NCBI RefSeq assembly: GCF_008330225.1
Contig: NZ_CP042466.1
Coordinates: 2,412,001-2,476,000 of the forward strand
Source of the DNA: Geobacter sp. FeAm09
GTDB lineage: Bacteria > Desulfobacterota > Desulfuromonadia > Geobacterales > Pseudopelobacteraceae
DNA length: 64,000 nt
Direction: 5' to 3'
Below the pieces are notes generated by a model that saw nothing but the letters and a program-made list of their open reading frames with translations, ran no database searches and was not told the origin of the DNA. Position 1 is the first letter of the stretch; each line of letters opens with the position of its first letter. This document shows positions 1-64,000 of this stretch, piece after piece. The position numbers and the translations under genes are program-made.

Positions 1-1374
1 CACACCGCCGAGGGTGAACAGGCGCTTCGCGCGCTTGTGCTGTAAAGCGACCTCCTGCGGGTCCAGCATATGAGGGATGATCGCCAGGATCGGCACGCCA
101 AAACCCTTGACCGAGCGTGCGTCTTTTACCGATGTGTCCATTTGCTCAAGCAGCAGCAGGATGCCGAAGCTGCCGGCCAAACCGCCGATGATCCCCATCA
201 TCATGATGGCGAGGCGATTCGGGCTTATGGGCGCCGTGGGGAGGGTGGCCGGATCGACAATGCGGAATGTGGTCGATTTGTCCTGGACCTCCATCTGCTT
301 CGAAACCTCGGACTGCCCGTGGCGCGCGAACAGTTGGTCGTAGATATTTTTCTGGTTGTTTCTCTCCAGTTCCAGCTTGTCGAGTTCAGCCCGTGCCGCG
401 GGGATATTTCTGAGCAGCGCCTGATTCGAAGCGATATTGCGGCGCAGCCCATCCTCCGATGCCCTGATGGCCGCTATCTCCGAATCGACTTTTGCCAGTT
501 CGTTGGAATCGAACGTCTGCCCGCCGCCCGCAGCCTTCATCTGCTCCTTGATGGACTCGATTTCGCCTTTTACCGTGAGTACCTCCGGGTAGCTATCGGT
601 ATATTGGGCCTGAAGTTCGTGCAACTGTTTCTGCAGCGCCAGCAGTTTGGAGCGCAGCGGGTCGCTGGTCGTCTTCGTCACATGGCGCATCCCCTCCAAC
701 TGCCGGCGTCTCAGTTCCAGGTCGATGAGTTTTTGCTGTGAAGCGTTGATATCCTGGTACAGTTTCCCCTCGTCGATGGAGATGGCCGTTCCCTTATCAC
801 GCTTATAGGCGTTCACCTCATCTTGCGCCTTGTCCAGTTTCGCCTTGAACGTGGAGATCTGCTCGGAAAGGAACTTGGTGGCATCATAAGATTCGCCGCG
901 TTTTGACGACGTATTTTCTTCTATATAGAGGCGGACCAGTGTGTTGACAAAATCCTGGGCAATTTTCGGATTGCTGTCCTTGTACGAGATTATGAACAGG
1001 TTCTTGTCTTTTACCTGGACATCGATATTCTTCTGGATTCTTTTCACCAGTTCTTCGCTGTCGGCGCCGCTCTTTGCCGCCAGGTTCATATCGGTGCTGT
1101 CGGCGACCTTGGCAAGCAACGTACGGCTGGTTATTGCATAGGTAAGCACCTTTATCGTGTCTTCCATGGACGGTGTAACCGTAAGCCCCTTGACGAGCTC
1201 ACTTATGACGTTTTTTTCAATGAAAACGGTACTCTTTGCCTCAAACTTCTTGGGAAGCACAAAGCTTACAATCGTCACTGCCGTCATAATCAACAGCGCC
1301 AGCACCACAAACAATTCTTTACGCCTGTTCAGAATTTGCAGGAATTTTTTATAATCAAGTTCCGAAGACTGCAT
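1..1374 (-). CDS. Polysaccharide chain-length determinant (Wzz/GumC-like), C-terminus outside window
   Basis: The frame is open from the ATG at 1374 to the left edge, giving 458 residues without a stop. It begins MQSSELDYKKFLQIL, followed by a membrane segment at about residues 20-42 (LFVVLALLIMTAVTIVSFVL), a Wzz-type periplasmic part and a long charged alpha-helical region likely to form coiled coil. The last visible residues (RLFTLGGV) look like the start of the second membrane helix. Such inner-membrane proteins set exopolysaccharide chain length. A GAGGTG Shine-Dalgarno lies just upstream of the start. The export, sugar-transferase and PrsT genes upstream on the same strand suggest the version tied to PEP-CTERM/exosortase loci. 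Whether a tyrosine-kinase domain follows cannot be seen. Confidence 0.85.
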   Translation of the reverse strand, partial: MQSSELDYKKFLQILNRRKELFVVLALLIMTAVTIVSFVLPKKFEAKSTVFIEKNVISELVKGLTVTPSMEDTIKVLTYAITSRTLLAKVADSTDMNLAAKSGADSEELVKRIQKNIDVQVKDKNLFIISYKDSNPKIAQDFVNTLVRLYIEENTSSKRGESYDATKFLSEQISTFKAKLDKAQDEVNAYKRDKGTAISIDEGKLYQDINASQQKLIDLELRRRQLEGMRHVTKTTSDPLRSKLLALQKQLHELQAQYTDSYPEVLTVKGEIESIKEQMKAAGGGQTFDSNELAKVDSEIAAIRASEDGLRRNIASNQALLRNIPAARAELDKLELERNNQKNIYDQLFARHGQSEVSKQMEVQDKSTTFRIVDPATLPTAPISPNRLAIMMMGIIGGLAGSFGILLLLEQMDTSVKDARSVKGFGVPILAIIPHMLDPQEVALQHKRAKRLFTLGGV

Positions 1375-1415
1375 ATGCACCTCACGAGCAAAGTTTTACG
1401 CGTACCGGCCGCCCA

Positions 1416-2222
1416 TCAAAAAAGGCTTTCCTTGACAAGGACGTAATCACCCGCCTCCAATACCAGATTCTGGGACAGATCCCCCTGTTTGAAAAGCTTT
1501 TTGGCCTTGACTTCCAGGGATCGCTCTTGTTGCCCGACCTTTCTTCTGATGACGATATCATCCTGATCCGCAAATTTCGTGAATCCTCCCGCTTCGAGTA
1601 TCGCCTCCATGACCCTCATGCCTTCCCGGTATTCGATGGCCTTGGGCGTATTGACGGCGCCGAGGATGTAGACATTCTTGTCCAAGAGGAGCGGGATGAA
1701 GAGCGAATCCCCGGATTCGAGCAGGATGTCGTTCTCCGACTCCCCCTTGATGAACAGCCGGTAGAAATCCTCTTTCACCCTTTTCCCGTTCCGCAGCAAA
1801 TATGCTCTCCTCAGATCGGCCGTCTTGACCTCGCCAAGCGTGCATAGCAACTGCAGGAGCGTCGTCCGCCTCTGGAGGTCATAGACCCCCGACTTGATTC
1901 CGCCGCCGTAAATATACACCTTGCTGTTGGTGATATCCTTCACGGTAACCGTGACAATCGGGTTCTTCACCAGTTCCTTGAGGCGCGTCCCCAGGGCCAC
2001 CTGCAAACCCGTGGGGGTAGTGCCGCTGGCGGCCACGTCCCCCAGGCCCGGAACGGTAATCTTGCCGTCAGGGCGCACCTTCACGGAAAACGTCAGCTCC
2101 TTCACTCCCCAGACGGCAATATCCAGGCCATCGCCTTCACCGATCACATAGTCTGCCGCGCCGGCCGCCAAGGGAAACAGTAACACCATACCGAGACCTA
2201 CCAACAGCCGCTTCATTTTCAT
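1416..2222 (-). CDS. Polysaccharide biosynthesis/export protein (Wza/SLBB family)
   Basis: 268-residue exported protein. An N-terminal signal peptide (MKMKRLLVGLGMVLLFPLAAGA) is followed by a Poly_export domain at about 25-105 (YVIGEGDGLDIAVWG, then VRPDGKITVPGLGDV) and two SLBB-like segments (KVYIYGGGIKSG and NVYILGAVNTPKA). It should form or line the outer-membrane channel through which the polysaccharide leaves. The ATG at 2222 was chosen over upstream codons because GAGGA precedes it and the signal peptide starts there. It sits 35 bases after the sugar transferase and 41 bases before the chain-length determinant, so the three are probably co-transcribed. It has no obvious lipobox, unlike E. 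coli Wza. Confidence 0.88.
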   Translation of the reverse strand: MKMKRLLVGLGMVLLFPLAAGAADYVIGEGDGLDIAVWGVKELTFSVKVRPDGKITVPGLGDVAASGTTPTGLQVALGTRLKELVKNPIVTVTVKDITNSKVYIYGGGIKSGVYDLQRRTTLLQLLCTLGEVKTADLRRAYLLRNGKRVKEDFYRLFIKGESENDILLESGDSLFIPLLLDKNVYILGAVNTPKAIEYREGMRVMEAILEAGGFTKFADQDDIVIRRKVGQQERSLEVKAKKLFKQGDLSQNLVLEAGDYVLVKESLF

Positions 2223-2257
2223 ACATTCCTCACAATACCGGGATAGTTGCAGGAGCG

Positions 2258-3655
2258 CTACTGCCCACCGCGGCCGAAAAGCACCACCTTGATGGTTTCG
2301 AAAAAGATCAGCGTATCCAGGAACGGGCTGAGATTTTTGATATAGAACAGGTCGTAGCGCAATTTCTCGATGGCGTCCTCCACCGACGAACCATACGGAT
2401 AGCGCACCTGCGCCCATCCGGTCAGGCCCGGCTTGATGAAGTGCCGCTTCGAATAGTACGGGATGACCTGTTTCAGTTTTTCGACAAATTCAGGCCGCTC
2501 CGGACGCGGTCCCACAAAACTCATGTCCCCCTTCAGCACGTTGTAGAGCTGGGGGATTTCATCGATGCGCGATTTCCTGAACAGCCCCCCAAGCTTGGTC
2601 ACGCGGGGATCGTTTTTGGCGGCCCAGATGGCGCCGGACTTCGCCTCCGCATCCTGGCGCATGGTTCTGAACTTGTACAGGTGGAACATCTTCTCCTTGT
2701 TGCCGACACGCACCTGCTTGAAAAACACCGGGCCCGGAGAATCCAGCTTGATGGCCAGGGCGATCAAGGGGAAAAAGGGGAGCGTCAGGAACAGGCCTAT
2801 CAACGACAGGACGATATCGATGTAACGTTTGCAGAGGCTGAAATAGATCGGCCGGCGAAAGCCGCTGGAGAAAATGATCCAACTGGGAGTGATGTGCTCC
2901 AACATAAGCTTGCCATGGATGAGTTCATAGAACGACGGGGCATCCATCACCTCAAAACCGTTCAATTTACAGCGCAACACGTCCCTGAGCGGAAAAACGC
3001 CCCTTCTCTCCGACAACGCAACGACGATTATGTCGGCTTGCGCCTGACGTGTGGCGGCCATCAGATCGTCGGCGTTGCCAACGATCTGGTCGTGGGGAAC
3101 GACAATACCCTCCCCCTGTCTGTCATTGTCGCTGGCGCCATTGCAGTTGCATAACGCGTATCCCGCCAAGGTATAATTGCGGTTGTGGGCCGAACAGAAC
3201 TCTCCCACCTGGCTGGCCAGCGGGCCGGTCCCCAGCACCAGAACGCGCCGGGAAAATCGTGGGTTGTGGCGGCCGACCAGATAAAAGACCACATGCCAGA
3301 TAAACTGCAGGAGAGCAAAAGCGGCAATCGAGATTACCAGCACGCCGCGCCCGAGCATAATGGCCGGGTCGATGTAATAGACGATGGAAAGCAGGAAGAA
3401 TGAAGTTGCCGCACCAAGCAGCGTATTGATGATGATCTCGCGTTTTCGGGTGTTTCTGTCGAAATCATAGGTATCCATCAGGTGCGAGGCAAACAGGATG
3501 GCCAGAACAAAAACAAATGCAGTATAAAATGTCGAGGTCGCAAACAATTTACCGGCGACTTCCTGATAGCCGAGTCGTGCCACGGCTGCCGAATAGAGCG
3601 ACAGCAGAGCCAGCACGACATCGACCAGTATGAGGATAAGCCAGCGCAAACTCAT
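2258..3655 (-). CDS. Undecaprenyl-phosphate sugar phosphotransferase, PEP-CTERM-locus type (EpsB-like)
   Basis: 465-residue initiating sugar transferase. Four to five membrane helices fill about residues 1-125, a nucleotide-binding-like domain spans about 135-245, and a further helix near 275-300 precedes the conserved bacterial sugar-transferase domain. Diagnostic motifs are LDSPGPVFFKQVRVG, KFRTM, SRIDEIPQLYNVLKGDMS and FVGPRPERPEF. The family moves a sugar-1-phosphate from a nucleotide sugar to undecaprenyl phosphate on the inner membrane, the first step of repeat-unit assembly. The KPGLTGWAQVRYPYG segment and the neighbouring PrsT gene fit the subgroup found in PEP-CTERM/exosortase loci. 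Its start lies 7 bases after the PrsT stop, which indicates one operon. Confidence 0.9.
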   Translation of the reverse strand: MSLRWLILILVDVVLALLSLYSAAVARLGYQEVAGKLFATSTFYTAFVFVLAILFASHLMDTYDFDRNTRKREIIINTLLGAATSFFLLSIVYYIDPAIMLGRGVLVISIAAFALLQFIWHVVFYLVGRHNPRFSRRVLVLGTGPLASQVGEFCSAHNRNYTLAGYALCNCNGASDNDRQGEGIVVPHDQIVGNADDLMAATRQAQADIIVVALSERRGVFPLRDVLRCKLNGFEVMDAPSFYELIHGKLMLEHITPSWIIFSSGFRRPIYFSLCKRYIDIVLSLIGLFLTLPFFPLIALAIKLDSPGPVFFKQVRVGNKEKMFHLYKFRTMRQDAEAKSGAIWAAKNDPRVTKLGGLFRKSRIDEIPQLYNVLKGDMSFVGPRPERPEFVEKLKQVIPYYSKRHFIKPGLTGWAQVRYPYGSSVEDAIEKLRYDLFYIKNLSPFLDTLIFFETIKVVLFGRGGQ

Positions 3656-3662
3656 TGAGACC

Positions 3663-6305
3663 TCATCTTCTCAGTTCAGACAACACGGTTTTAGCGGCAG
3701 CGGCATCGGCAAAGTCGCCAAGCGTAAGAGCTTTTTGCAATGTTCGCACCGCATTTGCCTTATCTCCGGATTCCTTGTAGGCAAGCGCCAGGTGATAATT
3801 GATCGTCGGGTTGTTCTGGAGATTGACGGCCTTTTCCAAAACCTTCTTCGCATCGCCTACACGGCGGTTCTTCAGCAGGGCATAACCAAGCGTGTCCAGA
3901 ACTCCCGCATTCCCGGGTTCAAGCTTATAGGCCATGATAGCCAGGCGCAGGGCTTCTTCCTTATTGCCATGACCGTCTGCACTGAGATAGGCCAGATTGT
4001 TCAAGGCCGGTACATAGGTATTTGATTTCTCCAGGCAGAGCCGGTATTTTTCGGCGGCTTCCTTCTTTTTCCCCTTCTGGTCGAATATGGAGCCCTGCGC
4101 GTAAATGGCCGGTGCGAAGTCAGGTTTTTTACGCGCGGCGTCGACATACGCCGCCATCGCCTGATCATAATCTTTTTTAATTTCGAATAGTTTGCCCAAA
4201 TAGAGGAGGGCATTCACATTATTGGCATCGACGTGCAAACCATTCTTCATTTCCCTGATCGCGCTGTTGTAATCCTTCTGGCTTTCGTAAACGGAACCGA
4301 GCAACATATAGCCGCGCGCCGAATTCGGATACTTGGTGATGACCTTGCGCGCCTGCTCTACCGCCTTGGCGGTATCCTTCATGGTTGCATAGGTATTAAC
4401 CTTCAGGACAATGCCCGCCTCAGGGTTCAGGGCCTCCACGTCATCGAAAATCTTGATGGCGTCCTTGTATTTCTTATCGGCGACCAGAATGCGCCCCTTC
4501 ATCTCAAGGGCAGGGACATCCCGCGGATTTATCTTGATCGCTTCATCCAGCACATTTATCGCCTTGCCGGTTTCCTTCCGTTTCAGATAATGGCTCGCCT
4601 GCGCCAAAAATGCCGCCGGGATATTGGCATCTTTCGCCTTCTGGTAATAGGCAAGGGCTGAACGGTCGTCGCCCTTTATCTCGTAGAGAGCGGCCAGGCC
4701 GAGCATTGCCTGAGCGTTATGCGGATCATTGCGGTGCAGGGTGCCGTACTCGGCAATGGCTTGGTCGTAATTACCGGTAGCGGCATAATACGTAGCCAGA
4801 CTCTGGTAGGATGCGGGCAGCAGAGGGTCGATTTCTTTTGCCTTTTGCAGGTTTTTGAGGCCTTCGGCCTGCTTGTTTTCGGAGAAAGAGAGTGCCGCCA
4901 GGGCGTTATACAACACGGCATCGCCCTTCTTTCCCGTCAGGCCGGCCCTGAGAACGGACAGCGCCTTGGCATTGTTTCCCTTGCGCATATGGTAGGAGGC
5001 GAGCAGCAGGCGGCTGTTCAGAGAGTCGGGAGCCATCTTGACGGCCGCTGCAAGCTCCATTTCTCCCTCTGAATTTTTCCCGCGGCTGAAATAGTAATAC
5101 CCCTTTTTCTGATAGGCATCCACCATCTTGGGATCGGCTTTTGTCGCCCGGTTCAACTCCTGCATGCCCTCTTCGAACATCCCCTTTGCCATGTAGGCGT
5201 TGCCGAGCATATTGTGGGCGACCGCATCCCTGTCATCCTGTTGCAGCACTTTATTGATCTCGGCAATCGCATCGTCAGTCCGCTTCTGGGTCAGAAGGAT
5301 CGCCCCGGTCATGAGCCGGGCCTGCCGTGAAGTGGGCACCACGTCGAGGATCTTGCGGAATTGGCTCAATGCGCTTTCAAGCTCACCCAGATTATAGTTG
5401 CAGAGCCCGAGAAAGTAATATGCCTCCAAGGTCGGCGCAATCTTTATGGAGTTCTGGAGTTGGGCGGCGGCCTCCGCATACTTCTTGCGCTGGTAGCTCA
5501 CCAGACCCTTCAGGCGATAGCCATCGGCTCTTTTGGGGAACTCTTTGATCAACTCGTCCGAGGCTTTGTCGGCCTTGTCGAACTCCCCCTTTTCAATGCG
5601 GATCAGCCCCGACTTGTAAGCGGCGAGTGTCTCGGAATGGCTGATTGCAAGAATTTTCTGATAAATCTCCAATGCCTTGTCGGCGTTTCCCGCACTCTTT
5701 TCCAGGGCGGCAAGCATGTAATAGGCACGGGGGTTTTTCGGGTCGGCGGCAACGATCTCATCCAGGAGCCCTTTTGCCTTCTGCTCTTTCCCGGCAGACA
5801 CGTAGAGCGCAGCCAGTTCGAGTTTCGTCCGTGAACGCTGGGGGTCTGCTTTGAGGGCCTGCAGCAGGTAGCTCTCCGCGTCGTCGTACTTTTTGTTCAC
5901 GGCGCACGCTATCCCCAGGGTTTCCAGACCCTCGGCGTTGCCCGGATGCTTGCCGAGGTACTGCCCCGCCAGCTTGAAAGCCTCGTCCGGCTTCTTCGAA
6001 GCAATCATCAGCTTCGCCAATTCCAGCACAACGTCATCACGGGAAGGATTCTGTTTCAGAACCTTGGTAAATTCCTTCTCCGCCTGTTCCCGTTTCCCCA
6101 GGGCGGCATATGCCTTTGCCAGTTGGAAACGCGCATCGCTATAGTTTTCATCCTTCTCCAGGGCGCTTTTGAAAAGAACCAGGGCAGCGCTCGGATTGGA
6201 ACTGTTCAGCTGCTTGAGCCCCTCACTGAACAACTCCTCCTTCGATTTACTGCCGCAAGCCGAACAGGCTAACAGGATCAAGGCCACTAAAAATATCCTA
6301 AACAC
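3663..6305 (-). CDS. prsT: PEP-CTERM system TPR-repeat lipoprotein (PrsT-like)
   Basis: 880 residues made almost wholly of tetratricopeptide repeats (for example ALVLFKSALEKDENYSDAR, ARFQLAKAYAALGKREQA). The N-terminal lipoprotein signal (LALILLACSAC-like region, candidate lipidated Cys at 14 or 17) places it on a membrane. Length and architecture match the TPR lipoproteins of PEP-CTERM/exosortase exopolysaccharide loci, whose exact function is not established; scaffolding of polymer export is the usual inference. The start is GTG at 6305, preceded by AGGAGG eight bases upstream. It is the first gene of a minus-strand operon with the sugar transferase, export protein and chain-length determinant. 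Candidate sigma-70 and sigma-54 promoters lie upstream. Confidence 0.88.
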   Translation of the reverse strand: MFRIFLVALILLACSACGSKSKEELFSEGLKQLNSSNPSAALVLFKSALEKDENYSDARFQLAKAYAALGKREQAEKEFTKVLKQNPSRDDVVLELAKLMIASKKPDEAFKLAGQYLGKHPGNAEGLETLGIACAVNKKYDDAESYLLQALKADPQRSRTKLELAALYVSAGKEQKAKGLLDEIVAADPKNPRAYYMLAALEKSAGNADKALEIYQKILAISHSETLAAYKSGLIRIEKGEFDKADKASDELIKEFPKRADGYRLKGLVSYQRKKYAEAAAQLQNSIKIAPTLEAYYFLGLCNYNLGELESALSQFRKILDVVPTSRQARLMTGAILLTQKRTDDAIAEINKVLQQDDRDAVAHNMLGNAYMAKGMFEEGMQELNRATKADPKMVDAYQKKGYYYFSRGKNSEGEMELAAAVKMAPDSLNSRLLLASYHMRKGNNAKALSVLRAGLTGKKGDAVLYNALAALSFSENKQAEGLKNLQKAKEIDPLLPASYQSLATYYAATGNYDQAIAEYGTLHRNDPHNAQAMLGLAALYEIKGDDRSALAYYQKAKDANIPAAFLAQASHYLKRKETGKAINVLDEAIKINPRDVPALEMKGRILVADKKYKDAIKIFDDVEALNPEAGIVLKVNTYATMKDTAKAVEQARKVITKYPNSARGYMLLGSVYESQKDYNSAIREMKNGLHVDANNVNALLYLGKLFEIKKDYDQAMAAYVDAARKKPDFAPAIYAQGSIFDQKGKKKEAAEKYRLCLEKSNTYVPALNNLAYLSADGHGNKEEALRLAIMAYKLEPGNAGVLDTLGYALLKNRRVGDAKKVLEKAVNLQNNPTINYHLALAYKESGDKANAVRTLQKALTLGDFADAAAAKTVLSELRR

Positions 6306-6555
6306 TTACACCCCCTCCTGGCTGGGCCAGAGACATCGTGCATGCTTCAAAGAAAGTAATTGTTCGCTACGTCCGGCTTCCTTGCCGCCCCCCCTCGCAA
6401 TCCAAGCCTCCGTTGCCCATTCCGACAGCGGGATTCACAATTGTCAGAATGGTCCGACCCGCGCCAACACAGTATTGATCTGCAATTTTGCGAACAAACG
6501 GCCATCCCAGGGGGGCCAATTTACTCTTTTCCCAAGCCAAACGCTACTGTCGGTA

Positions 6556-6584
6556 ATCTTAACAACCAGCAACGAACGGGTCAA
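6556..6584 (-). promoter_or_regulatory. Candidate sigma-70 promoter of the prsT operon
   Basis: On the minus strand TTGACC (6584-6579) is separated by exactly 17 bases from TAAGAT (6561-6556). Transcription would start near 6549, leaving a leader of about 245 nt before the GTG of prsT. Based on sequence match only. Confidence 0.45.
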
Positions 6585-6758
6585 ACCATGCAAATAATCC
6601 TATGAAAACAAGCCATTGCATTGCAGGCACATAAATTGCTTAAAAAATACAAAACTTACGCGATTTTTCAAGGGCGCTTTTCAGCAACAGACCCGGCGAC
6701 ATGAGAGTAAAAATGATTACCGATGTGCCTGTCAGCTATTCAAACCACAAACAAGAAT

Positions 6759-6773
6759 GCAAACACTAGGCCA
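6759..6773 (-). promoter_or_regulatory. Candidate sigma-54 promoter upstream of prsT
   Basis: The minus strand reads TGGCCTAGTGTTTGC: GG and GC are separated by 10 bases, with intact TGGC and TTGC blocks (consensus TGGCAC-N5-TTGC). The PEP-CTERM gene at 7873-8463 has a similar site, so both could share a sigma-54 activator of the PrsK/PrsR type. The leader would be long (about 440 nt), which lowers confidence. Confidence 0.35.
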
Positions 6774-7002
6774 ACACCGTCAACAGCACACCCCAAAAAC
6801 ATATGACATCGTTTTGAATTTGAGTGACACTTTTATGAGGACGAACGCGAAGAACCCTTAAAATATTATAATTCACCGCCAACACCAGATAATTTTGCGG
6901 CATTTATTCAAGATATTCTTAAACACTATTATAAATTGTCATAGTTATCAACACATTTCACTGCAATTTCCCTCATAATATCAGTATCGAGGAGATACCA
7001 AA

Positions 7003-7356
7003 ATGGAGAAGCGGAATTTCACCAGGGTTGCCTTTTCCGGCGGAGCCTCAATCAAGTATAAAGAGCAAATTCTCTGGGGGAACATCGAGAACGTGAGCCT
7101 GCAGGGTTTCTTCATCAAAACAAAGCATGATCTGCCACTCGGCAACCCGCTGGAAGTAACCATTTACCAATCTCCCAACTCATCCATTTACCTGAATGCC
7201 AGCGTGGTTCGCAGTGAAGAAGAAGGTGTAGGCATGAAAATCAGCGGAGTGGACGTAAACTCATTCGTCCGCCTCAGGGATGTGGTTTCACAGCAGTGCA
7301 ACGATCAGACGCTTATCATGCATGAAACCTACAAAATGGCGAACTGCATCCACTGA
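7003..7356 (+). CDS. PilZ-domain protein (probable c-di-GMP receptor)
   Basis: 117-residue single-domain protein. Both PilZ signatures are present: an N-terminal RxxxR (RNFTR, residues 4-8) and NVSLQG (NxSxxG) about 25 residues later, which in the family wrap around cyclic di-GMP. It is cytoplasmic, with no signal peptide. A GAGGAG ribosome site precedes the ATG. It is divergent from the exopolysaccharide operon and next to a PEP-CTERM gene, so a role coupling c-di-GMP to matrix production is plausible but is only inferred from position. Confidence 0.85.
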   Translation: MEKRNFTRVAFSGGASIKYKEQILWGNIENVSLQGFFIKTKHDLPLGNPLEVTIYQSPNSSIYLNASVVRSEEEGVGMKISGVDVNSFVRLRDVVSQQCNDQTLIMHETYKMANCIH

Positions 7357-7818
7357 TTCCCGTACCCCCCCTCGTTCAGGTCATCGCCTGGACGCCCCGT
7401 CGATACCCTGTCCGCGCCACCCTCTGCTTTCCAAAATCTTGCCCATACGGAAAAACATCCGCCGCCACCTCCCCTCGCACCCTTGCCTTTCTCCTCTACA
7501 AATCACGCTAAGCGGTCTTGATGCCGCCCACCGCGGAAGAAAGGTCGGAATCCGCCAAAGCACCGACACGCGTTTTCCCAGCCCCTTGGGCGCGCCCCAC
7601 GACGGCCACAATCAAGCCGGCAGCAGCACGCTCTTGTACGCGCTTAGCCGTTACAATGAAAATTGGGCAAATGCGTCGCTTTTGTGTGCCGATTTCACAA
7701 CAATTTTGCTGATGCCCTGGGACCGGTGCGCTTCCCGGGCGGTTTTGTGCGTCTCAAACTGGGGCTTGGTTGCCTGGGTGGGGAAATGGTGCCATTCATA
7801 CCATGCGAGACAAAACGA
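7357..7818. other. Intergenic stretch with no supported gene
   Basis: Reading frames on both strands across about 7380-7890 show no recognised domain, no good ribosome site and no codon pattern favouring one strand. One minus-strand stretch (about 7520-7720) reads as fairly ordinary residues but has no start or known relative; it could be a decayed gene. Confidence 0.4.
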
Positions 7819-7850
7819 AAGGGACGTTATCGGCCATGATAACGTCCCTT
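7819..7850 (-). terminator. Rho-independent terminator of the PEP-CTERM gene
   Basis: A perfect 13-bp stem (AAGGGACGTTATC at 7819-7831 with GATAACGTCCCTT at 7838-7850) and a 6-base loop lie just past the PEP-CTERM stop codon; the minus strand continues with a T-rich TTTCGTTTTG. Confidence 0.85.
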
Positions 7851-7872
7851 CGAGAGGTCGGACTACGAGGGT

Positions 7873-8463
7873 CTATGCTTTGTTGTTCTGACGGCGTTTG
7901 CCGTAAATGGCCAGGCCGACCATACCGAGCCCCACCAACGCTATCGTGCCCGGCTCAGGCACTGGCGCCCCCGGCATATCACAGCCGGTTGCCTCGATCC
8001 CTGCACTCTCAAGGATGTAATTGCCATGGTTCCACAAGATACTGAGGGCAAGCTTGCCGTCCGCCGCGAGATCGGTAATGAGGGAGGCGGTGAAAAGGTC
8101 ATTGGTTGCCCAATCCCAGCCTAACTGGTCATGAATATCGCCGCTCGTAGTATTCCATGAACCGACAACCAGCTTGACCTTGTCGGCGGCAGACCCGGCC
8201 AGATCGGTTATTTCGATGAAGAACTGAATACTGCTGATCGTATCGACACCGGGGGTAAACGGAGGCGATATGTTGAAATTTGCCGTCACATGGTCGGATG
8301 AATCGTTGAACGTTGACCCGAAGTTAATGCTGTCCGTCCATGTGTAGGAAGTCCCTGGCGTGCAGGGGTTTTCAGGCGTGCAACTTGTTGCCGAGGCAAC
8401 TCCGGTCATGGCAGCCAACGTCAATCCTACCGCAATCAATCCTGCCAAAAATGTTTTCTTCAT
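7873..8463 (-). CDS. PEP-CTERM sorting-domain exported protein
   Basis: 196-residue secreted protein. A signal peptide (MKKTFLAGLIAVGLTLAAM...ASA) leads to a mature region of about 140 residues with no recognised domain. It ends in a textbook PEP-CTERM tail: VPEPGTIALVGLGMVGLAIYG, then basic KRRQ. An exosortase should cleave near the PEP motif and deliver the protein to the surface or matrix. There are a few Cys (CTPENPC near the mature N-terminus, another close to the tail). A GAGGAGGAG ribosome site, a sigma-54 promoter and a terminator make it monocistronic. The exosortase itself is not in this window; it would be expected beyond the left edge with the EPS genes. Confidence 0.92.
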   Translation of the reverse strand: MKKTFLAGLIAVGLTLAAMTGVASATSCTPENPCTPGTSYTWTDSINFGSTFNDSSDHVTANFNISPPFTPGVDTISSIQFFIEITDLAGSAADKVKLVVGSWNTTSGDIHDQLGWDWATNDLFTASLITDLAADGKLALSILWNHGNYILESAGIEATGCDMPGAPVPEPGTIALVGLGMVGLAIYGKRRQNNKA

Positions 8464-8523
8464 GGTGGCCTCCTCCTCAATTTGTCATACGCTTTTTCAA
8501 AGACTCGTTTGTGCAGCAAAAGT

Positions 8524-8538
8524 GCAAGCACAATGCCA
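8524..8538 (-). promoter_or_regulatory. Sigma-54 promoter of the PEP-CTERM gene
   Basis: The minus strand reads TGGCATTGTGCTTGC, matching the -24/-12 consensus in both conserved blocks with correct GG-N10-GC spacing. Transcription would start near 8512, about 50 nt before the ATG. PEP-CTERM genes are often sigma-54 dependent in organisms with PrsK/PrsR, which supports the call. Confidence 0.7.
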
Positions 8539-8985
8539 CTCCTACAACATATCAATAATATTAAATATTTTCTGTCACTCCCCTCTATAGCTCCCAATTT
8601 GTAAGTATATTCGACAAGACGTTCGGTAGCCCCGCAACGATGGAGGCTACTTAAAAACCCCAGCCGCAAAAATTTACTAAAACATTTCAAACAGTTCCGC
8701 AGACAGCCGCGTTATATAGGTATTTACTAATAATATATACAAATCTTCCTGTAAGGTATTATGTCAGACAGATTCTTCACGTGCAGAACAGAAGCACTAA
8801 CGGCGATCCAGGACACTACGCACGAAGGGCAAACAAAAAGAGCCTCAAAGCCCTCTTTTGCCGTTCCGGATATGAAATTGTCATGAGGGGATGCGGACCA
8901 GCACTTTACCAGAGACTAACCGCACTGAACAACACGAGAGGGAGGGGGAACTGGAACCAGCAAGGGGCAGCACGAGACAAAAAGA
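8539..8985. other. Intergenic region upstream of the PEP-CTERM promoter
   Basis: No gene is supported. The part next to the sigma-54 promoter is AT-rich, as expected where an activator and IHF would act. Near 8828-8862 an imperfect hairpin (AAAGAG paired with CTCTTT) with flanking A/T tracts may be an extra terminator. Confidence 0.4.
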
Positions 8986-9019
8986 AAGCGGGTCTACAGA
9001 AAACTCTGTAAACCCGCTT
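8986..9019 (-). terminator. Terminator after tRNA-Pro
   Basis: A 15-bp stem with one wobble pair (arms 8986-9000 and 9005-9019, core AAGCGGGT) and a 4-base loop directly follow the tRNA-Pro 3' end on the minus strand, then TCTTTTTG. It likely ends the pheT-ihfA-merR-tRNA transcript. Confidence 0.8.
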
Positions 9020-9023
9020 AAAA

Positions 9024-9100
9024 TGGTCGGTGCGACTGGATTCGAACCAGCGACCACTAGACCCCCAGTCTAGTGCGCTACCAAGCTGCGCTACGCACCG
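9024..9100 (-). tRNA. tRNA-Pro (anticodon GGG)
   Basis: 77 nt including an encoded CCA. The acceptor stem is CGGTGCG/CGCACCG, and the T arm carries GGTTCGAATCC. The anticodon stem CTAGA/TCTAG encloses the loop CTGGGGG, giving anticodon GGG. It starts 5 bases past the MerR stop codon. Confidence 0.95.
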
Positions 9101-9105
9101 CTATG

Positions 9106-9459
9106 CTACATCTGATTCCGCAAGAGCAAAAGTTCATCTCTGATATCCCGCAACAGCAGGAGATACTTCTCCGTGGGGGCTGCCGGGGGCTGTCCATCAC
9201 CAGCGATGATTCTGCCCTTTGGTGTTATGCGTCTCTTTACACCTTCGATGGTAAACTTTTCGTCGTACAACAAGCGACGAACCTGAAGAATAATGTCAAC
9301 TTCCCGTTTGGAATACAGTCGTTGACCGGTGGTGCTTTTCTCGGGCTTCAGGAATTCGAACTCGGTTTCCCAGAAGCGAAGCACCGAGGTCCTGACGCCT
9401 GCCATCTGGGCAACTTCACCGATCTTGTAGTACAGCTTGTCGGGAAAGGTGGCGCCCAT
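9106..9459 (-). CDS. MerR-family transcriptional regulator
   Basis: 117 residues. The N-terminal winged helix-turn-helix is clear (YYKIGEVAQMAGVRTSVLRFWETEF, then GQRLYSKREVDIILQVRRLLYDEKFTIEGVKRRI). The C-terminal part is short (about 40 residues, predicted helix ending LLLLRDIRDELLLLRNQM), with no Cys-based metal-binding loop. This matches the small MerR-like proteins that commonly follow ihfA in Geobacter-type genomes. The ligand and targets are unknown. It lies 12 bases after ihfA and is probably in the pheST-ihfA transcript. Confidence 0.85.
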   Translation of the reverse strand: MGATFPDKLYYKIGEVAQMAGVRTSVLRFWETEFEFLKPEKSTTGQRLYSKREVDIILQVRRLLYDEKFTIEGVKRRITPKGRIIAGDGQPPAAPTEKYLLLLRDIRDELLLLRNQM

Positions 9460-9471
9460 AGCAGTATATGC

Positions 9472-9765
9472 TTATTTGGCCTCTTTCGCGACGGAATTGA
9501 TCGCGTTTTTTAGAACCTGACTCGGCTTGAAGGTAAGGATACGCCTGGCATCGATGGTAATGGTTTCACCGGTTTGCGGATTGCGTCCTCTCCGGTCGGC
9601 CTTCCGCTTCACAACAAAATTGCCAAACCCTGCTATCTTGATCTTTTCACCTTCCTCCAAGGTACTCTTCAGGATGCTGAAAACGGTTTCGACCATTTCA
9701 GCGGACTCCTTTTTCGAGAACCCGATTTTCTGGTGAATTTTTTCTACGATGTCAGCTTTGGTCAT
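9472..9765 (-). CDS. ihfA: Integration host factor subunit alpha
   Basis: 97 residues with the full HU/IHF fold: an N-terminal helical dimerisation part (MTKADIVEKIHQKIGFSKKESAEMVETVF), the saddle motif IAGFGNFVVKRKADRRGRNPQTGE, and the flexible arm whose Pro (in GRNPQTG) intercalates into DNA. IHF bends DNA and helps sigma-54 activators contact polymerase, relevant to the sigma-54 promoters in this window. It sits downstream of pheT, as in E. coli. The beta subunit is also present, at 22751-23029. Confidence 0.93.
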   Translation of the reverse strand: MTKADIVEKIHQKIGFSKKESAEMVETVFSILKSTLEEGEKIKIAGFGNFVVKRKADRRGRNPQTGETITIDARRILTFKPSQVLKNAINSVAKEAK

Positions 9766-9849
9766 AACAACCTCAATCAGCTAAGTTCTACGACGTCTTT
9801 ACAAAGGGCAATTTTTATAACACAGGGGACGGCATTACGCAACAGGTTT

Positions 9850-12255
9850 TTATCTTATTGATACTTTTACCTTATTCAAAAGGCTATCTACAATCTTTCT
9901 ATGCAGTTTTCCGATCTCGTCATCGGTCAGCGTACGCTCGTACGAACGGTACCGGATGCGAACGGCAATGCTCTTGAATCCTTCCGGGATACCCTTGCCC
10001 TGGTACAGGTCGAAAATGTCAACCTGCTCAACTTCCTTGGCCTTGACGCTGTGGATGCACTCGATGACCTTTTCCACCGGCAACTCCACAGGGGCCAGCA
10101 TGGCGATATCCCGCGTACTGTCAGGAAAGCGGGAGGGGGCCGCGATGGTCCGTTTCTGCCGCGCCAGGGTCAACACTTTTTCGAAATCGAGCTCAAAGCA
10201 GTAAACCGGTTTATCCAGGCCGAAATTGTCCTGGACCGTCGGATGCAGTTCGCCGACCGAACCGATCCTCTCCCGGCCGACGACGATGCTGCACGATTTG
10301 CCGGGATGATAAAACGGCTCCGGCGCATCGGCCACCCATTTCACGCCGCCGACGCCCACCTGGCCGAACAGGTTTTCCAGGATGCCTTTGGCATCGAAGA
10401 AATCAACCGCCTCATTGGCGCGACTCCACCCCATCCCGTCACGGGAACCGGTCAGGGCCCCGACCACGTACAGCGGCTCGTGGGGCATCTGTTCTCCCGC
10501 AACGGGCAGATAGACCCGGCGCATCTCGAAGAGTTTCAGATCGAGCGTGCGGAAGCTGATGTTGCGGGCAACCGTTTCGAGAACGCCGGGCAGGAGGGTG
10601 GTACGCATGACCGATTGTTCATCCACCAGCGGGTTGGCCAGGCGAATCGAGCTGCGCCGCGGATCGTCTCCGGCAAGGAGCAGCTTGTCGGCGGCACCCG
10701 GGGCCGTAAAGCTGAAGTTGATGATCTCGTTCATGCCGTGATTGACCAGAATGTCCCTGACGCTCTTTTCAAGCTGCTGGTGCCGCGTCGGGCGGTCCGA
10801 GACCACCCGGGCCATGGGCAGGGTGGCGGGGATGCGGTCGAAGCCGTTGAGGCGGGCGACCTCCTCCACCAGATCGATCTCGCGCTCGATGTCGATCCGG
10901 TAGCTGGGCGGCACGACCGCCAACGCCCCCTCGGGGAGTTCCGTAACGGCGCATTCGAGCCGCTCGAGGATGGCGACGATCTCCTCGCGCGGCAGATCGA
11001 TCCCGATCATGGCGTTGGCCCGCTGCGGGCGGAAGGTGATCGCCGCCGGTTCACGCCTGCCGGGGTAGATGTCGAGACTCCCCTTGGCCAGGCGGCCGCC
11101 GGCAAGCTCCACGATCAATGACGCAGCCCGGTCGAGGGCATGGATCACACCGCCGATGTCAACCCCGCGTTCGAAACGGTGGGAGGATTCGGTATGCAGG
11201 CCGAGCCGCTTGCTGGTTCTGCGGATGGCCGACGGCAGAAACCAGGCGCTCTCGAGCAGGATGTTCGTGGTGGTATCGGCAATCTCGGAGTTTTCGCCCC
11301 CCATGACGCCGGCCAGGGCGACCGGCCGCTCGGCGTCGCAGATGACCAGGTCGTCCGCGGTAAGGGTCCGCTGCTGGCTGTCCAGGGTCGTGAACCGCTC
11401 CCCTTCCGCGGCGCGGCGCACCACGATCCGCTGCCCGGCCAGGCGGTCGCAATCAAAGGCGTGCAGCGGCTGCCCCAATTCCATCATCACCAGGTTGGTG
11501 ACGTCCACCACGTTGTTGATGGAGCGCACGCCAATGGCGTTGAGCCGTTTCACCAGCCACTCCGGAGAGGGGGCTATGCGGCAGCCGCTCAGGTAGCGCG
11601 CGGCATAGCGGGGGCAGTACTCGGCGTCTTCGACCGTGACGCCGATGTGCCTGTTGACCGGCTCATCGGACTCTTTGACGGCGATTTCAGGGCAATGGAT
11701 CTTTGTGCCCAGCTTGGCGGCAATTTCGCGGGCAATGCCCACGGCGCTGAGGCAGTCGGCGCGGTTGGGGGTCAGGCCGATCTCAAACAGGGTATCCTTC
11801 AGCCCCAGGGCGGCAAAGACCGGGGTGCCGAGCTTCAATCCGGCGGGCAGCACCATGATGCCGGCGCTTTCCGCAGCCAGCCCCAGTTCCTTTTCCGAGC
11901 AGAGCATGCCACAGGATTCTTCGCCGCGGATCTTGGAGCGCTTGATCTTGAAATCACCCGGGAGGGTCGCGCCGATCTGGGCCAGGGCAACCGTGTCGCC
12001 CTGTTTGAAGTTTTGGGCGCCGCAGACCACGTCCAGCACCTCGGTGCCGTTGTTCACCCGGCACAGGGAAAGTTTGTCGGCGTTGGGATGCTGCCGTTTT
12101 TCCTCGACCACGGCCACCACCACATCGTCCATCCCCTCGCCAAGCTTCTCCATTCCCTCCACTTCCAGGCCGAGCATGGTAAGCAGATCGGCCAATTGGT
12201 CGGGGGTTAGATCAAAATCGACGAATTCCTTGAGCCAGTTGTAGGTAACATTCAT
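9850..12255 (-). CDS. pheT: Phenylalanyl-tRNA synthetase beta subunit
   Basis: 801 residues from the ATG at 12255. The upstream in-frame TTG at 12276 adds seven residues and has no ribosome site; AGGTG precedes the ATG. Domains in order are an N-terminal segment (MNVTYNWLKEFVDFDLTP), a tRNA-binding OB fold (about 40-150, VCGAQNFKQGDTVALAQIGA), B3/B4 editing (about 210-380), B5, a catalytic-like core and a C-terminal anticodon-binding FDX-ACB domain (RYRSYERTLTDDEIGKLH). It pairs with PheS in an alpha2-beta2 enzyme. A 148-bp palindromic repeat element separates it from pheS. Confidence 0.95.
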   Translation of the reverse strand: MNVTYNWLKEFVDFDLTPDQLADLLTMLGLEVEGMEKLGEGMDDVVVAVVEEKRQHPNADKLSLCRVNNGTEVLDVVCGAQNFKQGDTVALAQIGATLPGDFKIKRSKIRGEESCGMLCSEKELGLAAESAGIMVLPAGLKLGTPVFAALGLKDTLFEIGLTPNRADCLSAVGIAREIAAKLGTKIHCPEIAVKESDEPVNRHIGVTVEDAEYCPRYAARYLSGCRIAPSPEWLVKRLNAIGVRSINNVVDVTNLVMMELGQPLHAFDCDRLAGQRIVVRRAAEGERFTTLDSQQRTLTADDLVICDAERPVALAGVMGGENSEIADTTTNILLESAWFLPSAIRRTSKRLGLHTESSHRFERGVDIGGVIHALDRAASLIVELAGGRLAKGSLDIYPGRREPAAITFRPQRANAMIGIDLPREEIVAILERLECAVTELPEGALAVVPPSYRIDIEREIDLVEEVARLNGFDRIPATLPMARVVSDRPTRHQQLEKSVRDILVNHGMNEIINFSFTAPGAADKLLLAGDDPRRSSIRLANPLVDEQSVMRTTLLPGVLETVARNISFRTLDLKLFEMRRVYLPVAGEQMPHEPLYVVGALTGSRDGMGWSRANEAVDFFDAKGILENLFGQVGVGGVKWVADAPEPFYHPGKSCSIVVGRERIGSVGELHPTVQDNFGLDKPVYCFELDFEKVLTLARQKRTIAAPSRFPDSTRDIAMLAPVELPVEKVIECIHSVKAKEVEQVDIFDLYQGKGIPEGFKSIAVRIRYRSYERTLTDDEIGKLHRKIVDSLLNKVKVSIR

Positions 12256-12281
12256 ATCAGGACACCTGAGTTCCAAAAATT

Positions 12282-12429
12282 TAGCAGCCTGTTGAAAAAC
12301 CCAGGTTGTTCAAAAATAGTCAGATCGTCGCACCTGCTAGACAAGCCCTGCGGAGGCGTAGCGGCGCTACGCCGCACAAAAGGGCGTTCGAGGACGAAGG
12401 CCTGATGGCTGTTTTTCAACAACCTGCTA
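12282..12429. repeat. Palindromic MITE-like repeat between pheS and pheT
   Basis: About 148 bp with imperfect 19-bp terminal inverted repeats: TAGCAGCCTGTTGAAAAAC at 12282-12300 and its complement at 12411-12429 (17 of 19 match). Inside is a further palindrome (GGCGTAGCGGCGCTACGCC near 12355-12373). It has no coding capacity. The right end coincides with the pheS stop codon (TAG, 12429-12427). Shape and position suggest a non-autonomous mobile or REP-like repeat; related repeats are familiar from Geobacter-type genomes, but no second copy was noticed in this window. Confidence 0.7.
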
Positions 12430-13443
12430 GAATTGCCGCAGAAACCGGACGTCGTTTTCGAAGAGTAGTCGCATATCGCCGATGCCGTACTTCAACATGG
12501 CAATGCGTTCGATACCCATGCCGAAGGCAAAACCCGATACCTCTTCGGCGTCGTAATTGACGTGGCGGTACACCTCGGGATCGACCATGCCGGCCCCCAG
12601 GATTTCGAGCCAGCCGCTGTTTTTACAGACACGGCACCCTTTGCCGCCGCAGATGACGCAAGCGATATCCACCTCGGCCGAGGGCTCGGTAAACGGGAAA
12701 AAACTGGGACGCAGGCGAACACCGGTTTTCTGCCCGAACAGCTGGTTGGTAAAGATGGTCAGTACCCCCTTCAGGTCGCCAAAGGTAATGCCCTTGTCCA
12801 CCATCAAACCCTCGATCTGGTGAAACATGGGGGAATGGGTGGCATCGGAATCGCAGCGGTAGACCGTGCCCGGGGCGATGATCCGCACCGGCGGCTTTTG
12901 CTTCAGCATCGTCCGGATCTGGACCGGTGACGTGTGGGTGCGCAGCAGCAGGTTGTTTTCGACGAAGAAGGTATCCTGCATGTCCCTGGCAGGGTGCTCA
13001 GGGGGGAAATTGAGCGCCTCGAAGTTGTACCAGTCGTGCTCGATCTCGGGCCCCTCGGCAACGGAGAATCCCAGGCCGGCGAAGATGTCGCAGACCTCTT
13101 CGACCACCAGGGAGATGGGATGTTTGGTGCCGCCAGCCGGGCGCCGGCCGGGCAGCGTGACGTCGATCCGCTCGGATTGCAGCCGCTTTCCCCTGGCCGC
13201 TTCGCGCGTCATTTCCAGGGCGGCGTCAAGGCAGGCCTCGACCTTCTCCTTGACGGCATTGACCAACTGTCCGACAATCGGCCGTTCCTCGGAGCTGAGT
13301 GCCCCGAGCCCTTTCATGAGGGCGGTCAGTTCCCCCTTGCGGCCGAGGAACCTGACCCGTATTTCCTGGAGGGCGTCCTCGCCGGAAACGGCGGCAATGG
13401 CCTTTATGGCCTCGTCTCTCAATTTTTCTAGTTGTTCCCGCAT
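12427..13443 (-). CDS. pheS: Phenylalanyl-tRNA synthetase alpha subunit
   Basis: 338 residues, full length. An N-terminal coiled coil (about 1-90) precedes the class II core: motif 1 region [17 protein letters not shown], motif 2 region [15 protein letters not shown] with [19 protein letters not shown], and motif 3 [18 protein letters not shown]. It charges tRNA-Phe together with PheT. The C-terminus DVRFLRQF is where other PheS proteins end, so the repeat element abutting the stop has not truncated it. A terminator and about 150 bases separate it from rplT, so it probably has its own promoter or partial read-through. Confidence 0.95.
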
Positions 13444-13525
13444 GTAGTGACCCCGTAGTCAATCAAACCGGCAGAACCACCCGGCTGCCCAGCACGAGTC
13501 CCGGATAGGACCGGAAAACCTGTGG

Positions 13526-13548
13526 TTGTTTGCCGTTTCGGCAAACAA
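13526..13548 (-). promoter_or_regulatory. Hairpin in the pheS leader
   Basis: A perfect 10-bp stem (TTGTTTGCCG/CGGCAAACAA) with a 3-base loop lies 83 bases upstream of pheS. It is not followed by a T tract on the minus strand and no Phe-rich leader peptide was found, so classical attenuation is not supported; it may stabilise or regulate the pheST message. Confidence 0.35.
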
Positions 13549-13603
13549 CGGGCTGAACAGGACAGTAAAGGTATCCTGCCGATTCGTGAACCTTACAAAA
13601 AAA

Positions 13604-13629
13604 GGAATGGGATCGTTTCATCCCATTCC
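13604..13629 (-). terminator. Terminator after rplT
   Basis: A perfect 10-bp stem (GGAATGGGAT paired with ATCCCATTCC) with a 6-base loop is followed on the minus strand by a run of seven T. It ends the infC-rpmI-rplT transcript. Confidence 0.85.
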
Positions 13630-13657
13630 CTCAGTTTTGAAATCAAAACCGGTCTGC

Positions 13658-14011
13658 TTAGATGCCAGCCTTGGCAAGGGCAGCGATCTGGCTGAACCCG
13701 GTCGGATCGGACACGGCAATGTCGGCCAGGACCTTGCGGTCGATCTGCACGTTGGCTTTCTTGAGGCCGAAGATGAATTTGCTGTACGACAGCCCGTTGA
13801 TGCGGGAAGCCGCGTTGATGCGGGTGATCCACAGACTGCGGAAATCACGCTTTTTGACACGGCGGTCGCGGAAAGCGTAATTAAGGGCGCGGTCCACCGC
13901 CTCGGTTGCACTGCGGAACAATTTGCTCCGTGCGCCCCGGTAGCCCTTGGCAAGTTTCAAGACCTTGTTGCGTCTGCGTCTCGCTTTGAATCCTCTTTTT
14001 GCGCGTGGCAT
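13658..14011 (-). CDS. rplT: 50S ribosomal protein L20
   Basis: 117 residues, the usual length. It begins [33 protein letters not shown]-like, the strongly basic N-terminal extension of L20, followed by the globular part ending [13 protein letters not shown]. It binds 23S rRNA early in 50S assembly and in many bacteria represses its own operon. It is the third gene of infC-rpmI-rplT, 129 bases after rpmI. Confidence 0.96.
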
Positions 14012-14140
14012 GTTCTACTCCTTCATGATGAATTTCGCCCGATCCATAAGGGGAGACAGGTCCTCATGGTTCTTGGCATTATGCCGTTTCAGCAGCATGC
14101 ACCGCGAGGTGCAGCAGTGAAAGCCGGTTATGAATTGGCC

Positions 14141-14338
14141 CTATTTGTAGGGGATCAGCTTGGCGATGTTTTTCTGGTCCACATCGGCAACCATGGCCCG
14201 CTGACGCAGGTTCCGCTTGTTCTTGCGGGTCTTGGGAGTCAGGATATGGCTGGTGAACGCCTGGCTGCGCTTGATGCGCCCGGTTCCCGTTTTCTTGAAG
14301 CGCTTGGCGGCGCCACGGTTCGTTTTGATCTTCGGCAT
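14141..14338 (-). CDS. rpmI: 50S ribosomal protein L35
   Basis: 65 residues, typical of L35: [20 protein letters not shown], then the [16 protein letters not shown] motif. It lies between infC (47 bases upstream) and rplT, the conserved gene order. A good ribosome site (GGAGAAG) precedes the ATG. Confidence 0.96.
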
Positions 14339-14385
14339 GGGTTCTTCTCCTTGGCTATAAATGATAAACCGTAAGTGTAAATCAG

Positions 14386-14904
14386 CTATTTTTTCAGTTT
14401 CGGTGCAACAATCATATACATATTGCGGCCATCGACACGCGGCTGGGATTCGATCACGGCAACGTCCTGCAGTTCGGAGGCAAAGCGCTCGATTACGGCG
14501 CGACCGATATCCATGTGGGTAATTTCCCTCCCCCTAAATACCAGCGTCACCTTTGCCTTGTTCCCCTCTTCGAGGAAGCGCCTGACGTGCTTGATCTTGA
14601 ACATGAGGTCATGTTCATCGGTTTTAGGCCGCAGCTTGATCTCTTTGACCTCGACATGAACCTGTTTCTTCTTGGCTTCCTGCAGCTTCTTGCTCTGCTG
14701 GTACTTGAACTTTCCGTAGTCCATGATCCGGCAGACAGGCGGAACCGCTGTCGGAGAGACTTCCACCAGGTCGAGCTGCTGCTGTTCGGCGAGTTCAAGC
14801 GCCCTGGAAGTAGGAATGACGCCCAGCGCCTCGCCATCGGCGCCGATGACACGAATCTCTGCGGCGCGGATGGCATTGTTGATGTTCACGGTCGGTTTTG
14901 CTAT
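14386..14904 (-). CDS. infC: Translation initiation factor IF-3, apparently starting at AUA
   Basis: 172 residues. The N-domain ([24 protein letters not shown]), linker ([27 protein letters not shown]) and C-domain ([17 protein letters not shown]) are intact. The only well-placed ribosome site, GGAGGT at 14916-14911, is 7 bases before an ATA codon (14904-14902) at the expected N-terminus ([10 protein letters not shown]). The in-frame ATG at 14949 lies inside thrS, adds 15 non-homologous residues and would put the ribosome site within the gene. Rare AUU/AUC/AUA starts allow IF-3 to regulate its own synthesis, because IF-3 rejects non-standard starts. It starts 17 bases after the thrS stop. Confidence 0.9.
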
Positions 14905-14920
14905 GACTGCACCTCCTGAA

Positions 14921-16831
14921 TTACTTGAAGTTCCGGCATTCCAAGGCAATGAAATCGACGAAATCGGCGGGCGTCATGGGATGCAGGTTCTTGCCGTCGC
15001 GATACCGCGGCGTCACGGTGCCCTGCTCCACCTCTTTGTCACCGATCACCAACATATAGGGAACCTTCTGCAACTGGGCCTCGCGAATCTTGAAACTCAG
15101 CTTTTCATTACGGAAATCCGACTGCACCCTGACACCCGCTCCCCGTAAATGCGCCTCAACCTCCTGGGCGAACGGAATCTGGTTGTCGGTAACGGTCAGC
15201 ACAATGGCCTGGACCGGCGAAAGCCAAAGCGGGAAGCTGCCGGCAAAGTGTTCTATGAGAACGCCGATGAAGCGCTCGATAGAACCGAGAATCACCCGGT
15301 GGACCATGACAGGCCGTTTTTTCTCCCCGTCCGGCCCGATATAATGGAGATCAAAACGCTCCGGAAGGGTAAAATCGCACTGAATAGTAGCACACTGCCA
15401 CCGCCTGTCAAGACAATCACGCAACTTGATGTCTATCTTGGGGCCGTAGAAGGCGCCGTCACCTTCGTTGATCTCGTACGGGCGACCGGTATCCTTGAGT
15501 GCCGACAGCAGTGCGTTGGTGGCCAGATCCCAGGCGGCATCGTCACCGATGGACTTTTCCGGGCGCGTGGACAACTCCATCTCGTAATCGAAGCCGAAGA
15601 TCGCCATGACATCGCTGACAAAGGAGAGGACACCCTTGATCTCGGCATCCAGCTGTTCGGGCGTGCAGAGGATGTGGGCATCATCCTGGGTGAAGCAACG
15701 CACCCGCAGCAGGCCGTGCAATACGCCGGCCCGCTCGTGGCGGTGCACCGTGCCCAGCTCGAAGAAACGCAGCGGCAGATCGCGGTAGCTGCGGAGCTGG
15801 GACTTGTAGATCATCATATGGGCAAGGCAGTTCATCGGCTTGATGCCGAACCCCTGCTCGTCCACCTCGGTAAAGTACATGTTCTCGCGGTAGTTCTCGT
15901 AGTGCCCGGAGCGCTGCCACAATTCGGTCTTGAGGATCTGGGGGCCCACCACGATGTCGTAGCCGCGCTTTAAGTGCTCCTTGCGCTCGAAGTCTTCCAG
16001 AACCGTGCGGAGCATGGCCCCTTTGGGGTGCCAGATGGCAAAGCCGGCGCCGACTTCGTCGGAAAAGGAAAAAAGGTCAAGTTCGCGCCCCAGCTTGCGG
16101 TGGTCGCGGCGTTTGGCCTCCTCCAGGCGGTTCAGGTACGCCTCGAGCTCCTTCTTGTCCACGAAGGCCGTACCGTAGATGCGCTGCAACATGCGGTTCT
16201 TTTCATCGCCGCGCCAATAGGCCCCGGCAATGGAGAGGAGCTTGAATGCCTTGATGCGGGAGGTGCTGGGCACGTGGGGACCGCGGCAGAGATCGGCAAA
16301 GCCGCCCTGGCTGTAGACCGACACCGTTTCGACGCCAAGGTCGTTGATCAGTTCGGTCTTGTAGGGCTCGCCCATCTCCTCGAACATCCGAATGGCGTCG
16401 CCGCTGGCCAGCACCCGGCGTTCGAGCTTCAGGTCGGCTGCGGCGAACTCGGCCATCTTGGCCTCGATACGCTCCAGGTCTTCGGGGGTAAAGGGGCGCT
16501 CCACGTCGAAGTCGTAGTAGAAACCGGTCTCGATGGCCGGACCGATGGTTACCTTGGCCTGGGGGAAAAGTTCCTTAACCGCCTGGGCCATCAGGTGGGA
16601 GGCGGAATGCCGGATAATTTCCAGGGCTTCGGGGCTTTTCTCGGTGATGATCGCCACCTGGGCCCCATCGCTTAACGGCGCGGAGAGGTCAACCAGTTCG
16701 CCGTTGATCTTGCCGGCCAGGGCAGCTTTCGCAAGGCCGGCCCCGATGGATGCCGCCAGATCGAAAACATTCGCGCCTGCGGGGAGTTCCCTTACGGAAC
16801 CGTCGGGAAGGGTGATATTGATACTTGCCAT
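14921..16831 (-). CDS. thrS: Threonyl-tRNA synthetase
   Basis: 636 residues from the ATG at 16831 (AGGAGA ribosome site); the longer frame adds 20 residues that run into the tRNA-Val terminator. Domains are an N-terminal TGS domain (residues 1-62, [12 protein letters not shown]), the editing/SAD domain with [11 protein letters not shown], the class II catalytic core with zinc-ligand Cys/His in [11 protein letters not shown], and a C-terminal anticodon-binding domain ([15 protein letters not shown] to the end). It charges tRNA-Thr and deacylates Ser-tRNA-Thr. It heads the thrS-infC-rpmI-rplT operon. Confidence 0.96.
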
Positions 16832-16878
16832 ACCAATCTCCTGTGTACTTGCCGACCTTAAGACAACCAAACAGAAAA

Positions 16879-16898
16879 GGCATCGAAACATCGATGCC
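16879..16898 (-). terminator. Terminator between tRNA-Val and thrS
   Basis: A perfect 8-bp stem GGCATCGA/TCGATGCC with a 4-base loop is followed on the minus strand by TTTTCTGTTT. It most likely ends the tRNA-Val transcript; it lies 47 bases before thrS, so a thrS attenuator role is possible, though no T-box or leader peptide was seen. Confidence 0.75.
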
Positions 16899-16936
16899 CA
16901 CGCTTGCAGCTTTGCTTAAGCACTGCTTCTTCAAAT

Positions 16937-17011
16937 TGGTAGGCGCGGGCGGTCTCGAACCGCCGACCTCTACCGTGTCAAGGTAGCGCTCTCCCCCTGA
17001 GCTACGCGCCT
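16937..17011 (-). tRNA. tRNA-Val (anticodon GAC)
   Basis: 75 nt including CCA. The acceptor stem is AGGCGCG/CGCGCCT, the anticodon stem CTACC/GGTAG holds loop TTGACAC (anticodon GAC), and the T arm is GGCGGTTCGAGACCGCC. It lies 49 bases downstream of the methyltransferase gene. Confidence 0.96.
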
Positions 17012-17060
17012 ATACAAGAAAGCTGGAAAGTAATAGCAACATACCGCAATCTTGTCAAGC

Positions 17061-18533
17061 CTATTTATCATTTTTTTCAAGCAGGGCCACGTTTTCCACA
17101 TGAACCGTCTGGGGAAACATGTCTACCGGCTGGATTTCCCGGCAGCAATAGCCGCGTTTTTTCAGCGCAACCAGGTCGCGTGCCAGGCTCTGGGGATAGC
17201 AGGACACATAAATAATCCTGGCCGGCGCCAGGCTGGCGACCGAATCCAGCACATCTTCCGCACACCCCTTGCGCGGCGGGTTGAGCACCGCGACATCGAT
17301 CCGCTGCCCCTCCTCCGCCAGCTCTTCGAGCAGTTCCGCCGCATCGCCGGCTTCGAAGCGGCAGTTTTTCCGGGCATTGAGCTTCGCATTCCGGCCGGCG
17401 TCCGCCACCGCCTCCTCCACGACCTCGATGCCGATCACCTGGGCCGCCTGATCGGCCAGGAACAAGGCTATCCCGCCGATGCCGCAGTAGAGGTCGAGCA
17501 CATTCTCTCCGCCCCTCAGCCCGGCCCAGCGCTTCACCTGTTCGTAGATCAGGCGCGCCCCGGAATTGTTGACCTGGAGAAACGACCGTGGAGAGACCTG
17601 GAACGCAACATCGCCGATCCGCTCCGTCAGATGGTGCTGCGGCGTCAGGAACAAATCCTTCTGCCCCAAGATGACGTTCCCCTCGGAGGCGTTCACATTC
17701 TGGGCCATGACCTCGACTTCGGGGATCAGCCCCTGGACAAAACGCCCCAAATGATGGATTTCGTTGTAGGAACGCCGGGCGGTCACAAAAACTACCATGG
17801 CCTTGCGCTCATGGACGGAAACCCGCACCACCAGATAGCGCAGCAACCCCATCTTGCTGTAGGGGTTGTAGACCGGCACCTTCAGCTTGACGATCCCCTG
17901 CCGTACCGCCTCCACGACCCGGTTGATGAGCGGATGATGGAGCGGACACTGGTCCAGGTCGTAGACATCGTGGCTGGCGCGGCGGTAGATGCCGATGAAC
18001 GGATCGGACCACTTGCCGGCGATGGTCAGTTTTGCCGTGGTACGATAGTGGATCAGGTTCTCGGGGGAGAGCAGCGGGTGAACGGTAATACCTGCCAAAT
18101 CACTATGCTTGGCCAGTTCCGCCAGGATCATGCCCCGCTTCCAGGCGGTCTGTTCACGGTACTTCATGGCGATCAGAGGGCAGCCGAGACAGTCGGCGCT
18201 TTCCGTACAGGGGGGGCGCTTGCTGCGTAGCGGCGAGGGGTGCAGCAGCTTGAGCATATGGCCATAGGCGGTGCCATGGGAGACATGGTCGATCCTGGCC
18301 AGGACGACATCATTCGGCAGAGCCCCGCCGACCCGGAGCGTCATCCCGTCGTCGGTGCGCACCGTCCCGTAACCATCCTCATCCAGGGCGGTCATGGTAA
18401 ACTCCATCACCGCATTACGCTTGATGTGGGGGGTAAAGCGGGGGCTCCCGGATGCGGCCGCAGTGCCGCGGGGGGAAACGGGTGGCCGTGCGGGGCGTTT
18501 TCCCCCGCGCTTTAATTCACGTTCGTCTTTCAC
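17061..18533 (-). CDS. 23S rRNA (uracil-C5)-methyltransferase, RlmD/RumA family
   Basis: 490 residues. After a short basic leader comes a TRAM-like domain (about 40-95), then iron-sulfur cysteines CTESADCLGC with a further Cys in DQCPLHHPLI, a SAM-binding motif VLDLYCGIGGIALFLAD, and the catalytic-Cys motif VSCYPQSLARDL. The family transfers methyl from SAM to C5 of a 23S rRNA uridine (U1939 for RlmD in E. coli; U747 for RlmC). The chosen GTG at 18533 overlaps the rdgB stop by one base (TAGTG); a GTG four codons earlier lies almost on the ribosome site. The exact target uridine is not decided. Confidence 0.85.
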   Translation of the reverse strand: MKDERELKRGGKRPARPPVSPRGTAAASGSPRFTPHIKRNAVMEFTMTALDEDGYGTVRTDDGMTLRVGGALPNDVVLARIDHVSHGTAYGHMLKLLHPSPLRSKRPPCTESADCLGCPLIAMKYREQTAWKRGMILAELAKHSDLAGITVHPLLSPENLIHYRTTAKLTIAGKWSDPFIGIYRRASHDVYDLDQCPLHHPLINRVVEAVRQGIVKLKVPVYNPYSKMGLLRYLVVRVSVHERKAMVVFVTARRSYNEIHHLGRFVQGLIPEVEVMAQNVNASEGNVILGQKDLFLTPQHHLTERIGDVAFQVSPRSFLQVNNSGARLIYEQVKRWAGLRGGENVLDLYCGIGGIALFLADQAAQVIGIEVVEEAVADAGRNAKLNARKNCRFEAGDAAELLEELAEEGQRIDVAVLNPPRKGCAEDVLDSVASLAPARIIYVSCYPQSLARDLVALKKRGYCCREIQPVDMFPQTVHVENVALLEKNDK

Positions 18534-19132
18534 TATTTGTCGCACCCCTCCTGGAGATACCCCCGAAACAGACTGAAGGCCTGCCCCCGGTGACTGATAC
18601 GGTTTTTCTCGTCGACGCCGAACTCCGCCATGGTCCGGTCATAGCCATCGACCAGAAACAGCGGATCATAGCCAAAGCCGCCTTCGCCGCGCGCGCTCTC
18701 GAGAATGCGCCCCTCCACCCTGCCGGTGAAGGTATGCGCATCGCCGTCGGGCGTTACGAAAGCCAAGGTGCAGACAAAGGCCGCTCTTCTCGATTCGGCG
18801 GGCACTCCCGCCAATTCGGTGAGCAGTTTGGCATTGTTGGCGGCATCACCCGCACCCTCGCCGGCAAAACGGGCCGAATAGACGCCGGGGCGGCCCTCAA
18901 GCGCATCCACCACCAACCCGGAATCATCCGCCAGGGCCGGCAGCCCGCTGAAGCTGGCGGCTTCACGGGCCTTTTTGAGGGCATTTTCCGCAAAGGTCGC
19001 CCCGTCCTCCACCGTATCCGGAAAATCCGCAAAATCAACGGCGCAGCGAACCGAAGCGACCAGACCGGTGAGCAGGGCCTGAATCTCCAGCAACTTTCCC
19101 CGGTTACGTGTGGCAACGACGAGTTCCTTCAT
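18533..19132 (-). CDS. rdgB: XTP/dITP diphosphatase (RdgB/HAM1)
   Basis: 199 residues, standard length. Signature segments are [41 protein letters not shown] and [10 protein letters not shown]. The cytosolic enzyme removes pyrophosphate from non-canonical purine triphosphates (ITP, dITP, XTP) so they are not built into nucleic acid. Its ATG overlaps the rph stop by four bases (ATGA), and the methyltransferase overlaps its own stop, so rph-rdgB-methyltransferase is a tightly coupled operon. Confidence 0.95.
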
Positions 19133-19848
19133 CCCCGCAGCGCCTCCTGCTGAAAGGCAAAGAGCTGCCGGATGCCGGCCATGGCCTGGCCGCGCATGGC
19201 ATCCATCTGCTCGATGGTGAACGGTTCGGCCTCGGCCGTCCCCTGAACCTCCACAAAGCGGCCGCTGGAAGTCATGACGAAATTCATGTCCACCTCGGCG
19301 CCGGAATCTTCCTGGTAATTCAGGTCCAGCATCGGTTCGCCGCCGATAATGCCCACACTGACCGCGGCTACGGCCTCCTTGAGCGGAATATCGGCCAACG
19401 CCCCCTTGTCGCGGAGTCCGGCCAGGGCATCCGCCAGGGCCACGTAGGCGCCGGTGATGGCGGCGGTCCTCGTGCCGCCGTCGGCCTGAATCACGTCGCA
19501 GTCGATGTAAATGGACCGTTCGCCCAACCGGGCCAGGTCGGTAACGGCGCGCAACGAGCGCCCGATCAGGCGCTGAATCTCAAGCGTCCGGCCGGTCTGC
19601 TTCCCTTTCGCCGCTTCGCGCGGCGACCGGGTGTGGGTGGCCCGGGGCAGCATTGCGTACTCGGCCGTTACCCAGCCGGTCCCCTTGCCCTTCAAAAACG
19701 ACGGAACGGATTCCTCAACCGATGCCGTGCAGATGACCCGCGTGTCGCCGAACGCGATCAGCACGGACCCCTCGGCATGCTTGGTGAAGCCTCGCGTAAT
19801 GGTGATGGGACGCAGATCGCTGCATCCCCGGCCGTCATTCCTTATCAT
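19129..19848 (-). CDS. rph: Ribonuclease PH
   Basis: 239 residues. It begins [31 protein letters not shown] and has the phosphorolytic core [22 protein letters not shown] and [24 protein letters not shown]. The enzyme trims tRNA 3' ends using phosphate, and no frameshift like that of E. coli K-12 is seen. AAGGAG precedes the ATG. It is the first gene of the rph-rdgB operon. Confidence 0.96.
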
Positions 19849-19916
19849 GCCCTACTCCTTCCGGTAAAAATCTGGAAGGTGTTCAATATCCTTTCGCCGC
19901 CCGCGTGTCAAACAAA

Positions 19917-19941
19917 AAGGGAACCTGAAACAGGTCCCCTT
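19917..19941 (-). terminator. Terminator after the zinc-ribbon gene
   Basis: An 11-bp stem with one mismatch (AAGGGAACCTG/CAGGTCCCCTT, loop AAA) is followed on the minus strand by TTTTTGTTTG. It separates the zinc-ribbon gene from rph. Confidence 0.8.
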
Positions 19942-19971
19942 GCTTGTTCAAACCTCATGTACAGCGTTCTA

Positions 19972-20127
19972 TCAGCCGAGGTGTGTGTCGTTGCAGCGCG
20001 TCCGGTTGGCAAGAATGGTGGAGTCGAGCATTTCGCCACAGCATGTGCATTTCCATGCGTCGAACGAGCGGACAAAATCGTAGAATTTCTCGGCAAACAT
20101 ACGGCCTTTGCAGCGTGGACATTGCAT
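19972..20127 (-). CDS. Small zinc-ribbon protein (51 residues)
   Basis: A short gene with a strong ribosome site (GAGGAGGAG, 4 bases before the ATG) and its own terminator. It reads MQCPRCKGRMFAEKF..., with one metal knuckle CPRC (residues 3-6) and a second CTCC (27-30), the spacing of a zinc ribbon; a further Cys lies near the C-terminus (TRCND). Similar tiny proteins are common in Geobacter-type genomes and are usually of unknown function. RNA, DNA or protein binding is possible, but nothing here decides it. Confidence 0.75.
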   Translation of the reverse strand: MQCPRCKGRMFAEKFYDFVRSFDAWKCTCCGEMLDSTILANRTRCNDTHLG

Positions 20128-20256
20128 AGCACTCCTCCTCATAGCGAAATTTCAGCAAAATCAGTACCTATGAGTGTTTACATCATGCGTGCCAAGTCCC
20201 GCCGTGTAATGCGACAAAAAGCGTCGGCTAAAGATATTAGCTTTATATTCGGCAAG

Positions 20257-20802
20257 TTAGAAATATTTTTTTATGACTTCATACCTCTTTTCCCCTATTC
20301 CCTCCACGTTGCGCAGTTCCTCCAGGGCCATCGAACCGCCATTTTTTTGACGATGTTTGACAATGCGCTCTGCGATCACCGGACCGATGCCCGGGAGCCG
20401 GTCAAAATCAGCCGCCCCCATGGCATCGATATCCAAGGGTATGCCCATGAGCATTCTTTCGGAAGTGCCAAGGGAGGTAACGAGCACCTCCCCCCGCCCG
20501 TCCTGGCCGATCACGAAACCGATGCGGTCGCCATTTCGGAGACGCCGTTCAGCAACCCCTGCCGGGGCAAGTACTGTAAAGGGTCGCAGCGGGTTCGCCA
20601 TTTTTATGACGCTTATCGTCATCATATTGGCGGAAAGTGGATATATCCCGGGATGGGCCACATCCCCCGACACGCGCACGAATCCCTCGACGGAAAAACC
20701 CGCCAGAGCGGCGTGTTGCGCGCTTTGGCGGGTTTTAATGCCAACAGGGATCAAAACGACCGCTGCAATGAGAAGAAGGATTATGCGCTCGTAACGAACC
20801 AT
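20257..20802 (-). CDS. Membrane-anchored helix-hairpin-helix protein (ComEA-like)
   Basis: 181 residues. One N-terminal membrane helix (about 6-22, IILLLIAAVVLIPVGI) precedes an SLBB-like segment (FVRVSGDVAHPGIYPL) and a C-terminal helix-hairpin-helix pair (FDRLPGIGPVIAERIVKHR and LRNVEGIGEKRYEVIKKYF). ComEA proteins bind DNA outside the inner membrane during natural uptake, and this domain order is the same; no other competence genes are nearby, so the role is only inferred. GGGAGGCGGG precedes the ATG. Confidence 0.8.
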   Translation of the reverse strand: MVRYERIILLLIAAVVLIPVGIKTRQSAQHAALAGFSVEGFVRVSGDVAHPGIYPLSANMMTISVIKMANPLRPFTVLAPAGVAERRLRNGDRIGFVIGQDGRGEVLVTSLGTSERMLMGIPLDIDAMGAADFDRLPGIGPVIAERIVKHRQKNGGSMALEELRNVEGIGEKRYEVIKKYF

Positions 20803-20880
20803 GTCCCGCCTCCCGGGCGGAGCCGTGAGCCGATGGCATCTACGGCTTTGCCCGTTGTCATGGTACTGCCCGCCGGACGG

Positions 20881-22455
20881 CTATTCCTGTTCCTCCGACT
20901 TGTGCAGCTTGAAATCAATGCTGTCGATCAGCGCCTGGTACGAGGCATCGATGATATTATCGGAGACGCCGACGGTTCCCCAGCGCGTATGCTTGTCGCC
21001 CGACTCGATCAGGACGCGGGTCGATGAAGCCGTTCCCTGCCCTGCCGGCAGAACGCGGACCTTGTAGTCCTGGAGCTTGACCTCTTTGAGTCTGGGGTAG
21101 AATTTCTCCAACGCCTTGCGGATGGCGTTGTCCAGGGCGTTGACCGGCCCGCTCCCCACGGCGGCGGTATGTTCGACCTTGCCGCCGACCCTGACCATGA
21201 TGGTCGCCTCGGCCAGGGGCTTCTGGTCCTCGCCCCGCTTTTCGTCGATGACCCGGAACCCGAGAACGGTGAAAAACTTGCGATGGGTACCCAGGGCCTT
21301 CTTCATCAACAGCTCGAAGGATGCTTCGGCGCCTTCGAACTGGTATCCGCGGTTTTCCATCTCCTTGATATTGTCCAGGATTTCCAGGGTGACCGGGTCC
21401 TTGCTGTCCAGGTTGATGTTGAACTCTTCCGCCTTGGCCAGGATGTTCGAACGGCCGGAGAGGTCTGAAACGAGGACGCGGGTGCAATTGCCGACCAGTT
21501 CGGGGCGCATGTGTTCGTACGTCTCCGGATGGCGCTGGATGGCGCTGACATGCACCCCTCCCTTGTGGGCAAAGGCGGAGTTGCCCACATAGGCCTGGTG
21601 CTTGTCGGGGGAGATGTTGACCAGTTCATAGACGAAGCGGGATACGTCCCTGAGGTGGCGCATCTGTTCGTCGCTGATGCACTCCTTGCCCATCTTGACC
21701 TTGAGGGCGGGGATGATGGAGCAGAGGTTGGCATTGCCGCAGCGCTCGCCAAAACCGTTGAAGGTCCCCTGCACCTGCACGATCCCCAGGTCCACGGCGT
21801 GCAGGGAGTTGGCCACGGCGCATTCGGAGTCGTTATGGGCGTGGATGCCGAGGGGCGTCTTGATCTGTTTTTTCACCGCCCTGATGATCTCGGCCACCTC
21901 GAACGGCATGGTCCCGCCATTGGTGTCGCACAGGATGATGCAATCGGCGTTGGCCTCTTCCGCCGCCTTGAGGGTCTTGATGGCATAGTCGGGATTGGCC
22001 TTGTAACCGTCGAAGAAATGCTCCGCATCGTAAAAGACTTCCGGCGCGTGCTTTTTCAGATACTCCAGGGAGTCGAAAATCAGCTCCAGGTTTTCCTCCA
22101 GGGAGATGCGCAGCGCCTCGCGGACATGGAAGTCCCATGTCTTGCCGAAGATCGTGATGGCATCGGCCTCCGCCTTGATCAGGGTGACGATGTTGTTGTC
22201 CTTCTCCGGCGTCACCTTGGCCCGGCGGGTGGAACCGAAGGCGGCAATCTTGGCCTGGCGCAGCTTTTCCTTCTTGATGTCTTTGAAAAAAGCCACATCC
22301 TTGGGATTGCTCCCCGGCCATCCCCCCTCGATATACTGGATCCCAAGCTCGTCCAGTTTACGGGCTATGCGGACCTTGTCCTCAACCAGTAACGAGATAT
22401 CTTCTGCCTGGGTACCATCCCGCAGGGTTGTGTCGTACAATTTTACAAGGCTCAT
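20881..22455 (-). CDS. cimA: (R)-citramalate synthase
   Basis: 524 residues from the ATG at 22455 (GGAGG ribosome site); the longer frame's extra 42 residues are not homologous. The HMGL-like TIM barrel is marked by [31 protein letters not shown] and [12 protein letters not shown], followed by a C-terminal LeuA-type regulatory domain. The longer form and the DTTLRDGTQ start match citramalate synthases rather than isopropylmalate synthase. The enzyme joins pyruvate and acetyl-CoA to citramalate, giving 2-oxobutyrate for isoleucine without threonine, the route described in Geobacter. It stands alone on the minus strand. Confidence 0.9.
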
Positions 22456-22578
22456 CGCTACCTCCCCAAGCATCGGCATTTTAAGATTCATAGGAAACAG
22501 AGTTCCATGTTTGTATACTTTTTCTGAACTATTTTCAACATGCCCGTGGCCCAGACGGTCATCCACCCCCGGAATGCA

Positions 22579-22618
22579 CAAAAGGGCTTACAGGTTAAAA
22601 CCTGCAAAGCCCTTTTGT
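22579..22618 (-). terminator. Terminator after tRNA-Leu
   Basis: A long, nearly perfect hairpin (AAAAGGGCTT paired with AAGCCCTTTT-like arm, inner stem CAGGT/ACCTG) lies 10 bases after the tRNA 3' end. It reads as a terminator on the minus strand, and its flanking A/T tracts could serve both directions. Confidence 0.75.
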
Positions 22619-22628
22619 CGTTTCATGC

Positions 22629-22715
22629 TGGTGCCCGGAGCCGGGATCGAACCGGCACGACCCGAGAGTCGAGAGATTTTAAGTCTCTTGCGTCTACCAG
22701 TTCCGCCATCCGGGC
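22629..22715 (-). tRNA. tRNA-Leu (anticodon TAA)
   Basis: 87 nt with CCA and a long variable arm (CGACTCTCGGGTCG), as expected of tRNA-Leu. The acceptor stem is GCCCGGA/TCCGGGC, and the anticodon stem AGAGA/TCTCT holds loop CTTAAAA (anticodon TAA). It follows ihfB by 35 bases on the same strand. Confidence 0.96.
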
Positions 22716-22750
22716 GGCGGTCAACCATTGGGGGGAACGGCACTGCCTGT

Positions 22751-23029
22751 TCAGCAGTTCACCCGTTCCTTCAGTTCCTTGCCGGTTTTGAAAAACGGGG
22801 TTTTTTTCGCCGGAATGCGGACAACTTCCCCGCTCTTGGGATTGCGGGCCTCGCGCCCCGAGCGTTCACGTATCGTAAAGCTGCCAAACCCGCGAATCTC
22901 CACCTTATCGCCGGTCTTCAGAGCATCCTCGATGGAGTCGAAAACCGTGTTCACCAGGGCTTCAGACACCTTCATATTCAACATTCCATGCGTCTGGACG
23001 ACTTTCTCGATCAGTTCACTTTTGGTCAT
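22751..23029 (-). CDS. ihfB: Integration host factor subunit beta
   Basis: 92 residues with the HU/IHF fold: MTKSELIEKVVQTHG N-terminus, GDKVEIRGFGSFTIRERSG core, and DNA-intercalating arm EARNPKSGEVV. Its place directly downstream of rpsA is the conserved position of ihfB, which favours IHF-beta over HU. With IhfA (9472-9765) it would form the DNA-bending heterodimer. Confidence 0.9.
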   Translation of the reverse strand: MTKSELIEKVVQTHGMLNMKVSEALVNTVFDSIEDALKTGDKVEIRGFGSFTIRERSGREARNPKSGEVVRIPAKKTPFFKTGKELKERVNC

Positions 23030-23062
23030 CGCATCATCTCCTGCTTCGTAGTAACACGGGTA

Positions 23063-24796
23063 TTATTGGTTGTTTTTGTTGTTGAGTTCCTGCTGCAAAA
23101 GCTCGCCGAGGTTGGAGGTCGCTTCCCCCTGGGAACCCAGGTACTGGGCGAACTCGGCCTTCTCGGCCGCGGCCTGCATCGCCTTGATGGAGAGCGAGAT
23201 GCGGCGTTCGCGGGAGTCGCAGCTCAACACCACCGCCTCGAGGTTGTCGCCGATAGCGGCGAATTCCTTGGCCGACGGCACTTTCTCCCGGGAAAGTTCG
23301 GACACGTGGATCAGGCCCTCGATCCCCTCTTCGAGCTCGACAAAGACGCCGAAATCGGTCAGGGAGGTCACTTTGCCGGTCACCTTGGCGCCGGCCCGGT
23401 ACTTATCGGGAGCAAGGCTCCAGGGGTCCGGCTCAAGCTGCTTGATGCCGAGGGAGAGCCGTTCGTTGTCCACATCCACCTTGAGGACCACGGCCTGGAC
23501 GAGTTGCGCCTTTTCGTAGACATCGCCGGGATGCTTCACCCGCTTGGTCCACGAGATGTCGGAAACGTGCACCAGGCCGTCGATGCCGTCCTCTATGCCG
23601 ATGAACATGCCGAAATCGGTCATGTTTTTGATCTGGCCTTCGATCTTGGTGCCGACGGGGTACTTTTCGGCAATGGTCTTCCAGGGGTTTTCCGATACCT
23701 GCTTCAGCCCCAGGGAGATCTTGCGGTTGTCCATGTCGATACCCAGCACGACCGCCTCGACCTCGTCACCGACCGTGAGCACATCGGCGGCACGGCGGAC
23801 CCGCTTGGTCCAGGACATCTCGGATACATGGATCAGCCCTTCGACGCCCGGCTCCAGTTCCACAAAGGCGCCGTATTCCATCAGGCTGACGACGCGGCCC
23901 CTGATACGGCTCTCCAGGGGATAGCGGGAAGGGACTTCCAGCCAGGGGTCGGAAAGGGTCTGCTTGATGCCGAGGGAGATTTTCCCCTTGGCCCGATCGA
24001 ATTTGAGCACCTTGGCGGTAACCTGCTGCCCCGGCTTGAGGATATCCGACGGTTTGCCCACCCGCCCCCAGGAGAGGTCGGAAACGTGCAGCAGGCCATC
24101 AACGCCCCCCAGATCCACAAACGCCCCGTAATCGGTGACATTCTTGACGACGCCTTCCACGATCTGCCCTTCTTCCAGCTTTTCAAGGGTCACGTCGCGC
24201 ATGGAAGCGCGTTCCTCTTCAAGGATGGCGCGGCGGGAGAGAACGATGTTGTCGCGTTTCTGGTTCAGCTTGATGATCTTGAACTTCGCCTTCAGGCCGA
24301 TGTAGCTGTCGGCGTCGGACGACGGTCTGATATCCACCTGCGACGTGGGAAGGAAGGCGGGAACGCCGATATCCACCGTATAACCGCCGTTGACCCGCGC
24401 CGTAATGGTCCCTTCGATAATGCCGCCCTCCTGCCCGGAACCGCCGATCTTTTCCCAGGCGGCCAGGTAGTCGGCCTTTCTTTTCGAGAGGATATACCCT
24501 TTTTTCCCGTCTTCGCGCGTCATGAGAACACGAATGCGCTCACCGACCTGGACCGTAATCTCGCCATTGGCATCACGGAACTCGTTTGCCGACACAAAGC
24601 CTTCCGACTTGAGGCCGATATCCACCAAGACGGTGTCCTGATCAATACGGACTACCGTACCTTCTATAATTTTATCCCGCTCGGGCCTTTCTTTGAGACT
24701 CTCGTTGTAGAGCGCGGCAAATTCACTGCTTTGCTGTTCAGCGTCGTCGTCTTGCTCACCGGTGTCTGAAGTGTCGAGCCGTTTGAAATCAACCAT
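23063..24796 (-). CDS. rpsA: 30S ribosomal protein S1
   Basis: 577 residues with six S1 (OB-fold) repeats, the full proteobacterial-type arrangement; repeats 3-6 carry the recurrent FGVFVELEEGIEGLIHVSE-like pattern (for example YGAFVDLGGVDGLLHVSDLSW). S1 binds mRNA leaders and brings them to the 30S subunit. It follows ispH and precedes ihfB. A sigma-70 promoter just upstream overlaps the ispH stop, so it can be transcribed independently of the aro/cmk operon. Confidence 0.96.
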   Translation of the reverse strand: MVDFKRLDTSDTGEQDDDAEQQSSEFAALYNESLKERPERDKIIEGTVVRIDQDTVLVDIGLKSEGFVSANEFRDANGEITVQVGERIRVLMTREDGKKGYILSKRKADYLAAWEKIGGSGQEGGIIEGTITARVNGGYTVDIGVPAFLPTSQVDIRPSSDADSYIGLKAKFKIIKLNQKRDNIVLSRRAILEEERASMRDVTLEKLEEGQIVEGVVKNVTDYGAFVDLGGVDGLLHVSDLSWGRVGKPSDILKPGQQVTAKVLKFDRAKGKISLGIKQTLSDPWLEVPSRYPLESRIRGRVVSLMEYGAFVELEPGVEGLIHVSEMSWTKRVRRAADVLTVGDEVEAVVLGIDMDNRKISLGLKQVSENPWKTIAEKYPVGTKIEGQIKNMTDFGMFIGIEDGIDGLVHVSDISWTKRVKHPGDVYEKAQLVQAVVLKVDVDNERLSLGIKQLEPDPWSLAPDKYRAGAKVTGKVTSLTDFGVFVELEEGIEGLIHVSELSREKVPSAKEFAAIGDNLEAVVLSCDSRERRISLSIKAMQAAAEKAEFAQYLGSQGEATSNLGELLQQELNNKNNQ

Positions 24797-24870
24797 TACA
24801 ACTTACCCCCTGGACGTTTTTCTATCTTTCTGATTTCCTGTTTTGTATATGATCTATTTGTAAGCATAAT

Positions 24871-24899
24871 AATATAGCAACGAGTTTGAAAAAATTCAA
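24871..24899 (-). promoter_or_regulatory. Candidate sigma-70 promoter of rpsA
   Basis: The minus strand has TTGAAT (24899-24894), a 17-base spacer and TATATT (24876-24871) in an AT-rich stretch. The -35 box overlaps the last codons of ispH. Transcription would begin near 24864, about 70 nt before rpsA. Confidence 0.55.
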
Positions 24900-25738
24900 T
24901 TGCTTTTATTGAGCTCCTCAATCCTGCTCACCACTTCATCGATGATCCATTTGGGGGTCGAGGCCCCGGCCGTGACCCCAACCCGTTCCACCCCGCTGAA
25001 CCAGTCGGGGTCGATTTCGGCGGCGGTCTCTATATGGTGGGTGCGCGGCTGGATTTCGACACAGACCTCGGCCAGGCGGCGCGTGTTGGCGCTGTTGAAC
25101 CCCCCCACCACCAGCATGCAGTCAACCTGGCACGCCAGTTCCTTGGCTTCCTCCTGGCGCACCGCCGTGGCGTCGCAGATCGTGTTGAACACGCGGATCT
25201 CGCCGCCCCGCAGGAGGCATTCCGACACGACGTTCTTGAGGTTTTCGAACGACTGGGTCGTCTGGGCGACAACCCCGATCTTGTTCATCTTGGGGAGCTT
25301 GGCGACCTCTTCGCCGGAACCGACGACGAACACCTTGTCGCCGCCGTAGGAGACAATCCCCTGGACCTCGGGATGGTCGGCATCCCCCACCACAACCACG
25401 CCGTAACCGGTCTCCGAAAGCCGCTTGACATGCTCCTGGGCCTTCTTGACGAAGGGGCAGGTCGCATCGACGATCTCCAACTGCTTTTGCACGGCCTCTT
25501 CGATCTCGTGGGAAGCCACCCCGTGGGAACGGATGATGATGGTGCCGCAATCCATGGTATCAAGGTTCTTGAGCACCTTGACCCCCATCTCCTCCAGCTT
25601 GTTGACCACCTGGGGCGAATGGATGATCGGCCCGAGGGTATAGGTCTTTTTGTCGATGCCCGCCGCCTCGAAGGCCATCTGGGTGGCCCGCTTGACGCCG
25701 AAGCAGAATCCTGCGCGTTTTGCGAGAATGACTTTCAT
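24896..25738 (-). CDS. ispH: 4-hydroxy-3-methylbut-2-enyl diphosphate reductase
   Basis: 280 residues. The three Fe-S Cys regions are visible: [21 protein letters not shown] and [30 protein letters not shown] closes the fold. IspH makes IPP and DMAPP in the last step of the MEP isoprenoid pathway, which supplies undecaprenyl phosphate among others. Its ATG overlaps the cmk stop (ATGA). A 586-residue open frame extends it upstream, but that part is only the cmk sequence read in a wrong frame. Confidence 0.95.
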
Positions 25739-26442
25739 GGTATCGTCCCAGCCTGTTGGATTTTTTTCCTGGCGATGTCTTCCATCCTGTTCAGCACCTC
25801 GTCGACACTGCTGTGGGACGAATCGACGGGAATGGCGTCCTCGGCCTGGCGGAGCGGGGCAAGATCGCGCTGGGAATCCTGGTGATCCCGCCGGGAGACC
25901 GCTTCGATGGTCTCTTCCAGGGTAACCTGCTCCCCGTTGCCGATCAGCTCGGCGAAACGGCGCTTCCCCCGTTCCTCGGGAGAGGCGAAGAGAAAAAACT
26001 TGAGATCGGCATCGGGAAAGACGGCCGTACCGATGTCCCGGCCCTCCAGCACCACCCCGCCGTCCCGCCCCAGCCGGCGCTGAAGCAGCATCATGGATTC
26101 GCGCACCGGCCTGAGGGCCGAGATGCGCGAGGTCATGAGGGACATCTCCGGCGTCCGGATCAACTCCGTCACATCCTGCCCATTGGCAAACACCCTCTGG
26201 GAGCAGTTGGCGCTGTCGAGGCGAATATCCGCGCTGCTGCAGAGCCGCTCCACGGCAGCGGCATCGCCCGGGTCGATCCCCGCCTGCCCCACCAGGAATG
26301 CCACGGCCCGGTACATGGCGCCGGTATCGATCTGGAGATAGCCGAGCCTCTTGGCCAGCAAACGGGCGATGGTGCTCTTGCCGGCTCCGGAAGGGCCATC
26401 GATGGCAATGATCAGGCCGTTGGGACGTGCGCTCACGGCCAT
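25735..26442 (-). CDS. cmk: Cytidylate kinase
   Basis: 235 residues. The P-loop [23 protein letters not shown] and the segments [35 protein letters not shown] and [13 protein letters not shown] are characteristic. It phosphorylates CMP/dCMP with ATP. The ATG at 26442 overlaps the aroA stop by one base, and its stop overlaps ispH; the long frame to 26772 is an aroA shadow. Confidence 0.95.
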
Positions 26443-27731
26443 CACCTGCCGGCAACCTGATCCAGCAACGGGAAAAAGGAGGGAAAGGAGGTTGCCACGC
26501 ACTCCACGTCGCGGATGGATACCTCGCCCTGCGCCACCAGGGACGCAACCGCCAGGGACATGGCGATACGGTGGTCCCCGCAGCTCTCCACGGCGCCGCC
26601 GCCCAGACGCTCCGTGCCGACGATGTCCATACCGTCGTCGCACTCCTCGACCGCAACCCCGAGCGTACGCAGGTTTGCCGCCATGGCCGCGATCCGGTCG
26701 GTTTCCTTGACCCGCAACTCCTTGGCGTCCCGCACCGTGGTCCGCCCTTCCGCGCAGGCCGCGGCCACGCAAATGACCGGGAATTCGTCGATGGCCCGCG
26801 GCACCACGTCGCCGGAGATCTGGATTCCCTTCAGCCGCGACGAGCGGACCAGGATATCGGCCACCGGCTCGCCGGAGACTTCGCGTTCGTGAAGCAGTTC
26901 GAGGGAACCGCCCATGGACCTGAGAATGTCGATGATTCCCGTACGGGTAGGATTGATGCCCACGTTGCTGATGAGCAGTTCCGATCCGGGCGTGATCAGG
27001 GCCGCGACCATGAAGAAGGCCGCCGAGGAGATGTCGCCCGGCACCCCGATTTCCTGGCCGGTGAGTTCGGTTCCCCCGCGAACCGTGACGCCGTTTTTGA
27101 AGACCTCCAGAGAGGCCCCGAACAACCGGAACATGCGCTCTGAATGATCACGGGAAAGGGTCGGTTCGCGGACCGAGGTCTCCCCGTCTGCGTACAGGCC
27201 GGCCAGCATGATGGCAGACTTCACCTGGGCGCTGGAAACCGGCGATTCGTAACCAATGGCGTTCAGGGCGCCCCCGGTGATGGCAAGCGGCGCCAGGGTT
27301 CCCTTGTCGCGGCCCATGATGCGGGCACCCATGCGGACAAGCGGCTCGACCACCCGTTTCATGGGGCGTTTGCGCAGATACTGATCGCCGGTTACCACCG
27401 AGAAGAAGGACTGGCCGGCCAGAAGGCCGGTCAGAAGGCGGATGCTGGTGCCGGAATTACCGCAATCGACGATGTCCGTGGGCTCCTTGAGGCCATGCAG
27501 CCCCTGGCCGTATATGGTCACGGTTTCGCCGTCGTCCTCGATCCGCACCCCCATGGCGCGAAAGGCGCTCATGGTCGCCATGTTGTCTTCACCGCGCAGA
27601 AATCCCCTGACGGTGGTGACGCCATTGGCAATGGCCCCCAGCATGATGGACCGGTGGGAGATGGACTTGTCCCCGGGAACAATGATCTCGCCCTTGACGG
27701 ACGATGCAGGTTGCACAGTGATGGATTTCAC
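26442..27731 (-). CDS. aroA: 3-phosphoshikimate 1-carboxyvinyltransferase (EPSP synthase)
   Basis: 429 residues. Motifs are [53 protein letters not shown] and [14 protein letters not shown]. The enzyme joins phosphoenolpyruvate and shikimate 3-phosphate on the way to chorismate. It starts at GTG (27731), with GGAGTC upstream. It follows tyrA by 34 bases, keeping the last aromatic steps together (pheA-tyrA-aroA). Confidence 0.95.
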
Positions 27732-27765
27732 GCAAAGACTCCGTTGTTATGCTGATCTTTCTCGT

Positions 27766-28629
27766 TCAGAGGATACCATCGCGGAATTGCTTGGCAATGG
27801 TAAAAAACTCGGCCAACCCCGCAGGATCGCTGCGGTCGATGCGCTGGCGCAGTTCGGCCAGGCTCGCCGAGAAGCCATCGATGCTCGCCAGAAGAGCCGT
27901 CCTGTTCATCAGGGCGATATCGCGCCACATGACCGGATCGGAAGAGGCGATGCGGGTAAAATCCCTGAAACCGCCGGCGGTGTAGGAGAGTACGTTCTCC
28001 CCTTCCACATCGGCCGTTCCCACGGCATGCACCAAGGCGTACGCCACGACATGTGGCAGGTGGGATATTTCGGCGAAGATCCGGTCGTGGTGCCCCGGCT
28101 CCATGGAGCAGACATTGGCCCCGGCAGACCGCCAGAGCCGCGCCATCGTATCACATGCCCCGGCATCGGTGTCCCGGGTCGGCGTCAGGATGCAACGCTT
28201 GCCGTTGAAGAGGGATGCAAAGGCTGCCCCGGCGCCCGAATGTTCGGTGCCGGCAATGGGATGCCCGCCGACAAAGGCGCATCCGGGCGGCATGAGCGCC
28301 TCGCACTCCTGCACGACCGCGGTCTTGACACTGCCGCCGTCGCTGACGATGCAGCCGGCGGGGAGAAAGGGGGCGATCTCCCGTACCACCGCCGGAATGG
28401 CACAGACCGGGACCGAGACGAACACCACCTGGGCATCCCGCACACCCTGAGCGGCGTCGGGGGCGATCTCATCCACGATCCCCAGGGAGAGGGCCTGCTC
28501 CAGATTGCTGCGGTCGGTGTCGATGCCGACGATGGCGCCGACCGTGCCGGCCTCACGCAGGGCCCGGGCAAAAGAACCGCCGATCAGGCCGACGCCGATC
28601 ACGGCCAGACGCTCAATGATCATGGACAT
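27766..28629 (-). CDS. tyrA: Prephenate dehydrogenase
   Basis: 287 residues. The NAD-binding fold starts at IERLAVIGVGLIGGSFARAL; HPIAGTEHSGAGAAFASLFNGKRCILTPT is the prephenate-binding signature. It makes 4-hydroxyphenylpyruvate for tyrosine. It is a monofunctional TyrA with no chorismate mutase or ACT domain. Two ATGs (28629 and 28623) are possible; GAGGCGGT lies just upstream of both. Confidence 0.92.
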   Translation of the reverse strand: MSMIIERLAVIGVGLIGGSFARALREAGTVGAIVGIDTDRSNLEQALSLGIVDEIAPDAAQGVRDAQVVFVSVPVCAIPAVVREIAPFLPAGCIVSDGGSVKTAVVQECEALMPPGCAFVGGHPIAGTEHSGAGAAFASLFNGKRCILTPTRDTDAGACDTMARLWRSAGANVCSMEPGHHDRIFAEISHLPHVVAYALVHAVGTADVEGENVLSYTAGGFRDFTRIASSDPVMWRDIALMNRTALLASIDGFSASLAELRQRIDRSDPAGLAEFFTIAKQFRDGIL

Positions 28630-28641
28630 ACCGCCTCGCTC

Positions 28642-29721
28642 CTACATCGACCGCGGATAGGAACCGAGGACTTTGAGAAATTGACAGCACTCCTTGAGTT
28701 CTTTCAGGGCCGTCGCCACTTCCGGTTCGGAGGCGTGGCCGAACAGGTCGAGAAAAAAGATGTACTCCCAGGCCTTTTTCTTGTAGGGGCGCGATTCGAT
28801 CTTGGAGAGATTGATGCCGCGCTTGGCAAAAGGTTCCAGCATGCGGCAGAGGATGCCGGGCTCATCCTTGACGGAGAACAGTATGGAGGTCTTGTCGTTG
28901 CCCGAACGCTCGATCTCCTTACGGGCGATCACCAGGAAACGGGTAAAGTTGTTGACCTGGTCCTCGATCCTGGTCCTGACCACCTTGAGGTCATAGAGCG
29001 AACCGGCCAGTTCGCTGGCGATGGCGGCGGCGGTACCGTCTTCGCTGACGATCTGGGCCGCCACGGCCGTGGAGGCCACGTCCACCAACGGCACGCCGGG
29101 CAGATTCTCGTCAAACCATTGACGGCACTGGGCGATGGCCTGGGGGTGGGAGTAAACCTTTTTGACGTCTTCAAGCCGTCCGGAACGGGACAACAGGTCG
29201 TGATGCACCTCCAGCAGGATCTCGGCGGTGATCTTCAGACTGCTCTCCACGAACATGTCGAGGGTATGGGAGACGACCCCTTCGGTGGAGTTTTCAACCG
29301 GCACCACGCCATACAGCGCCTTGCCCTTCTCCACCTCCTCGAAGACCGACGGGATCGATTTGAGCGGCACCAGTTCCGCGGAGAGCCCGAACTGCTGCAT
29401 GGTGGCCAGGTGGCTGAAGGTCGCCTTGGGCCCCAGAAAAGCAACTTTCATGGGGGATTCCAGGGCAAGGCTGGCCGAGATGATCTCGCGGTAGATACTG
29501 CGCAGGGCGTCATTGGGGAAAGGCCCGGGGTTGCGGCTCAGCAGCCGCTCATAGATCTGGCGTTCGCGGCCGGGAACATGAAACTCCATATTGCTGCCGG
29601 ACTTGAGCTTGCCGACCTCGACCACCACCCGCGCGCGCTCGTTGAGAAGCTCGACAATCCGGTTGTCGATACTGTCGATGCTGGTGCGGAGCTGTTCGAT
29701 TGTGGGGGTTTCCTGTTGCAA
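28642..29721 (-). CDS. pheA: Bifunctional chorismate mutase / prephenate dehydratase
   Basis: 359 residues from a TTG at 29721. CAGGTGG lies 6 bases upstream of that TTG, whereas the longer frame's 26 extra residues are non-homologous. Domains are an AroQ-type chorismate mutase (about 8-90, LRTSIDSIDNRIVELLNERARV), a prephenate dehydratase (about 92-270, VAFLGPKATFSHLA; VPVENSTEGVVSHTLD; the TRF motif in NNFTRFLVIA) and a C-terminal ACT domain with ESRPYKKKAWEYIFFLD, the feedback site for phenylalanine. It heads the pheA-tyrA-aroA-cmk-ispH operon. Confidence 0.93.
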   Translation of the reverse strand: MQQETPTIEQLRTSIDSIDNRIVELLNERARVVVEVGKLKSGSNMEFHVPGRERQIYERLLSRNPGPFPNDALRSIYREIISASLALESPMKVAFLGPKATFSHLATMQQFGLSAELVPLKSIPSVFEEVEKGKALYGVVPVENSTEGVVSHTLDMFVESSLKITAEILLEVHHDLLSRSGRLEDVKKVYSHPQAIAQCRQWFDENLPGVPLVDVASTAVAAQIVSEDGTAAAIASELAGSLYDLKVVRTRIEDQVNNFTRFLVIARKEIERSGNDKTSILFSVKDEPGILCRMLEPFAKRGINLSKIESRPYKKKAWEYIFFLDLFGHASEPEVATALKELKECCQFLKVLGSYPRSM

Positions 29722-29878
29722 TGAAGTCCACCTGAAAGCGTTACGGGATTTCTCAATAAAGAAGAGGGTCAATTTACTGCATAGCCGCTTCAAATGCAAC
29801 CACTATTAAGTATACGGAATAGCCGTCCGGGCGCAACCCCCTCCCTGCACGACAGGGCTCGGGCCGCATTATCCCCCC

Positions 29879-30430
29879 TCAGTGGAGAGCCGCCCCGAAA
29901 CGCTCCAGCCATGCGTCAAAAATTTGAAGCTTGTCCTGCCCAAAACCGGAAAGCTTTTCGCGAACCCGCTCCGGTGGCGTTCTGAGGGTCAACCTTCCGG
30001 GATTCTTTGAAAAAAACAGATCGGCGAAGCAGATGATCTCTTCCGCCGTCGTCCGGGGGACCATATCCCTGGGGGGAAGCGGCAGCTTCTGGTCTGCGAT
30101 GTCCCGGGCCGTCAGGCCGACGCCGATGTGGCGTTCGCACACCAGGGCGTGACGCGGCAGCCCCTCGCGCTCAAGGATTTCCCGTCCCAGGATGCCGTGC
30201 ATGATGTAGGGATGCACCCCCAAGGCGCCGATCCCAGGGGCGGCGACCCTGCAGACGCCAATATCGTGCAGCATGGCCGCTTCCTGTATGAAAGCACACT
30301 CATCGGGAGCAAGAGCGACCTCACGACCGACCGCCAGGGCAAGTTCCGCCACCGCGCGCCCATGGGTGGCGGCGATCTCCAGCCCCTCCCCTTCAAAGTA
30401 CCTGCCCAGTAGTGCCATCACATCCACCAT
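29879..30430 (-). CDS. HD-domain phosphohydrolase-like protein
   Basis: About 183 residues. A metal-binding HD signature sits in AAMLHDIGVCRV; further His residues (HGRAVAEL, HPYIMHGILGREIL, CERHIG) complete an HD-type helical domain. Such domains hydrolyse nucleotides or phosphodiesters, but this short form, near to metal-dependent YqeK/HDIG-like proteins, cannot be assigned a substrate. The start is uncertain: ATG at 30430 with GGTGA upstream is preferred, with GTG 30442 or TTG 30448 possible. It is divergent from the small-protein gene and next to a 19-bp palindrome. Confidence 0.7.
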   Translation of the reverse strand: MVDVMALLGRYFEGEGLEIAATHGRAVAELALAVGREVALAPDECAFIQEAAMLHDIGVCRVAAPGIGALGVHPYIMHGILGREILEREGLPRHALVCERHIGVGLTARDIADQKLPLPPRDMVPRTTAEEIICFADLFFSKNPGRLTLRTPPERVREKLSGFGQDKLQIFDAWLERFGAALH

Positions 30431-30465
30431 CTGTGTCTTCACCGCCAAAAGTCAAATTTTAGACA

Positions 30466-30484
30466 CCCTTTTGTAACAAAAGGG
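30466..30484. promoter_or_regulatory. 19-bp perfect palindrome, candidate operator or activator site
   Basis: CCCTTTTGTAACAAAAGGG has 9-base arms about one central A. It lies between the divergent HD gene and the small-protein gene, 64 bases upstream of a sigma-54-like promoter. It could bind a dimeric regulator; as an RNA it would have almost no loop, so a terminator role is less likely. Confidence 0.45.
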
Positions 30485-30547
30485 CTTTTAAAATGTCATT
30501 ATTTTGTCTTCAATTTTCAATGCCATGTTTTTATTACGTAATTTATT

Positions 30548-30562
30548 TGGCATGCCTTATGC
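30548..30562 (+). promoter_or_regulatory. Candidate sigma-54 promoter of the small-protein/stress cluster
   Basis: TGGCATGCCTTATGC keeps TGGCA, correct GG-N10-GC spacing and TGC at -12 (A in place of the usual T before it). The start point would be near 30574, 55 nt before the small protein. The surroundings are strongly AT-rich. Confidence 0.55.
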
Positions 30563-30628
30563 TTTTATAAAAAATGCCCCACCAACCCGGGCGGGTCCGG
30601 ATGGATAACCAAACAGGAGCAGATAGTC

Positions 30629-30796
30629 ATGTACGCCAAGTTCTCGTTTTATTCCGTAGCGCAAATGTACGCCATCAGCATTGGAGAGCCGGTTGCCATC
30701 CTCCTGGGGCGGGACAATCTCTACTGGGTCGTCGATCAGGTCCGCGCGTCCGATTACCTGAACGACGGCTGCTCCCTGCTCTGCGCTGCCGGCTAG
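30629..30796 (+). CDS. Small uncharacterised protein (55 residues)
   Basis: Not recognised. The sequence runs MYAKFSFYSVAQMYAISIGE... with a hydrophobic but not clearly membrane-spanning middle (VAILLGRDNLYWVVDQV) and two Cys near the end (DGCSLLCAAG). A sound AGGAG ribosome site and the sigma-54-like promoter support a real gene. It stands alone, 221 bases before the ScdA/DUF1858-like gene. The acidic, aromatic middle could be a small binding domain, but no function is proposed. Confidence 0.6.
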   Translation: MYAKFSFYSVAQMYAISIGEPVAILLGRDNLYWVVDQVRASDYLNDGCSLLCAAG

Positions 30797-31017
30797 GAGA
30801 CCCGCCGCCTCACGCCGCTCCTCGCCGGGCGGAACGCCAGTATCCCTTTTTATACCTTAATCCCCTTCCGAATAAAAGCGTTTGCGTATTCCCCTTTCCA
30901 TCAGCTTTCAACCTGGGACATCCCCTCTTTCGACAAAATCTTGACCCGCATCATTAATTTTCCCGCCCGGGCAGGCTATGCTGCAACCATACTTCACGAG
31001 GCGAGGAGGTTGACACC

Positions 31018-31239
31018 ATGGAACTCAGAAGCGGCCTTGGCGACAGGGCCATCCAAGACGTGATCCAAACATATCCGGAGATCGGCGGGATTCTCAACCG
31101 CTATGACATCGGTTGCGTGACCTGCTCGGTGGGTATCTGCCTCTTGAAGGACGTGGTCGCCATCCATGGCCTGGCAAAGGACGACGAGACGGCGATCCAG
31201 CAGGAAATCAACCGCTACCTGACGACGAAAGGAGAATGA
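31018..31239 (+). CDS. DUF1858/ScdA-N-like small domain protein
   Basis: 73 residues. The core YPEIGGILNRYDIGCVTCSVGICLL-type pattern (Cys at GCVTC and GICLL), followed by KDVVAIHGL, resembles DUF1858 and the N-terminal domain of ScdA/RIC iron-sulfur repair proteins. The Cys are probably functional. GGAGG precedes the ATG. Its stop is 3 bases from the next gene, so it starts a four-gene operon with the Cys-rich protein, a hemerythrin and a PAS protein. By analogy with ScdA the set may handle nitric oxide, oxygen or iron stress. Confidence 0.7.
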   Translation: MELRSGLGDRAIQDVIQTYPEIGGILNRYDIGCVTCSVGICLLKDVVAIHGLAKDDETAIQQEINRYLTTKGE

Positions 31240-31242
31240 ATC

Positions 31243-31698
31243 ATGGCACATCCCGGATGCGGCTGCCCCGGCAGCGCCGCGCGTATCATCGAACAACCGG
31301 CATCGCATGGCGGCACCGCGGTCGCCGTCCCTTCAGAGCTTCGGCAGTGGCCGGTGCAACTCCATTTGGTGCCGCCGACGGCACCCTATTTCCAGAATGC
31401 GGACCTCCTGATCAGCGCCGACTGCGTGGCCTATGCCATGGGCGGCATGCACCAGGACCTGCTGAAGGGCAAAGCCCTGGCCATCGCCTGTCCAAAGCTG
31501 GACGACACCACCCCCTATGGGGAAAAGCTGGCAGCCATATTCAGCGCCAACGCCATCAGGAGCATCACTGTGGCCATCATGGAGGTGCCCTGCTGCCGCG
31601 GTCTGGACATCATGGTCCGGGAGGCGCTGGCCCGAAGCGGGCGGGAGATCCCCCTTGAGAGCGTCGTGATCGGCGTCAACGGAGAACGGAGGAACTGA
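31243..31698 (+). CDS. Cys-rich iron-sulfur-associated protein of anaerobes
   Basis: 151 residues. It begins with HPGCGCPGSAARI, a Cys cluster seen in ferredoxin-like proteins. It continues with segments often found in anaerobe proteins lying next to hybrid-cluster or hemerythrin genes: NADLLISADCVAYAMG, KALAIACPKLDD and EVPCCRGL. The N-terminal ferredoxin domain of longer relatives appears to be missing. It ends with an overlap of the hemerythrin start (TGATG). An electron-transfer or stress-sensing role is inferred only. Confidence 0.6.
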   Translation: MAHPGCGCPGSAARIIEQPASHGGTAVAVPSELRQWPVQLHLVPPTAPYFQNADLLISADCVAYAMGGMHQDLLKGKALAIACPKLDDTTPYGEKLAAIFSANAIRSITVAIMEVPCCRGLDIMVREALARSGREIPLESVVIGVNGERRN

Positions 31699-32249
31699 TG
31701 GAAACCGGGATTACCCAGGCGCTGGTCAATGAACACCGCCTGATTCTGAGGATGGTGGCCCTCCTGGAACGCAACGCCCGCCGCACCGCCGCAGGAGCGT
31801 ACGACGAATGGCAATTCTACCTGGACGGCACGGACTTTATCCGCACTTATGCCGACCGCTTCCACCACGCCAAAGAGGAGGACGTCCTCTTTGCGGCGCT
31901 GCTCGAAAACGGCATGCCCCGGGAGCACAGCCCGGTGGCCGCCATGCTGCTGGAGCATGACCAGGGCAGACGGCACGTGGGCGCCATGGAGGCGGCGGCC
32001 AAAGAGGCAGCGGCGGGCAACGGCGGCTGCGCTGCGCTCGTTGCGGAACATGCCCTGGCCTACGCCGAACTGTTGCGCGCCCACATTGCGAAAGAGGACG
32101 GGATACTCTACCCCCTTGCCGAACGACTCATACCTGCTAGACTGAAAAGCAGCCTCATCGCGGGCTATGCGGCGGCAGAAGCAGGGAAACCGGCCGGTTT
32201 CGCGGCCCGTTATGAAGCGCTGGTATCAAAATACGAGCAAGAGGGGTAG
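31698..32249 (+). CDS. Hemerythrin-domain protein
   Basis: 183 residues. Hemerythrin-like metal ligands recur in a four-helix arrangement: LVNEHRLILRM, YADRFHHAKEEDVLF, LLEHDQGRRHVGAM and LLRAHIAKEDGILYPLAERL. Such proteins bind O2 or NO at a di-iron centre, or serve in iron-sulfur repair when paired with ScdA-type partners. GGAGG lies five bases before the ATG. The gene order (ScdA-like, Cys protein, hemerythrin) supports a repair or sensing function in an anaerobe exposed to oxygen or nitric oxide. Confidence 0.85.
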   Translation: METGITQALVNEHRLILRMVALLERNARRTAAGAYDEWQFYLDGTDFIRTYADRFHHAKEEDVLFAALLENGMPREHSPVAAMLLEHDQGRRHVGAMEAAAKEAAAGNGGCAALVAEHALAYAELLRAHIAKEDGILYPLAERLIPARLKSSLIAGYAAAEAGKPAGFAARYEALVSKYEQEG

Positions 32250-32254
32250 ATCAC

Positions 32255-32698
32255 ATGGAGACCGAGCAGCTCTGCCGCATCGTCATCGATAACGCCAGCG
32301 ACGCCGTGCTGTTTTCCGACAGCAAGGGGATTATCCGGCTCTGGAACAGCGGCGCGGAACGGATGTTCGGCTATCGCCGCGAAGAGGCGCTGGGGAAGTC
32401 CCTGGACCTGATCATACCCGAAAACCTGCGCCAACGGCACTGGGACGGCTACTTCCGGGTCATGGCCAGCGGCACGAGCCGCTATAGCGTCGAATTGCTC
32501 TCCGCCCCCGCCCTGTGCAAGGACGGCAGCCGCATCTCCACGGAGTTTTCCCTGGTTCTGGTCACGGATACGGCCGGGCAGGTACAGGGCGTTGCCGCGA
32601 TCATCCGTGACGTGACGGCGCGCTGGCAGCGGGAACGGGAGCAAAAGGAACGCATGCGGGAATTGGAGTCGCTGCTGAAAAATGCGGTGCCGGGATAA
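32255..32698 (+). CDS. Stand-alone PAS-domain protein
   Basis: 147 residues: one PAS domain (about 5-125; IVIDNASDAVLFSDSKGIIRLWNSGAERMFGYRREEALGKSL) and a short basic C-terminal helix (WQREREQKERMRELESLL). There is no kinase, cyclase or DNA-binding output. It closes the stress cluster, 5 bases after the hemerythrin gene, and may sense ligand or redox state and act through a partner protein. Confidence 0.85.
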   Translation: METEQLCRIVIDNASDAVLFSDSKGIIRLWNSGAERMFGYRREEALGKSLDLIIPENLRQRHWDGYFRVMASGTSRYSVELLSAPALCKDGSRISTEFSLVLVTDTAGQVQGVAAIIRDVTARWQREREQKERMRELESLLKNAVPG

Positions 32699-32714
32699 AG
32701 AGGGAGCCGTTCTG

Positions 32715-34412
32715 TCATCTGCTCCCGGGACCGCATTGTTTGCTTTCGCAGTCAGGGCAGATGCTGTAGCTGAACATTGCGCCGGAGTGCTTGCTGATAT
32801 AGGTCTCCAGTTGGTTCCAGTACCCCTTGTCGTCGCGGATTTTCTTGCAGGAATGGCAAATGGGGAGCAGGCCGCTCAACGTTCTGACATCGCACAACGC
32901 CCCCTGAAGATCTCCGATAAGCCCTTCGCGCTCTTTTTCGGTCTTCTTCCGATCACTGATGTCCTCAATCTGGACGATGAAAGATCCCGGAGCGCTTTCG
33001 TCGTCCCTGAGGAGTGAGGCCGTCAGTTGCACCCAGACCAGTTCGCGTCCCTTGGTTATGTACCGTTTTTCCACGGTATAGGCGGATAGTTCCCCGTCCA
33101 ACAGTCGCTCCACGTTGGGGACATCCAGGCTCAGATCGTCGGGGTGGGTGACCTCTCCGAAGGTCAAACCTTCAAGGGCCGCCTTTTCATATCCCAGGAT
33201 GGCGCACAGGGCGTGATTGACCTGGATGAACGTGCCGTTGAGGGAGACGATGGCCATCCCGATGGGGGCATTCTCCAAGGCGCTGCGGAATCGTGCCTCG
33301 CTTTCCCGCACCGCCTTCTCCCGGGCGGAAAGTTGAGCCGCCATCTGGTCGAAGGTCCGGGCCAGGTCCCCCAACTCGCCCCCGCCCAGGCCATCGGAAA
33401 CCCGCGTGTGCAAATCTCCTGCCGCCAGCCGGTGGGAAGCCTCCTGCAGCGCCGTGACCCTGTTGACAAAACAATGCTTGCCGATAAACAGGGCCAGGAG
33501 GATGGCCGCCACCAGGAACAGCGTCAGGAACGCCATATTGTAAAACTGTTTCTCCGCCGCTTTGCTCAGGGTGGCCTGCAGAGGGATACCGGCGCGAACG
33601 TACAGGTAGGGGAACGTTTCATTGCGTAACCGCAATTTGGTATAGGAAATGATCCGCCGGTCGCCGGACACCCCCACATCAATAAACGAGTCCTCCTCGG
33701 GACCGTTCACCATGCTCATGAAGACCCCGTCGTTGACCTTTTTGCCGATGAACCTCTCGGGGTTCAGGTTTCTGTCGATTATCACCCCGTTGTAGTCGAT
33801 GATATTGAAGGTCGTCCCCGCGGGCAGGTCGGCCTGGTTGAACAGGACGTTGTAGTGGTCGAAGTTGAAATTGATCGCAATGACGGCCGAAACCTCGCCG
33901 TTTTCATCCAGGACCGGATACCCGAAACCGATGGTCGGTTTTGTGGAAAGCTGGCCGATGACATATTCGCCGGAAGAAAACTGCCTGGTTCTGGCCGCAT
34001 TCCGGAAGGTGCGCTTGTCCTGCAGGGATATGGGCTTGGTAAGAGGCAGGGCCGATGCCCACACCTTTCCTGTCGGGTCGGTGATGACAATATTCGCATA
34101 CTGGGGATTCAGGGCGAGAACGCTCGTCAGAATACCGTTGACGGCCGCGGCCTTATGCTCCCTGACCTGGGGCAATTGCCCCAGAACGGTCACCAGCTGT
34201 TGTGCGCCCGCGGTAAGGTTTCTCTGTTCTGATGCGATGCTGTAGGCCAGCTTCCTCGTCTCGACGATACCTTCCTGCAGTGCGTCATGGCGCTGGTCCA
34301 GGCCAAAATGGACGATCAGCCCCACAGCCGGCAAGGCAAGCAGAAGGGCCAACAGAAGCAAAAGCTTGCGCAGCGACAGGGAGACGAGGCGGTTGAGCAG
34401 GCGTTGTATCAT
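32715..34412 (-). CDS. dCache-HAMP-PAS sensor with C-terminal Cys motif, no kinase
   Basis: 565 residues from the ATG at 34412 (AAGGACG upstream). An N-terminal helix (about 15-33) is followed by a periplasmic dCache domain (about 35-290), a second helix (about 295-315, MAFLTLFLVAAILLALFIG), HAMP (about 320-375) and PAS (about 385-500). The tail has LPICHSCKKIRDDKGYW and ends ICPDCE, a four-Cys module often seen after PAS or receiver domains in this phylum. No histidine-kinase, GGDEF or methyl-accepting domain follows. The gene is convergent with the stress operon and 410 bases from cheW. Confidence 0.8.
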   Translation of the reverse strand: MIQRLLNRLVSLSLRKLLLLLALLLALPAVGLIVHFGLDQRHDALQEGIVETRKLAYSIASEQRNLTAGAQQLVTVLGQLPQVREHKAAAVNGILTSVLALNPQYANIVITDPTGKVWASALPLTKPISLQDKRTFRNAARTRQFSSGEYVIGQLSTKPTIGFGYPVLDENGEVSAVIAINFNFDHYNVLFNQADLPAGTTFNIIDYNGVIIDRNLNPERFIGKKVNDGVFMSMVNGPEEDSFIDVGVSGDRRIISYTKLRLRNETFPYLYVRAGIPLQATLSKAAEKQFYNMAFLTLFLVAAILLALFIGKHCFVNRVTALQEASHRLAAGDLHTRVSDGLGGGELGDLARTFDQMAAQLSAREKAVRESEARFRSALENAPIGMAIVSLNGTFIQVNHALCAILGYEKAALEGLTFGEVTHPDDLSLDVPNVERLLDGELSAYTVEKRYITKGRELVWVQLTASLLRDDESAPGSFIVQIEDISDRKKTEKEREGLIGDLQGALCDVRTLSGLLPICHSCKKIRDDKGYWNQLETYISKHSGAMFSYSICPDCESKQCGPGSR

Positions 34413-34764
34413 GAACGCGTCCTTGAGAGGCCGTTGTGCCGGCGAGGCGCTCGGGAGATGGATTTCCTGCCGGGAGCCGGGGCAATCATCAACGAAGACA
34501 TGGCGAGGCGCCCCGCAATTCGTTCGGCATGTTCGTGCGGACATCACCACGGCGCGACATGACCGCAGCAACGTGGTGCATGCATAAACGTGCAAAAGCC
34601 GGGCCTCAAATCGGGTCATGCCAGGGATTGGCCGGACTATCGGTATTTTTTCCCAAAAGAGAAGCGGCACAACGGCCTCCCCCGGAGGGCCGGAACAGGG
34701 ATTGCGCGCCGCTTGGCCGGGCGGCGAAGGGGTGGAGATTGGAGGGTGGACAGAAAAAATAATA
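34413..34764. other. Gap between the dCache sensor and the cheW terminator
   Basis: No gene is supported; the open frames on either strand are low-complexity or lack starts with ribosome sites. It should contain the promoter of the dCache sensor, but no clear boxes were picked out. Confidence 0.4.
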
Positions 34765-34793
34765 ATGGGGATACCCCATCAGGAGATCCCCAT
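34765..34793 (-). terminator. Terminator after cheW
   Basis: ATGGGGAT/ATCCCCAT arms with a 13-base loop lie 30 bases after the cheW stop; the minus strand then reads TATTATTTTTTC. Confidence 0.75.
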
Positions 34794-34822
34794 CGTCACA
34801 ACGGTTTTCCGGCAAATTCTGT

Positions 34823-35317
34823 TTACATCCCGCCAAATAGCTGGGTTTCTCCCGGTGAAAACATTTTGTCCAGGGAAAGGAGCACCAACAGGCGGTCCGT
34901 ACGATTGATGACGCCCGTGATGCACTCCTGATCGATACCGCCCGACACCACGGGTGGAGGAGGCTGTATCTCGCTGTCGGAGATGCGGATGACCTCCGAC
35001 ACGGCATCGACGATGAATCCCGTCAAATTGCCGCTTACATCCACGACGATGATGCGGGTCTGGCTATTGCTCTCCACTTCGGGCAAGCCGAATTTGCGGC
35101 GCATGGAGACAATGGGAATCACGCGGCCACGGAGGTTGATGATGCCCTCGATGTAGTGCGGGGTGTTGGGCATATGCGTAATGGCGGTCATCCGGATGAT
35201 CTCGCGGACCTTCAGAACTTCTATGCCGAATTCTTCGTCACCCAGGTTAAAGCTGACGAGTTGGTTGAGCTCTCCCTTGGACTCATCACTCTTGACCACC
35301 AGTTCGTTGGACATCAT
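34823..35317 (-). CDS. Chemotaxis coupling protein CheW
   Basis: 164 residues covering one CheW (SH3-like) domain: LVSFNLGDEEFGIEVLKVREIIR, IEGIINLRGRVIPIV, TGFIVDAVSEVIRISDSEI. CheW links chemoreceptors to the CheA kinase. It stands alone with its own terminator and no cheA or receptor beside it; the neighbouring dCache-HAMP protein lacks a receptor signalling domain. Several CheW copies are usual in related genomes, so which signalling array it serves is unknown. Confidence 0.92.
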   Translation of the reverse strand: MMSNELVVKSDESKGELNQLVSFNLGDEEFGIEVLKVREIIRMTAITHMPNTPHYIEGIINLRGRVIPIVSMRRKFGLPEVESNSQTRIIVVDVSGNLTGFIVDAVSEVIRISDSEIQPPPPVVSGGIDQECITGVINRTDRLLVLLSLDKMFSPGETQLFGGM

Positions 35318-35435
35318 CCCATCCTTTCTGTGTTTCAGATCGTTGTCGCACTGCCCATTCTATACCAGTTTGCCAAGGCCCTGTCAAAGCCTGAACGGCC
35401 CGGCCGCAGCAGCGGGCGGAATGCACGCGCCTGCA

Positions 35436-37307
35436 TCAATGCCCGCGATTTCGCGTGCGCTTCTTGCCCTTAACGTTCTCATGGCGCTTATGCGTCTTTT
35501 TCACCTTTTGCACACTATGCTTCCTGGCTTTGGCGGACGGGGCGTCGTATTTGATGCTGCTCAGCAACAGCTGGGGCTCCGCAAAGCCCGGATCGGCCTT
35601 TTTTGCCGCCTCCAGCATCTCCCTGGCCTCGGAGATGCGCCCGCTTTTCAGGTAGGCCCGGCCGAGGGCAAAGAGCGCCCTGGCATTGTCAGGCTTCAAC
35701 TCGAGTGACTTCCGGTACTCGCTGAAGGCCAGCTCATAATCCTTTTTGAACTCATAGACGATCCCCAGGCGGTAGTGGCGTTGCGGGTCGTCCGGCGACC
35801 TTTCCAGCCAATCCTTGACAAGCCCGGTCAGGTCATCGAAGCGCTTCTGCCTGACATAGAGCGTGATCAGGCCATTGCGGGCTTCCTCGTCCTCAGCGTT
35901 CAGCCGGATGACTTCCCGGTAATGATACTCCGCCTTTTCGGGAGACGAACGGCGCATGAGTATCCGCGCCAGTTCCCGATGACCCTCGATACTGGTCGGA
36001 TCGAGGCGCAGGGCCTCTTCGTACTCCAGGACCGCGTTTTTCAGATCCTTGCCACGAACGTACACCCGCCCCAGGTTCAGGTGATACAGCGGGTTGTCGG
36101 CTCTCGTGCGGATCAGCTCGCGGTACTGCTCCGCCGCCTCGGCAAAACTGCCGCGCCAGGTGAATATCTCGGCCAGTCTGCGCCGGGCGTTGACGTTGGA
36201 GGGGTCGGACTGGAGCGCCCCACGGTAAAACGACAGCGCTTCATCGAGCTGCCCCTTGCGCTCGTTGAGCAGGCCAAGCCGGTACAGCGTTGCGCCGTCC
36301 TTTGCCCCTCCCTTGACCAGCGCCGTGAACGTCGCCGCGGCGTCATCGTCATGGCCGGCCGCCATTTGGGCGTCCCCCAGTTTCTGCTGTACGCCGGTCC
36401 AGTCGGAGCGTCCCTTGAGAGCCGTCTGGTAGGCGGTAATGGCCTTGCCGTATTCGCGTTCCGCCATGAACTCATCGCCCTTGCGGGCGAAGTCTTCCGG
36501 GTCGATGGTGACATCGATCCCGGCCAGCAGATACTCCTTACGGGCCGCCTCCCGGTCGCCCTTTTCCATCAGCACATCCGCCAAGAGCTTGTGCCCCTTC
36601 GGGTCAGAGGCATTGGCCGCAAGGTAGGTCCGAAGCTGACCGGCCGCCTGGTCGAGCTTGCCGGCCCTGCGGTAGACTCCGGCCAGCCCGAGACGGGCGG
36701 CCGCATCGCCGGGCTTCAGTACCAGCAGCCGGTCATACGCGCTTGCCGCCTTGTCGTACTGTTTGAGGTCTTCATAGGCCCTGGCAAGGCCGGCATGAAT
36801 AGCGGCGTCATCGGGGAAGGCCCGGCGTGCCGAGCTGTAATGGAACAGCGCCAGGGCCGGCAATGCCCCCTCCCCCATGATCGTGCCCAGGGCTCGATGA
36901 TAGCGGGGATCGGGCTTGCCCATAAGCCCTCTGGTCAGTTCGACCGACGCCTCCCTGTCCCGCCCCTGCTGGAGGAGCAGCAGGCCAAGGTTGCCATGGG
37001 CTTCGGCAACGGTGGCGTCTTTGGCCACCACCTCGCGGTAGAGCGCCATTGCGCTGTCCAGCTTACCGGACCGTTCGGCCCTGAGCGCCTTGACGAAACG
37101 CCCGGCAGCACCATCCGGGCATACTTTGAGAATGCCCTCTTCCTGTTTCAACCGTTGCGGGGCAGCGCTGACGGCGGTGAGCGTGTCGAGGGACCTGCGC
37201 GCTTCCGTGCAGGGGTCGGACTTGGACAGCCCCCAGGTAAAACCGCAACAGAAAACGACCGCGATTACGAGAACAAAAAAACGAATAAAGGTCATGCCTT
37301 GCATCAT
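35436..37307 (-). CDS. Exported TPR-repeat protein with basic C-terminal tail
   Basis: 623 residues. A signal peptide (about 1-25, FIRFFVLVIAVVFCCGFTWG) precedes about 14 tetratricopeptide repeats (for example AYDRLLVLKPGDAAARLGLAG, NARALFALGRAYLKSGRISEA). The last about 30 residues are strongly basic (ARKHSVQKVKKTHKRHENV, KGKKRTRNRGH), which may bind nucleic acid or cell-wall polymer, or arise from composition bias. Function is unknown; TPR proteins commonly scaffold envelope complexes. A remnant of a Pal/OmpA gene lies just upstream on the same strand, hinting at former Pal linkage. Confidence 0.75.
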   Translation of the reverse strand: MMQGMTFIRFFVLVIAVVFCCGFTWGLSKSDPCTEARRSLDTLTAVSAAPQRLKQEEGILKVCPDGAAGRFVKALRAERSGKLDSAMALYREVVAKDATVAEAHGNLGLLLLQQGRDREASVELTRGLMGKPDPRYHRALGTIMGEGALPALALFHYSSARRAFPDDAAIHAGLARAYEDLKQYDKAASAYDRLLVLKPGDAAARLGLAGVYRRAGKLDQAAGQLRTYLAANASDPKGHKLLADVLMEKGDREAARKEYLLAGIDVTIDPEDFARKGDEFMAEREYGKAITAYQTALKGRSDWTGVQQKLGDAQMAAGHDDDAAATFTALVKGGAKDGATLYRLGLLNERKGQLDEALSFYRGALQSDPSNVNARRRLAEIFTWRGSFAEAAEQYRELIRTRADNPLYHLNLGRVYVRGKDLKNAVLEYEEALRLDPTSIEGHRELARILMRRSSPEKAEYHYREVIRLNAEDEEARNGLITLYVRQKRFDDLTGLVKDWLERSPDDPQRHYRLGIVYEFKKDYELAFSEYRKSLELKPDNARALFALGRAYLKSGRISEAREMLEAAKKADPGFAEPQLLLSSIKYDAPSAKARKHSVQKVKKTHKRHENVKGKKRTRNRGH

Positions 37308-37369
37308 GGTTACCCGATCCTTCCTCCACCCCGGAGGACCTTGCAGCGATCCCCCGGGGTGAGAACAGC

Positions 37370-37568
37370 TTACGGCGTCATCACGACAAGTTCGTCGCGG
37401 CGATTCTTTTTCCAGGCCGCCTCGTCATGCCCCTGGTCGGCCGGACGCTCTTTGCCATAGCTTAGACGGCAAGCCGCCCGTCGGAACCCCCACCAGTGCC
37501 ATCAGATACTCCCTGGCAGGACGAGACTGCCAGGGGGCACACGTGCAGCAGTCGCCGACGGTATGGCC
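37370..37568 (-). pseudogene. Decayed Pal/OmpA C-terminal domain remnant
   Basis: Read on the minus strand, the end translates [19 protein letters not shown], then [13 protein letters not shown] and a stop: a clear Pal-lipoprotein C-terminus. Just upstream a different frame gives [16 protein letters not shown], the preceding Pal segment, and further up a weak GHT. The frame change falls near 37461-37485, and the rest of the OmpA domain and lipoprotein signal are absent. The remnant is therefore frameshifted and truncated. An intact Pal should exist elsewhere if Tol-Pal is used. Confidence 0.7.
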
Positions 37569-37592
37569 ACGGTTGCAGGAACATGGCGGGAT

Positions 37593-37934
37593 TCAAACGA
37601 ACGAAGGGGAACGGGGAGGAGCGCGCGGCGTTAAAAGCCGTAACAGCAGCAGGAGGGAAACGAACGGCACCGTGAGGGGACTGGCCGGCGGCTGGCTTGC
37701 GGGAGGAGCGGCTTGCGGAATCGACCACCCCAGGGCAACGGGTTCATTGCACTGTTTTGCCGGCGCCTGCTGGAGCGGTTTTCCCGTGGGAGGTTCCAGA
37801 ACGGCGCGCGGTGATGGCTTCGGCTTGTGCGGACGTGACAGGTTTGGGACCTTCATCCCGAGGAACAACAGGAATAAAGGCAGGGCAAAGCAAACCAGGT
37901 GCCTGGTCAGGTGGTGCCGCATGGCGTGGTACAT
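37593..37934 (-). CDS. Hypothetical membrane protein, doubtful
   Basis: About 113 residues from ATG 37934. One membrane helix (LVCFALPLFLLFLGMKV) is followed by a Pro-rich stretch and a second hydrophobic run near the end. No family is recognised and no ribosome site is obvious; the second ATG at 37922 is possible. It could be a real small gene of the selenoprotein region or part of a decayed area. Confidence 0.3.
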   Translation of the reverse strand: MYHAMRHHLTRHLVCFALPLFLLFLGMKVPNLSRPHKPKPSPRAVLEPPTGKPLQQAPAKQCNEPVALGWSIPQAAPPASQPPASPLTVPFVSLLLLLRLLTPRAPPRSPSFV

Positions 37935-38015
37935 GACGACAGTAATATCAGATTGTTGCAGCAAAGTGCAACCGAATTGGTCGGCACGCCGTGGGGCGTT
38001 CGCCCCTCTTCCCCG

Positions 38016-38186
38016 CTACTCCTTGCTCCGGGGCAGATCCTTCGCCTCATTCTCATGCTTGGCACCCCGGTCCCCGAGGTCGCAGGAATTGGACATTCAG
38101 GTGGGCACGCCGAGGCGCGGCAGGATAAACTTCTGGAGCACAATCCACACTGCCAGGAATACGATCAGCACTATCAGGTCTTTCAC
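38016..38186 (-). CDS. Candidate selenoprotein: small membrane protein with in-frame UGA
   Basis: From GTG 38186 (GAGGTG five bases upstream) the frame reads MKDLIVLIVFLAVWIVL, QKFILPRLGVPT, then TGA (38099-38097). It continues MSNSCDLGDRGAKHENEAK to TAG at 38016: 56 residues with Sec at 30. One membrane helix fills residues 3-18. Around the UGA the motif is U-M-S-N-S-C, a Sec/Cys pair (CxxxxC-like). A hairpin 23 nt downstream is right for a bacterial SECIS. If the UGA is a true stop, the product would be a 29-residue membrane peptide. The identity of TGA as Sec is inferred, not proven; short Deltaproteobacterial proteins of this shape with Cys in place of Sec would support it. Confidence 0.6.
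38064..38080 (-). promoter_or_regulatory. SECIS-like hairpin in the candidate selenoprotein
   Basis: The minus strand has ACCTCGG, loop GGA and CCGGGGT: seven pairs (one G-T). The loop begins 23 nt after the UGA and contains G. Bacterial SECIS elements lie about 16-37 nt downstream with a G near the loop start, so position and form fit; the fit is by eye. Confidence 0.5.
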
Positions 38187-38444
38187 TCCGTCACCTCGCT
38201 TTTCAGACTCAGGCCGGGCAGGTTGTGTGGGGATCGTATCCTCACCCCCTGCCCAATAATTCAATTTATACTATATAACAAAAAACATATCAAGAATAAT
38301 TCACAAACGGAAACAGGGCCGGCCGACGCCGGGGCAGTGCCTTTGGGCCCACAGGCACCGTGATGGTTGTGACAGTACGCGGGATGGGGTATAGTGTGTT
38401 CGTGGCTTTGCTGCCCGAGCGTCTGTTTCCCGGAGGTACGCCCC

Positions 38445-40001
38445 TTGCTCATATCCCTGTTTTTGACCGTACTCTTGCTGACCGGTGAACTTCAGCACCC
38501 TTGTATGTCCGCGGCGGAAACAGCCACGATGATCGCCCAACCGGCCCGGGGCGACGAGAAGGGAGCCGAGAAGGAGAAAAAGGAGCCGCTCCCGGCTGCG
38601 GAAACACCGGTCGTTACCCGCCACACCATCCGCCTGAAGGGCAAGGAACTGGCCTATACGGCGACCGCAGGCAAACTGCCGGTGCTCAACGATGCCGGCG
38701 AAACCGAGGCCCGGATCTTTTTTGTCGCCTACACCGTTCCCACCCCCTCGCCCAGCGTCAAACGGCCGCTCCTGTTCATCTTCAACGGCGGTCCCGGCTC
38801 ATCGTCGGTCTGGCTGCACCTCGGGGCTGCCGGCCCCCGCATCGTGCGCATGCTGCCCGATGGCAGGATGCCCGCTCCCCCCTTTCGCCTGGATGACAAC
38901 GGCACAACCTGGCTGGAATGGGCTGATCTGGTGTTCATCGACCCGGTCGGCACCGGCTACAGCCGGGCGGCCAAGGCGGATCTGACGAAAAAATTCACCA
39001 CGGTCCAGGGGGATGTGGACTCGTTGGGCCAGTTCATCAGGCTCTATCTGGGACGCTACGAACGCTGGGGCGGACCGTTGTTCCTGGCGGGGGAGAGCTA
39101 TGGGGCCTTCCGCTCCGCCGGGCTGTCCGAATACCTGCTTGAGCACGGCATCGCGCTCAACGGCATCGTGCTCGTCTCCTCGGTCATGAACATGCAAACC
39201 CTCAGCTTCGATCAGGGCAATGACCTCCCCTACCCCCTGTTCCTCCCCAGCTATACGGCAACGGCGTGGTATCATGGCAAGCTGGCGCCCCCACTCCAGG
39301 CCGACCTGGACACGACGCTGGCCCAGGCCGAGTCATGGGCGGCAACGGAGTATACGGCGGCCCTGGTCCAGGGGGATGGCCTGCCCGCCGAAAAACGCCG
39401 CGAGATCGTCGGCAAACTGGCCGAATTTACCGGACTGGATGCGGCCTTCATCGCCAACCGCAACCTGCGTATCGACAACAGAAGCTTCGTCAGGGAACTC
39501 CTCCGCGACCGGCAGCAGATGGTCGGCTATCTGGACAGCCGTTTCGCGGCACAGGACCTGGAACCGTCGAGCCATCGCGGCTTCGACCCCACCGTCGCCG
39601 TCATCCGCCCCCCCTACACCGATGCGTTCAACCGCTATATCCGCGCGGAACTGGGGTACCAGTCCGATCTGGAATACTTTACCCTGGGCGGCGGCATCGG
39701 CCACTGGGACTGGGAGGCGAAGAACAGCTACGCCGACACCAGCGACAACCTGCGCAACAGTTTTGCCAAAAACCCCTCCATGAAGCTCTTCGTGGCTATG
39801 GGGCTCTTCGATCTGGCAACTCCCCACTTTTCCAGCGCGTACACCCTCAACCACTTAGGCTTGACGCCGGCGCTCCGGAAAAACATTTCAACCCGCCGGT
39901 ACCGTGCCGGCCATATGATGTACCTGGACAGCGTCTCCCGGGAGCAGTTGAATCGCGACGTCAAGGAGTTCGTCCAGAGGACGCTGGCTGAAAACGAATG
40001 A
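38445..40001 (+). CDS. Secreted S10 serine carboxypeptidase-like peptidase
   Basis: 518 residues from TTG 38445, chosen because GGAGGT sits 7 bases upstream and a signal peptide begins there (LISLFLTVLLLTGE); the longer frame has a GTG 17 codons earlier. S10 signatures are FIFNGGPGSSSVWLH (oxyanion region), the nucleophile in AGESYGAF, a catalytic Asp in GLFDLATPHFS and His in YRAGHMMYLD. It should remove C-terminal residues from peptides outside the cytoplasm, probably for peptide use. A basic, acidic low-complexity linker (GAEKEKKEPLP) follows the signal. No operon partner is apparent. Confidence 0.88.
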   Translation: MLISLFLTVLLLTGELQHPCMSAAETATMIAQPARGDEKGAEKEKKEPLPAAETPVVTRHTIRLKGKELAYTATAGKLPVLNDAGETEARIFFVAYTVPTPSPSVKRPLLFIFNGGPGSSSVWLHLGAAGPRIVRMLPDGRMPAPPFRLDDNGTTWLEWADLVFIDPVGTGYSRAAKADLTKKFTTVQGDVDSLGQFIRLYLGRYERWGGPLFLAGESYGAFRSAGLSEYLLEHGIALNGIVLVSSVMNMQTLSFDQGNDLPYPLFLPSYTATAWYHGKLAPPLQADLDTTLAQAESWAATEYTAALVQGDGLPAEKRREIVGKLAEFTGLDAAFIANRNLRIDNRSFVRELLRDRQQMVGYLDSRFAAQDLEPSSHRGFDPTVAVIRPPYTDAFNRYIRAELGYQSDLEYFTLGGGIGHWDWEAKNSYADTSDNLRNSFAKNPSMKLFVAMGLFDLATPHFSSAYTLNHLGLTPALRKNISTRRYRAGHMMYLDSVSREQLNRDVKEFVQRTLAENE

Positions 40002-40264
40002 GGTAGACGCCCCGGACACAAGGACCGCCTCCCGAATGTATCTTTTCCCTATACAGGTACTTTCCGCCCCCGACTTCAAAAAAAATCAAACAATCTCAGC
40101 GTGCTGGGCCCGCGGCCCCGGCATCCCGCATCGTCACGGCTGTATGGGATTGGTATACAGACCCCCATGGAGCAGGTACTCCGAGCGGTTACCCGCCCTC
40201 GCCGCCAAAAACAATATCCAATAATATAACCATGTTACAACCGCATAAAAAACTTTTTACGTTA
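40002..40264. other. Gap between the peptidase and the tandem small proteins
   Basis: No gene. It contains an inverted repeat CTGTAT-N9-ATACAG (40140-40160), about 105 bases upstream of the sigma-54-like promoter, a suitable distance for an activator site. A GC-rich patch near 40115 is otherwise unremarkable. Confidence 0.4.
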
Positions 40265-40279
40265 TGGCATGGCCGATGC
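40265..40279 (+). promoter_or_regulatory. Candidate sigma-54 promoter of the tandem small-protein genes
   Basis: TGGCATGGCCGATGC has correct GG-N10-GC spacing and nearly the same halves (TGGCATG, ATGC) as the site at 30548. Transcription would start near 40291, 39 nt before the first gene. Confidence 0.5.
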
Positions 40280-40329
40280 AATTTAAAAGGTCAAGGAAGC
40301 GGACACCCGAAGAAAGAAAGGAGAGAGCC

Positions 40330-40566
40330 ATGAGAACCTTATCAGCAACGCTAATGTCCCTGATGATCACTGCCGCAAGAGCGATGGCAGCGGGAGGGGG
40401 AAGTGAAGGCGAAGGTATGGGTTTGCTGGCCACATTCTTCATCGCGTTCGGGATACTGATCGTCCTGTTCCAGTTCATCCCGGGTGTCATGCTGTTCGTC
40501 GGGATGGTGAAAGGGATTTTTTCAGCCAGCGATGAAAAATCGCACGGAACCATGGGCACAAAATAG
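40330..40566 (+). CDS. Small exported/membrane protein, first of a tandem pair
   Basis: 78 residues from ATG 40330 (AAGGAGAG upstream). A signal-like start (MRTLSATLMSLMITAARAMA) precedes a Gly/Glu-rich linker and one strong membrane helix (about 33-62, LLATFFIAFGILIVLFQFI then PGVMLFVGMVKGI). Its twin at 40634 has the same length and plan (helix ending QLMPVVLLLFGFAKGLS). Function is unknown; the plan resembles small membrane-complex subunits. Confidence 0.7.
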   Translation: MRTLSATLMSLMITAARAMAAGGGSEGEGMGLLATFFIAFGILIVLFQFIPGVMLFVGMVKGIFSASDEKSHGTMGTK

Positions 40567-40633
40567 TCCGCAAACGGTTGGCGCGAGAGGGAAACGGCCG
40601 GTCTTCGGACGGAGTCAAGACAGGGAGGATGCC

Positions 40634-40870
40634 ATGAAAACCACACTATTGAAAAACGCTCTGCTTTTGAGCATAGGTTCCGTTTCCAACGCGTTCGCCG
40701 CGAGCGGCGCACGGGAAGACAACAGTGGGCTGTTCGTATGGATATTCCTGGGATTCTGCGCCCTGATCGTCATTGCCCAGCTCATGCCGGTCGTGCTGCT
40801 GCTGTTCGGCTTCGCCAAGGGGCTCAGCAAGGACAAGGCCGCCGAACCGCAGACGGTGAAGAGCAAATAA
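40634..40870 (+). CDS. Small exported/membrane protein, second of a tandem pair
   Basis: 78 residues from ATG 40634, clearly related to the preceding gene: a signal-like N-terminus (LLLSIGSVSNAFAASG) and one helix (about 33-62, FVWIFLGFCALIVIAQLM then PVVLLLFGFAKGLS). Shared features are Q-F/L-x-P near the helix centre and G-x-x-KG at its end. GGAGGATGCC precedes the ATG. A duplication, likely sharing the sigma-54-like promoter. Confidence 0.7.
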   Translation: MKTTLLKNALLLSIGSVSNAFAASGAREDNSGLFVWIFLGFCALIVIAQLMPVVLLLFGFAKGLSKDKAAEPQTVKSK

Positions 40871-40906
40871 GCGAACGCGAACCGGGGCGGGAACGCCTGC
40901 CCCGGC

Positions 40907-41518
40907 TCAGGGGTTGACGGCCACGGCAAGCAGAACCGGGTAGACGCGCTCCCCCTTGCGCACGGTGGTGGCACTGCGGACAGCGATGGAGACGAAGCCG
41001 GCCCGGGCGAGCAAGCCCTCCAGTTCTTCCCGGCTGAAACCGTGGTGGAAGACGCCGGTCTGATCCTCGTGGAAGCTGCCGTCCTCGGTTTCCAGATCAG
41101 CCAGGGCGACCCAGCCGCCGGGGCGCAACAGTCCCCGCAGCGACGTCAGGAGTGGGACGATCTCCGGGATGTGGTGCAGGGTCATGGCGCTGGTGACGAG
41201 ATGAAAAGGGCCTGCGGGCAACTCCCCCTGTTCCAGGTTGCAGCGAAGCGCACGCGTATTCGTAATGCCTGCTGCGGCGCATTTGGCGGTCAGGCGGTCC
41301 ACCATCCCCTGGGAGCTGTCCATGCCGACCATGCTGTGCAGGGCCGGCGCCAGGTCGAGGGTCAGCAGTCCGGTGCCGCAGCCGTAGTCCATCCCGTCCC
41401 AGTCGGCCGAAAGCGGGACCGCATTCTTTATTGCCGTCCCGATGTCCGCAGCCAGCTTTACCCGACGCGGCTCCTCATCCCAGGTTGCTGCGGCACTATC
41501 GAAATTCTTCCGTTCCAT
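40907..41518 (-). CDS. SAM-dependent methyltransferase, class I
   Basis: 203 residues from ATG 41518 (GAGGAA upstream). The SAM-binding motif DYGCGTGLLTLDLAP, acidic GMDSSQGMV and MTLHHIPEIVPLLTSLRGLLRPGGWVALAD place it in the UbiE/Methyltransf_11 group. The N-terminus RKNFDSAAATWDEEPRRV is typical of a subgroup with unknown substrate, common in anaerobes. It is convergent with the tandem small-protein pair and lies 102 bases after the metallo-beta-lactamase gene on the same strand. Confidence 0.85.
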   Translation of the reverse strand: MERKNFDSAAATWDEEPRRVKLAADIGTAIKNAVPLSADWDGMDYGCGTGLLTLDLAPALHSMVGMDSSQGMVDRLTAKCAAAGITNTRALRCNLEQGELPAGPFHLVTSAMTLHHIPEIVPLLTSLRGLLRPGGWVALADLETEDGSFHEDQTGVFHHGFSREELEGLLARAGFVSIAVRSATTVRKGERVYPVLLAVAVNP

Positions 41519-41619
41519 GATATTCCTCCCCAATGGCCTGTTACGGCGTGTTCCACGGCGCACGCCCGGCGCTTCGCGTGTCCCGTGGAACACGTCCCGC
41601 CACAACGGCTTCCCGACGA

Positions 41620-42453
41620 TCATACCTCAAGGGTATACCCGACCTGCGCAACCTGGAATTCCCGCGGCACCTCCCGCGACAGGCGCGCCGCGGCGGCAAA
41701 CCCGGTGCAATGGCCGGCCGCGATCTTCCTGATCCCCCACTCCTTGACCGCCTGAACGGTTTTTTCCGCCTGCTCCCGGCCGCAAAACGCCAGATGGGTC
41801 CCGCCGATCAGGGCATACACATCGCGCCGGCCGGTCGTGGAGGCGATATGTTCCAGGGTATTGATCACTCCGGCATGGCAGCACCCCAGCACGACCACCA
41901 GCCCCCTGCCGGTCTCCAGCACCAGCGACTGGTCGTCAATCGTGACGTCCAACTCCTGTCCGGTGCAGTCACGGTACAGCCCCTGGTCACCGGTTTCGAA
42001 CGCCGTGACGCGGGGGATCTCGCCCGTAAGGTGAACGCCGGGGGCCAGTTCGCGGAATGCCGTCGAAAGATCGAAGGCCGCCCCGGCCCGTTCCAGCTGC
42101 TCCCGCCCCTGGGGCAGGCCGATGGGCAGGCACTCTCCCGTATCCTTGACCCGGTAACGGGGGGTGAAGATCGCCGTGTGCCCGTACACCCGGCGGGGTC
42201 CGCACTCCTGCAGGTAGGGGAGCAGCCCGCCGGCATGGTCGAAATGGCCATGGGAAAGGGCCACTTTGCCCACGGCAGAAAGATTCTTGTTCATCCGGCG
42301 GGCGTTGTGCAGCAGGGTAAGCCCCTGGCCGGTATCGAACAGGATGGCCTCCCCGCCGGACGGTTCGATCAGGGCGGCAAAGCCGTGCTCTCCCAGAGTG
42401 CCGGAGATGGGGCCGACCGAATTTTCACACAGGACGGTAATACGAAAGTTCAT
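41620..42453 (-). CDS. Metallo-beta-lactamase-fold hydrolase
   Basis: 277 residues. The metal motif LSHGHFDHAGGL (HxHxDH) is followed by GCCHAGVINTL, IGGTHLAF and AAGHCTG, the pattern of proteins related to methanopterin-pathway beta-RFAP synthase-like hydrolases. The substrate is unknown; such genes often sit near methyltransferases in anaerobes. AAGGTGG precedes the ATG. Confidence 0.85.
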   Translation of the reverse strand: MNFRITVLCENSVGPISGTLGEHGFAALIEPSGGEAILFDTGQGLTLLHNARRMNKNLSAVGKVALSHGHFDHAGGLLPYLQECGPRRVYGHTAIFTPRYRVKDTGECLPIGLPQGREQLERAGAAFDLSTAFRELAPGVHLTGEIPRVTAFETGDQGLYRDCTGQELDVTIDDQSLVLETGRGLVVVLGCCHAGVINTLEHIASTTGRRDVYALIGGTHLAFCGREQAEKTVQAVKEWGIRKIAAGHCTGFAAAARLSREVPREFQVAQVGYTLEV

Positions 42454-42554
42454 ATGCCACCTTCTTCTCCATCTTGACCCCGGATGCCGTCACACCTCAC
42501 CAAAATATATCAATATACATATAGTAAAGACCATGTCAACCACGGCAACAAAAA

Positions 42555-42581
42555 CGCCCGGCAGCATCAGGCTGCCGGGCG
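42555..42581 (-). terminator. Terminator after the VKOR-thioredoxin gene
   Basis: An 11-bp GC-rich stem (CGCCCGGCAGC/GCTGCCGGGCG, 5-base loop) is followed on the minus strand by TTTTTGTTGCC. It lies 42 bases past the stop codon. Confidence 0.85.
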
Positions 42582-42622
42582 GCAAAAACGGGGATTACAA
42601 GGGCACTCATGAAGATGTGCCG

Positions 42623-43660
42623 TTAGCGTCCGACCTCGGCGATGGCCTCTTTTATGGCGTTTCTGGTAATCTCGCGGCTGCCGATCAGGAGTTTCCGCTT
42701 TTTGGTTCTGGGATTGTCGATCACCACCGTGGGGGTAGCCTTGACGCCGAAACCGCGGAAGATGGATTCGAAGAGCTTGACGCCGTTCATGATCTCGACG
42801 AAGTTGTGGGGCCGCAGCGTGATGCCCAGGGGAGCCACCGCCGCCTGGACCTGCTCCGGGGTCGGGCTCTTGGTGCTGCGGGAGAGTTCGTCCAATACAT
42901 GGCGCAGGCGCATGTATTTGTCCTTGTTGTACACGATGAATTGCAGGTTGAAGGGGGTGTAGTTGGAGGTGTCCGGGTGGATCGGCATATCGACGAACGC
43001 CACGCGGGCCGCTGCGGCAATCTCCGGGAAGGCCTTCTCAATTTCTGGCTCCACCTTGCGGCAGACGGGGCAAAACCAATCGCTGACAACGTACACCGTA
43101 GTATCGCTCTGGCGCTTGCCGAAGTAGATGTCGGGCCCTGCCGCCTCCGCCTCCTTCTGCACACCGGCCACGGCAGCGCCGAGGCCGATCAGGAGTGCGA
43201 GGATCATCACTGCAATATGGGTACATCTCGTTTTCATGCTTCCTCCCAATGCCGTATGCGTAACCAGCAATTCGTAGATCAGGGCGAGCCCCGCCGTGGC
43301 GACCATGGCCGCAATGCCGAGACAGACCGGACACCAGGCGCCGATAACGTACTTTTGGATCCAGATCAGCCGCAGTTCGGCCCCGGCGGCCCCAGCGACG
43401 CCATAGAGCAGCAGGGTGCCGGCAAGGGGAACGCGCCTGCGCAGGGCCGCCCCCAGGATCAACACGCCGAAGAAGAGGCAGCCGAACCAGCCGAAGTCCA
43501 TGCCGAAGATGGTATATTTGGCCGTTTCACTGCACAGGGCCGTGCAGATCTTGAGGCCGGAAAGGATGGAGAGGGTCAGGCCGGCCAGAAGCGCCAGCCA
43601 GAGCACTACGCCGGCGACCGCCGTACCTGCGCGGGAAGATGATGGCATCGAGCTGCTCAT
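42623..43660 (-). CDS. VKOR family protein fused to a thioredoxin-like domain
   Basis: 345 residues. About 5-150 hold four to five membrane helices with VKOR cysteines: CTALC near 40-44 and the active pair CPVC in GAWCPVCLG (about 109-112). After a further helix (about 165-185), a periplasmic thioredoxin/DsbA-like domain has WFCPVCRK as its active site and ATPTVVIDN as the cis-Pro loop. Together the halves pass electrons from substrate thiols to quinone: a disulfide-forming pathway replacing DsbA/DsbB. This suits an organism with many periplasmic multiheme cytochromes, though their own Cys need to stay reduced. The start (ATG 43660) has no clear ribosome site. Confidence 0.85.
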   Translation of the reverse strand: MSSSMPSSSRAGTAVAGVVLWLALLAGLTLSILSGLKICTALCSETAKYTIFGMDFGWFGCLFFGVLILGAALRRRVPLAGTLLLYGVAGAAGAELRLIWIQKYVIGAWCPVCLGIAAMVATAGLALIYELLVTHTALGGSMKTRCTHIAVMILALLIGLGAAVAGVQKEAEAAGPDIYFGKRQSDTTVYVVSDWFCPVCRKVEPEIEKAFPEIAAAARVAFVDMPIHPDTSNYTPFNLQFIVYNKDKYMRLRHVLDELSRSTKSPTPEQVQAAVAPLGITLRPHNFVEIMNGVKLFESIFRGFGVKATPTVVIDNPRTKKRKLLIGSREITRNAIKEAIAEVGR

Positions 43661-43896
43661 TGTTTGTTGTGGAATCCGTAACACGTCGATAGTTCGTCGG
43701 TTATTCCCAGGGGGCATCCCCCTGGCCGCGATCAATGCCCACAATATAGCACGGCGGACGTAAAATGCGAGTGCAATCTTTCATTAACCTGACGGCAACG
43801 GGGCACTTACCCCGCTTGACCCGGCGGCCCATCATATCTATAGTAACGGCTGATGCATTCCATCTGGATAGACGATACCACCCCGAGGCGAGCGAG

Positions 43897-45105
43897 ATGA
43901 CATCCCCCCTGCGCCACAAACCGTTCCTTCTTTTTCTGCTGGCGCGCGCCGCTGCCACCATCGCGTACCAGATGACCGGCGTCGCCGTGGGGTGGCAGAT
44001 CTATTCCCTGACCCATCGCGCCTTCGACCTCGGCCTGGTCGGACTCGTGCAGTTCATCCCCTCGGCGGCGCTGGTGCTGCTGGTGGGACACGTTGCCGAC
44101 CGCTACGACCGCCGCCGGATCGTCGCTCTCGCGCAGTTCGTCGAGGCGGCGGCGCTGTTCGGCCTCTGTTTGGGAAGCCACGCCCAGTGGGCCGGCAAAG
44201 AGGCCATACTCGCGTTCATCTTCCTGATCGGCATCGCCCGCGCCTTTGAATTCACCACCCTCCAAACCCTGGTCCCCACCCTGGTGGCCCAGGAGACCCT
44301 CCCCCGGGCAATGGCGCTCAACGCTTCGGTCAGGCAGGCGGCCGTCATCCTCGGCCCGATGATGGGCGGCTTCCTCTATATTGCCGGCCCTGCGGTGGTT
44401 TACGCCGTCAGCGGCGCGCTCTTTCTCCTGTCGGCCGCCGCCATTGCGGCAATTAGGATCGAACGGCCGCTGTCGCAGCAGCGTGAACCGGTTTCCCTCC
44501 ACTTCGTCTTTGCGGGAGTTTCTTATATCCGCAGCCGTCGGGTGGTGCTGGGTGCCATATCCCTCGACCTCTTCGCGGTGCTGCTCGGCGGCGCCACCGC
44601 CCTGCTGCCGATCTATGCCCGCGACATCCTCTCCGCCGGCCCCTGGGGGCTCGGCTTCCTGCGTTCCGCGCCGGCGGTCGGCGCCTTTGCCGCATCCGTC
44701 TACCTGGCGCGCCAGCCGTTGCAGCGCAAGGTAGGAAAGGTCATGTTTGCCGCAGTAACCTGGTTCGGCATTGCCACCATCGTCTTCGCCCTCTCCACGT
44801 CCATCGCCCTGTCGTTCGTGGCCCTGGTGGTGCTCGGCTGGTCCGACATGTTGAGCGTGGTCATCCGTTCGACCCTGGTGCAGTTGGAGACCCCCGACGA
44901 AATGCGCGGACGGGTCAGCGCCGTCAACGCCATTTTCATCGGCACCTCCAACGAACTGGGAGAATTCGAATCGGGACTGACCGCCGCCTGGTTCGGGACC
45001 GTGCCCGCCGCACTGATCGGCGGTATCGGCACCTTGCTGGTGGTCCTGCTCTGGCGGCGTTTCTTCCCCGAACTGGCGCAGCGCGAGCGGCTCCAGGCGG
45101 ATTGA
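43897..45105 (+). CDS. Major facilitator superfamily exporter
   Basis: 402 residues from ATG 43897 (GAGG nearby); the longer frame's 44 extra residues run into the VKOR promoter. About ten to twelve helices are visible, and the loop GHVADRYDRRRIVAL is the conserved MFS cytoplasmic motif. The MFS_3/EntS-like pattern (GPMMGGFLY; DEMRGRVSAVNAIFIGTSNELGEFESG) points to a drug or siderophore exporter type; the substrate is unknown. It shares the divergent region with the VKOR gene. Confidence 0.85.
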   Translation: MTSPLRHKPFLLFLLARAAATIAYQMTGVAVGWQIYSLTHRAFDLGLVGLVQFIPSAALVLLVGHVADRYDRRRIVALAQFVEAAALFGLCLGSHAQWAGKEAILAFIFLIGIARAFEFTTLQTLVPTLVAQETLPRAMALNASVRQAAVILGPMMGGFLYIAGPAVVYAVSGALFLLSAAAIAAIRIERPLSQQREPVSLHFVFAGVSYIRSRRVVLGAISLDLFAVLLGGATALLPIYARDILSAGPWGLGFLRSAPAVGAFAASVYLARQPLQRKVGKVMFAAVTWFGIATIVFALSTSIALSFVALVVLGWSDMLSVVIRSTLVQLETPDEMRGRVSAVNAIFIGTSNELGEFESGLTAAWFGTVPAALIGGIGTLLVVLLWRRFFPELAQRERLQAD

Positions 45106-45144
45106 GGCTTTCTTCCGGTACGCCGCTGTGGTATTACTGACGGG

Positions 45145-46962
45145 ATGATTTTTGTACGGGGAGCAGGGATAACAGTGATCATGCCAGACCGACAACACCA
45201 TGGGTACGGCATCCGTGCCGGCCTCGGGCGCATCCTGCAGGCCGGCCTCGCCCTTGTCGTCCTGTGTCTCGCGGCCCTGCCCGCCTCGGGCGCCACCGAC
45301 GACCAGAGCCGGAATCCGGGCGACAAGGTCATCATCGTCGGCGGCAACCGCGCCTACCCCCCCTACGAGTTCCTGGACAAGGACGGCCAGCCGGCCGGCT
45401 ACAACGTGGACCTCACCCGGGCCATCGCCAAGGTCATGGGGATGAAGGTGGAATTCCGTTTCGGCGCCTGGTCCGAGATGCGCACCGCCCTCATGAACGG
45501 CGAGATCGACGTCCTCCAGGGGATCTCGTTTTCGGAAGAGCGCCTGGGTTCCATCACCTTCTCCCCCCCGCACACCATCGTCCACCACGCCATCTTTGCC
45601 CGCAAGGACACGAGGCCGGTCAACTCCATCGAGGAGTTGCGCGGCAAGGAGATCATCGTATTCCGCGACGGGATCATGCACGATTCCCTGAGGAACCTCG
45701 GTTTCAGCGGCAATCTGCACTTCGCCGAAACCCCGGCCGACGCCCTGCGCCTGCTCGCCTCGGGAGCCCACGACTACGCGGTCGTCGCCATCCTGCCCGG
45801 CATGTACCTCATCCGGGAACTCCACCTGACGAATGTCGTCCCGGTGGCGACGAGCATTGCCGCCCAGAAATACTGCTATGGCGTCAGAAAGGGGAACGAC
45901 GAGCTGATGACCCGCATCAGCGAAGGGCTCGCCATCCTCCACAAAACCGGCCAGTATCAGGCGATCTACGACAAATGGCTCGGCACCCTGGAGCCGCCGC
46001 CGGTTTCCTGGGAGCGGGCCGTACGCTATGGCGCCCTGGTCCTGATCCTGCTCCTGCTCATCCTGGCCGCCACGGTGGTCTGGTCCCGGACCCTCCAGAA
46101 GCGCGTGGCGCTGCGGACCCAGGAACTGGCCCGCGAGTCGGCGGAGCGTAAACGGGCCCTGGAGGAACTCCGCCGCCACCAGGACAAACTCATTCAGGCC
46201 GACAAGATGGCCTCCCTAGGGATCCTCGTCTCCGGCGTGGCCCACGAGATCAACAACCCCAACGGCCTGATCCTGCTCAACATGCCGATCCTCAAAGAGG
46301 TCTACCAGGACTCGGTGGAGGTGCTGGAGGCCCGTTACCGGGAATCCGGAGACTTCCCCCTCGGCGGGCTCCCCTATTCGCGCATGCGCAACGAGGTCCC
46401 GCACATGCTGGACGAGATGCTGGAAGGCTCCAAACGCATCAAGCGCATCGTGGAGGAACTCAAGGATTTCGCCCGCCAAGACGACAACTCCGGCAGCGAC
46501 CTCTTCGATCTGAACCAGGTGGCCCAGGCGGCCGTGCGTTTGGTGGACAGCTCGCTGCGCAAGGCGACGGTCAATTTTTCGGCGGAATACGCCGCCGACA
46601 TCCCCCAGGTACGGGGCAACGCCCAGCGCATCGAGCAGGTGGTCGTGAACCTCCTGCTCAACGCCTGCCAGGCGCTGCCCAACACGGAGTGCAGGATCGC
46701 CCTGGCCACCTTCCGCGTCAGCAACGCCAGGATCGTGGCCCTGACCATAACGGACGAGGGGGTCGGCATCGCCGCCGAGCATATCCCCCGCCTTACCGAT
46801 CCGTTCTTTACCACCAAGCGGGAGACGGGGGGGACCGGGCTCGGCCTCTCGGTGTCGGCGGGAATCGTCAACGAGCACGGCGGGACGCTCAAATTCAACT
46901 CGACCCCCGGCGCGGGCACGACCGTCATCCTGACCCTCCCGGCCGCCGAGGAGACGCCATGA
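45145..46962 (+). CDS. Sensor histidine kinase with periplasmic solute-binding domain
   Basis: 605 residues. A signal/anchor helix (about 25-45), a periplasmic SBP_bac_3 domain (about 60-285, ending DKWLG) and one membrane helix (about 295-315, LVLILLLLILAATVVW) lead to a coiled coil and a kinase core: H box ASLGILVSGVAHEINNPNGLI, N box VVNLLLNACQAL, G boxes DEGVGIA and GGTGLGLSVSAGIV. The periplasmic domain resembles amino-acid or dicarboxylate binding proteins, so it should sense a small solute. The start could instead be GTG 45175 or ATG 45181. Its stop overlaps the next gene (ATGA), making a two-component pair. Confidence 0.9.
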   Translation: MIFVRGAGITVIMPDRQHHGYGIRAGLGRILQAGLALVVLCLAALPASGATDDQSRNPGDKVIIVGGNRAYPPYEFLDKDGQPAGYNVDLTRAIAKVMGMKVEFRFGAWSEMRTALMNGEIDVLQGISFSEERLGSITFSPPHTIVHHAIFARKDTRPVNSIEELRGKEIIVFRDGIMHDSLRNLGFSGNLHFAETPADALRLLASGAHDYAVVAILPGMYLIRELHLTNVVPVATSIAAQKYCYGVRKGNDELMTRISEGLAILHKTGQYQAIYDKWLGTLEPPPVSWERAVRYGALVLILLLLILAATVVWSRTLQKRVALRTQELARESAERKRALEELRRHQDKLIQADKMASLGILVSGVAHEINNPNGLILLNMPILKEVYQDSVEVLEARYRESGDFPLGGLPYSRMRNEVPHMLDEMLEGSKRIKRIVEELKDFARQDDNSGSDLFDLNQVAQAAVRLVDSSLRKATVNFSAEYAADIPQVRGNAQRIEQVVVNLLLNACQALPNTECRIALATFRVSNARIVALTITDEGVGIAAEHIPRLTDPFFTTKRETGGTGLGLSVSAGIVNEHGGTLKFNSTPGAGTTVILTLPAAEETP

Positions 46963-48374
46963 GCCAGAACCTCTACCCCCCCTTTTGCATACTCCTGGTG
47001 GATGACGAGCCGGCCTGGCTCCGCTCCCTCTCCCTCACCCTGGAGCGGTCCGCCGGCATCACCAACATCCTCACCTGCCAGGACAGCCGGGAGGTGAAGG
47101 AGATCCTCGCCGCCCGCAATGTGGGCCTGATCCTCCTCGACCTCACCATGCCCCATGTCTCGGGAGAAGACCTCCTGACCATGATCGCGGAACAGCATCC
47201 GAAGACCACCACCATCGTGATCAGCGGCATGAACCAGCTGGAAACCGCCGTACGCTGCATGCGGCTCGGGGCCTTCGATTATTTCGTCAAAACCGTGGAG
47301 GAAGACCGGCTGGTGGGGGGGGTGCTGCGCGCCATCCGGATGCTGGAACTCCAGCGCGAGAACCACGAGATGTCCAGCCGCGTCCTTACCGGGGCGCTGC
47401 GGCATCCCGAGGCCTTTACCGCCATCATCACGGCCAACCAGGCCATGCACGCCATTTTTTCCTACGTGGAGGCGGTTGCGGTCAGTCCCCAGCCGCTCCT
47501 CATCACCGGGGAAAGCGGGGTCGGCAAGGAGCTCCTGGCCCGCGCCACCCACCTTTTGAGCGGCTGCGCGGGACCGCTTGTGGCGGTGAACGTGGCCGGC
47601 CTGGACGACACGGTGTTTGCCGACACCCTGTTCGGCCATACCAAAGGGGCCTTCACCGGCGCCGACCAGCCGCGCCGGGGGATGATCGAGGAGGCCGCCG
47701 ACGGCACCCTGTTCCTGGACGAAATCGGCGATCTCAGCATCCCCTCCCAGGTCAAGCTCCTGAGACTCCTCCAGGAGGGGGAATACTTCCCCCTGGGGAG
47801 CGACCGCCCAAAACGCCTCAAGGCGCGGATCATCGTGGCCACCCACCACAACCTCGTCCAGAAGGAGGCGGACGGGAGATTCCGCCGCGACCTCTTCTAC
47901 CGCCTGCGGACCCACCACGTCCAGGTCCCGCCGCTCAGGGAGCGCAAGGAAGACATCCCGCTTTTGCTCGACTATTTCCTCGGCAAGGTCGCCCACGCCC
48001 TGGGAAAGAAGAAGCCGACCCCTCCCCGGGAACTGGCCCAGCTCCTTGCCACCTATTCCTTTCCCGGCAACGTGCGCGAGCTGAAGGCCATGATTTATGA
48101 CGCCGTCAGCGTCCACCGCGACCACATCCTCTCCATGGACACCTTTTTGCGCGGCATCGGCCGGCCCGAGGCCGCGTCCGTGGCCGCCGCTCCCGAAGGC
48201 AACCCCTTTGCCCATCTGGAACGGCTCCCCTCCTTTGCGGAGGCGACGGAACTGCTCGTTGCCGAGGCCATAACCCGCGCCAAAGGCAACCAGACCATCG
48301 CCGCGCGCTTGCTCGGCATCTCCCAGCCCGCCCTGAGCAAACGCCTCAAACTGGCGCGCGAGCAGGAGGAATGA
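46959..48374 (+). CDS. NtrC-family sigma-54 response regulator
   Basis: 471 residues from ATG 46959. A receiver domain (about 10-125, phospho-acceptor Asp in LILLDLTMPHVSG) precedes the AAA+ sigma-54 activation domain (about 150-390) with ITGESGVGKELLA, the polymerase-contact loop KGAFTGAD and DGTLFLDEIGDL. A Fis-type helix-turn-helix follows (AITRAKGNQTIAARLLGISQPALSKRLK). It should activate sigma-54 promoters on command of the coupled kinase. No sigma-54 site lies beside its own operon, but dctA has one 3.3 kb downstream. Confidence 0.93.
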   Translation: MSQNLYPPFCILLVDDEPAWLRSLSLTLERSAGITNILTCQDSREVKEILAARNVGLILLDLTMPHVSGEDLLTMIAEQHPKTTTIVISGMNQLETAVRCMRLGAFDYFVKTVEEDRLVGGVLRAIRMLELQRENHEMSSRVLTGALRHPEAFTAIITANQAMHAIFSYVEAVAVSPQPLLITGESGVGKELLARATHLLSGCAGPLVAVNVAGLDDTVFADTLFGHTKGAFTGADQPRRGMIEEAADGTLFLDEIGDLSIPSQVKLLRLLQEGEYFPLGSDRPKRLKARIIVATHHNLVQKEADGRFRRDLFYRLRTHHVQVPPLRERKEDIPLLLDYFLGKVAHALGKKKPTPPRELAQLLATYSFPGNVRELKAMIYDAVSVHRDHILSMDTFLRGIGRPEAASVAAAPEGNPFAHLERLPSFAEATELLVAEAITRAKGNQTIAARLLGISQPALSKRLKLAREQEE

Positions 48375-48433
48375 GGCGCGCCGTCCGGAGCCCCAGCCAA
48401 TGGCCGGTTACCCTTCAGCGTCTTCCGTGAAGG

Positions 48434-49930
48434 CTACCTGAATTTGCCCGATGCCGGCACCGCCCGCTTAAAAGCCCATGCCTCGATCTTTTTGATCTGT
48501 TCGGCCATGGTAATGGACAGGGGGACCGTTTGGCTGATCATGACCATCAGGTCCTGCTGGGTCATGGGCCGCTGGTCGGCAAGGGCTTCGAAAACAGCCG
48601 AATTGACGGCCTGCTCGATCTCCGCGCCGGAGAAGCCGCGCGTGGAACCGGCCAGGAGGGGAATGTCGAAGGAGGCGGGGGCCACCTGCCGCTTGGCCAG
48701 GTGGATGCGAAAGATCTGCTCCCGGGCCGCCGTTTCGGGCAGGCCCACATAGAATATCTCGTCAAAGCGCCCCTTGCGCAGCACCTCCGCCGGAAGCATT
48801 TCGATGGCGTTCGCCGTGGCGGCCACAAACACCGGCTCACGCTTTTCCTGCATCCACGTCAGAAAGGTCCCGAGCACCCGGGACGCCGCCCCGCCTTCGG
48901 ACTTGAAGCCGTGGGTCGTGATCCCGGACTCTATTTCATCGATCCAGAGCACGCAGGGTGCCACCGCCTCCGCCGTATCGAACGCCAGGCGCAAACTGGC
49001 CTCCGGTGTGCCGAACAAGCCGCCGTAGACCGTTGACATATCGAGCCGAATCAGGGGAAGATGCCACTCCGCCGAGATCGCCTTGACGAACAGCGACTTG
49101 CCGCAGCCGGCAATCCCCATGACCAGCACCCCCCGGGGAAGCCCGACTCCGGTGGATATGCTCTCCAAGCCAAAGGCTCTGGTGCGCCGTTCCAGCCAAT
49201 GTTTGAGGTTCTCCATCCCGCCGAGCTGGTTGCAGCCGGCGGTATCCACGACCAGCTCCATTATGCCGCTCTGTTGAATGATCCGCCGCTTGTTTTCCAG
49301 AAGCGCCGCCACCGGGTCGGTGCCGCCCGCCATGCCATCCAGACGCAGCAGACGCACCGACCGTTCCAGATCGACCAGATCGAGCCCCCGGGCAGCCACC
49401 GCCAGCCGTTCGAACAGTGTGGGGTCCTCCTGGCACGCCTTGGCAAACGACGGCTCCCGGCTCAGCAGATGTTTCAGAAATTCCTTGATCTCCTCGATCC
49501 CGGGAAGCCCCTGGGTTGCGATGATGCTGTCCTCCCGGAGGCTTTGGGGCACCCACTCTTCGTCCCCCAGGATGACCGTCACCTTTCCCCTGCCGTTCGA
49601 GGCGGCGGCAAGGTCCTTGAGCTTTCTGACCAACAGCGGATTGTCACGCCACAACCGGTGAACGTCTTTCATGATCATCATAAAGGGGCCGGGCTGGGCG
49701 ATGGCAAAATCGAGGGCCCTGAGCGGGTCTGCCGTATCCTGTACCACGGCCCCGTCCCGGCAGAGGCCCGTGGTACAGGTCCAGACAAGGGGAGTCCCCA
49801 TTCCCTTGAGCCGCGCGGCGACCTGATTTAAGAGCCGCTCGCTGCGTTGCTCATTGCCGGTAACGACATAAAACAGCACCGTACCGATGCCGATCATGCG
49901 CATCATCTGCTGCTGCGTCAGATTTTCCAT
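48434..49930 (-). CDS. Ycf46-like AAA+ ATPase
   Basis: 498 residues. The N-terminal part (about 1-220) resembles the Ycf46 lead domain; the AAA+ core (about 240-430) has Walker A MGIAGCGKSLFVKAIS, Walker B PCVLWIDEIESG, sensor 1 VFVAATANAIEMLPAEVLRKGRFDE-like segment and a C-terminal helical lid. In cyanobacteria Ycf46 is linked to inorganic-carbon use; in anaerobes the role is unknown. It is convergent with the response regulator and 87 bases upstream of a glycosyltransferase, which is co-directional but probably unrelated. Confidence 0.85.
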   Translation of the reverse strand: MENLTQQQMMRMIGIGTVLFYVVTGNEQRSERLLNQVAARLKGMGTPLVWTCTTGLCRDGAVVQDTADPLRALDFAIAQPGPFMMIMKDVHRLWRDNPLLVRKLKDLAAASNGRGKVTVILGDEEWVPQSLREDSIIATQGLPGIEEIKEFLKHLLSREPSFAKACQEDPTLFERLAVAARGLDLVDLERSVRLLRLDGMAGGTDPVAALLENKRRIIQQSGIMELVVDTAGCNQLGGMENLKHWLERRTRAFGLESISTGVGLPRGVLVMGIAGCGKSLFVKAISAEWHLPLIRLDMSTVYGGLFGTPEASLRLAFDTAEAVAPCVLWIDEIESGITTHGFKSEGGAASRVLGTFLTWMQEKREPVFVAATANAIEMLPAEVLRKGRFDEIFYVGLPETAAREQIFRIHLAKRQVAPASFDIPLLAGSTRGFSGAEIEQAVNSAVFEALADQRPMTQQDLMVMISQTVPLSITMAEQIKKIEAWAFKRAVPASGKFR

Positions 49931-50017
49931 AACGTCCCTCCCCCAGAACTCGAACGGCCATCCTATAATGATGTTGCCATGTCTTTCGGTGCGCGGGCCA
50001 CAACGCCGGTGTGCAGG

Positions 50018-51199
50018 CTACATTTTCAGGCGGGTCCGGTAGATTTCGCTCAAAGCCCTGCCATGGGCATCAAGGGTATGCAACTGTTCTGCCATTTCAC
50101 GCCCCAACCTGCCAAGCCGCACCCGCTCGTCCCTGTTTCCCATCAACCAAGTCATTTTGACGGCCAGATCGGTGGAATCGCCGTAGGCGGCATATACGCC
50201 GGAGTCCCCCAGCAGTTCCCGGTTTGCGGGCAGGTCAAAGGCGACGGTCGGCAGCCCGCAGGCCATGTAGTTCAACAGCTTGCCGTTGGACTCGACCAGG
50301 GAAAGCTTGGGGGATACGGCAACGTTGCCGGCCGAGAGATAGATCGCGGCCTTTGCGTAGTCAACCCTGCCGGTAAAGATCATCATCCGCTCTATGCCGA
50401 GTTCCAGGGCCTTGGTCCGGTACTCTTCTTCGGGAGCCCCCATGATCAGAAAACGGATCGGACTCCCCTTCGACTTGAGCAGGACGATGGCGGAGAGCAG
50501 GGTATCAATACCCTGGTTGCGATCCAGCGTACCGAGATATACCACAAGCGGCGCCTTATGCGGGAGGCGCAGCATGGTGCGCACCTCCTCGCGCGGGTGA
50601 GGGCGGAACAGGGCAGTATCGACGCCGTCCGCCAGGGATGCGACTCTTTCCGCGGCAACCCCCCACCGGCCGACGAGGTTTCGGGCCACGGAACCGGAAC
50701 TGGCAAGGATAAGATCGGCGGAGCGCGCATTAATGCGCCGTTCCAGCCAGGAATTGAAGCGGTGCAGCAACGAGCCTTCCTTGAGAAAGCCTTCCTCGAC
50801 CATGCCACCGGCGAGGCTTCCCTGGTAATCGAACACCAGGGGGATGCCCAGCCGTTTTTTCACCCGACCGCCGATCCAGGCCCCCTCGTGCCCATAGGCA
50901 TGGATCAGGTGCGGCTTGAACATTCGGGCGAACTTGAGCGCCTGATGTGACATGAGCAGATCGACATAGGGCTTATGCCACGAATGGTGCCGAGGCACTC
51001 GTTTCAGCCAGGGGACACGGGACATCCTTGTGGTTGACACTCCCGGCATGTCGCGCCCGAAGTGGCCGGTAAAAATCCGGACATTATGGCCGCAACGGAC
51101 AAGGGCCTTTGCCTCTTCGTAGACCCTCACATCGTTCCCGCAGTCTCCAAAATAGGGGGCCGGGGCAAGCAGCATGATCCTGAGCCTTCTCTCAAGCAA
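50018..51199 (-). CDS. Family 4 glycosyltransferase (GT-B)
   Basis: 393 residues from TTG 51199 (AAGGA 6 bases upstream, giving LLERRLRIMLLAPAPYFGD). It is a GT-B fold with a donor half containing VVYLGTLDRNQGIDTLL, a sugar-nucleotide loop FTGRVDYAKAAIYLS and the E-x7-E region SLVESNGKLLNYMACGLPTVAFD. It is retaining, with no signal or helix, and likely acts at the inner face of the membrane in polysaccharide or glycolipid synthesis. It stands apart from the EPS operon at the left edge; the acceptor and donor are unknown. Confidence 0.88.
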   Translation of the reverse strand: MLERRLRIMLLAPAPYFGDCGNDVRVYEEAKALVRCGHNVRIFTGHFGRDMPGVSTTRMSRVPWLKRVPRHHSWHKPYVDLLMSHQALKFARMFKPHLIHAYGHEGAWIGGRVKKRLGIPLVFDYQGSLAGGMVEEGFLKEGSLLHRFNSWLERRINARSADLILASSGSVARNLVGRWGVAAERVASLADGVDTALFRPHPREEVRTMLRLPHKAPLVVYLGTLDRNQGIDTLLSAIVLLKSKGSPIRFLIMGAPEEEYRTKALELGIERMMIFTGRVDYAKAAIYLSAGNVAVSPKLSLVESNGKLLNYMACGLPTVAFDLPANRELLGDSGVYAAYGDSTDLAVKMTWLMGNRDERVRLGRLGREMAEQLHTLDAHGRALSEIYRTRLKM

Positions 51200-51466
51200 A
51201 ATGTATCCTTTCCTTTCACGCGCTTGCCGTTCTCCTCGCGGCTGTCGGCGGGCCGGCTGGCAAAAAGTCGCGTGAAGCGGTTCTATGTTTTGCCGGTACG
51301 AGTTTATAACCTCATGAGCATGGAGTAAATGTGTAAATTCCGAGAAAATCGGAACAAGTACGCCGCCTGGAAGCACGCGCCCCCCTGGCTGGCAGCAGCC
51401 CGCAGGGCAGTCGTTCCTGTCCGGAAAAAGCAGGCCCCGGCATGGGGGGAACCGCCCGGGACCAAA
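51200..51466. other. Divergent gap upstream of the dctA repeats
   Basis: No gene is supported. It carries the promoter of the glycosyltransferase (not identified) and unremarkable GC-rich sequence up to the first decamer repeat. Confidence 0.35.
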
Positions 51467-51575
51467 GGGTATAACCCAAATTATACCCATAACATCGGTT
51501 ATACCACCAATCTTTTACGCAGTATCAGGCGGTTCCGCACCGCCTCCCAAGCACCGCATAACCCTGGTTATACCC
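51467..51575. repeat. Four GGTTATACC-type decamers, candidate activator sites for dctA
   Basis: Copies are at 51467-51477 (GGGTATAACCC, inverted), 51479-51488 (AATTATACCC), 51497-51506 (GGTTATACCA) and 51566-51575 (GGTTATACCC, part of ATAACCCTGGTTATACCC). The first and the last are flanked by complementary halves, forming short dyads. They end 74 bases before the sigma-54-like promoter, where enhancer-binding proteins normally bind. Confidence 0.55.
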
Positions 51576-51648
51576 TTTCAATCACAGCCCAAAACCATAA
51601 AACAGTGTTTAACGTTCAATTCCGGCTACTTGAATACAGGCATCAAGT

Positions 51649-51663
51649 TGGTATTCACCTTGC
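51649..51663 (+). promoter_or_regulatory. Candidate sigma-54 promoter of dctA
   Basis: TGGTATTCACCTTGC has perfect GG-N10-GC spacing with an intact TTGC; only the C after TGG is changed. Transcription would start near 51675, 80 nt before the gene. Sigma-54 control of dctA is classical in rhizobia. Confidence 0.6.
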
Positions 51664-51754
51664 TGATATGGTTTTATATTTGCCCAGCAGCGGCTCCAGA
51701 CAGGCGACAATCTGAACCAAATACGGTTTAAATAAACAGATGAAAGGGATGTGT

Positions 51755-53077
51755 ATGAAAACGAAGAGGTTTTACCAGCATCTGTACGTCCAAGTGCTTG
51801 CGGCGATTGCCATTGGCGTTGTCCTCGGCAACTTTTACCCGGAAACCGGCGTTGCCATGAAGCCGTTCGGGGACGGGTTCATCAAGCTGATCAAGATGAT
51901 CATCACCCCGGTGATCTTCTGCACGGTCGTCACCGGCATCGCCGGCATGGAGGACATGAAGAAGGTCGGCCGCGTCGGTGCCAAGGCGCTGCTCTACTTC
52001 GAGGTGATCACCTCCCTGGCCCTCGCCATCGGTCTTATCGTGGTGAACGTCATCCGGCCGGGCGACGGCTTCAACGCCGATGTGACCAAGCTTGATACAA
52101 AGGCGCTCGCCGCCTTCACCACCCAGGCGAAATCCCACACCATGGTGGATTTCCTGCTCAACATCATCCCGTCGAGCGTAGTTGACGCCTTTGCCAAAGG
52201 CGACATCCTGCAGGTACTGCTCTTTGCCCTGCTGTTCGGCTTTGCCCTGTCGGCCCTCGGGGAAAAGGGGAAAGCGGTGTACCGGCTGATCGACCAGATC
52301 TCCCAGGCCCTCTTCGGCATCGTCAACATTATCATGAAATTCGCGCCGATCGGGGCTTTTGGCGCCATGGCCTTCACCATCGGCAAGTTCGGGGTTGGGT
52401 CCCTTTCCAAGCTGGGCATGCTCATGGGAAGCTTCTACCTTACCTGCATGCTCTTCGTTCTGCTGGTGCTTGGCCCCATAGGCAAGCTCTGCGGCTTCAA
52501 CGTCTTCAAGTTCATCCGCTACATCCGGGAGGAACTCCTGATCGTCCTGGGCACCTCGTCCTCCGAATCGGCCCTGCCGCGACTGATGGTCAAACTTGAA
52601 AACCTGGGGTGCAAGAAATCGGTGGTCGGCCTGGTCGTCCCCACCGGCTACTCCTTTAACCTGGACGGCACCTCCATCTACCTCACCATGGCAGCGCTGT
52701 TTGTCGCCCAGGCCACCAACACCCCCCTTACCTGGACCCAGACCCTGACCATCCTCGCCGTACTGCTGCTTACCTCCAAGGGGGCCGCCGGAGTTACGGG
52801 AAGCGGTTTCGTCACCCTCGCCGCCACTTTCGCCGCCATTCCCACCATCCCCCTGGCTGGCCTGGCCCTGATCCTGGGCATCGACCGGTTCATGTCCGAG
52901 GCACGCGCCCTGACCAACTTCGTCGGCAATGGCATCGCCACGATCGTTGTCTCCCGATGGGAGAACGAGCTTGACGTCGAGCGAATGAAACATGTGCTCA
53001 ACAACAATCTGACCGGCTCCGAGGAACCCCACGGATTCGCCATCCCCGAGAGCGAACCGGAGATGCTTGCCGACTAG
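51755..53077 (+). CDS. dctA: C4-dicarboxylate transporter DctA
   Basis: 440 residues from ATG 51755 (AGGGA upstream); the ATG 15 bases earlier is less well placed. Eight or more helices run through the DAACS fold; diagnostic loops are [46 protein letters not shown] and [32 protein letters not shown]. It imports succinate, fumarate and malate with cations, likely as electron acceptor/donor or carbon source. Its own terminator is interrupted by an IS element (53104 onward). Confidence 0.95.
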
Positions 53078-53103
53078 AGGCGAAACACCCTGCACACAGA
53101 AAA

Positions 53104-53122
53104 AGCCCGCTCCACGCGGGCT
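53104..53122. terminator. Left copy of the duplicated dctA terminator hairpin (target duplication)
   Basis: AGCCCGCTCCACGCGGGCT, a 7-bp stem-loop, follows dctA by 26 bases. The same 19 bases recur at 54702-54720 at the other end of the IS. The original T tract is now only beside the right copy, but the IS carries its own hairpin directly after this copy, so dctA transcripts can still end. Confidence 0.85.
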
Positions 53123-54701
53123 CAGACCATTGACAAACCCCGTCTTTTCAGGCGGGGTTTTCTATTTTCAGGGTTATGAACGGTTCGAGTGTAATTTGCC
53201 TGAGTGTTGTTATTAGCGAATAGAGGTCCTTGGCAATCCATTTATAGAGCTTCCATGGCTTTCTAAACGTCTGTAACAGCCCAAATAAGCGCAATAAGTC
53301 GTCCCGGTCTACCACCAAGGCGATCTTTTTCATGTTTTGGACCGCTGCGCATAACAGACACTGCTCAAAGACCTTGCCGATCCCACGTAGTCGCGCATAA
53401 CGATGACCGTGCAGTTGTTTGGAATCGGCAAAGCTCCGCTCGACCGTTTCCTTTCGTCTGCGATAGATCTCTTTACCCTGTTCCGTGTAGCGATGCTCAT
53501 TGATCCGGTCTTTATGGTCCTGCCAGATGTGCCGGGTAACTATCTTGGTGAAGTTGGCAGATTTGGTACATTGGGGCTGAAGAGGGCAGGACTTGCATTG
53601 GGATGAATCTGAAGCGTAATGACGATAGCCTATGCGATCGGTGGTTCGGTAACGAAGAAGGTGGCCTTGAGGGCAGCTATAGACGTCGGTTGCCGCATCG
53701 TAGCGGTAGTCGCTCTTACGCAGATAGCCTTTGATATGGGTGGGGCGGCGATAGGCAATGGCGCCGTAGATATCCCTCTCTTCAAGCCCTTTGCAGATGC
53801 CGGCGGTGAAGTAGCCGGCATCGAGACCTACCGCCTCCACATCGAAGCCGAAGCGTTCCCGCTGACGGTCGAGGCGAGCAAGATAGGGAATGCTGTCATG
53901 GACGTTGCCAGGGGTGACAAAGGTATCGGTGATGATGCTGTGACGACTGTCAACCGTGCGGTGGTCTAGATAGAAGAACCCTTCCGGTTTGCCTTCACGC
54001 ACCATATAGCCGCTATCGGGATCGGTGGTGCTTACCTTGGTTGCCTTGACTTCCGGGGCAATCTCTTTGGCTTTTAGCGGTTTCTTACCGTGGGCTTCTC
54101 GGTCCTGGTCAATGTCCTCTTCCAGTCGTGCCATATAGTCGCGAGTCGATTTCTGAACATCGAGGACTTCGAACTTGTGCTTGTTGGCATTGGCCTTGAG
54201 GTGAGTTGAATCGCTGTAAAGAACACTGCCATCCACCATCTTGCGATTGGCAGCCTGGACCACGATCTCGTCAAAGATGTCCTGATAGATCGTGCTCTCG
54301 GAAAAACGCCGGCGGCGGTTCTGGCTGATAGTTGAAGCATCGGGCACCTTGTTGGTCAGGCCAAAGCCCAGAAACCAGCGATAGGCCACGTTGACCTGAA
54401 TGTCCCGGACTAACTGCCGCTCACTGCGAATGCCGAACAGGTAGCCGATAAAGAGCATCTTGAACAGGACTACTGGATCAATTGCCGGACGACCGTTGTC
54501 GGCGCAGTAGAGGCTCTTTACTCGCTCACGGATAAACCCGAAGTCGATAGCCTTGTCAATTTTGCGCAGCAGATGATCAGAAGGAACCAGTTCCTCAATA
54601 CTCACAAACTCCATGGAAATCTGACGGGTGTCGTTCTCGATAAGCATGCAAGCATTATAAAAAAAGTCCCCGCCAGAGGCGAGGACTTTGTCAGCAGTCT
54701 G
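53123..54701 (-). mobile_element. Complete IS1182-like insertion sequence, 1579 bp
   Basis: One transposase gene with terminal inverted repeats CAGACCATTGAC (53123-53134) and GTCAGCAGTCTG (54690-54701), 9 of 12 bases complementary, extending to about 12 of 15. A 19-bp direct repeat flanks it. Just inside each end is a hairpin with A/T tracts (left about 53135-53162; right about 54661-54688), likely shielding the element from outside transcription. The intact ends and transposase suggest a recent insertion. Confidence 0.88.
53148..54647 (-). CDS. Transposase, DDE type (IS1182-like family)
   Basis: 499 residues from ATG 54647; the long frame to 54809 reads into the terminal repeat. It begins MLIENDTRQISMEFVSIEEL, then has the N-terminal helix-turn-helix-like DUF772 region (DNGRPAIDPVVLFKMLFIGYLFGIRSER) and the DDE core with YSDSTHLKAN, DHRTVDSRHSIIT, VEAVGLDAGYFT and RRKETVERSFADSK. 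The Cys-rich middle (SCKSCPLQPQC) is typical of the family. Its stop lies inside the left-end hairpin. It moves the element by cutting at the ends. Confidence 0.9.
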   Translation of the reverse strand: MLIENDTRQISMEFVSIEELVPSDHLLRKIDKAIDFGFIRERVKSLYCADNGRPAIDPVVLFKMLFIGYLFGIRSERQLVRDIQVNVAYRWFLGFGLTNKVPDASTISQNRRRRFSESTIYQDIFDEIVVQAANRKMVDGSVLYSDSTHLKANANKHKFEVLDVQKSTRDYMARLEEDIDQDREAHGKKPLKAKEIAPEVKATKVSTTDPDSGYMVREGKPEGFFYLDHRTVDSRHSIITDTFVTPGNVHDSIPYLARLDRQRERFGFDVEAVGLDAGYFTAGICKGLEERDIYGAIAYRRPTHIKGYLRKSDYRYDAATDVYSCPQGHLLRYRTTDRIGYRHYASDSSQCKSCPLQPQCTKSANFTKIVTRHIWQDHKDRINEHRYTEQGKEIYRRRKETVERSFADSKQLHGHRYARLRGIGKVFEQCLLCAAVQNMKKIALVVDRDDLLRLFGLLQTFRKPWKLYKWIAKDLYSLITTLRQITLEPFITLKIENPA

Positions 54702-54720
54702 AGCCCGCTCCACGCGGGCT
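54702..54720. terminator. Right copy of the duplicated terminator hairpin
   Basis: The same 19 bases as 53104-53122, here still followed by the original run of T (54721-54726). It ends 4 bases before the stop of the Cys-cluster gene, so the pre-insertion hairpin served as a two-way terminator between dctA and that gene. Confidence 0.85.
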
Positions 54721-54724
54721 TTTT

Positions 54725-55048
54725 TTATTTGCGCCGACCCATTTTCCACCGTCTCCTGATCCGCCGCGGCTCTATCGGCAGTTCGACGGTCGATCGGCGG
54801 TAGCCGCAATCGTTGGGAAGCCAGTGGAGGCTTGGGACCAGTTCCGGCGTCAGCTTCACACAGCTCGGATTGATTTCGAAGCGTCGTTCAAAAATCTTGC
54901 AGCGCCGGCTTGTCACATCCAGATAACGGCAAGGGGTCTGGGTATAGAGGATGGTGCCGCGCTCGTCCTCCAGCTTTTCGAAACAGCAGAGGCCGCACTG
55001 TTTGCAGAGCTTGTCCCACTGGTCATCATTGTTGATGGCATCAATCAT
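54725..55048 (-). CDS. YkgJ/YcgN-type cysteine-cluster protein
   Basis: 107 residues. The Cys pattern CKQCGLCCFEKLED, TPCRYLD, RRCKIFERR and NPSC matches YkgJ/UPF0260 proteins, proposed to hold a zinc or Fe-S site; function is not established. A basic tail follows (PRRIRRRWKMGRRK). It stops 4 bases before the right terminator copy. Confidence 0.85.
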   Translation of the reverse strand: MIDAINNDDQWDKLCKQCGLCCFEKLEDERGTILYTQTPCRYLDVTSRRCKIFERRFEINPSCVKLTPELVPSLHWLPNDCGYRRSTVELPIEPRRIRRRWKMGRRK

Positions 55049-55132
55049 GGCGCGAAGGGTAAATCAGGCACCGGGAAGGTGTCAACCCCTAATCATCCGG
55101 GCCGGGCCGACCCGCCGCGAAGGATGGTTCGC

Positions 55133-55948
55133 TCAGAAGCCTGTGAAGCTGCTCATGTGCGGATGGCAGCGCTTGCAGTCATTCATGGGAAAGGCAACCC
55201 GCATATGGCAGACACCGCAGTAGTTGCCGAAAATATTGCTGTCCATGGAGAAATCAACCGTGCCCCGTTTCTTGATATTGAAGATGTCGGGGTGGCAACT
55301 GGAGCAGTCGAGCTCGCTGAAATGGTCTTCATGGGAGAAGGTCACGTCGCTTCGGGGAGCCGTGGTGCCAAGCTTCATGGGCAGACGCAGTTTTTCCGGA
55401 AGCGGCATGGAGGGGGCGGTTGAAGCAAGGGAGTTCTTCGGACTGACCCTGCCGTTCTTGAGCGCCCCTGCCCAATCTATGCCGTTCCCGAAGCCTGCCA
55501 TGGGCAGCGCGGCGGCAAAGGACTCGAAGGATGCCTCCAAGGCCTGGGTATCCTTCATGTGGCAGCGGGCGCATTGGGAAGACTCGCCGTCCTGCACCCC
55601 GAACGCCGTTATGCCGTCATGGCAGACGCCACAGTATTTCCCCGCGGTATACTGGGCGCGGGTGATGCCCGTATCCCCCGCGTGCATGCTGAACCCCAGA
55701 TCCAGGTGGCACACGCGGCACGTGTAACGGGCCCGGTGGCTCCAGTGGGCGAACACGACCGGCGCCATCCCGGCCTTTTTGGTCCTGCGGTGCATGACGA
55801 GGGTGCCGTACTTCCAGAAGGGGCCGTTGGGCGGGATGGTTTTGATCACAGCGCCCAACTCGCTCCGGTCCATCGCCAGGCCGCTCTCCAGATGCGTCAG
55901 CAGCAGCACGGCGGCAAAAAACAGCGTTGCGCTCATCCAAGTCTTCAC
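55133..55948 (-). CDS. Periplasmic six-heme c-type cytochrome
   Basis: 271 residues from GTG 55948 (GAGGTG five bases upstream). A signal peptide (VKTWMSATLFFAAVLLLTHLESGLA) leads to six CxxCH heme sites: CRVCH, CGVCH, CARCH, CSSCH, CGVCH and CKRCH. They fall in two triheme groups separated by about 100 residues, like duplicated c7-type triheme domains. Extra His in HWSHRARYTC and HEDHFSELDC can be sixth ligands. Probably a periplasmic electron carrier to terminal reductases. It is a paralogue of the cytochrome at 56330. Confidence 0.9.
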   Translation of the reverse strand: MKTWMSATLFFAAVLLLTHLESGLAMDRSELGAVIKTIPPNGPFWKYGTLVMHRRTKKAGMAPVVFAHWSHRARYTCRVCHLDLGFSMHAGDTGITRAQYTAGKYCGVCHDGITAFGVQDGESSQCARCHMKDTQALEASFESFAAALPMAGFGNGIDWAGALKNGRVSPKNSLASTAPSMPLPEKLRLPMKLGTTAPRSDVTFSHEDHFSELDCSSCHPDIFNIKKRGTVDFSMDSNIFGNYCGVCHMRVAFPMNDCKRCHPHMSSFTGF

Positions 55949-55988
55949 TCGCACCTCGTCTCGTCGGGGGCGCCGGTTCCCTGCCGGC

Positions 55989-56297
55989 TCATTTCTGCTG
56001 CTTCTCGTTGCTTTTGGCCTCAAGGATGTAGACATAGAGATTTTTGCACATCTGGAGCCGTTTCAAATATACCCTGCGGACGGTTTCCTCCTGTTGCCCG
56101 ATGACCTTCTGCAACCGCTCGCATCGTTCGATCAGGGCCTGCAGTTCGTTTGCGGAGAGGGTCATAACGTCAGTGGTCCGTGCGCAGGCATCTTCGAACT
56201 CCGCTCGCCACACCTCGTCGCAATACGCCTTCGACAGACCGGCGGACAGGACAAGACATACCGCCAGAACCGTGCATGTCAGTGTTGTTGTTCGCAT
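55989..56297 (-). CDS. Small exported protein between two cytochromes
   Basis: 102 residues from ATG 56297 (CGGAGATA upstream). Signal peptide (LTCTVLAVCLVLSAGLSKA); the mature part is helical and has three Cys (YCDEVW, DACARTT, ERCERL) and a fourth in MCKNLY. There is no CxxCH. It lies 32 bases after one cytochrome and 40 before the other, so the three are one operon. It may be an assembly or docking partner; no family recognised. Confidence 0.7.
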   Translation of the reverse strand: MRTTTLTCTVLAVCLVLSAGLSKAYCDEVWRAEFEDACARTTDVMTLSANELQALIERCERLQKVIGQQEETVRRVYLKRLQMCKNLYVYILEAKSNEKQQK

Positions 56298-56329
56298 CGC
56301 CGTATCTCCGTTATCCCTTAAGCGCCCGC

Positions 56330-57124
56330 CTATACCGGTTTGGTATGGCAGCGCAGGCAGTCGGTCTGGGGGAATGCTACCTTGTCGTGGCAGACGCCGC
56401 AATATTTGCCGTCGAAAAGTTCAACCATGGAGTATTTCGAGGTCCCCTTTTTGATGCCGACGAAGATCTCGGGATGGCACAGTTCGCAGCCATTCCAGAC
56501 CGTATGCTTTTTGTGGGAAAAGATGATGTCGGGCATCCCTTCGACCTTTGCCTTGAGCGAAAAGTCCTGCTGAACCTTGAGCTTCTGCTTCATGATGGAA
56601 ACGCCTTCGAGTTGGTCGAGCGGCTTGATCAGCCCTTCTTCCTCGGCCTTTTCCCAGTTTATCCCGTTGCCGAAGCGCTCCTTCGGCATGGCATCCGCAA
56701 ACCGGTAGAACTGCTCTTCCTTGGCCGTATCCCGCTCCAGGGCGTGGCACTTCACGCAACGCTTGAACTCCTCCCTGCCGTACTCCCTGGCGCAGGCTTC
56801 AAAGACCTTTTTCTTATTCACGCTCATCCTGCCATTGTGGCAGGTGCCGCAATAGTACCCCTTCATGTTGTCCATGGCGCGCACCTTGGTCGCGCCGGCG
56901 GTCATCCCGAAGCCGATATCCACATGGCAGAGCCTGCAGGTAAAATACTGGCGATGCACCCAATGGTCGAACACCACCGGAGGCAGGCCCGCCTGCTGGG
57001 AGTAGTTGTTGATGGTCACGCCGCCGAATTCGTAGGGGGGAAGCTTTCTTTTTTTCGTCCCGCTTGCCCAGGCTATGCCTGCGCCCACGAACAGAACCAG
57101 TACAACGAAGAGTGCCCTTCTCAT
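56330..57124 (-). CDS. Periplasmic six-heme c-type cytochrome, first of the pair
   Basis: 264 residues from ATG 57124 (GAGGAGG upstream). Signal peptide (MRRALFVVLVLFVGAGIAWA). Heme sites CRLCH, CGTCH, CVKCH, CELCH, CGVCH and CLRCH in the same two-triheme layout as its paralogue, with shared segments PPVVFDHWVHRQYFTC, FGNGINWEKA and GKYCGVCHDKVAFPQTDC. The duplicated operon suggests a specialised electron-transfer path. A sigma-54-like site lies upstream. Confidence 0.9.
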   Translation of the reverse strand: MRRALFVVLVLFVGAGIAWASGTKKRKLPPYEFGGVTINNYSQQAGLPPVVFDHWVHRQYFTCRLCHVDIGFGMTAGATKVRAMDNMKGYYCGTCHNGRMSVNKKKVFEACAREYGREEFKRCVKCHALERDTAKEEQFYRFADAMPKERFGNGINWEKAEEEGLIKPLDQLEGVSIMKQKLKVQQDFSLKAKVEGMPDIIFSHKKHTVWNGCELCHPEIFVGIKKGTSKYSMVELFDGKYCGVCHDKVAFPQTDCLRCHTKPV

Positions 57125-57235
57125 GGTTACCTCCTCAGACGGTGAAATCAATCGGGGCGCCATACCCCGGCCCGGCGTACGGGAGCGCGTCCAGAAACGG
57201 GGAAAACCATTGCCGCGCAAAGACGTTCCGCAGGG

Positions 57236-57250
57236 GCAACGACATTACCC
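57236..57250 (-). promoter_or_regulatory. Weak sigma-54-like site upstream of the cytochrome operon
   Basis: The minus strand reads GGGTAATGTCGTTGC: GG-N10-GC spacing and TTGC are right, but TGGCA is only partly matched. It lies about 112 bases upstream of the ATG. Confidence 0.3.
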
Positions 57251-57306
57251 CAAAAAAGCGACACAACTACAGCCACTTATCTTCCAAGTTTTCGGTTCTG
57301 TCAATA

Positions 57307-59838
57307 CTAATCCTGCTGTCGCTCCGGCGCGATGACCCCCATGAGCTTGCGGCCGAGTTCCGTGACCTTGTAAGGCTTCTGAATGAAGCCGGCCAACCCC
57401 TTGCCGAGAAACTTCTGGGTCACCTCCTGCTCGTTGTAGCCGCTGGACATCAACACCCGCACCTCCGGCTTGATACGGCGCAGTTCCCGGAACGTCTGCT
57501 CCCCGTCCAGGTGCGGCATGGTGAGGTCCAGGATCACGCACACGATATCGTCCCTGTTCCGGCGAAAGATCTCCAGCGATTCGCGCCCGTCCGCCGCGGT
57601 CAGGACGCGATAGCCGAGAAACTGGAGCATATCCTTGCCCAGGGCGCGGATCGTCTCCTCGTCGTCCACCAGAAGGACGGTTCCGCTTCCCTTCAGGGCT
57701 TCGCCCTCATGGAGCAGCACGGCGGCGCCGGATTCGGACGAGGATGAGGCGGGCAGCAGGATCTTGAACGTTGTCCCCTTCCCTTTCTCGCTATAGGTCT
57801 TGATGGCCCCGTGATGTCCCCTGATGATGCCGAGAACCGCCGCCATGCCGAGGCCGCGCCCCGTGAACTTGGTGGTGAAGAACGGGTCGAAGATCTTGGA
57901 GATGGTTTCCTTGTCCATGCCGCAGCCGGTATCGGCTATCTCCAGATAGATGTACAGCCCCTCCGGCAGGCGGTCGTCGATCCACATCTCGGAGAGATAG
58001 CCACGGTCGCAGTCCACGGCTCCCGTCGAGATGGCGATTACGCCGCTACGTTCGCCGATCGCCTCGGAGGCGTTGATGACCAGATTCATGATGACCTGGC
58101 GCAGTTGGGTGGCGTCAACGTCGATGTCCGGCAGGTTGTGGGCGAGGTTGTAGCGCAGCACCGCCTTTTTGGAGATGGAGACCTCCAGCATGTGGGTCAT
58201 CTCTTCGATCACGGCGTTGACGTTCAGCGATTCGATGACGAAGTGCCCTTTTCCCGAGTATGCCAGCATCTGGCGGGCCAGATCGGCGGCCCGCCGGGCC
58301 GCTTTTTCTATCTGGTCGATGTTCTCGCAGGCGGGCGATGTGGGTGAGAGGCGCATCTTCGCCAGGTCGGCGTTGCCGAGCACGGCCATCAGGATGTTGT
58401 TGAAATCATGGGCGATCCCTCCGGCAAGAACCCCCAGGCTCTCCAGTTTCTGCACATGGAGCATCTGGGCTTCCATACGCCAGTGCTGCTCCTCCAGGCG
58501 TTTTTTCCCGGTGATATCGACGGACACGATCATGAGGTGGGGTTTCCCCTCCACATCGAAGCGTGACAGGGAGCTGTCGAGGGCCACCTGTTTTCCGAAC
58601 ATCGTGGTGATTTCAACCTCCAGGAGTCTGGCCGCACCGTCGCGCAGCACCGCTTCGGCGACAACGGTAAGCCCGGCCGCCTGCCATGACTCGATTTCCC
58701 TGAAATTCTGAGCCCGGGCATCCTCGACGCTGCCGCCGATCATATCGACGATGGTCTGGTTCGCCAAAACGCAGGTGCCGGTTTCGCCATCGTACACGGT
58801 GATGCCCACCGGCGCGTTCTCCAACATGGTCTCGATGAAAACAAGCGAACGCCGGCCCGACTCCTCGATCCTTTTCTGCACGGAGATATCGAAGAAGATG
58901 GTGGCAAAGCCGTCGTCTCCCCACGGGATGATCGAAATGGCGAAATGCTTGTCCATTGCCGCGAAGTAGGTTTCAAAACTGAGCGGCCGGCCGGATTGCC
59001 GCACCGACAGGTATTCATCCAGATAGGGAGGCTCACTGGTTCCGTAGACCTCCGAAGCGGGCTTGCCGACCACCCCGTCCCCGGAGATGCCGAGCACCCT
59101 CTGATAGGCGGGGTTGACCTGCACAATCCGGTAATCTGCCGTCTCTGACGCCCCATTCCTGATAAAGCGGTGGAGCGCCACCCCCTCGGTCATGTTGTCG
59201 AAAAGGCTCCTGAAGCGCTGCTCGCTTTCCTGGAGCGTGCTCTCCACGAGCTTCAGGTGGGTGATATTGGCATAGTACAGCCGGACGGTGTCGAATTCAG
59301 GGGCATAGCAGGCGGTCACGCCCCAGATGAGGTCGTTGTGCCGGACTTCCCGGTAGAGAGAAGCCTTTGCGTTCCCCTCCGAGACGGAGAACAGACTGCC
59401 GCTATCCAACGGAAGAGCGGTTTGCGGGTCGGATTGGCCGGAAAGGGCAAGCATCTCCTGCGCGGCAGGATTGGCATAGATGAGCTGCCCGGCACGGCTG
59501 ATTTCCATAACCGGATTCGGATTCAACCCGGGGAAGGAGGAGAGGTGCAGGACTTCCGCTTCGGTCGTCTGGAGTTGCCGGTTCATCTCCACAATCTTCA
59601 GGACATAGCGGTAAAAGAGCTTATAGAGCAGCAATGCGGTGATGGTGACGAACAGGAACCCCTTGTACATGGAGATGCGCGTCATCAGGGCGGTGCTGGA
59701 AAACAGCGCCTCCACCACGCTGTCGGAAAAGAGAATCCACAGGCAGCCGAAGATGAAATAGATCCCCACGATCCGAATCGTGGCTCCTCGCGGGTTGGTA
59801 TCTGGCACTGGTTTCCCTCTCTGTGCGGCGTCGGTCAT
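57307..59838 (-). CDS. Hybrid histidine kinase (PAS repeats, kinase, receiver)
   Basis: 843 residues. Two membrane helices (about 22-45 and 60-82) are followed by about three PAS domains (near 95-200, 205-320, 330-450), a kinase (H box SLGVLAGGIAHDFNNILMAV, N box VMNLVINASEAI, G boxes DTGCGMDKETIS and GRGLGMAAVLGIIRGHHG) and a C-terminal receiver (VLLVDDEETIRAL, acceptor Asp in VILDLTMPHLDGEQ, Lys in GFIQKPYK). No separate DNA-binding output is present. Its start overlaps the upstream kinase stop by four bases, so the two kinases are co-expressed with the TonB/YfiR pair. Confidence 0.9.
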   Translation of the reverse strand: MTDAAQRGKPVPDTNPRGATIRIVGIYFIFGCLWILFSDSVVEALFSSTALMTRISMYKGFLFVTITALLLYKLFYRYVLKIVEMNRQLQTTEAEVLHLSSFPGLNPNPVMEISRAGQLIYANPAAQEMLALSGQSDPQTALPLDSGSLFSVSEGNAKASLYREVRHNDLIWGVTACYAPEFDTVRLYYANITHLKLVESTLQESEQRFRSLFDNMTEGVALHRFIRNGASETADYRIVQVNPAYQRVLGISGDGVVGKPASEVYGTSEPPYLDEYLSVRQSGRPLSFETYFAAMDKHFAISIIPWGDDGFATIFFDISVQKRIEESGRRSLVFIETMLENAPVGITVYDGETGTCVLANQTIVDMIGGSVEDARAQNFREIESWQAAGLTVVAEAVLRDGAARLLEVEITTMFGKQVALDSSLSRFDVEGKPHLMIVSVDITGKKRLEEQHWRMEAQMLHVQKLESLGVLAGGIAHDFNNILMAVLGNADLAKMRLSPTSPACENIDQIEKAARRAADLARQMLAYSGKGHFVIESLNVNAVIEEMTHMLEVSISKKAVLRYNLAHNLPDIDVDATQLRQVIMNLVINASEAIGERSGVIAISTGAVDCDRGYLSEMWIDDRLPEGLYIYLEIADTGCGMDKETISKIFDPFFTTKFTGRGLGMAAVLGIIRGHHGAIKTYSEKGKGTTFKILLPASSSSESGAAVLLHEGEALKGSGTVLLVDDEETIRALGKDMLQFLGYRVLTAADGRESLEIFRRNRDDIVCVILDLTMPHLDGEQTFRELRRIKPEVRVLMSSGYNEQEVTQKFLGKGLAGFIQKPYKVTELGRKLMGVIAPERQQD

Positions 59839-61388
59839 GTCACGGCTGAAATCAGTTCTATCCTAAATTCCGCTCCACCGTCAACAGTGCATGCCGTAAG
59901 CTTTCCACCCATGTTCTGTTCGATAATGACCTTGGACATGCACAGGCCGATGCCGGTCCCTTTCCCCGGTTCCTTGGTGGTAAAGTAGGGATCGAAGATC
60001 TTCGGCAGGATGCTGTCCGGGATGCCGCCGCCATTGTCGCGGACCGTCACCACGGAATGGCCGTTGTCGCCGAACACCCGGATACGGATGCGCGGGTCGT
60101 CCCCCCCGTGGGCGAGCAGCGCATCCTTGGCGTTATTGATGATATTGAGCAGCACCTGGGAATATTCGTTGTCATACCCCTCCGCGCTGACCTCTCCCTC
60201 CTGCTCCAGGTCGATGGCGATGCCGCTGTTTCTCAGGCTCGCCCCCACCAGTTCAAGGGACGTGGCAACGACCTGGTTGAGGCTGAAGACCGCCTTGTCC
60301 TTGCCGGGGCGGAAAAAATTGCGAAAATCGTCGATGGTGCGCGACATATAGAGGATGGCGTCCATCGCCTCCCGGACCTCGAACTCCAGGCTTTCCCGGT
60401 CGAGATGCCCGCTCTCGTAGGAAAGCTGGATATTTTGAACGATGCCGCCGACGACATTGAGCGGTTGCCGCCACTGGTGGGCGATATTGCTGATCATTTC
60501 CCCCATGGCTGCCTGACGGTTTTGCTGGACGAGCATCTGGTCCTTGCGGCGCAGTTCGGCAACGGCCTCGGCAACACGCCGTTCCAGAGAACGGTTCACC
60601 TCTTCCAGTTGATCGTCCCGCAGTTCGATATGCTCCAGCATGGCATTGAAACCGGACATGAGTTCGCCCAACTCGTCGTCCGTTTGCCGGACCACCCGGA
60701 TGCTGTAATCCTTTTCGCGCGATACCCGCTTCATCGTATCCGAGAGAAACAGCACCGGATCGGAGATCAACCGCTGCAGGCGCGACGAAAGCCAATAGAT
60801 GAGCAGGAACGAGCCGGCCAGGATTACCAGGGTGGAGACAAGCGTCCAGCGGAGGTGGCTGATGAAAACGCTCATATCCGAGAGCAAGACCACGGTGCCG
60901 ACCTGCTGCCCGTCCCAAACGACCGGTTTCGTGATGCCGAAATAGCCGGGCAGCCCGGGCAGGCTGTCGGCTTCCGAGCGGATTTTCTGCAAGACGGCAG
61001 GGGAGAGGTGCGGGGGCGCGGGGGCGGCCGGCATTTCAAGGGGAAACTTTCCGGCCCCCTTGGCCACCGACAGGTAGCGGGCGAACAGGCGATCGGCGCC
61101 ATCCAGCACATAGGCGGCGCGGATGGTACTTTTGGCAGAAAGGGCGACGAGCGTCTCCCGGGCCGCCTTCGAGTCGCTGAACATCAGGGCCGCGGCGCAG
61201 TTCTTGCCGATGATCTCGGCAAGCGAAGCCAGATCCTCCTTCTCGGCGGCACGGATGCCGTGCGCCTCCCGGATGACGAATGCCAGGGACGAGGCCACCA
61301 GACCAATACCGCAGATCAGCATGATGAGGAGCGTCATCTTGTGCCTGATGGAGAGGTTTTGTATGGCGGAGAGCAGGCGCTGTTTCAT
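59835..61388 (-). CDS. Sensor histidine kinase (CHASE8-like, HAMP)
   Basis: 517 residues. Helices at about 18-40 and 180-205 enclose a periplasmic/extracytoplasmic sensor domain (AAALMFSDSKAARETLVALS is the CHASE8-type signature). HAMP (about 205-260) and a coiled coil precede the kinase: H box AAMGEMISNIAHQWRQPLNVV, N box LLNIINNAKDALL, G boxes DNGGGIPDSIL and GTGIGLCMSKVIIEQN. It has no receiver, but the neighbouring hybrid kinase may relay. It overlaps yfiR-like (ATGA) and is part of a signalling operon. Confidence 0.9.
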   Translation of the reverse strand: MKQRLLSAIQNLSIRHKMTLLIMLICGIGLVASSLAFVIREAHGIRAAEKEDLASLAEIIGKNCAAALMFSDSKAARETLVALSAKSTIRAAYVLDGADRLFARYLSVAKGAGKFPLEMPAAPAPPHLSPAVLQKIRSEADSLPGLPGYFGITKPVVWDGQQVGTVVLLSDMSVFISHLRWTLVSTLVILAGSFLLIYWLSSRLQRLISDPVLFLSDTMKRVSREKDYSIRVVRQTDDELGELMSGFNAMLEHIELRDDQLEEVNRSLERRVAEAVAELRRKDQMLVQQNRQAAMGEMISNIAHQWRQPLNVVGGIVQNIQLSYESGHLDRESLEFEVREAMDAILYMSRTIDDFRNFFRPGKDKAVFSLNQVVATSLELVGASLRNSGIAIDLEQEGEVSAEGYDNEYSQVLLNIINNAKDALLAHGGDDPRIRIRVFGDNGHSVVTVRDNGGGIPDSILPKIFDPYFTTKEPGKGTGIGLCMSKVIIEQNMGGKLTACTVDGGAEFRIELISAVT

Positions 61389-62017
61389 TGTTCCTCTTCC
61401 CTGACGATGGTTGCCAGCTTCAGAACCTGCGAACTGATCATAAGCCCGGACCTCTGGACCGCTTCCGGATTGATCTCGAACCGTACCCTGCCTTCCTGGA
61501 CGATAAACCCGACCATGCCGCCGGCCTTCGCAAACCGGCGCATATCGCCCATCGTGAGCACGCCGTGCTGTTGGGCCCGTTCGACAGCCGTCCGCATCTG
61601 GCGGCGCTGGGAGTCATTGATCACCAGGGCCTGGCACCCGCCGATCTCCCCGGCCCGGAAGATCTGCCTGACGGTTATGGGATGCCCCTTGATGCTTTTC
61701 CCCTTGAGGCTTTCAACGGCCTGACCGAACGGCCCTATGCCCAGGACACAGATGGCGAGCGGCGCCCCCTCGCCCCCGAGGGCCCCGGAGGGCCACTCCA
61801 CGAACTTGGTCATGGTGAACACCATGGCCGCCTTGATCCGGTACTCGTCCGAAGGCTCCGGCAATGCGTGGGCGGTGGCGGCGAACAGGAGGTACGAACC
61901 GGCCAGGGCAAGCGCGCCGACGACAGCGCCCCAACCACCGCCCCGGCGATCACACCGAAACGGCGTACACCGGCCTCCCTTGCGGGGCGGAGATGCCTGC
62001 TGCGGACAAGAGGGCAT
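61385..62017 (-). CDS. YfiR-family periplasmic protein (DUF4154)
   Basis: 210 residues from ATG 62017, which overlaps the TonB receptor stop by one base (TGATG). After an N-terminal hydrophobic segment (VVGALALAGSYLLFAATAHA), the YfiR fold has YRIKAAMVFTMTKFVEWP, LAICVLGIGPFG, CQALVINDS, VLTMGDMRRFAKAGGMVGFI and RVRFEINPEAVQRSGL. In other systems YfiR binds and silences the sensor of a c-di-GMP cyclase. Here the partner is probably the adjacent CHASE8 kinase. A longer frame reaches 62164 and would read into the receptor. Confidence 0.9.
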   Translation of the reverse strand: MPSCPQQASPPRKGGRCTPFRCDRRGGGWGAVVGALALAGSYLLFAATAHALPEPSDEYRIKAAMVFTMTKFVEWPSGALGGEGAPLAICVLGIGPFGQAVESLKGKSIKGHPITVRQIFRAGEIGGCQALVINDSQRRQMRTAVERAQQHGVLTMGDMRRFAKAGGMVGFIVQEGRVRFEINPEAVQRSGLMISSQVLKLATIVREEEQ

Positions 62018-64000
62018 CAAAACATCCATGTGACCTTGCCATACATGCTGCGGCCGACGACCGCAGGCTTGGTGTTCAAAATCTGCTGCTGGAACTCCAC
62101 CTGTCGGTCGTGGAGCAGATTCTGGCCGACAAGCGACAACTCGACGCCTTTCACCGGCTTCCACGCCAAACGGACGTCCAGGGTCACATAGCTGCCAACC
62201 GCCAGATTCGGAAGCTGATCGGCATAACGCAGCCAGAGGTCAAGCTCCACGTCGCGGGGCAGGTCCAGGGAGGAACGGACCGAGAGCTGGTGGCGGGGGC
62301 TCTCCCCCTTGGGGTCCCAGGGGATGGCATCGGGGGCCGCGTGCTCTTCCACAAACTGAAGGAACGTGTAGGCGGTACGCAGGCGCCACCAGGGGAGCGG
62401 TTGGGCGTCCGCCGCCAATTCGAAACCGCAGGTTTGGGCACTCCCGGAGTTGTTGAGATAACCGGGGATAGCCACGTGGGGCGGGTCCGGGGAGGTCTCG
62501 AAAAACGGCTGCCCCTGGCTGAGGACATCGAGCCGGTGATAAACGTTGTAAAATGCTGCCGCATCAAAGGAGTACCCCTCTGCGAACTCGGCCCGGTATC
62601 CCAGCTCATAGGCCATGAGTTCGTCCGCCGCGAGGCGGTTGGAACCGTTGAACTTGAAAAATACCGGAGGCGCCTGCTGCGAGGCCGGCGTGGAGGCGTA
62701 CAGGGTAAACCCGGCCTCCCCGCGGGACGGGGTTCTGACCGCCCGGGAAACGGCCACCCAGACGGAGTTCCGCCTGGTGGGGGTCCACAGCAGGCGGGCA
62801 GTGGGCTGGACCTCAAAACCGGTGTAGTCGTTATGCTCGAACTTGGAACCGAGGACGAGGTGGAGCCTGTCGGCTACCAGCGTGATGTCGTCCTGCACAA
62901 AGGCGCTGTAGAGGCGGTTGTCCTGGCTGTCGGGGGTGATGGACACATAGGAGGAGTTGGCTATGGTATCATGGGTGAAGCGATAGCCGAGCCCCCAGGT
63001 GATTTCATGATCGCTCCCCAGGGGAAAACGGTTCTGATAATCCAGGTCCAGGGTGTCGCGCTTTTCGCCGATGACGTTGAGATCCTGCTCCGACCTGTCG
63101 TAGTAGAGCTGCAGGGACATGTCGGAACGCTCCGAAAAGGAGCGCTTCCACCGTGCGAGGATACTGCCGCCGGAGACCGGGGTCACGGTATTGCGCGTGC
63201 CGGAGTCCGGCAGCATGTTGATGTAGGTTTCACCCAACCTGCCGTCATAGACGTCCCCCTGCACCGTCAGGGTGTCCTGGCCGGAAGGGCTCGAGTCGAG
63301 CCGGAAGCCCCCCCGGACCATGTGCCAGCTATCGGCGCCGTCGGTGCCGTTACTGTCCTTGAAATGGTCCCGTTCCAGGTATTTGGCGTACAGCCGCAGA
63401 TCGCTGTGGCTGCCGAGCGCAACCCCGTAGCGGACGCTGCCGAAAGCGCGCTCCCCGGTCCCTCCACCTGCGGCTATCAGCCCTCCCGGGGTCTCATCCG
63501 CTGGTTTGGTGATGATGTTGATGACCCCGTTCACCGCGTTGGCGCCCCACAGGGCTGCTCCGGGCCCCCGTATGACCTCGATGCGGTCGATATCCTCCAG
63601 CACCGTATCCTGGCGATCCCAGAACACCCCGGAAAACAAGGGGGTATAGACGACCCGGCCATCGAACAGGACCAGCATCTCACCGGCAAACCGGCTGTTG
63701 AATCCCCGGGACGAGATGGCCCATTTGTTCGAATCGATCCGGGCGACGTCCAACCCCGGGACCATGCGGAGCGCATCCGCGATGCTGGTCACCCCCGAAC
63801 GCCTGATGTCCTCCTGGGTGATGACGAAAACGGCCGCAGCCGAGTCGGCCACCCGCTGTTCCTTCCTGGCGGCCGAGGAGACCTTGAGTTCCATCAGCGC
63901 TTCCAGGCTCATGTCGGTCAGTTCGCCCGGAGCGTTCTGGCCTTGGCCGCCCGGTCCGCCCCCCCAGCACGTTGCAACGGCAATGAGGAGGACCACAGGG
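62017..64000 (-). CDS. TonB-dependent outer-membrane receptor, N-terminus at window edge
   Basis: The frame is open past the right edge; the visible part (about 660 residues) starts inside the signal peptide (VVLLIAVATC). The plug domain is clear: VFVITQEDIRRSGVTSIADAL, LFDGRVVYTPLFSG and the RIEVIRGPGAALWGANAVNG-type segment. The C-terminal beta barrel ends GKVTWMF, with the terminal aromatic required for membrane insertion. The substrate is not evident. It is coupled to yfiR and two kinases, so uptake and sensing of one compound may be linked. Confidence 0.92.
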   Translation of the reverse strand, partial: PVVLLIAVATCWGGGPGGQGQNAPGELTDMSLEALMELKVSSAARKEQRVADSAAAVFVITQEDIRRSGVTSIADALRMVPGLDVARIDSNKWAISSRGFNSRFAGEMLVLFDGRVVYTPLFSGVFWDRQDTVLEDIDRIEVIRGPGAALWGANAVNGVINIITKPADETPGGLIAAGGGTGERAFGSVRYGVALGSHSDLRLYAKYLERDHFKDSNGTDGADSWHMVRGGFRLDSSPSGQDTLTVQGDVYDGRLGETYINMLPDSGTRNTVTPVSGGSILARWKRSFSERSDMSLQLYYDRSEQDLNVIGEKRDTLDLDYQNRFPLGSDHEITWGLGYRFTHDTIANSSYVSITPDSQDNRLYSAFVQDDITLVADRLHLVLGSKFEHNDYTGFEVQPTARLLWTPTRRNSVWVAVSRAVRTPSRGEAGFTLYASTPASQQAPPVFFKFNGSNRLAADELMAYELGYRAEFAEGYSFDAAAFYNVYHRLDVLSQGQPFFETSPDPPHVAIPGYLNNSGSAQTCGFELAADAQPLPWWRLRTAYTFLQFVEEHAAPDAIPWDPKGESPRHQLSVRSSLDLPRDVELDLWLRYADQLPNLAVGSYVTLDVRLAWKPVKGVELSLVGQNLLHDRQVEFQQQILNTKPAVVGRSMYGKVTWMF

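Follow-up and report, generated by a model that had tools for sequence, protein, structure and literature searches.

The gene on the minus strand between positions 38016 and 38186 of the window, by which we mean the whole 64,000-nucleotide stretch of Geobacter sp. FeAm09 DNA that was analyzed, is a member of an undescribed and widespread selenoprotein family (undescribed as judged from Table 1 of each of two selenoprotein inventories, PMC9312934 and PMC13188914). From comparison of sequences, we estimate a probability of about 0.96 that its product contains selenocysteine (Sec) at an in-frame UGA. The selenoprotein reading of this UGA, as originally predicted, is supported by a TGA, flanking residues and a hairpin that are conserved in homologues, and by a Sec pathway encoded in the genome.

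The Gene and Its In-Frame UGA

The original prediction described a short frame running on past an in-frame UGA to a TAG, and this frame is confirmed; it lies on the minus strand, which the prediction did not specify (38186-38016), with its GTG start at 38186-38184, the UGA at 38099-38097 and the TAG at 38018-38016. Its translation is VKDLIVLIVFLAVWIVLQKFILPRLGVPT-U-MSNSCDLGDRGAKHENEAKDLPRSKE (56 residues, with Sec30 and Cys35), and an annotation that stops at the UGA would reduce it to a truncated protein of 29 residues. The predicted ribosome site and start are likewise present, as GAGGTG placed 5 nt before the GTG, and purine-rich stretches also occur upstream of the start in aligned homologues. 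The features of the gene, with the basis for each, are the following.

38016..38186, minus strand: gene of the 56-residue selenoprotein, GTG start to TAG stop with the UGA read as Sec (homologues)
38192..38197, minus strand: likely ribosome binding site GAGGTG, 5 nt before the GTG start
38115..38183, minus strand: single helix, residues 2-24, presumed membrane-spanning (AlphaFold2 model, hydropathy)
38097..38099, minus strand: in-frame UGA, read as selenocysteine residue 30 (TGA conserved in homologues)
38082..38084, minus strand: Cys35 codon, partner of Sec in the U-x4-C motif (invariant in the 42 selected sequences of alignment A1)
38064..38080, minus strand: bacterial SECIS hairpin, 7 pairs with a GGA loop (rules published in PMC13188914, from an excerpt; covariation; covariance model)
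38052..38099, minus strand: match of covariance model R1, covering UGA and SECIS (R1 built without the window's genus)

The Sec was also expected to stand four residues before a Cys. The motif is present and the spacing needs correction, as four residues lie between the two (U-x4-C) and Sec30 and Cys35 are five apart.

Homologues Retain the UGA

A first homologue search, using the Cys-substituted protein as the query, matched 53 of 57 related genomes at E ≤ 1; one match (G030, E 0.28, no stop) is probably due to chance, which leaves 52 of the 57, and the best match in each of these 52 holds a TGA. Alignment of the 59 first homologues shows that residues before and after the UGA are conserved, usually in the pattern helix-(I/V)LP(R/K)xG(V/I)xT-U-(M/L)(S/A)xxC. 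Among the 42 of them selected for alignment A1, W14, P23, G26, T29, U30, C35 and R40 are invariant; two diverged copies lacking the Cys (L068 and L069) were omitted from A1 and from the tallies of hairpin geometry, register and recoding given below. Homologues that end at the TGA, named in the original prediction as evidence against it, are not what we observe: in the loci read, conservation covers the TGA, the hairpin and the residues that follow the TGA.

Profile searches at E ≤ 0.001 matched 221 of 277 genomes and 76 of 82 genera in the class, and 166 of 395 genomes and 110 of 246 genera in a sample of the phylum, where up to 24 candidates per genome were scored for the class and 16 for the phylum (4 and 3 in the corresponding selB searches), so that the negatives may be too many, since only part of the first-look candidates was scored. 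With the 17 shared genomes counted once, these searches give 370 distinct matching genomes, and the family may rank with the more widespread selenoproteins of its phylum. All 370 have a TGA in or directly after the match. A second look at the weaker matches covered the 30 weakest of the class and then 64 genomes, made up of the remainder of the class and the 17 weakest of the phylum. All of them showed the TGA within the aligned part except seven, whose aligned part ended early and whose DNA carries a TGA directly beyond it. Its precise position was checked in the DNA of the fetched loci only, those beyond L069 being located by a script that looked for UGA frames, and a TGA stands there in 147 of 147 loci read in DNA (125 unique) and in 20 of 20 outlying loci.

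No Cys, Ser or other sense codon was found at the UGA position in the 370 matching genomes of the phylum. Since the profile has Cys at the Sec column, a Cys homologue should score at least as well as a Sec form. The Cys forms for which the original prediction proposed a search were thus not found in these genomes, and Cys-containing homologues, a usual but not strictly defining trait of selenoproteins, are lacking for this family there. A pattern scan of named genomes that allowed Sec or Cys codons returned two loci, a chance match (L099) and a real member with UGA (L100). The scan says little on other phyla because its pattern is narrow and because near relatives may not be included; it would miss the window gene itself, whose Val codon is GTG. 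Translated searches (tblastn) of plasmid and phage collections gave no match, and viral contigs yielded one member, with UGA.

The outlying members retain the helix and the UGA and differ elsewhere. Four genomes (loci L170, L172, L174 and L183) have two in-frame UGAs, the second within a separate U-x4-C motif and with a hairpin of its own after it (−7.1 to −12.1 kcal/mol, compared with −6.8 to −11.5 kcal/mol for the hairpins of the first UGA). Four further loci (L175, L180, L181 and L182) lack a Cys downstream of the Sec, and in others the gap between Sec and Cys is 3 (L129), 5 (L100, L149, L186), 6 (L173), 7 (L171) or 9 (L176) residues. Helix and Sec thus form the constant core of the family, with a Cys partner that is common but not universal. 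The two diverged copies mentioned above are second copies in their genomes (L068 in G047, L069 in G040) that carry a UGA and a SECIS-like hairpin sequence, with Arg in place of both the Cys and the residue after the Sec, and are possibly decaying or Sec-only paralogues.

Coding Constraint Continues Past the UGA

Changes at codon positions 1/2/3 were counted for 307 pairs of moderately related sequences (L068, L069, L100, L129 and L149 were omitted from these counts and from those of length and charge). The 20 codons before the UGA show 920/374/2605 changes, and the third-position bias persists in codons 1-5 after it (380/47/696), in the hairpin codons (149/302/495) and in tail codons 12-16 after the UGA (538/450/928); the 3' flank, sampled as codons 40-60 beyond the gene, is flat at 4461/4465/4400. 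In all 120 sequences counted, the frame runs on past the UGA for 16 codons or more without a stop, and in the other two frames 159 of 240 starts are open for 12 codons. Comparison of sequences shows that the frame continues through the UGA with a SECIS.

The Hairpin Downstream of the UGA

A seven-pair hairpin with a G-containing loop had been predicted 23 nt after the UGA, and both its coordinates and its geometry proved accurate: it spans 38080-38064 with a GGA loop at 38073-38071, and the stem begins 16 nt and the loop 23 nt past the UGA. Bacterial SECIS elements, by the rules given in an excerpt of PMC13188914, have a stem of 4-16 pairs, a loop of 3-9 nt with a G in the first two loop positions, a loop placed 16-37 nt after the UGA and an MFE ≤ −7.5 kcal/mol. 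The window element fits every one of these published rules (7 pairs, GGA, 23 nt, −11.9 kcal/mol over 39 nt).

Judged from the window alone, the hairpin is no better than chance. At least equal stability was found in 178 of 200 dinucleotide shuffles (77 nt, z +1.10), and synonymous recoding gave z −0.69 (rank 0.23) with the codon usage of neighboring ORFs and z −1.30 (rank 0.095) with a pooled codon table, which includes the SECIS codons themselves. As the window hairpin is unexceptional by itself, its significance comes from the homologues. Across 123 loci, the loop begins 16-28 nt after the UGA in every case, a G is found within the first two loop positions in 120 (3 miss the rule), and the MFE is ≤ −7.5 kcal/mol in 112 (11 miss it). 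Synonymous recoding of the same 123 loci with neighboring codon usage gives a mean z of −1.68, with 118 below zero and 55 at a rank ≤ 0.05.

Pairing was analyzed in an alignment (A3) of 49 of the 69 hairpins that share the commonest register, with the 3 of the window's own genus omitted deliberately and 17 others not included. In this alignment 95.3% of cells are paired, a value that leans high because some of the 17 omitted hairpins had imperfect stems. Double-changed cells number 68 vs. 19.7 in shuffles, and the covariation score of 0.608 compares with 0.208 when shuffled and at most 0.210 when the pairing is slid by 1-3 columns. Counted by pair, double changes do not exceed the shuffled level (4 pairs vs. 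3.6), and two of the seven pairs never vary. The SECIS structure is thus kept through compensatory change in the 49 sequences; all 69 hairpins of the commonest register were tallied as well, each in its best register, which leans towards pairing.

The covariance model R1, built from the same 49 sequences, scores the window element at 56.9 bits with an E-value of 4.9e-14, the next best match in the window having an E-value of 0.77. In the whole genome, with 150 of 1865 candidates scored, the window element is the sole significant match (E 3.1e-12, next best 0.98). An Rfam scan of the region returned two chance matches, far below gathering scores. On the minus strand no promoter or terminator evidence was found, with no terminator-like site in 37900-38460.

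Sec Decoding and the Distribution of the Gene

The original prediction had named absence of a Sec pathway as a ground for doubt, and the pathway is present: the genome has selA (E 4e-184), two selB genes above the cut-off and two high-scoring tRNA-Sec genes. SelA, SelB and tRNA-Sec, whose joint presence we took as the genomic mark of a selenoprotein, therefore occur together. Their genome coordinates are given here for selB and tRNA-Sec.

3339800-3340933, minus strand: selB
3514452-3516341, plus strand: selB
1276813-1276906, minus strand: tRNA-Sec
3341800-3341893, minus strand: tRNA-Sec

The tRNA-Sec near the second selB is also found by ARAGORN. Two selB genes occur in G003 and G005 of the same genus as well.

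Presence of the gene tracks that of selB. In the class, a tally made by hand, with unprinted negatives taken as the complement and related genomes treated as independent, gives 209 genomes with both selB and the gene, 27 with selB only, 12 with the gene only and 29 with neither (odds ratio 18.7, p 9e-15), i.e., the gene in 209 of 236 selB-positive vs. 12 of 41 selB-negative genomes. The phylum sample, counted in the same manner and order, gives 158/195/8/34, with the gene in 158 of 353 selB-positive vs. 8 of 42 selB-negative genomes (p 9e-4); in the taxonomic family to which the window belongs, the values are 56 of 63 vs. 2 of 13. The gene is not needed by every Sec user, since 195 of the 353 selB-positive genomes in the phylum sample are without it.

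The gene was seen without a detected selB in 20 genomes (12 in the class, 8 in the phylum sample), 12 of which have selA; the other 8 show neither selA nor selB, and three of these are drafts estimated at 96-99% completeness (G071, G130, G261). Three of the 57 relatives (G011, G016, G026) carry the gene and selB with no tRNA-Sec over the cut-off, G021 and G055 have selB and tRNA-Sec with no copy of the gene, and in three loci (L028, L031, L034) a tRNA-Sec adjoins the gene.

Relation to Known Proteins

A search with the window protein found no Pfam model over the cut-off (best E 0.027), the PDB yielded no relative (best E 0.38), and no NCBIfam model exceeded its curated cut-off for the window protein, the 42 members of A1 or 10 outlying members. 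The spacing recalls the motif of PrxQ, in which a peroxidatic residue is followed by four residues, a resolving Cys and then an Arg. The family shares with PrxQ/BCP peroxiredoxins, including their Sec forms, the U-x4-C spacing and the following Arg; unlike them, the 56-residue window protein is modeled as one helix with a low-confidence tail and no thioredoxin-like fold. No peroxiredoxin model was over its cut-off, the best being a PrxQ model at E 0.13 in 1 of the 42 members, and the thioredoxin-like peroxiredoxin domain that would place the protein within PrxQ/BCP was not found.

A second parallel, drawn from architecture, is with eukaryotic selenoprotein S (SelS) and with SelK, whose architecture is similar to that of SelS, as these too have a membrane-anchored Sec/Cys layout. 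The window protein is far smaller, its Sec lies next to the membrane and not at the C-terminus, its Cys comes after the Sec and not before it, and its SECIS lies inside the coding region. In an excerpt of PMC3628699, SelS is described as a single-pass protein with an N-terminal helix and a disordered cytoplasmic region, whose Sec and Cys are proposed to form a selenosulfide and to serve a proposed reductase activity.

Among bacterial proteins, the Tso-operon selenoproteins TsoA, TsoB and TsoY, reportedly the subject of work by Haft and Tolstoy in 2025, are also recently described selenoproteins. The U-x4-U motif of TsoB (PMC13188914, Table 1) resembles the U-x4-C motif of the window family. 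The Tso models of NCBIfam were not among the matches of the 42 members of A1 (E ≤ 1) or of the 10 outlying members (E ≤ 0.1). Table 1 of the 119-family inventory of May 2026 (PMC13188914) and Table 1 of an older inventory (PMC9312934) contain no membrane-anchored U-x4-C protein; literature searches returned no title on such a family, and we claim absence from print only for these two tables.

GrdA, an unrelated protein, resembles this family in its past status, as it was long held to be a selenoprotein with no known Cys homologues (excerpt of PMC1794560). Cys homologues of GrdA have since been reported, and all known selenoproteins now seem to have them, according to an excerpt of PMC12013277. 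The same excerpt lists 13 known and no new selenoprotein genes for a Geobacter sulfurreducens strain and indicates that the filter of the 2025 method may drop families without Cys homologues. With 370 genomes and no Cys form among them, the present family would be both an exception to the rule of Cys homologues and a blind spot of that method, as far as the excerpt of PMC12013277 describes them. We incline slightly towards the view that this is an obligate-Sec family carrying out a reaction at the membrane surface that Cys cannot perform, the gene tending to be lost along with Sec decoding and not converted to a Cys form. If true, no Cys counterpart would exist for this selenoprotein family, which homology-based finders miss by design; it offers a test of why Sec is kept. 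The family also adds a membrane-anchored selenoprotein design with no thioredoxin fold and with one or two Sec residues.

Topology, Possible Mechanism and Alternatives

The AlphaFold2 model of the window protein consists of one helix (residues 2-24) and a low-confidence tail, with a mean pLDDT of 69 overall and of 90, 88 and 71 for residues 1-10, 11-20 and 21-30. Over 120 members, the helix has a mean hydropathy of 2.1, and the mean net charge is +2.4 on its C-terminal side and −0.4 on its N-terminal side. By the positive-inside rule of membrane topology, the positive charge of the C-terminal side puts the Sec on the cytoplasmic side, and the short charged tail is probably cytoplasmic. We consider it very likely that this is a membrane-anchored selenoprotein, whatever its chemistry.

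We picture a tiny single-pass inner-membrane protein whose Sec would stand about six residues past the predicted end of the helix, usually with a Cys at a distance of five residues behind it. Comparative evidence strongly supports insertion of Sec at codon 30 by SelB and tRNA-Sec under the guidance of the downstream hairpin. The selenol could then attack an oxidant or sulfur species at the cytoplasmic face of the membrane, Cys35 could resolve the product as a selenenyl-sulfide, and a thioredoxin-type reductase might reduce the selenenyl-sulfide between Sec30 and Cys35. We give a redox role at the membrane surface somewhat better than even odds. Peroxides or persulfides near the membrane would be the first substrate candidates, with metal(loid) binding as a serious rival; that reactive sulfur in particular is the target is doubtful.

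The alternative that fares best keeps the protein a selenoprotein and denies it a redox function: the Sec would bind a metal or metalloid (arsenite, mercury, copper), and the protein would act as a membrane sensor or scavenger. It draws on the ArsR-family gene that lies upstream of some copies with its stop overlapping the gene start (L032, L036, L154, L158) and on those members that have no Cys after the Sec (L175, L180, L181, L182). We nevertheless consider metal binding unlikely. A U-x4-C pair, characteristic of a redox couple, is present in most of the members read, thiol-redox genes are found among other neighbors, and ArsR regulators respond to redox and persulfide signals as well.

Much less probable is that the UGA is read as another amino acid, by Trp or Cys misincorporation, or serves as a recoding site that yields selenium-dependent short and long forms. 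Sec insertion in bacteria is often below 100%, and a truncated product that keeps its helix could persist in the membrane, which makes two products conceivable; misincorporation sits poorly with the lack of any sense codon at the position, where a residue inserted by simple read-through would allow one, and with hairpins that fit the Sec rules in most loci. It is highly improbable that a 29-residue protein ends at the UGA and the 3' conservation serves an RNA role (terminator, regulatory hairpin). In favor of this reading, the 29 codons ahead of the UGA by themselves encode a whole small membrane protein of a commonly found size, and the window hairpin alone is unexceptional. Against it, the third-position bias extends beyond the UGA and disappears in the 3' flank, all 42 selected sequences share Cys35 and Arg40, the frames stay open past the UGA in 120 of 120 cases with no TAA or TAG at its place in the loci read, the gene tracks selB, and the region has no terminator-like site.

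Gene Neighborhood

The neighbors of the family gene, clustered as ORFs by BLAST, with between one and four ORFs per named cluster searched against Pfam, weakly suggest that the selenoprotein is associated in some clades with thiol or reactive-sulfur stress. A convergent cluster of glyoxalase-like, DsbD-type (DsbD/CcdA-type) membrane and redoxin genes occurs at 18-20 loci by one count and 20-25 by another, a Usp gene is near the family gene in 17, a histidine kinase in 7, a rhodanese in 8 and a C_GCAxxG_C_C gene in 11, and an ORF that appears by eye to be thioredoxin-reductase-like follows the L100 copy. An ArsR-type gene is nearby in 12 loci. In four of them it is directly upstream with its stop overlapping the gene start (L032 and L036 in the window's own genus, L154 and L158 in other families), and the other 8 loci hold members of the same BLAST cluster, which lie downstream of the gene at L019 and L156 and some 4.5 kb from it at L100. 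A same-strand ORF ends ≤ 150 nt upstream of the gene in 59 of 125 loci. Contexts differ by clade, so the idea of one conserved operon partner was rejected, and no partner is established.

Several further observations were made on the surroundings of the gene. The ArsR-type proteins (L018, L019, L023, L032, L154, L158) mostly have a Cys just before IWxCL or IWxYL and a helix with PQA(V/T)xSQHL. In the window's genus, the gene is followed downstream by an ORF of 123-148 residues, the L012 copy of which has no Pfam match; in the window this is a 123-residue ORF at 37593-37964 on the minus strand with relatives in four other loci (L010, L011, L012, L027). A divergent ORF of 535 residues lies at 38394-40001 on the plus strand and shows, by eye, GGPGSSS and GESYG motifs, which we take to be like those of serine carboxypeptidases; its cluster is present at only four loci, all of the window's own genus (L009-L012), among the 125 compared. 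The member found on a viral contig (L187, IMG/VR contig IMGVR_UViG_3300037657_000155, classed viral) has both the UGA and the hairpin and is flanked by a phage-like ORF and by HU- and DinB-like ORFs (named by eye), and perhaps marks the edge of a prophage.
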